Shown here: positions 1 to 11,860 of the stretch, in pieces
Position numbering within the stretch: the stretch's first letter is position 1
Layout of the letters: each line of letters begins with the position of its first letter
DNA from: Candidatus Methylomirabilota bacterium
Lineage (GTDB): Bacteria; Methylomirabilota; Methylomirabilia; Methylomirabilales; JACPAU01
NCBI GenBank assembly: GCA_016180705.1
Contig: JACPAU010000225.1
Span: 1 to 11,860 of the forward strand
Direction of reading: 5' to 3'
DNA length: 11,860 nt
Program-made: the position numbers and the translations under genes
The notes under the pieces: model-generated
What the model was told of the DNA's origin: nothing
Seen by the model: only the letters and a program-made list of their open reading frames with translations
Databases searched by the model: none

Positions 1-1017
1 GCGGGCGATCTCGACCCCCTGCTGCTGGAGGATCTCCACGATCTTCTGATCGCTGAGGGGCTTCCCCTGGTCCTCCTGGGTCAGCAGCTTCCGGACGATG
101 TCCTTCACCGTCAGGGAGGAGACGGTCGCCCCGCCGTCCGTGGCCGGGACCCCGCGGTGGAAAAAGTACTTCAGCTCGAACAGGCCCTGCGGCGTGTGCA
201 CGTACTTGTTGGTGGTGACCCGGCTCACCGTGGACTCGTGCATGTTGATGTCCTCGGCCACCTCCTTCAGGGTCAGGGGCCGCATGGTGCTGATCCCCCG
301 CTCCAGGAACTCCCGCTGGAACTTCACGATGCTCTCGGTGACCTTGTAGAGGGTGCGCTGGCGCTGCTCGATGCTCCGGATGAGCCAGAGGGCCGAGCGC
401 ATCTTCCCCTCCACATACTCGCGGGTCTCCTTCGAGTTCTGGCTCCGACGCGAGAGGATGGCCCGGTAGTACCCGCTGACCCGGAGCCGGGGGAGGCCGT
501 CCTCGTTCAGCACCACCACGAACCGGTCGTCCAGTTTCACGATGTAGACGTCGGGGGTGATGTAGCGGGGCTCCTCGGTGCTGAAGGTGCGCCCGGGCTT
601 GGGCTCGAGCGAGCCGATGAGCTCCAGGGCCGTCTGCACGTCCCGCGGCGGGACCTTCAGCCGGTCCGCGAGGCGCGCGACGTTCCGGTGCTCGAGCTCG
701 GCCAGGTGGTCGGTGATCAGGCACCGGGCCAGCCGCGCCTCCACCCCCAGGGCGTCCAGCTGCAGGAGCAGGCACTCCCGGAGGTCCCGGGCGGCCACCC
801 CGAGGGGGTCCAGGGATTGGACGAGCCGGAGCGCCCGCTCCGGCAGCGTCGGGTCGCTCGGGGGGGCTTCGCTCAACTGTTCGAGGGGGACGGTCAGGTA
901 GCCGTTCTCGTCCAGGTTGCCGATGATGAGGTTGGCCCAGTGCTGGAGGTCGGGATCCGAGGTGGAGAGGTAGAGCTGGAAGGTCAGGTGGTCGGCCAGC
1001 GAGCGGGGGCGGGTCAT
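1..1017 (-). CDS. rpoN: RNA polymerase sigma-54 factor, core and HTH part (3' end outside window)
   Basis: This is the main body of sigma-54, which binds core RNA polymerase and -24/-12 promoters and needs AAA+ activators to open them. The frame is uninterrupted from the TAG at 1045-1047 to the window edge. It carries the core-binding domain (NLIIGNLDENGYL, then SLDPLGVAARDLRECL) and the helix-turn-helix block HESTVSRVTTNKYVHTP followed by FELKYFF, all diagnostic of RpoN. The window ends within the segment that precedes the RpoN box, so the box itself is not seen. The start given is the first in-frame ATG after the TAG. It has GAGGA four bases upstream, so independent re-initiation is possible. 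The unbroken original gene would start at 1368. It sits last in lptC-lptA-lptB-rpoN, a very common order. Identity is near certain; whether this half is made alone or by readthrough is unknown. Confidence 0.9.
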   Translation of the reverse strand, partial: MTRPRSLADHLTFQLYLSTSDPDLQHWANLIIGNLDENGYLTVPLEQLSEAPPSDPTLPERALRLVQSLDPLGVAARDLRECLLLQLDALGVEARLARCLITDHLAELEHRNVARLADRLKVPPRDVQTALELIGSLEPKPGRTFSTEEPRYITPDVYIVKLDDRFVVVLNEDGLPRLRVSGYYRAILSRRSQNSKETREYVEGKMRSALWLIRSIEQRQRTLYKVTESIVKFQREFLERGISTMRPLTLKEVAEDINMHESTVSRVTTNKYVHTPQGLFELKYFFHRGVPATDGGATVSSLTVKDIVRKLLTQEDQGKPLSDQKIVEILQQQGVEIAR

Positions 1018-1044
1018 CGTGTCCTCGGGGGCGGCCCGCTCCAG

Positions 1045-1368
1045 CTACTCCCGGGGGAACTCCCGCCGGTAATCCGAGGCATCCTGCAGGTACGCCTCCC
1101 AGTCGGTCTCGGAGAGCCGATCCTCGGATTCCGGCGGGGCCTCGGTCTGCCCCTCGGCCGCGGCCTCCGTCTTGGCTGCCGGCTCCTCCGCCTCCTCGGC
1201 CGCCTCGACCAGCTCCTCCTCCGGCAACGGGTTCTCCTCCAGCTCCTGGCGGACCGTCTGGATCAGCTCCATCCGGTTGAGCTGGAGCAGCCCAATCGCC
1301 TGCTGCAGCGATTGGGTCATGATCATCCGCTGCGTCTGGCGGAGGCTGAGTTTCGCTTCGAGCGCCAT
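1045..1368 (-). CDS. rpoN: Sigma-54 N-terminal region I fragment, ended by in-frame TAG
   Basis: This encodes 107 residues. Residues 1-50 are sigma-54 region I, the glutamine/leucine-rich activator-responsive segment (LSLRQTQRMIMTQSLQQAIGL, LLQLNRMELIQ, then ELEENPLPEEE). An acidic, low-complexity region II follows, ending in DWEAYLQDASDYRREFPRE. The TAG at 1045-1047 is in the same frame as the rest of rpoN (1-1044), so this is a nonsense codon and not a frameshift. The ATG at 1366-1368 lies 13 bases after lptB with GGGGGA just upstream. TAG closes several neighbouring genes (lptB, rhomboid, histidine phosphatase, HEPN), so genome-wide reassignment is unlikely. The codon could be a one-base change of CAG or GAG, a sequencing or assembly error, a readthrough site, or a true split of the factor into two chains. 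Confidence 0.85.
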   Translation of the reverse strand: MALEAKLSLRQTQRMIMTQSLQQAIGLLQLNRMELIQTVRQELEENPLPEEELVEAAEEAEEPAAKTEAAAEGQTEAPPESEDRLSETDWEAYLQDASDYRREFPRE

Positions 1369-1381
1369 TGTCCCCCGCGCG

Positions 1382-2170
1382 CTACAGGCGGAACCGCTCC
1401 CCCAGGTAGAGGGCGCGCGCCCGCTCGTCGGCGGCCAGCTCCCGGGCGGTCCCGCTGATCAGGATCTCCCCCCGGTGAATGATATCGGCCCGGTCCACGA
1501 TCTGCAGCGTCTCCCGCACGTTGTGGTCCGTGATCAGGACCCCGATCCCCTTCGCCTTCAGTTGGGCGATGATCCCCTGGATCTCCTGCACCGCGATGGG
1601 ATCGATCCCGGCGAAGGGCTCGTCCATCAGGATGCAGGCTGGGTCGGTGGCCAGGCACCGGCTGATCTCGGCCCGCCGCCGCTCCCCGCCCGAGAGCGTG
1701 TAGGCCTTCCGGCCGGCCAAATGCGCGATCCCCAGTTCCGCGAGGAGGGCCGCCGCCCGCTCCCGCCGCGCCGCGGCCGGGAGGGGAAGCCCCTCCAGGA
1801 TCGCCAGGACATTCTCCTCCACCGTCAACTTCCGGAAGATCGAGGGCTCCTGGGGAAGGAAGCCCAGCCCCCGCCGCGCCCGCTGGTAGACCGGCAGGGC
1901 CGTCACCTCCTCGCCGTTCAGGAACACCTGCCCCCGGTCCGGCTGCAGGAGCCCCAGGGCCATGTAGAAGGTGGTGGTCTTCCCGGCCCCGTTGGGCCCC
2001 AGCAGCCCCACCACCTCCCCCGCGCCGACCGTGAGGCTCACCCCCGCCACCGCGGTCCGGCCCCGGAAGGCCTTGACCAGGTCCACGGTTCGGAGAATGG
2101 CGCCGGCGCCGGGCCCCGCCTCAGGGTCTCGGCGCGCCTCCCGGGTCGCGCCTGGGGTAGATGATGGCAT
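1382..2170 (-). CDS. lptB: LPS export ABC transporter ATP-binding protein LptB
   Basis: LptB is the cytoplasmic ATPase dimer that, with LptF and LptG (not in this window), extracts LPS from the inner membrane and pushes it along the LptC-LptA bridge. The protein has the full ABC set: Walker A GPNGAGKT at 58-65, Q-loop Gln107 in LPQEPSIF, signature LSGGE at 159-163, Walker B CILMDEP at 179-185 and switch His216 in TDHN. Gln-Glu-Pro-Ser-Ile-Phe after the Q-loop is typical of LptB. The 262-residue model has about 22 more N-terminal residues than E. coli LptB and overlaps lptA by 50 bases. The region before residue 24 (PGATREARRDPEAGP) looks non-conserved, so the true start may be further in, although no ATG lies there. 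It stops with TAG, 13 bases before rpoN. Confidence 0.95.
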   Translation of the reverse strand: MPSSTPGATREARRDPEAGPGAGAILRTVDLVKAFRGRTAVAGVSLTVGAGEVVGLLGPNGAGKTTTFYMALGLLQPDRGQVFLNGEEVTALPVYQRARRGLGFLPQEPSIFRKLTVEENVLAILEGLPLPAAARRERAAALLAELGIAHLAGRKAYTLSGGERRRAEISRCLATDPACILMDEPFAGIDPIAVQEIQGIIAQLKAKGIGVLITDHNVRETLQIVDRADIIHRGEILISGTARELAADERARALYLGERFRL

Positions 2171-2639
2171 GGACCCGCGCGTTCCCTTCGCCCTCCACCA
2201 CGTGGCGGTCCTCCCGGAGGTAGAGGGTCATGGTCGTCCCGGTGACGACGTTCTCCTCCTGCCAGGCCCGGGCGTTGCCCTCCAGCAGGACCTTCTCCTC
2301 CCGGGCGAAGTAGGTGGCGGCGTCCGCCGTGGCCTCCCGCCCGCCCTGCTCCGCGATCCGCACGCGGCCGGTCGCCCGGACGGTCCGCACCTCCTGCATC
2401 GCCTCGTCGAACGTGAACTCCATCCGGTCAGCCAGGATGGTGAGGGCGCTGTCCCGGGCGACCACGTTGCCGGCGTAGGTGGCGGTGTGGGCCTTCCGGT
2501 CCACCTCGAGCCGGTCGGCGGTGATGGTGATGGCGCCTGCCTTCGGCGCCCGACCGCCGCCCGCCACGGTCGGCGGGGCCTCGGCCGCCGCGGGGGCGGC
2601 CGCCGCGAGGAGCACGGCGACGAGGAGCGCGCCCCTCAC
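2121..2639 (-). CDS. lptA: LPS transport periplasmic protein LptA (OstA-like)
   Basis: LptA forms the periplasmic beta-jellyroll bridge that carries LPS from LptC to LptD. The 172-residue product begins with a signal peptide (hydrophobic LLVAVLLAAAAPAAA, likely cleaved after Ala19). An OstA/LptA domain follows at about 36-160, with the repeating strand pattern ITITADRLEVDRKAHTATYAGNV and MEFTFDEAMQEVRTVRATG. It starts at GTG (2637-2639), four bases into the end of lptC (GTGA overlap), so the two are translationally coupled. The C-terminus overlaps the modelled start of lptB. Size and order match the family. Identity rests on domain pattern and context, since LptA sequences diverge strongly. 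Confidence 0.92.
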   Translation of the reverse strand: MRGALLVAVLLAAAAPAAAEAPPTVAGGGRAPKAGAITITADRLEVDRKAHTATYAGNVVARDSALTILADRMEFTFDEAMQEVRTVRATGRVRIAEQGGREATADAATYFAREEKVLLEGNARAWQEENVVTGTTMTLYLREDRHVVEGEGNARVHAIIYPRRDPGGAPRP

Positions 2640-3256
2640 GACCGTCCCCCCTTCTCACCCGTCACGCGGGAGCCGCGGTGCACCTTCAGGCGAAGGCGCT
2701 CCAGCGTCAGGTCCGCCTCCATCCCCTCCCCATCAATGGTCAGGCCGGCCCGCTCGAGCGTCACGGGCGCGTCCGTTTCCAGGTGGCGCCGCTCCCCCGA
2801 CCAGGTGAGGCGCTCCGTCCGGAGCGTGATGCCCTGGTCGGAGCGCGCGACGATGGCGCCCTCCAGGACCACCTCCCGCCGGTCCATCCGCACCGTCACC
2901 CGGTCGGCGACCGAATCGAGGCGCCGGCCCTCGCTGTGGAGCGTGATCCGGACCGGCTCCGCGCCCCGGGTGAGGAGCGTGCGGCCCTCCGCCTCGAAGA
3001 CCGTCGCCCGCTCCGCCGCCGCCTCCCAGAGCCGCTCGCCCGCGCGATCCTCGATGACCCGCACGCCCAGGAGGATCATGTCGGGCCGCGCCGCCGGCGC
3101 TGGCGCCGCGCGGCGCGGGAGCGGAAGCGGGAGCGCCGCCGGGCCCCCCCACCACAGCACGGCCCCGCCGGCTGCGGCCAGGCCCGCCAGCGCGAGCCCG
3201 AGCAGGGTCCAGCGCCTGCCCTTCCATAGCACAGGCCCCCGGGCAAGGCAAGGCAC
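2636..3256 (-). CDS. lptC: LPS export protein LptC, inner-membrane anchored
   Basis: LptC is a bitopic inner-membrane protein whose periplasmic jellyroll takes LPS from LptBFG and passes it to LptA. The 206-residue product has a short cytoplasmic start (KGRRW), one membrane helix at about 16-37 (TLLGLALAGLAAAGGAVLWW), a Pro/Ala-rich linker, and a beta-rich LptC domain from about residue 58 (MILLGVRVIEDRAG, then DRVTVRMDRREVVLEGAIVA). The start is GTG at 3254-3256, preceded by GAGGGG six bases upstream inside the end of the glutaryl-CoA dehydrogenase gene. Only 9 bases separate the two genes. That implies one transcript carrying an amino-acid-catabolic gene and LPS transport genes, an unusual partner for lptC, which normally follows kdsD/kdsC. 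Confidence 0.88.
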   Translation of the reverse strand: MPCLARGPVLWKGRRWTLLGLALAGLAAAGGAVLWWGGPAALPLPLPRRAAPAPAARPDMILLGVRVIEDRAGERLWEAAAERATVFEAEGRTLLTRGAEPVRITLHSEGRRLDSVADRVTVRMDRREVVLEGAIVARSDQGITLRTERLTWSGERRHLETDAPVTLERAGLTIDGEGMEADLTLERLRLKVHRGSRVTGEKGGRS

Positions 3257-3265
3257 GAGTTCCCC

Positions 3266-4432
3266 TCAGGCGAAGGCGCCGATCCCGGTGATGTCGCGCC
3301 CCAGGATCAGCGTGTGAACGTCGTGGGTGCCCTCGTAGGTGGAGAGGGTCTCCAGGTTGCAGAGGTGCCGCATCACCGGGTACTCGTCCACGATCCCGTT
3401 CGCCCCGTGGATGTCCCGGGCGAGCCGGGCGATGCGGAGGGCCTGCTCGACGTTGTTCATCTTGGCGAGCGAGACCTGGGTGTGGCGGAGCTTCCCCGCG
3501 TCCTTCAGGCGACCGAGCTGCAGGCAGAGGAGCTGCGCCTTGGTGATCTCGGCGAGCATCACGACCAGCTTCTGCTGGACCAGCTGGAAGGACGCGATGG
3601 GCTTGCCGAACTGGTGCCGGGCCTTCGCGTAACCCAGGGCGGCGTCGTAGCAGGCCATGGCGGCCCCCACCGCGCCCCAGGCGATCCCGTACCGGGCCTG
3701 GTTCAGGCAGGAGAGCGGCGCCTTCAGACCCTCGGCGCCGGGGAGCCGGTGCTCGGCGGGGACGCGGCAGTCCTGCAGAGTGAGCTCGGAGGTGACGGAG
3801 GCGCGCATGGAGAGCTTGCCGTGGATGTCCCGGGCGCCTATGCCGGGCGTCCCCCGCTCCACCAAAAACCCCCCGAAGGTGTCGTCCACCCGGCCCCAGA
3901 TGACGGCCACGTCCGCGATGGAGCCGTTGGTGATCCAGAGCTTCGTCCCGTTCAGCACGTACTCCCCGCCGACCCGCACCGCCTTCGTCTCCATGCCGCC
4001 GGGGTCCGAGCCGTGATCCGGCTCCGTGAGGCCGAAGCAGGCCACCTTCCGCCCCGCCGCCAGCTCCGGGAGCCAGCGGCGCTTCTGCGCCTCGGAGCCG
4101 AAGGTGTGGATGGCGTACATCGCGAGGGGGCCCTGCACGGAGGCGAAGGAGCGGATGGCCGAGTCCCCCCGCTCCAGCTCCTGCATGGCGAGGCCGTAGG
4201 CCACGTTGTTGATTCCCGCGCACCCGTAGCCCTGGAGGTTGGCGCCGAGGACCCCGAGCTCCCCGAGGCGGCCGATGAGATGGACCGGGAAGGTCCCGGC
4301 CCGGTTGTGCTGGTCGATGACCGGGAGGACCTCCGCCTCCACGAACGCCCGCACGGTGTCCCGGATCAGCCGCTCCTCCGGGGCGAGGAGCTCCTCGATC
4401 CCGTAGTAGTCCACCCCCGCAAACTTACCCAT
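3266..4432 (-). CDS. gcdH: Glutaryl-CoA dehydrogenase (acyl-CoA dehydrogenase family)
   Basis: This FAD enzyme oxidises and decarboxylates glutaryl-CoA to crotonyl-CoA, the last dedicated step in breakdown of lysine, hydroxylysine and tryptophan. Family-defining blocks in order: YGCAGINNVAYGLAMQELER, IRSFASVQG (Arg94, the glutarate-binding arginine), CFGLTEPDHGSDPGGM (FAD/substrate binding), LNGTKLWITNGSIADVAV, SMRASVTSEL, ARYGIAWGA, and STYEGTHDVHTLI with the catalytic base Glu367. The ATG at 4430-4432 is chosen because GGGGAG lies just upstream and gives 388 residues, close to the usual 390-395. An in-frame GTG at 4474 would add 14 residues that look non-conserved. The usual ALDH-gcdH order runs leftwards, with lptC 9 bases downstream. 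The specific assignment, as opposed to a generic acyl-CoA dehydrogenase, is well supported by the block pattern. Confidence 0.93.
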   Translation of the reverse strand: MGKFAGVDYYGIEELLAPEERLIRDTVRAFVEAEVLPVIDQHNRAGTFPVHLIGRLGELGVLGANLQGYGCAGINNVAYGLAMQELERGDSAIRSFASVQGPLAMYAIHTFGSEAQKRRWLPELAAGRKVACFGLTEPDHGSDPGGMETKAVRVGGEYVLNGTKLWITNGSIADVAVIWGRVDDTFGGFLVERGTPGIGARDIHGKLSMRASVTSELTLQDCRVPAEHRLPGAEGLKAPLSCLNQARYGIAWGAVGAAMACYDAALGYAKARHQFGKPIASFQLVQQKLVVMLAEITKAQLLCLQLGRLKDAGKLRHTQVSLAKMNNVEQALRIARLARDIHGANGIVDEYPVMRHLCNLETLSTYEGTHDVHTLILGRDITGIGAFA

Positions 4433-4660
4433 GGCTCTCCCCGCCGCTAGTGTGACTCCTCCGAATTGTTCCACCTGCTCACGCGCCGACTCGGGTGCCT
4501 GGCCAAACCCTCAACGTACAAAAGGCGTACGCCTCCGGCCGCCTCCCGCCCGGGCTGGCCGCGACGCAGCCCTGTCTGGGTATCGGGCGGAGGAGCGGCC
4601 GGCCCGGGGAAAGGGCGGCGGCTCCGCAGGCGCTCGTGATGCTCGTCATCGCCGCGCCCC
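4433..4660. other. 228-base gap between aldehyde dehydrogenase and gcdH
   Basis: No gene is seen here. The minus strand carries GGAGG and GGGGAG near gcdH, the latter being its ribosome binding site. At 4523-4534 there is a perfect 12-base palindrome (AGGCGTACGCCT), and an overlapping pair CGTAC/GTACG (4515-4519, 4527-4531) could be an operator. A near-perfect tandem 9-mer (GCTCGTGAT/GCTCGTCAT) lies at 4632-4649. I find no convincing -35/-10 pair and no hairpin with a T-run, so gcdH may be read from upstream or from a promoter I cannot recognise. Confidence 0.4.
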
Positions 4661-6145
4661 TCACACGTCGATCTGGGCCCGCTGCAGCCGCCCGCTGTAG
4701 TCCACGTAGATCGTCTTCCACTCGGTGAAGATGTCCAGCACCTGCGGCCCCCCCTCCCGGTGGCCGTTGCCGGTGGCCTTCACGCCCCCGCAGGGGAGGT
4801 GGACCTCCGCGCCGATGGTGGGGGCGTTCACGTAGGTGATCCCTGCCTGCAGGTCGGCCATGGCCCGGAAGGCCCGGTTCACGTCCCGGGTGTAGACGGC
4901 GGTGGAGGGCCCGTCGCGGACGTTGTTCGCCACCCCGACCGCCTCCTCGAAGGACCGGACGGCCAGCACCGTCACCGTCGGGCCGAAGATCTCCTCCTGC
5001 GCGATCCGCATCGTCGGCGTGACCTCAGCGAAGACGGTTGGGCGGTAGAAGTACCCCTTGGCCAGGGCTCCCTCGCGGGCCACGGCCCCGCCGCAGAGGA
5101 GCGCTGCCCCCTCGTTCTGCCCGACCTCCGTGTACCGGTGCACCCGGGTGAGCTGCGCCTCGTTCACGACCGGCCCCACCTCGGTCTCGGGCAGGAGGCC
5201 GTCCCCGAGCCGGAGCCGGCCGGCCCGCTCGACGAGCGCGTCGGTGAAGGCGCGGGCCACGGCCTCGTGGACGACGAGGCGGCTCGCCGCCGTGCACCGC
5301 TGCCCGGTGGTCCCGAAGCCGCCCCACAGCGCGCCGTCCACCGCCAGGTCCAGGTCCGCGTCCTCCAGGACCAGGATGCAGTTCTTGCCCCCCATCTCGA
5401 GGGAGCAGCGCCGGTGGTCCTTCGCGCAGGCCACGGCCACGTCCTGCCCCACCTCGGTAGAGCCGGTGAAGGAGACGAGGTTCACCAGAGGATGCCGGAC
5501 GAGCGGCGCCCCCGCCTCCTCCCCGATCCCGTGGACGAGCTGCAGGATTTCGGGCGGCAGCCCCGCTTCCAGGAGGATCTCCACCAGCAGGTGCCCGAGG
5601 AGCGGGGTATCCTCGGCCGGCTTGAAGATCACCGCGTTCCCTGCGACCAGCGCCGGGACCAGCTTCCACGTGGGGATGGCCAGGGGGAAGTTCCAGGGGG
5701 TGATACACGCGGCGACGCCGACGGGGACCCGGACGCTCATCGCCCACTTGTCGGGGAGCTCCGAGGGCGTCGTCTGCCCCGTGAGGCGCCGCCCCTCGCC
5801 GGCGATGTAGTAGGTCATGTCGATCCCTTCCTGCACGTCCCCCCGCGACTCCTTCAGGACCTTTCCCATCTCGCGGGTCATCGTCCGGGCCAGCTCCTCC
5901 TTCCGGCGGACCAGGATCTCCCCGGCCCGGAAGAGGATCTCGGCCCGCCGCGGAGCCGGGACCCGCCGCCACCGGTCGAAGGCGGCCGCGGCCGCGCGGG
6001 CGGCCGCGTCCACGTCCCGGGCGTCGCTCCGCGGGAAGTGCCCGAGCACGTCCTCCGTGTTGGCCGGGTTTCGGTCGGCAAAGGTCTGCCCCGAGGCCGC
6101 CTCCACCCACTTTCCGCCGATCAGGTTTTTGTAGACCTGGGCCAT
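4661..6145 (-). CDS. NAD(P)+-dependent aldehyde dehydrogenase, probably aminoadipate-semialdehyde/piperideine-6-carboxylate type
   Basis: This 494-residue aldehyde dehydrogenase oxidises an aldehyde to an acid with NAD(P)+. The family residues are all present: Asn152 in TPWNFP, Lys175 in FKPAEDTP, the FTGSTEVG turn at 226-233, general base Glu250 in LEMGGKN, nucleophile Cys284 in GQRCTA, and Glu385 in EEIFGP. The C-terminal signature NAPTIGAEVHLPCGGVKATG, followed by GNGHREGG and FTEWKTIYVDYSG, belongs to a subgroup I associate with amino-acid semialdehyde dehydrogenases. A Cys replaces the usual Phe in PFGGVK. A strong ribosome site (GGGGAGGAGG) precedes the ATG, 28 bases after the mu-crystallin-family gene, so the two form an operon. 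With gcdH next, oxidation of 2-aminoadipate semialdehyde (piperideine-6-carboxylate) to aminoadipate is the best guess. The substrate is inference. Confidence 0.88.
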   Translation of the reverse strand: MAQVYKNLIGGKWVEAASGQTFADRNPANTEDVLGHFPRSDARDVDAAARAAAAAFDRWRRVPAPRRAEILFRAGEILVRRKEELARTMTREMGKVLKESRGDVQEGIDMTYYIAGEGRRLTGQTTPSELPDKWAMSVRVPVGVAACITPWNFPLAIPTWKLVPALVAGNAVIFKPAEDTPLLGHLLVEILLEAGLPPEILQLVHGIGEEAGAPLVRHPLVNLVSFTGSTEVGQDVAVACAKDHRRCSLEMGGKNCILVLEDADLDLAVDGALWGGFGTTGQRCTAASRLVVHEAVARAFTDALVERAGRLRLGDGLLPETEVGPVVNEAQLTRVHRYTEVGQNEGAALLCGGAVAREGALAKGYFYRPTVFAEVTPTMRIAQEEIFGPTVTVLAVRSFEEAVGVANNVRDGPSTAVYTRDVNRAFRAMADLQAGITYVNAPTIGAEVHLPCGGVKATGNGHREGGPQVLDIFTEWKTIYVDYSGRLQRAQIDV

Positions 6146-6173
6146 GCGCCTCCTCCCCTGCTCCGCCGTCGCC

Positions 6174-7154
6174 TCAGTCGAGCGCGAGGCGGGTGCCCCG
6201 CCCGGCGGCAGGCGCTTTCCGGTAGGCCAGGCGCGCCGCTGCCAGGTCCTCCAGGGCGAAGCCCACCGACTTGAACACCGTGATGTCCTCGGGGGAGGTC
6301 CGGACGGACCGGGCCCCCGTCACCAGCTCCGCCAACTCGGCGAGGACGTGGTCCCGGCCGATGGCGCCCTCGGCGAGCGGGAGCAGGATCTCCCCCGCCT
6401 CCGCGAACGCCCCCTCGTACGTGTCCACCGCGACCTTCGCCCGCCGGATCGTCGCGGTGTCGAGTTCGCGCGTCCGCGGCGTGTAGGCGCCCACCGCGGT
6501 CACGTGCGTCCCCGGCTTCAGATCGTGCCCGTCGAACAGGGGGCTCGCCGCCGTCGTGGCCGTCACCACCAGGTCGGCCTCGCGCACCACCTCGGCGGGC
6601 TCCCCCGCGAGCCGGACCTCCACCCCCGCCGTCCGGGCGAGGCGCGTGGCACAGGCGGCCGCGCGCGCCGGATCCCGCCCCTTGAGGATCACCCGCGCGA
6701 GGGGGAAGAAGGCGCGGAAGGCCTCCACGTGGGCGACGGCCTGCGCCCCGGCGCCAAAGAGCCCCAGCGTGACGGAGGCCGGGCGCGCCAGGTGCCGCGC
6801 GGCGAGCGCGGAGGCGGCCGCCGTGCGGCGGACCGTGAGCGTGGTGCCGTCCATCAGGGCCTGGGGGAGGCCGGTCGCGGGATCGGTGAGGAGGTAGGCG
6901 GCGGGTACCACGGGCAGCCCGGAGGTCCGGTTGCCCGGGAAGACGCCCACCACCTTCGTCCCCACGCCCTCTGCCCGCCCGAGCCGGGCCGGCATGACGA
7001 GCAGCGTCCCGTGCCCCGGCACCTCCAGGACCGTCCGCAGCGGGACGACGCACTCCCCGCGGGCGAGGAGCGCGAACGCCTGCGCGAGGGCCTCGACGAC
7101 CTCCGGCATGGGCAGGAGGACTTCGAGGTCGCTCCGGGTGAGCACGAGGACCAT
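6174..7154 (-). CDS. Ornithine cyclodeaminase/mu-crystallin family NAD(P)-dependent enzyme
   Basis: This family includes ornithine and lysine cyclodeaminases, alanine dehydrogenases and cyclic ketimine reductases. The 326-residue product shows Lys67 in GTKVVGVFPGN (substrate binding), Arg110 in LTVRRTAAASALAA, the dinucleotide fold GLFGAGAQAVAHVEAF at 131-146, the acid Asp232 in TRELD (place of the catalytic Asp of ornithine cyclodeaminase), and the family tail VFKSVGFALEDLAAA. The ATG at 7152-7154 is preferred because GAGGGG lies just upstream and the length fits the family. A longer reading back to 7439 would add 95 low-complexity residues across hairpin DNA. It forms an operon with the aldehyde dehydrogenase. 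Possible roles are lysine to pipecolate, or reduction of piperideine-2-carboxylate. Which one cannot be read from sequence. Confidence 0.88.
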   Translation of the reverse strand: MVLVLTRSDLEVLLPMPEVVEALAQAFALLARGECVVPLRTVLEVPGHGTLLVMPARLGRAEGVGTKVVGVFPGNRTSGLPVVPAAYLLTDPATGLPQALMDGTTLTVRRTAAASALAARHLARPASVTLGLFGAGAQAVAHVEAFRAFFPLARVILKGRDPARAAACATRLARTAGVEVRLAGEPAEVVREADLVVTATTAASPLFDGHDLKPGTHVTAVGAYTPRTRELDTATIRRAKVAVDTYEGAFAEAGEILLPLAEGAIGRDHVLAELAELVTGARSVRTSPEDITVFKSVGFALEDLAAARLAYRKAPAAGRGTRLALD

Positions 7155-7253
7155 CAGCCCCTCGGGAGGACCGGGGCGGCAGCGGGGCCCCGTGGGGGAC
7201 CCTGGGCGGGACGGGCCGGCGGGAGGGCGTGCGACAGCGGATCCATCGCTCGC

Positions 7254-7262
7254 ACCATAGCA
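7254..7262 (-). promoter_or_regulatory. Possible extended -10 promoter for the mu-crystallin-family operon
   Basis: The minus strand reads TGCTATGGT, a TGn-extended -10 (TATGGT matches TATAAT at 4 of 6), about 100 bases before the gene start. No good -35 is seen at 17 bases; TTGTTC lies at about 19. It is a weak call, but it would place the start of the operon just after the hairpin at 7288-7310. Confidence 0.25.
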
Positions 7263-7287
7263 CAGCCGCCGAGGGCAGAACAAGGGA

Positions 7288-7310
7288 CGCGCCGGCGGAG
7301 GGCCGGCGCG
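7288..7310 (-). terminator. Hairpin with short T-rich tail, possible terminator
   Basis: A perfect 9-bp inverted repeat (CGCGCCGGC / GCCGGCGCG) flanks a 5-base loop. On the minus strand it is followed by TCCCTTGTTCTG, a broken T-rich tract. It could end transcripts coming from the micro-ORF or HEPN side before the metabolic operon. The T-run is imperfect, so intrinsic termination is only possible, not shown. Confidence 0.45.
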
Positions 7311-7326
7311 GCCGCCCGGGGCCGCA

Positions 7327-7386
7327 CGCCGGTGCAGAAACAGCACCGGCGGGACCGGGTGACCCATCACACCCCGGTCCCGCCGG
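7327..7386. repeat. Two overlapping, mutually exclusive hairpins
   Basis: Stem A pairs CGCCGGTGC (7327-7335) with GCACCGGCG (7343-7351) across a 7-base loop. Stem B is a perfect 14-bp pairing of 7346-7359 with 7373-7386 across a 13-base loop. The stems share bases 7346-7351, so only one can form at a time. That is the geometry of an attenuator or switch. On the minus strand stem B is transcribed first. It could also be a DNA-level palindrome that binds a regulator. Confidence 0.55.
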
Positions 7387-7414
7387 CGGAGAACCTGCGG
7401 GACAAATGAGACCA

Positions 7415-7437
7415 GCTGGGGGGACGAGCCCCCCAGC
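7415..7437 (-). terminator. Strong hairpin immediately after the second micro-ORF
   Basis: A perfect 9-bp stem GCTGGGGGG / CCCCCCAGC has a 5-base loop, starting 12 bases after the stop of the 15-codon micro-ORF on the minus strand. The trailing sequence TGGTCTCATTTGTCCC is only mildly T-rich. The position fits a terminator or an mRNA-stabilising 3' end for the micro-ORF transcript. Confidence 0.5.
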
Positions 7438-7449
7438 ACAGGGGTCCCG

Positions 7450-7497
7450 TTACCTCTTCTTCTTCGGCCGCGCCTTCTTGGCTTTCTTCTTCGCCAT
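7450..7497 (-). CDS. Lysine-rich micro-ORF 2 (15 residues)
   Basis: ATG to TAA encodes MAKKKAKKARPKKKR: 8 Lys and 2 Arg of 15 residues. Translation is supported by AAGGGGGGTGA starting 19 bases before the ATG. This matches the extended anti-Shine-Dalgarno complement AAGGAGGTGA nearly base for base, with one G for A. The same leader and the same first eight residues (MAKKKAKK) recur in micro-ORF 1, so the two look like a tandem duplication. The product could be a leader peptide whose lysine codons report lysyl-tRNA supply, or a very basic micro-protein that binds RNA, DNA or ribosomes. I do not recognise a named family. It is far below usual gene-calling limits. Confidence 0.6.
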   Translation of the reverse strand: MAKKKAKKARPKKKR

Positions 7498-7544
7498 TAG
7501 CGCTTTCACCCCCCTTCGGTTGCGGGTGGTCGCTGCTCGCCCAG

Positions 7545-7589
7545 CTACTTCTTCTTCTTCCCGCCCTTCTTCGCCTTCTTCTTAGCCAT
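7545..7589 (-). CDS. Lysine-rich micro-ORF 1 (14 residues)
   Basis: ATG to TAG encodes MAKKKAKKGGKKKK: 9 Lys of 14 residues, nearly all AAG codons. It is preceded by AAAGGGGGTGA, an extended Shine-Dalgarno match, in the shared leader pattern CCGGAAAGGGGGTGAAACTGC. It starts 70 bases after the HEPN gene and ends 47 bases before micro-ORF 2. Two neighbouring copies that keep the same leader, start and N-terminus while the C-terminal half differs (GGKKKK against ARPKKKR) argue for selection on the peptide or on its translation. The function is unknown. Random lysine runs are unlikely in DNA this GC-rich. Confidence 0.6.
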   Translation of the reverse strand: MAKKKAKKGGKKKK

Positions 7590-7604
7590 GCAGTTTCACC
7601 CCCT

Positions 7605-7617
7605 TTCCGGTCCGGAA
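7605..7617. repeat. 13-base palindrome upstream of micro-ORF 1
   Basis: TTCCGG-T-CCGGAA is a perfect odd palindrome lying 16 bases before the micro-ORF 1 start and touching its Shine-Dalgarno tract. The adjoining segment 7641-7652 (CCCCGCGCGGGG) is also self-complementary. Either could be an operator or a weak hairpin at the HEPN/micro-ORF junction. No function is shown. Confidence 0.3.
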
Positions 7618-7659
7618 TTCCCCCGCCGCCGGGGCGCCCGCCCCGCGCGGGGGCAGGGC

Positions 7660-8112
7660 CTACGGCAACGCGATCTGCGGGTGCTCCTCCCGGATGCGCT
7701 GGAGCACCCGCTGCACGAACTCCTCCGCGGCCTGGAGGGCAGCCTCACCCTCGTAGCCCGAGATGGGCCGGTCGGCCGCATCGAGGAACTGCTGGCTCTT
7801 CCGGCGCATCCGCTCCAACTGGTTCAGGAGGGGAGCCACGTCGGCAGGCAGCAGGCCGGCGGCGACCTGCAGAACCGTCTTCACCTGCTCCCGCCCCTTG
7901 GGGCGCAGCCCCGCCGCCAGCGCCAGAGCGCGGGCTGCCCGGACCATCCCCTGGGCCGCCATCGTGTAGGCCCACTCCCGGTCCACGAGCAGCGTCGCCT
8001 TGGCGGTCTGCAGGTCCTTGCTGGCGCGGCGGACGAGTGCCAGCACCTGCTTCTCGCTGGGCGCCGCCTCGTCAAGCAGCCCCCGGCTCTTGAGCTCGTC
8101 ATAGGGCTTCAT
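7660..8112 (-). CDS. HEPN domain protein, partner of MNT-like gene; active-site motif not seen
   Basis: This is a 150-residue, all-helical HEPN protein. The pattern DLQTAKATLLVDREWAYTMAAQ, then MVRAARALALAAGLRPKG, then RMRRKSQQFLDAADRP and AALQAAEEFVQRVL matches HEPN proteins paired with wHTH-MNT genes. In active relatives the RMRRK stretch continues with Arg-Asn/His and a downstream Tyr, the RX4-6H-type RNase centre. Here that region reads RRKSQQFLD, with no His and no Tyr. The RNase or toxin function may therefore be lost. Its ATG lies inside the upstream MNT gene (14-base overlap), typical of coupled toxin-antitoxin-like pairs. It ends in TAG, 70 bases before the lysine-rich micro-ORFs. 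The family call is good; the functional state is inferred from motif absence. Confidence 0.75.
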   Translation of the reverse strand: MKPYDELKSRGLLDEAAPSEKQVLALVRRASKDLQTAKATLLVDREWAYTMAAQGMVRAARALALAAGLRPKGREQVKTVLQVAAGLLPADVAPLLNQLERMRRKSQQFLDAADRPISGYEGEAALQAAEEFVQRVLQRIREEHPQIALP

Positions 8113-8668
8113 CCGAGCCGGCCACCACCACCCGATCGCCCTGGAGGACCTCGGTCAGGAAGGGGTCCCCTTCCTCCCGCCGTCGCACGAACTCCGCGCG
8201 GTCGAAGGCCAGGAGGTTGATCTCCCGCCCGAGCCGCTGCTCCAGGTCCGCCACCGCCTGGTTGAGGGCAGGCATCTCCGGCGAGCCGACGACGATCAGG
8301 TCCAGGGCCCCGGCATCAGTCGCCAGCGCGTCGGCCTTCGCGCCGTAGAGGAACGCCACCACGATTCCTTTGACCCGTCGCAGGGCCGCCCCGACGGTCC
8401 CGGGGACCGCGCGGGTCTTGTCCACGATGGCCTTCAGCTCGGAGTACACGGGGGACCGCGGGCTCGCGCTGTAGTAGCGGAGGTTCCCGGCCTTCACGCT
8501 CTGGAGGATCCCGGCCTTCTCCAAGTTGTCCAGCTCCCGCTTGATTCCCGAGATGTCCCGCTTCAGTTGCCGCGCCAGCTCGCGGACGTAGAACCGCTCC
8601 TCCGGGCGGCCGAGCAAGAGCACCAGGAGGTCCACGCGCGTTTGGGATGAGAACAGCCGCCGGAGCAT
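8099..8668 (-). CDS. Winged-helix regulator fused to degenerate MNT nucleotidyltransferase domain
   Basis: The 189-residue product starts with a winged helix at about 1-70 (LFSSQTRVDLLVLLL, ERFYVRELARQLKRDISGIK, then LEKAGILQSVKAGNLRYY). A minimal nucleotidyltransferase (MNT) fold follows at about 95-185, ending in LGREINLLAF and GDPFLTEVL. Active MNTs show GSxA and, about ten residues on, DxD. Here these read YGAKA and GALDLIVVG, so Ser becomes Ala and the first Asp becomes Ala. The catalytic site thus appears lost. The ATG at 8666-8668 is chosen over a TTG at 8710, because the latter lies inside the -10/-35 spacer of the likely promoter (8699-8728). The 14-base overlap with the HEPN gene marks a two-gene unit. 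The remaining role is probably DNA binding and/or HEPN binding. Confidence 0.78.
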   Translation of the reverse strand: MLRRLFSSQTRVDLLVLLLGRPEERFYVRELARQLKRDISGIKRELDNLEKAGILQSVKAGNLRYYSASPRSPVYSELKAIVDKTRAVPGTVGAALRRVKGIVVAFLYGAKADALATDAGALDLIVVGSPEMPALNQAVADLEQRLGREINLLAFDRAEFVRRREEGDPFLTEVLQGDRVVVAGSDEAL

Positions 8669-8672
8669 CCAA

Positions 8673-8690
8673 TCATGCCTTTCATGCCTT
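8673..8690. repeat. Perfect tandem 9-mer in the 5' leader of the wHTH-MNT gene
   Basis: TCATGCCTT occurs twice in direct succession (minus strand AAGGCATGA twice), between the predicted -10 and the ATG at 8668. It sits where the transcript would begin, so it could be an autorepression site for the encoded winged-helix protein. The second copy also supplies AAAGG as a weak ribosome site. Confidence 0.4.
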
Positions 8691-8698
8691 CGATGATG

Positions 8699-8728
8699 CG
8701 AATACAACAATCGTTATTTCTTTGTCAA
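8699..8728 (-). promoter_or_regulatory. Sigma-70-type promoter of the wHTH-MNT/HEPN operon
   Basis: The minus strand has a consensus -35 TTGACA (8723-8728), an 18-base AT-rich spacer and TATTCG (8699-8704) as the -10. An A-rich tract (TTAAAAAAAA) lies just upstream and may act as an UP element. Transcription would start about 25 bases before the ATG at 8668. This is the most AT-rich stretch in the window. Confidence 0.65.
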
Positions 8729-8943
8729 CAGTTTTTTTTAATCCCTGGCTGTGCCTGGGAAATCGGCTCCGATGGCGAGGCGGAAACCGGAACAAGACCT
8801 CGTCTTGTTCTTCGAGGAGAACGACGGGGGGGCGCGTTCGCGGGCACTTGGCGCGATCGGCTCGCTCTCGACGCGGGAAGCCCCCGCCAGGGCTCGGTTC
8901 GGCGAGGGCGGAGGAGGCAGAGGGCAAACGCGCGATGGGGTCG
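8729..8943. other. Gene-free gap between promoter region and histidine phosphatase
   Basis: No gene is supported here. Next to the A-rich promoter flank the segment holds a perfect hairpin GAACAAGAC-ctc-GTCTTGTTC (8790-8810). It lies about 130 bases beyond the histidine phosphatase stop on the minus strand, where a terminator might sit. Neither strand shows a T-run directly after it (TTCG on plus, CGGTTTCC on minus), so it could equally be an operator. Confidence 0.35.
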
Positions 8944-9543
8944 CTAGACGGCGGGCCCAGACGGGCGGTGAGGCCCGTCGCTCGTTTCGAGGGGGAGGCG
9001 CCCGACCGCGAGGACCTCCCCGCCCTCGACGGTGAAGGCGGCGCCCTCGCACTCCCGAAAGAAGTCGAACGGGCCTCCACTGTAGGCGCCAGCCGCCAGG
9101 AGGAGGGCGGGCTCGATGGAGCCGGCGTGGCCGATCGCGAGCGCGCGCCCTCCCCGGGGCAGCCGCTCGGCCACGTGCCGAACGGCCCCGAGGAGGCGCT
9201 CCCCGGCCTCGAACAGGAGGTCGCGCGTCGCTGGCACGCGCAGGAACGCCTCGAGGAGCGTGAGGGCCTTCTCCTCGGCAGCGCGGCGGATCTGCGGGAG
9301 CAGGGCGGCGAGCGCCTCGGCCGGAGGGGAGTCGAAGGCGGGGTCGATCCGGTAGTTCGGGAAACCGAAGGCGCGGGCCGTCTGAATGCAGCGCGGCGCC
9401 GTGCCCGTCAGGACCGCGGCGTAGCGCCGGCCGAGCCTCTGCCCGACCCGCCCCGCGAGCGCCCAGCCCGCGGGCGTCAGCAGGCCGTCGGGGCCGCGGG
9501 GGGCGTGGCGCCGCACCTCGACGTGGCGGGGACCGCCGCCCAC
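8944..9543 (-). CDS. Histidine phosphatase superfamily protein
   Basis: This is a 199-residue member of the histidine phosphatase (phosphoglycerate mutase-like) fold, which transfers phosphate through an active-site His. The N-terminal motif EVRRHAP supplies Arg12-His13, with Ala in place of the usual Gly of RHG. LTPAGWALA and LTGTAPRCIQTA (Arg51) follow in the normal places, and the second histidine is His139 in AIGHAGSI. This arrangement resembles small SixA/CobC-like phosphatases. It starts at GTG, only four bases after the rhomboid stop and without a clear Shine-Dalgarno, so it is probably translated by coupling. The substrate cannot be predicted. No signal peptide is seen, so it is likely cytoplasmic. 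Confidence 0.8.
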   Translation of the reverse strand: MGGGPRHVEVRRHAPRGPDGLLTPAGWALAGRVGQRLGRRYAAVLTGTAPRCIQTARAFGFPNYRIDPAFDSPPAEALAALLPQIRRAAEEKALTLLEAFLRVPATRDLLFEAGERLLGAVRHVAERLPRGGRALAIGHAGSIEPALLLAAGAYSGGPFDFFRECEGAAFTVEGGEVLAVGRLPLETSDGPHRPSGPAV

Positions 9544-9547
9544 GCGC

Positions 9548-10237
9548 CTACAACCGGAAGAGGCGGATGGGGACCGACCGCCGCTTGAAGAAGGGGATCA
9601 GCGCCATGCCGGCGGCGAAGCCGCCGATGTGGGCGAACCAGGCCACCCCGCCTCCCTGGAAGTTGAAGGTGACGAGACCGTTCGCGACCTGCACCAGGAT
9701 CCAGAACCCGAGAACGATGAGGGCAGGGATCTCGATCAGCCGCCAGTACCAGAACACGGCGATGAAGGTGAGCACCCGCGCGTGCGGGTACAGGAGCAGG
9801 TACGCGCCGAGCACCCCGGAGACCGCGCCGCTCGCCCCGACCATGGGGATGGGGGAGGTCGGGCTCACCCAGACCTGCGCGAAGGCCGCCGCGAGCCCGC
9901 TCAGGAGGTAGAAGCCGACGAACCGCGACGGCCCCATGGCGTCCTCCACGTTGTTCCCGAAGATCCACAGGTAGAGCATGTTCCCGGCCACGTGGAAGAG
10001 CCCGCCGTGGACGAACATGGACGTGACCACGGTCATCTCCAGCGGAAAGGGACGCGGGACGTGCGCCACGCCCGAGGTCAGTTCCCGCGGGATCAGCCCG
10101 TACTGGAAAATGATCCGCTGCGCGGACTCGGGAAGCAGCAGAAACTGGTAGAGGAACACGGCGACGTTGGCGACGATGAGGGCGACGGTGACGACCGGGA
10201 AGCGTCGGGTCCGGATGTTGTCGCGAAGCGGGATCAT
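9548..10237 (-). CDS. Rhomboid family intramembrane serine protease
   Basis: Rhomboids cut transmembrane helices inside the bilayer. The 229-residue protein has six or seven hydrophobic segments and the full catalytic set: His82 and Asn86 in FHVAGNMLYLWIFG (oxyanion hole), nucleophile Ser136 in GASGAVSG, and His203 in FAHIGGFAAG. The N-terminus MIPLRDNIRTRRFP and the long loop after helix 1 (about residues 37-68) are typical of the bacterial subgroup beginning with 'IPLRD'. Its promoter is probably the leftward one at 10314-10343, giving a leader of about 70 bases. The histidine phosphatase follows four bases after its TAG. The natural substrate is unknown. Confidence 0.92.
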   Translation of the reverse strand: MIPLRDNIRTRRFPVVTVALIVANVAVFLYQFLLLPESAQRIIFQYGLIPRELTSGVAHVPRPFPLEMTVVTSMFVHGGLFHVAGNMLYLWIFGNNVEDAMGPSRFVGFYLLSGLAAAFAQVWVSPTSPIPMVGASGAVSGVLGAYLLLYPHARVLTFIAVFWYWRLIEIPALIVLGFWILVQVANGLVTFNFQGGGVAWFAHIGGFAAGMALIPFFKRRSVPIRLFRL

Positions 10238-10313
10238 GGCGGCCCGACGACGCTATCAGAGGGGGAGAGGCGCCGCAAGGGAAATTCGCGCTGGCCGGTC
10301 CTCCGGGTATGTG

Positions 10314-10343
10314 CTAATACAAACGACATAAATCGTGTGACAC
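10314..10343 (-). promoter_or_regulatory. Leftward promoter for rhomboid/histidine phosphatase
   Basis: The minus strand has GTGTCA (10338-10343), an 18-base spacer and TATTAG (10314-10319). It shares TGTCGTT(T)GTATTAG with the opposite promoter. The predicted start is about 70 bases before the rhomboid ATG. Confidence 0.5.
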
Positions 10344-10395
10344 AGAGTCCGGGTGGCGCCGGATGCCGCCCCCTGGCCCCCGTAGCGGAGGGGGG

Positions 10396-10442
10396 TCCCC
10401 TCGGCTCTTGGCCGATGGGGGGGAACCACGGGAGGGTTCCCC
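10396..10442. repeat. Nested alternative stems in the core between the divergent promoters
   Basis: GGGGAACC (10420-10427) pairs perfectly with GGTTCCCC (10435-10442) over a 7-base loop. The overlapping bases 10396-10405 can pair with 10411-10421 (TCGGC-tcttg-GCCGA extended by CCCC/GGGG). The two structures compete for the same G-run. Both lie upstream of both predicted start sites, so a DNA-level role is more likely than an RNA one. Confidence 0.35.
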
Positions 10443-10487
10443 ACGGGGGCCGGGGGCCGGGGTGACACCGGCGACAGGACCCGGACA

Positions 10488-10516
10488 TTGTCACTTTGAT
10501 TCTGTCGTTGTATTAG
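10488..10516 (+). promoter_or_regulatory. Rightward promoter for the GAF-GGDEF gene
   Basis: TTGTCA (10488-10493, 5 of 6 to consensus), a 17-base spacer and TATTAG (10511-10516) form a good sigma-70-type promoter. Transcription would begin near 10523, about 30 bases before the GTG start. Confidence 0.6.
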
Positions 10517-10551
10517 AATCCCGCGGGCTGACCCCGGAGGGAGGGAGCGGG

Positions 10552-11860
10552 GTGGCGCCCAACCGCGGCATCCTCACCGTCGATCCCGCCGGACTGCTGC
10601 CGGCAGCCGTGCGGACGCGTCTCACCGCGGAGGGCTTCCGGGTGGTCCCGGTCGGGCGCAACCCCGCGCTCCTGACCCCCCGGCAGATGAAAGGAGTCGT
10701 CGCGGTCCTCGCCTGCGACCGCACCGCCGACCGGGAAGTCCGTCGCCTGGTGGCGAGCGCCCTTGCCCTCGAGCCCCACCTCCCCGTCCTCCTCTGCTGC
10801 CCGGGCGGCGAGGTGGACCCGCACTTCGCGCCCGATCCCCGGCACCGGCCCGTCGGGCTCCCGCTCCCGCCCGACGCCGACGCGATCCTCGGGGCCCTCC
10901 GGCAGGCGCTCGCGGAGGCGCCGGCGAGGATCCGCCCTCCGCAGGCGCTCCCAACTGCCGGCCCCCTCATCCCCCTCGAGGTCTTCCACGAGGTGGGGAA
11001 GGCCCTGACCTCCACGCTCCAGCTCTCGGAGGTCCTCAACCTCATCGCGGACACCACGAGCCGCTTCGTTCAGTGCGAGGCCTGGTCCCTCCTCCTCCTG
11101 GACGAGCGCCGGCAGGAGCTGCGCTTCGAGATCGCCACCGGGCCGCAGGGGCCGCAGGTGAAGCAGTTCCGCCTGAAGCCCGGGGAGGGTCTCGCAGGGT
11201 GGGTGGCGCGGGAAGGGCGGGCCTGCCTGGTGGAGAACGCCGGGGCCGATCCTCGCTTCGCCCCGCACGTGGACGGCGCCACCGGGTTCGCCACCCGGAC
11301 CATCCTCTGCGTCCCGCTGACCAGCAAGGGGAAGGTCCTGGGGGTGATCGAACTCCTGAACAAGCAGGGCGGCGGCGCCTTCGACGACCGGGACCTCACG
11401 ATGGTGAGCATCCTGGCCGACTACGCCGCCATCGCCATCGAGAACGCCCGCCTCTACCAGCGGGCGGAGGAGTTGGCCGTCACCGACGACGTGACCGGCA
11501 TCCACAACTCCCGCTACTTCCACCAGCTTCTCGAGCGGGAGCTGCAGCGGGCCCGCCGCTACGCGCGCCCGCTCTCGGTCCTCTTCATCGACCTGGACCA
11601 GTTCAAGGAGGTCAACGACACCCACGGCCATCAGCGGGGAAGCCAAGTTCTGCGCGAGGTGGCCCAGCTCCTGAAGGCCTCCATCCGCTCCGTGGACCTG
11701 ATCGCCCGCTACGGGGGCGACGAGTTCATCGTGGTCCTCCCCGATACCGACGCCGCCACCGCCGCCCAGCTGGGCGAGCGGCTCCGCGCCACGGTCGCCC
11801 GGACCGAGTTCTTGGCGCCGGAGGGCCTGCGGCTCCGCCTGACCGCCTCCTTCGGGGTGG
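10552..11860 (+). CDS. Pseudo-receiver-GAF-GGDEF dinucleotide cyclase, Hypr-type specificity residue (3' end outside window)
   Basis: This reads as 436 residues to the window edge. Residues 5-122 resemble a receiver domain but lack a clear phospho-acceptor and the conserved Lys (GLPLPPD in place of KPF). A GAF sensor domain spans about 146-303, and a GGDEF cyclase domain begins near 310 (TDDVTGIHNSRYF). The active loop RYGGDEF (388-392) and metal site FIDLDQFK (Asp347) are intact, and an RSVD inhibitory site (379-382) lies five residues before GGDEF. Asn355 of the guanine pocket is kept, but the motif GHxxGD reads GHQRGS, so Ser364 replaces the guanine-binding Asp (PleD Asp344). Known Hypr GGDEF enzymes that make 3',3'-cGAMP carry Ser or Thr here. 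The start is GTG with GGAGGGAGGG upstream. Cyclase identity is firm; the cGAMP product is inference. Confidence 0.93.
   Translation, partial: MAPNRGILTVDPAGLLPAAVRTRLTAEGFRVVPVGRNPALLTPRQMKGVVAVLACDRTADREVRRLVASALALEPHLPVLLCCPGGEVDPHFAPDPRHRPVGLPLPPDADAILGALRQALAEAPARIRPPQALPTAGPLIPLEVFHEVGKALTSTLQLSEVLNLIADTTSRFVQCEAWSLLLLDERRQELRFEIATGPQGPQVKQFRLKPGEGLAGWVAREGRACLVENAGADPRFAPHVDGATGFATRTILCVPLTSKGKVLGVIELLNKQGGGAFDDRDLTMVSILADYAAIAIENARLYQRAEELAVTDDVTGIHNSRYFHQLLERELQRARRYARPLSVLFIDLDQFKEVNDTHGHQRGSQVLREVAQLLKASIRSVDLIARYGGDEFIVVLPDTDAATAAQLGERLRATVARTEFLAPEGLRLRLTASFGV

Follow-up and report, generated by a model that had tools for sequence, protein, structure and literature searches.

Hypr enzymes, represented by GacA of Geobacter, account for 0.17% of all GGDEF domains according to the accessible part of PMC9140294. 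Their sequence rules are set out in the accessible part of PMC6456294. A cross-dimer Arg, which stacks on the base, is present in 94% of predicted diguanylate cyclases; Hypr enzymes with Tyr, Ser, Ala or Gln at this place produce mainly cGAMP, and two with Arg produce more c-di-GMP. Under the Goldilocks model of the same text, Ser at the base-specificity position is functional only alongside GGDEF, not GGEEF. The canonical enzyme GSU3350 remained a pure diguanylate cyclase after its D-to-S mutation (PMC6456294), and Ser alone is therefore no proof of cGAMP synthesis. Published mutant evidence also exists for Bd0367 S214D (accessible part of PMC9140294).

The gene described here lies at the end of an 11,860-nucleotide window, which is the entire contig C219 of a draft genome of a Candidatus Methylomirabilota bacterium (1.65 Mb, 64% complete). 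Its residues, family, phylogeny and domain order are presented as observed, and from these we infer its product, ligand and receptor. With a probability of about 77%, the gene is read from its sequence as encoding a GacA-type Hypr GGDEF cyclase that is predicted to convert GTP and ATP mainly to 3',3'-cGAMP. A preliminary description had proposed a candidate Hypr cyclase, and this was supported by the best PDB match (6D9M), the GGDEF motif, Ser320 and the clustering of Ser-type domains on trees. The enzyme class is known; the lineage and the possible way of switching on appear to be new. A literature search, with the species list of the 2016 founding Hypr paper outside its range, returned no report of cGAMP signalling for Methylomirabilota/NC10. 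The enzyme predicts cGAMP signalling in NC10/Methylomirabilota.

Gene and domain organization

The encoded protein comprises a degenerate receiver, a GAF domain and a GGDEF domain (Table 1). The window lacks its final ~48 residues, and the C-terminus was visible in the relatives P0001 (484 aa) and P0002 (485 aa), both of which shared 94% identity with the query across all 436 residues. The named homologues P0003 and P0004 (Candidatus Methylomirabilis sp., candidate division NC10) showed 79% identity, which points to NC10/Methylomirabilota as the source lineage. From an AlphaFold2 prediction for P0001 (mean pLDDT 85.1, pTM 0.47), only fold matches and secondary structure were taken; its domain packing was regarded as unreliable. 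Foldseek placed 6D9M 19th by E-value, behind multi-domain diguanylate cyclases; thus, the fold search did not single out Hypr enzymes.

Table 1. Coordinates of the features of the candidate Hypr GGDEF gene, its conserved neighbour and the aptamers of sister species (window positions unless a locus is named).
Feature	Position	Strand	Basis or remark
Candidate ribosome-binding site GGAGGG	10540..10545	+	Read directly; its first base 12 bases before GTG 10552
Candidate Hypr GGDEF gene, first 436 codons	10552..11860	+	GTG start; open at contig end
Receiver-like N-terminal domain, degenerate	10564..10917	+	Strand/helix order in AlphaFold2 model of P0001
GAF domain, residues 157-297	11020..11442	+	Pfam GAF/GAF_2; 123 bits to 5w10_A; Foldseek match 5w10
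NK-x5-F-x3-D motif (N270, K271, F277, D281)	11359..11394	+	Sequence
GGDEF catalytic domain, residues 309-436, incomplete	11476..11860	+	PF00990, 6.1e-38
Ser320 (TCC), cross-dimer position (GacA Tyr304; PleD Arg)	11509..11511	+	Alignment; role from accessible part of PMC6456294
FIDLD metal-site motif, residues 345-349	11584..11598	+	Sequence
Asn355 (AAC), base contact (GacA Asn339)	11614..11616	+	Sequence, 265-row alignment; accessible part of PMC6456294
Ser364 (AGC), base-specificity residue (GacA Ser348, PleD Asp344)	11641..11643	+	Sequence, phmmer, 265-row alignment
RxxD inhibitory site (I-site), R379-S-V-D382	11686..11697	+	Sequence
GGDEF motif, residues 388-392, third letter Asp rather than Glu	11713..11727	+	Sequence
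Divergent rhomboid-family gene, conserved neighbour	9548..10237	-	Pfam; synteny in L113, L114, L115
GEMM-type aptamers of sister species G016/G017	L111 1027-1107; L112 797-877	-	Look c-di-GMP-type

Specificity residues and phylogeny

Ser364 was located nine residues after Asn355, within NDTHGHQRGSQ. In phmmer pairwise alignments it was paired with Ser in 6D9M, a Geobacter Hypr domain, and with the Asp in GHDIGDE of PleD, and the specificity column of a 265-row alignment held Ser in the query, Ser in 6D9M and Asp in PleD. The earlier placement of Ser364 in the PleD Asp344 column was thus upheld against both PleD and GacA. Among 54 PDB sequences, the top phmmer match was 6D9M (128.8 bits), and PleD scored 111.2 bits. 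Ser occupied this column in 120/120 homologues (the best 120 of 5,407 matches), and at least two base changes are required to turn GAC or GAT into AGC. These two observations ruled out a single-base error and indicated that Ser364 is an old, kept trait. The FIDLD, GGDEF and RxxD motifs, which had also been claimed to be intact, were confirmed in the sequence. Asn355 was kept as the preliminary description had it, but its codon (11614-11616) is situated just to the left of the range 11620..11660 given there.

A second hallmark, absent from the preliminary description, was found at the cross-dimer place, where Ser320 replaces the canonical Arg; this residue was non-Arg in all of the 120 homologues (best 120 of 5,407 matches). 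The domain combines Ser at the PleD Asp344 column, GGDEF instead of GGEEF, and Ser320 in place of the cross-dimer Arg. These features were compared in 265 GGDEF domains, which consisted of homologues, named-genome loci, NC10 loci and two PDB segments (267 were found, and 2 identical rows were dropped). In this set, which was assembled together with the query and does not amount to an unbiased survey, the third letter of the motif was Asp in 158 of the 159 Ser rows, G in the remaining row and Glu in none, and GGEEF occurred in 34 of the 102 Asp rows. Within the same 265 domains, Arg was present at the cross-dimer place in 71/102 Asp rows vs. 15/159 Ser rows. Four of the 265 rows (L037, L064, L070, and L071) had Asn at the specificity column and an intact GGDEF motif; their source records belonged to Vicinamibacterales, Acidobacteriota, Omnitrophota, and Thiohalocapsa.

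The phylogenetic trees were built without the three trait columns. On the FastTree phylogeny of 265 rows, the Ser label cost 2 changes, compared with a shuffled mean of 82.7. On the IQ-TREE phylogeny of 88 rows selected from the 265, all 55 Ser rows fell on one side of a branch, which had support of 67/85 and was present in 64% of 200 bootstrap trees, in a sample gathered with the query. The query belonged to a starred subgroup of 14 Ser rows, apart from another starred subgroup of 6 that included GmGacA. Three Bdellovibrionales rows (L048, L060, and L072), with Gln at the cross-dimer place, grouped with GmGacA. A single origin of the Ser enzymes is quite conceivable, but its support is modest and falls short of firm demonstration.

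One alternative is that the protein is an ordinary diguanylate cyclase that tolerates Ser364, with c-di-GMP as its cellular product. The behavior of the GSU3350 mutant gives this explanation a precedent, but the Hypr class is favored by the absence of Arg at 320, the second hallmark, and by the way in which the natural Ser rows group together, and we consider an ordinary cyclase unlikely.

As a Hypr cyclase, the enzyme would act as a homodimer that binds one purine NTP per half-site. Ser364, replacing Asp, would contact the Watson-Crick face of either guanine or adenine, and the loss of the stacking Arg (Ser320) would remove the guanine bias. From GTP and ATP, the predicted main product is 3',3'-cGAMP, accompanied by smaller amounts of c-di-GMP and c-di-AMP, and product inhibition through the I-site is possible.

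Paralogues, neighbourhood and distribution

A second Ser-type GGDEF protein was encoded in the same genome (L004/L119; contig C267, about 1317-2219, minus strand). It had 300 residues with receiver-like and GGDEF domains, the sequence NDAYGHLCGS, a GGDEF motif and the canonical cross-dimer Arg, and the gene after it read like dxr by eye. Since it keeps this Arg, it should, by analogy with the published rule (accessible part of PMC6456294), lean to c-di-GMP. The Ser/Arg type was read in at least 14 of 95 genomes, all from the same order; this count consisted of L004 and 14 of 20 fetched stretches (13 genomes), five others of which carried Asp and one no such motif. The two Ser-type enzymes of this genome, which differ in having Ser or Arg as the cross-dimer residue, offer a natural test case for the position that is proposed to determine the cGAMP : c-di-GMP ratio. 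Three other proteins of this genome (L001, L002, and L003) were Asp/GGEEF cyclases, and a sixth, weak GGDEF match (L006) had no readable motif.

At a threshold of 1e-60, matches to the query were detected in 4 of 95 phylum genomes (G000, G016, G017, and G019) and in 2 of the 53 of good quality. All four genomes shared conserved neighbours in the form of the rhomboid gene, a gene matching HVO_A0114, a HEPN gene, an ornithine-cyclodeaminase-like gene and an aldehyde dehydrogenase gene, which were placed by tblastn; HVO_A0114 is a Pfam match, and by eye the gene resembled a nucleotidyltransferase. The window also contains a histidine-phosphatase gene, with counterparts detected in G016 and G017 but not in the stretch from G019. 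On the side of the locus opposite to these neighbours, there was an AMP-dependent ligase-like frame in G017 and G015 (by eye) and a spermine-synthase-domain gene in G019. An operon partner was sought around the gene, and none stood out.

The HVO_A0114-match gene overlapped the HEPN gene (window 7660-8710, minus strand), and the two were kept together in G015, G016, G017, and G019; they may form an MNT-HEPN type pair. At window 1-1368 (minus strand), a sigma-54-like gene (by eye) was apparently split in two frames near 1017-1045.

Genome G015, which belongs to the same genus (95% complete, 9% contamination), kept the rhomboid, phosphatase, HVO_A0114 and HEPN genes to one side of the locus, and the genes that follow it to the other. 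A tblastn search with P0001 gave no match on its 8.4-kb contig (C360). The flanks that align to G017 were ~55 bases apart in G015 and ~1,560 apart in G017, and the gene-less junction lay around 5608-5729 of contig C360 (L181). Loss of the gene in G015 is the simpler reading, because the gene also occupies this locus in G019, which belongs to a different family. The gene is therefore dispensable, as would suit a dead or decaying domain that serves merely as a c-di-GMP sensor. Ser with GGEEF would indeed be inactive under the Goldilocks model (accessible part of PMC6456294), but this combination is absent here. Against such decay, the query keeps Asn355 as well as GGDEF, FIDLD and the I-site, the three motifs for which it had earlier been called not a dead domain, and the five GGDEF letters were invariant in 39 aligned relatives (39 of the best 120 of 5,407 matches). 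A dead domain is thus very improbable.

Input, output and relation to described systems

In the AlphaFold2 prediction for P0001, strands and helices alternate through the N-terminal 120 residues in a receiver-like order. Pfam gave no receiver match in P0001, P0010, and P0041, and PF00072 was found in one (P0039) of the 120 homologues (best 120 of 5,407 matches). The phospho-acceptor and Lys columns were chosen by eye from the modelled secondary structure; the strand-3 end, the expected phospho-acceptor place, was variable over 39 aligned rows, and the seven closest rows (P0001-P0007) all lacked Lys where strand 5 ends. The receiver looks unable to be phosphorylated, and the GAF domain would therefore be the likely input, plausibly for a cyclic nucleotide. 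In GacA, the phospho-acceptor is mutable without loss of cGAMP (accessible part of PMC6456294).

The closest solved relative of the GAF domain was the cAMP-bound GAF of Lcd1 (5W10, 123 bits), followed by PDE10A, an adenylate cyclase and PDE2A. Foldseek also returned 5W10, at 39% identity. The NK-x5-F-x3-D motif, which we take to be that of cyclic-nucleotide-type GAF domains, was present in the form N[K/R]..F..D in 37 of 39 aligned relatives. It was found in 82 of the 119 homologues with enough upstream sequence (of the best 120 of 5,407 matches, chosen by whole-protein similarity) vs. 2 of 93 Asp-type domains, and in 5 of 21 Ser rows among the named-genome loci. Owing to this choice of homologues and to the 5 of 21 rows, the motif was not considered to prove that the domain binds cyclic nucleotides. 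Genes for class III nucleotide cyclases were detected in 5/5 genomes searched, with 4 matches in G000. Judged from the sequence, a cyclic-nucleotide input is plausible, and the earlier proposal of control through the GAF domain was reasonable, as this domain most resembles cyclic-nucleotide-binding GAFs. If true, this lead would link signalling by cyclic mononucleotides with that by cGAMP within a single protein.

On the output side, no GEMM aptamer was found in the window at the Rfam threshold or in its genome (64% complete), in a genome search that matched no control genome either. With the same model, GEMM matches were obtained in 50 of 95 phylum genomes under strict filters, with up to 40 candidates scored per genome; G019 (94% complete) gave none under these filters. 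Genomes G016 and G017 had one aptamer each; both carried G at the specificity place and matched the Rfam subfamily c-di-GMP-I-GGC (RF03167). L112, which lacks AAACC, was judged by its cmscan alignment. The aptamer was present in both of these enzyme-bearing sister species and none was found in the enzyme-less G015, a pattern of just two points; no aptamer was found in the enzyme-bearing G000 and G019.

A cGAMP-type GEMM aptamer has A at the specificity place. A remark on G20A is made in the accessible part of PMC7288161. The specificity base was read in 20 returned loci (L091-L110) among the phylum-wide matches, and a motif script found 19 of them, L101 being the exception, to be GEMM-like, and in each of the 19 the base three positions ahead of AAACC was G. 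These 19 aptamers were taken as c-di-GMP-type, and a cGAMP-type riboswitch may occur elsewhere in the phylum, beyond the loci read. The GEMM-Ib riboswitch suggested in the preliminary description did not emerge, with none in the same genome, the G-type in G016 and G017, and none in G019. GEMM riboswitches were rejected as the output within the genomes searched and the loci read. A cGAMP receptor would probably be of a kind other than the GEMM-Ib riboswitch already described.

PilZ matches numbered 11-33 in four genomes of the genus of the window and 0 in G019. With the enzyme present, no PilZ or GEMM match and 94% completeness, G019 is a useful place to search for a cGAMP receptor. HD-GYP genes, possible removers of the messenger, were found in 5/5 genomes searched, with 4-8 matches each.

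The c-di-GMP-type riboswitches of the enzyme-bearing sister genomes G016 and G017 and the plentiful PilZ domains of the genus (22 matches in G000) would fit an ordinary diguanylate cyclase, but G019 has the enzyme, yet neither a GEMM nor a PilZ match. The coexistence of the enzyme with such riboswitches and PilZ proteins in G016 and G017 would also suit a dual output, in which cGAMP and c-di-GMP both matter, the latter read by riboswitches and PilZ proteins and the former by something else. Bd0367 provides the precedent (accessible parts of PMC9140294 and PMC9302825). However, c-di-GMP could come from elsewhere, since the genome of the window has three Asp/GGEEF cyclases of its own. A dual output, which is a special case within the Hypr reading, is considered a tentative possibility.

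For the Hypr cyclase itself, a fuller scheme can be drawn as a one-protein relay, in which cAMP (or cGMP) on the Lcd1-like GAF domain would switch on Hypr cGAMP synthesis in Methylomirabilota, with a receptor other than GEMM-Ib; a second Hypr-like enzyme, of the Ser/Arg type and with a bias for c-di-GMP, would work alongside it. Taken as a whole, this scheme is doubtful.

PleD shares the fold and the catalytic motifs with the query, and differs at three points: its specificity column has Asp, its cross-dimer residue is Arg and its motif reads GGEEF. Lcd1, a Leptospira GAF-GGDEF protein compared here by its GAF domain, provides the closest solved GAF and shares the N[K/R]-x5-F-x3-D motif; however, it is listed as a cAMP-activated diguanylate cyclase that makes c-di-GMP (accessible part of PMC8846402), unlike the product proposed for the query. 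Bd0367 (DgcA) of Bdellovibrio resembles the query by description, with a Ser specificity residue and a conserved I-site (accessible part of PMC9140294). GacA (GSU1658 / Gmet_1914; PDB 5VS9 / 6D9M), compared by its GGDEF segment, shares Ser at the specificity column, GGDEF, the Asn contact and the RxxD I-site. Both are non-Arg at the cross-dimer place, with Tyr in GacA and Ser in the query. The PDB molecule name gives GacA the order receiver, GAF and GGDEF, as in the query, although the accessible part of PMC6456294 names only receiver and GGDEF. The query differs from GacA in its degenerate receiver, its separate Ser subgroup, the lack of a GEMM-Ib match and its NC10 phylum.
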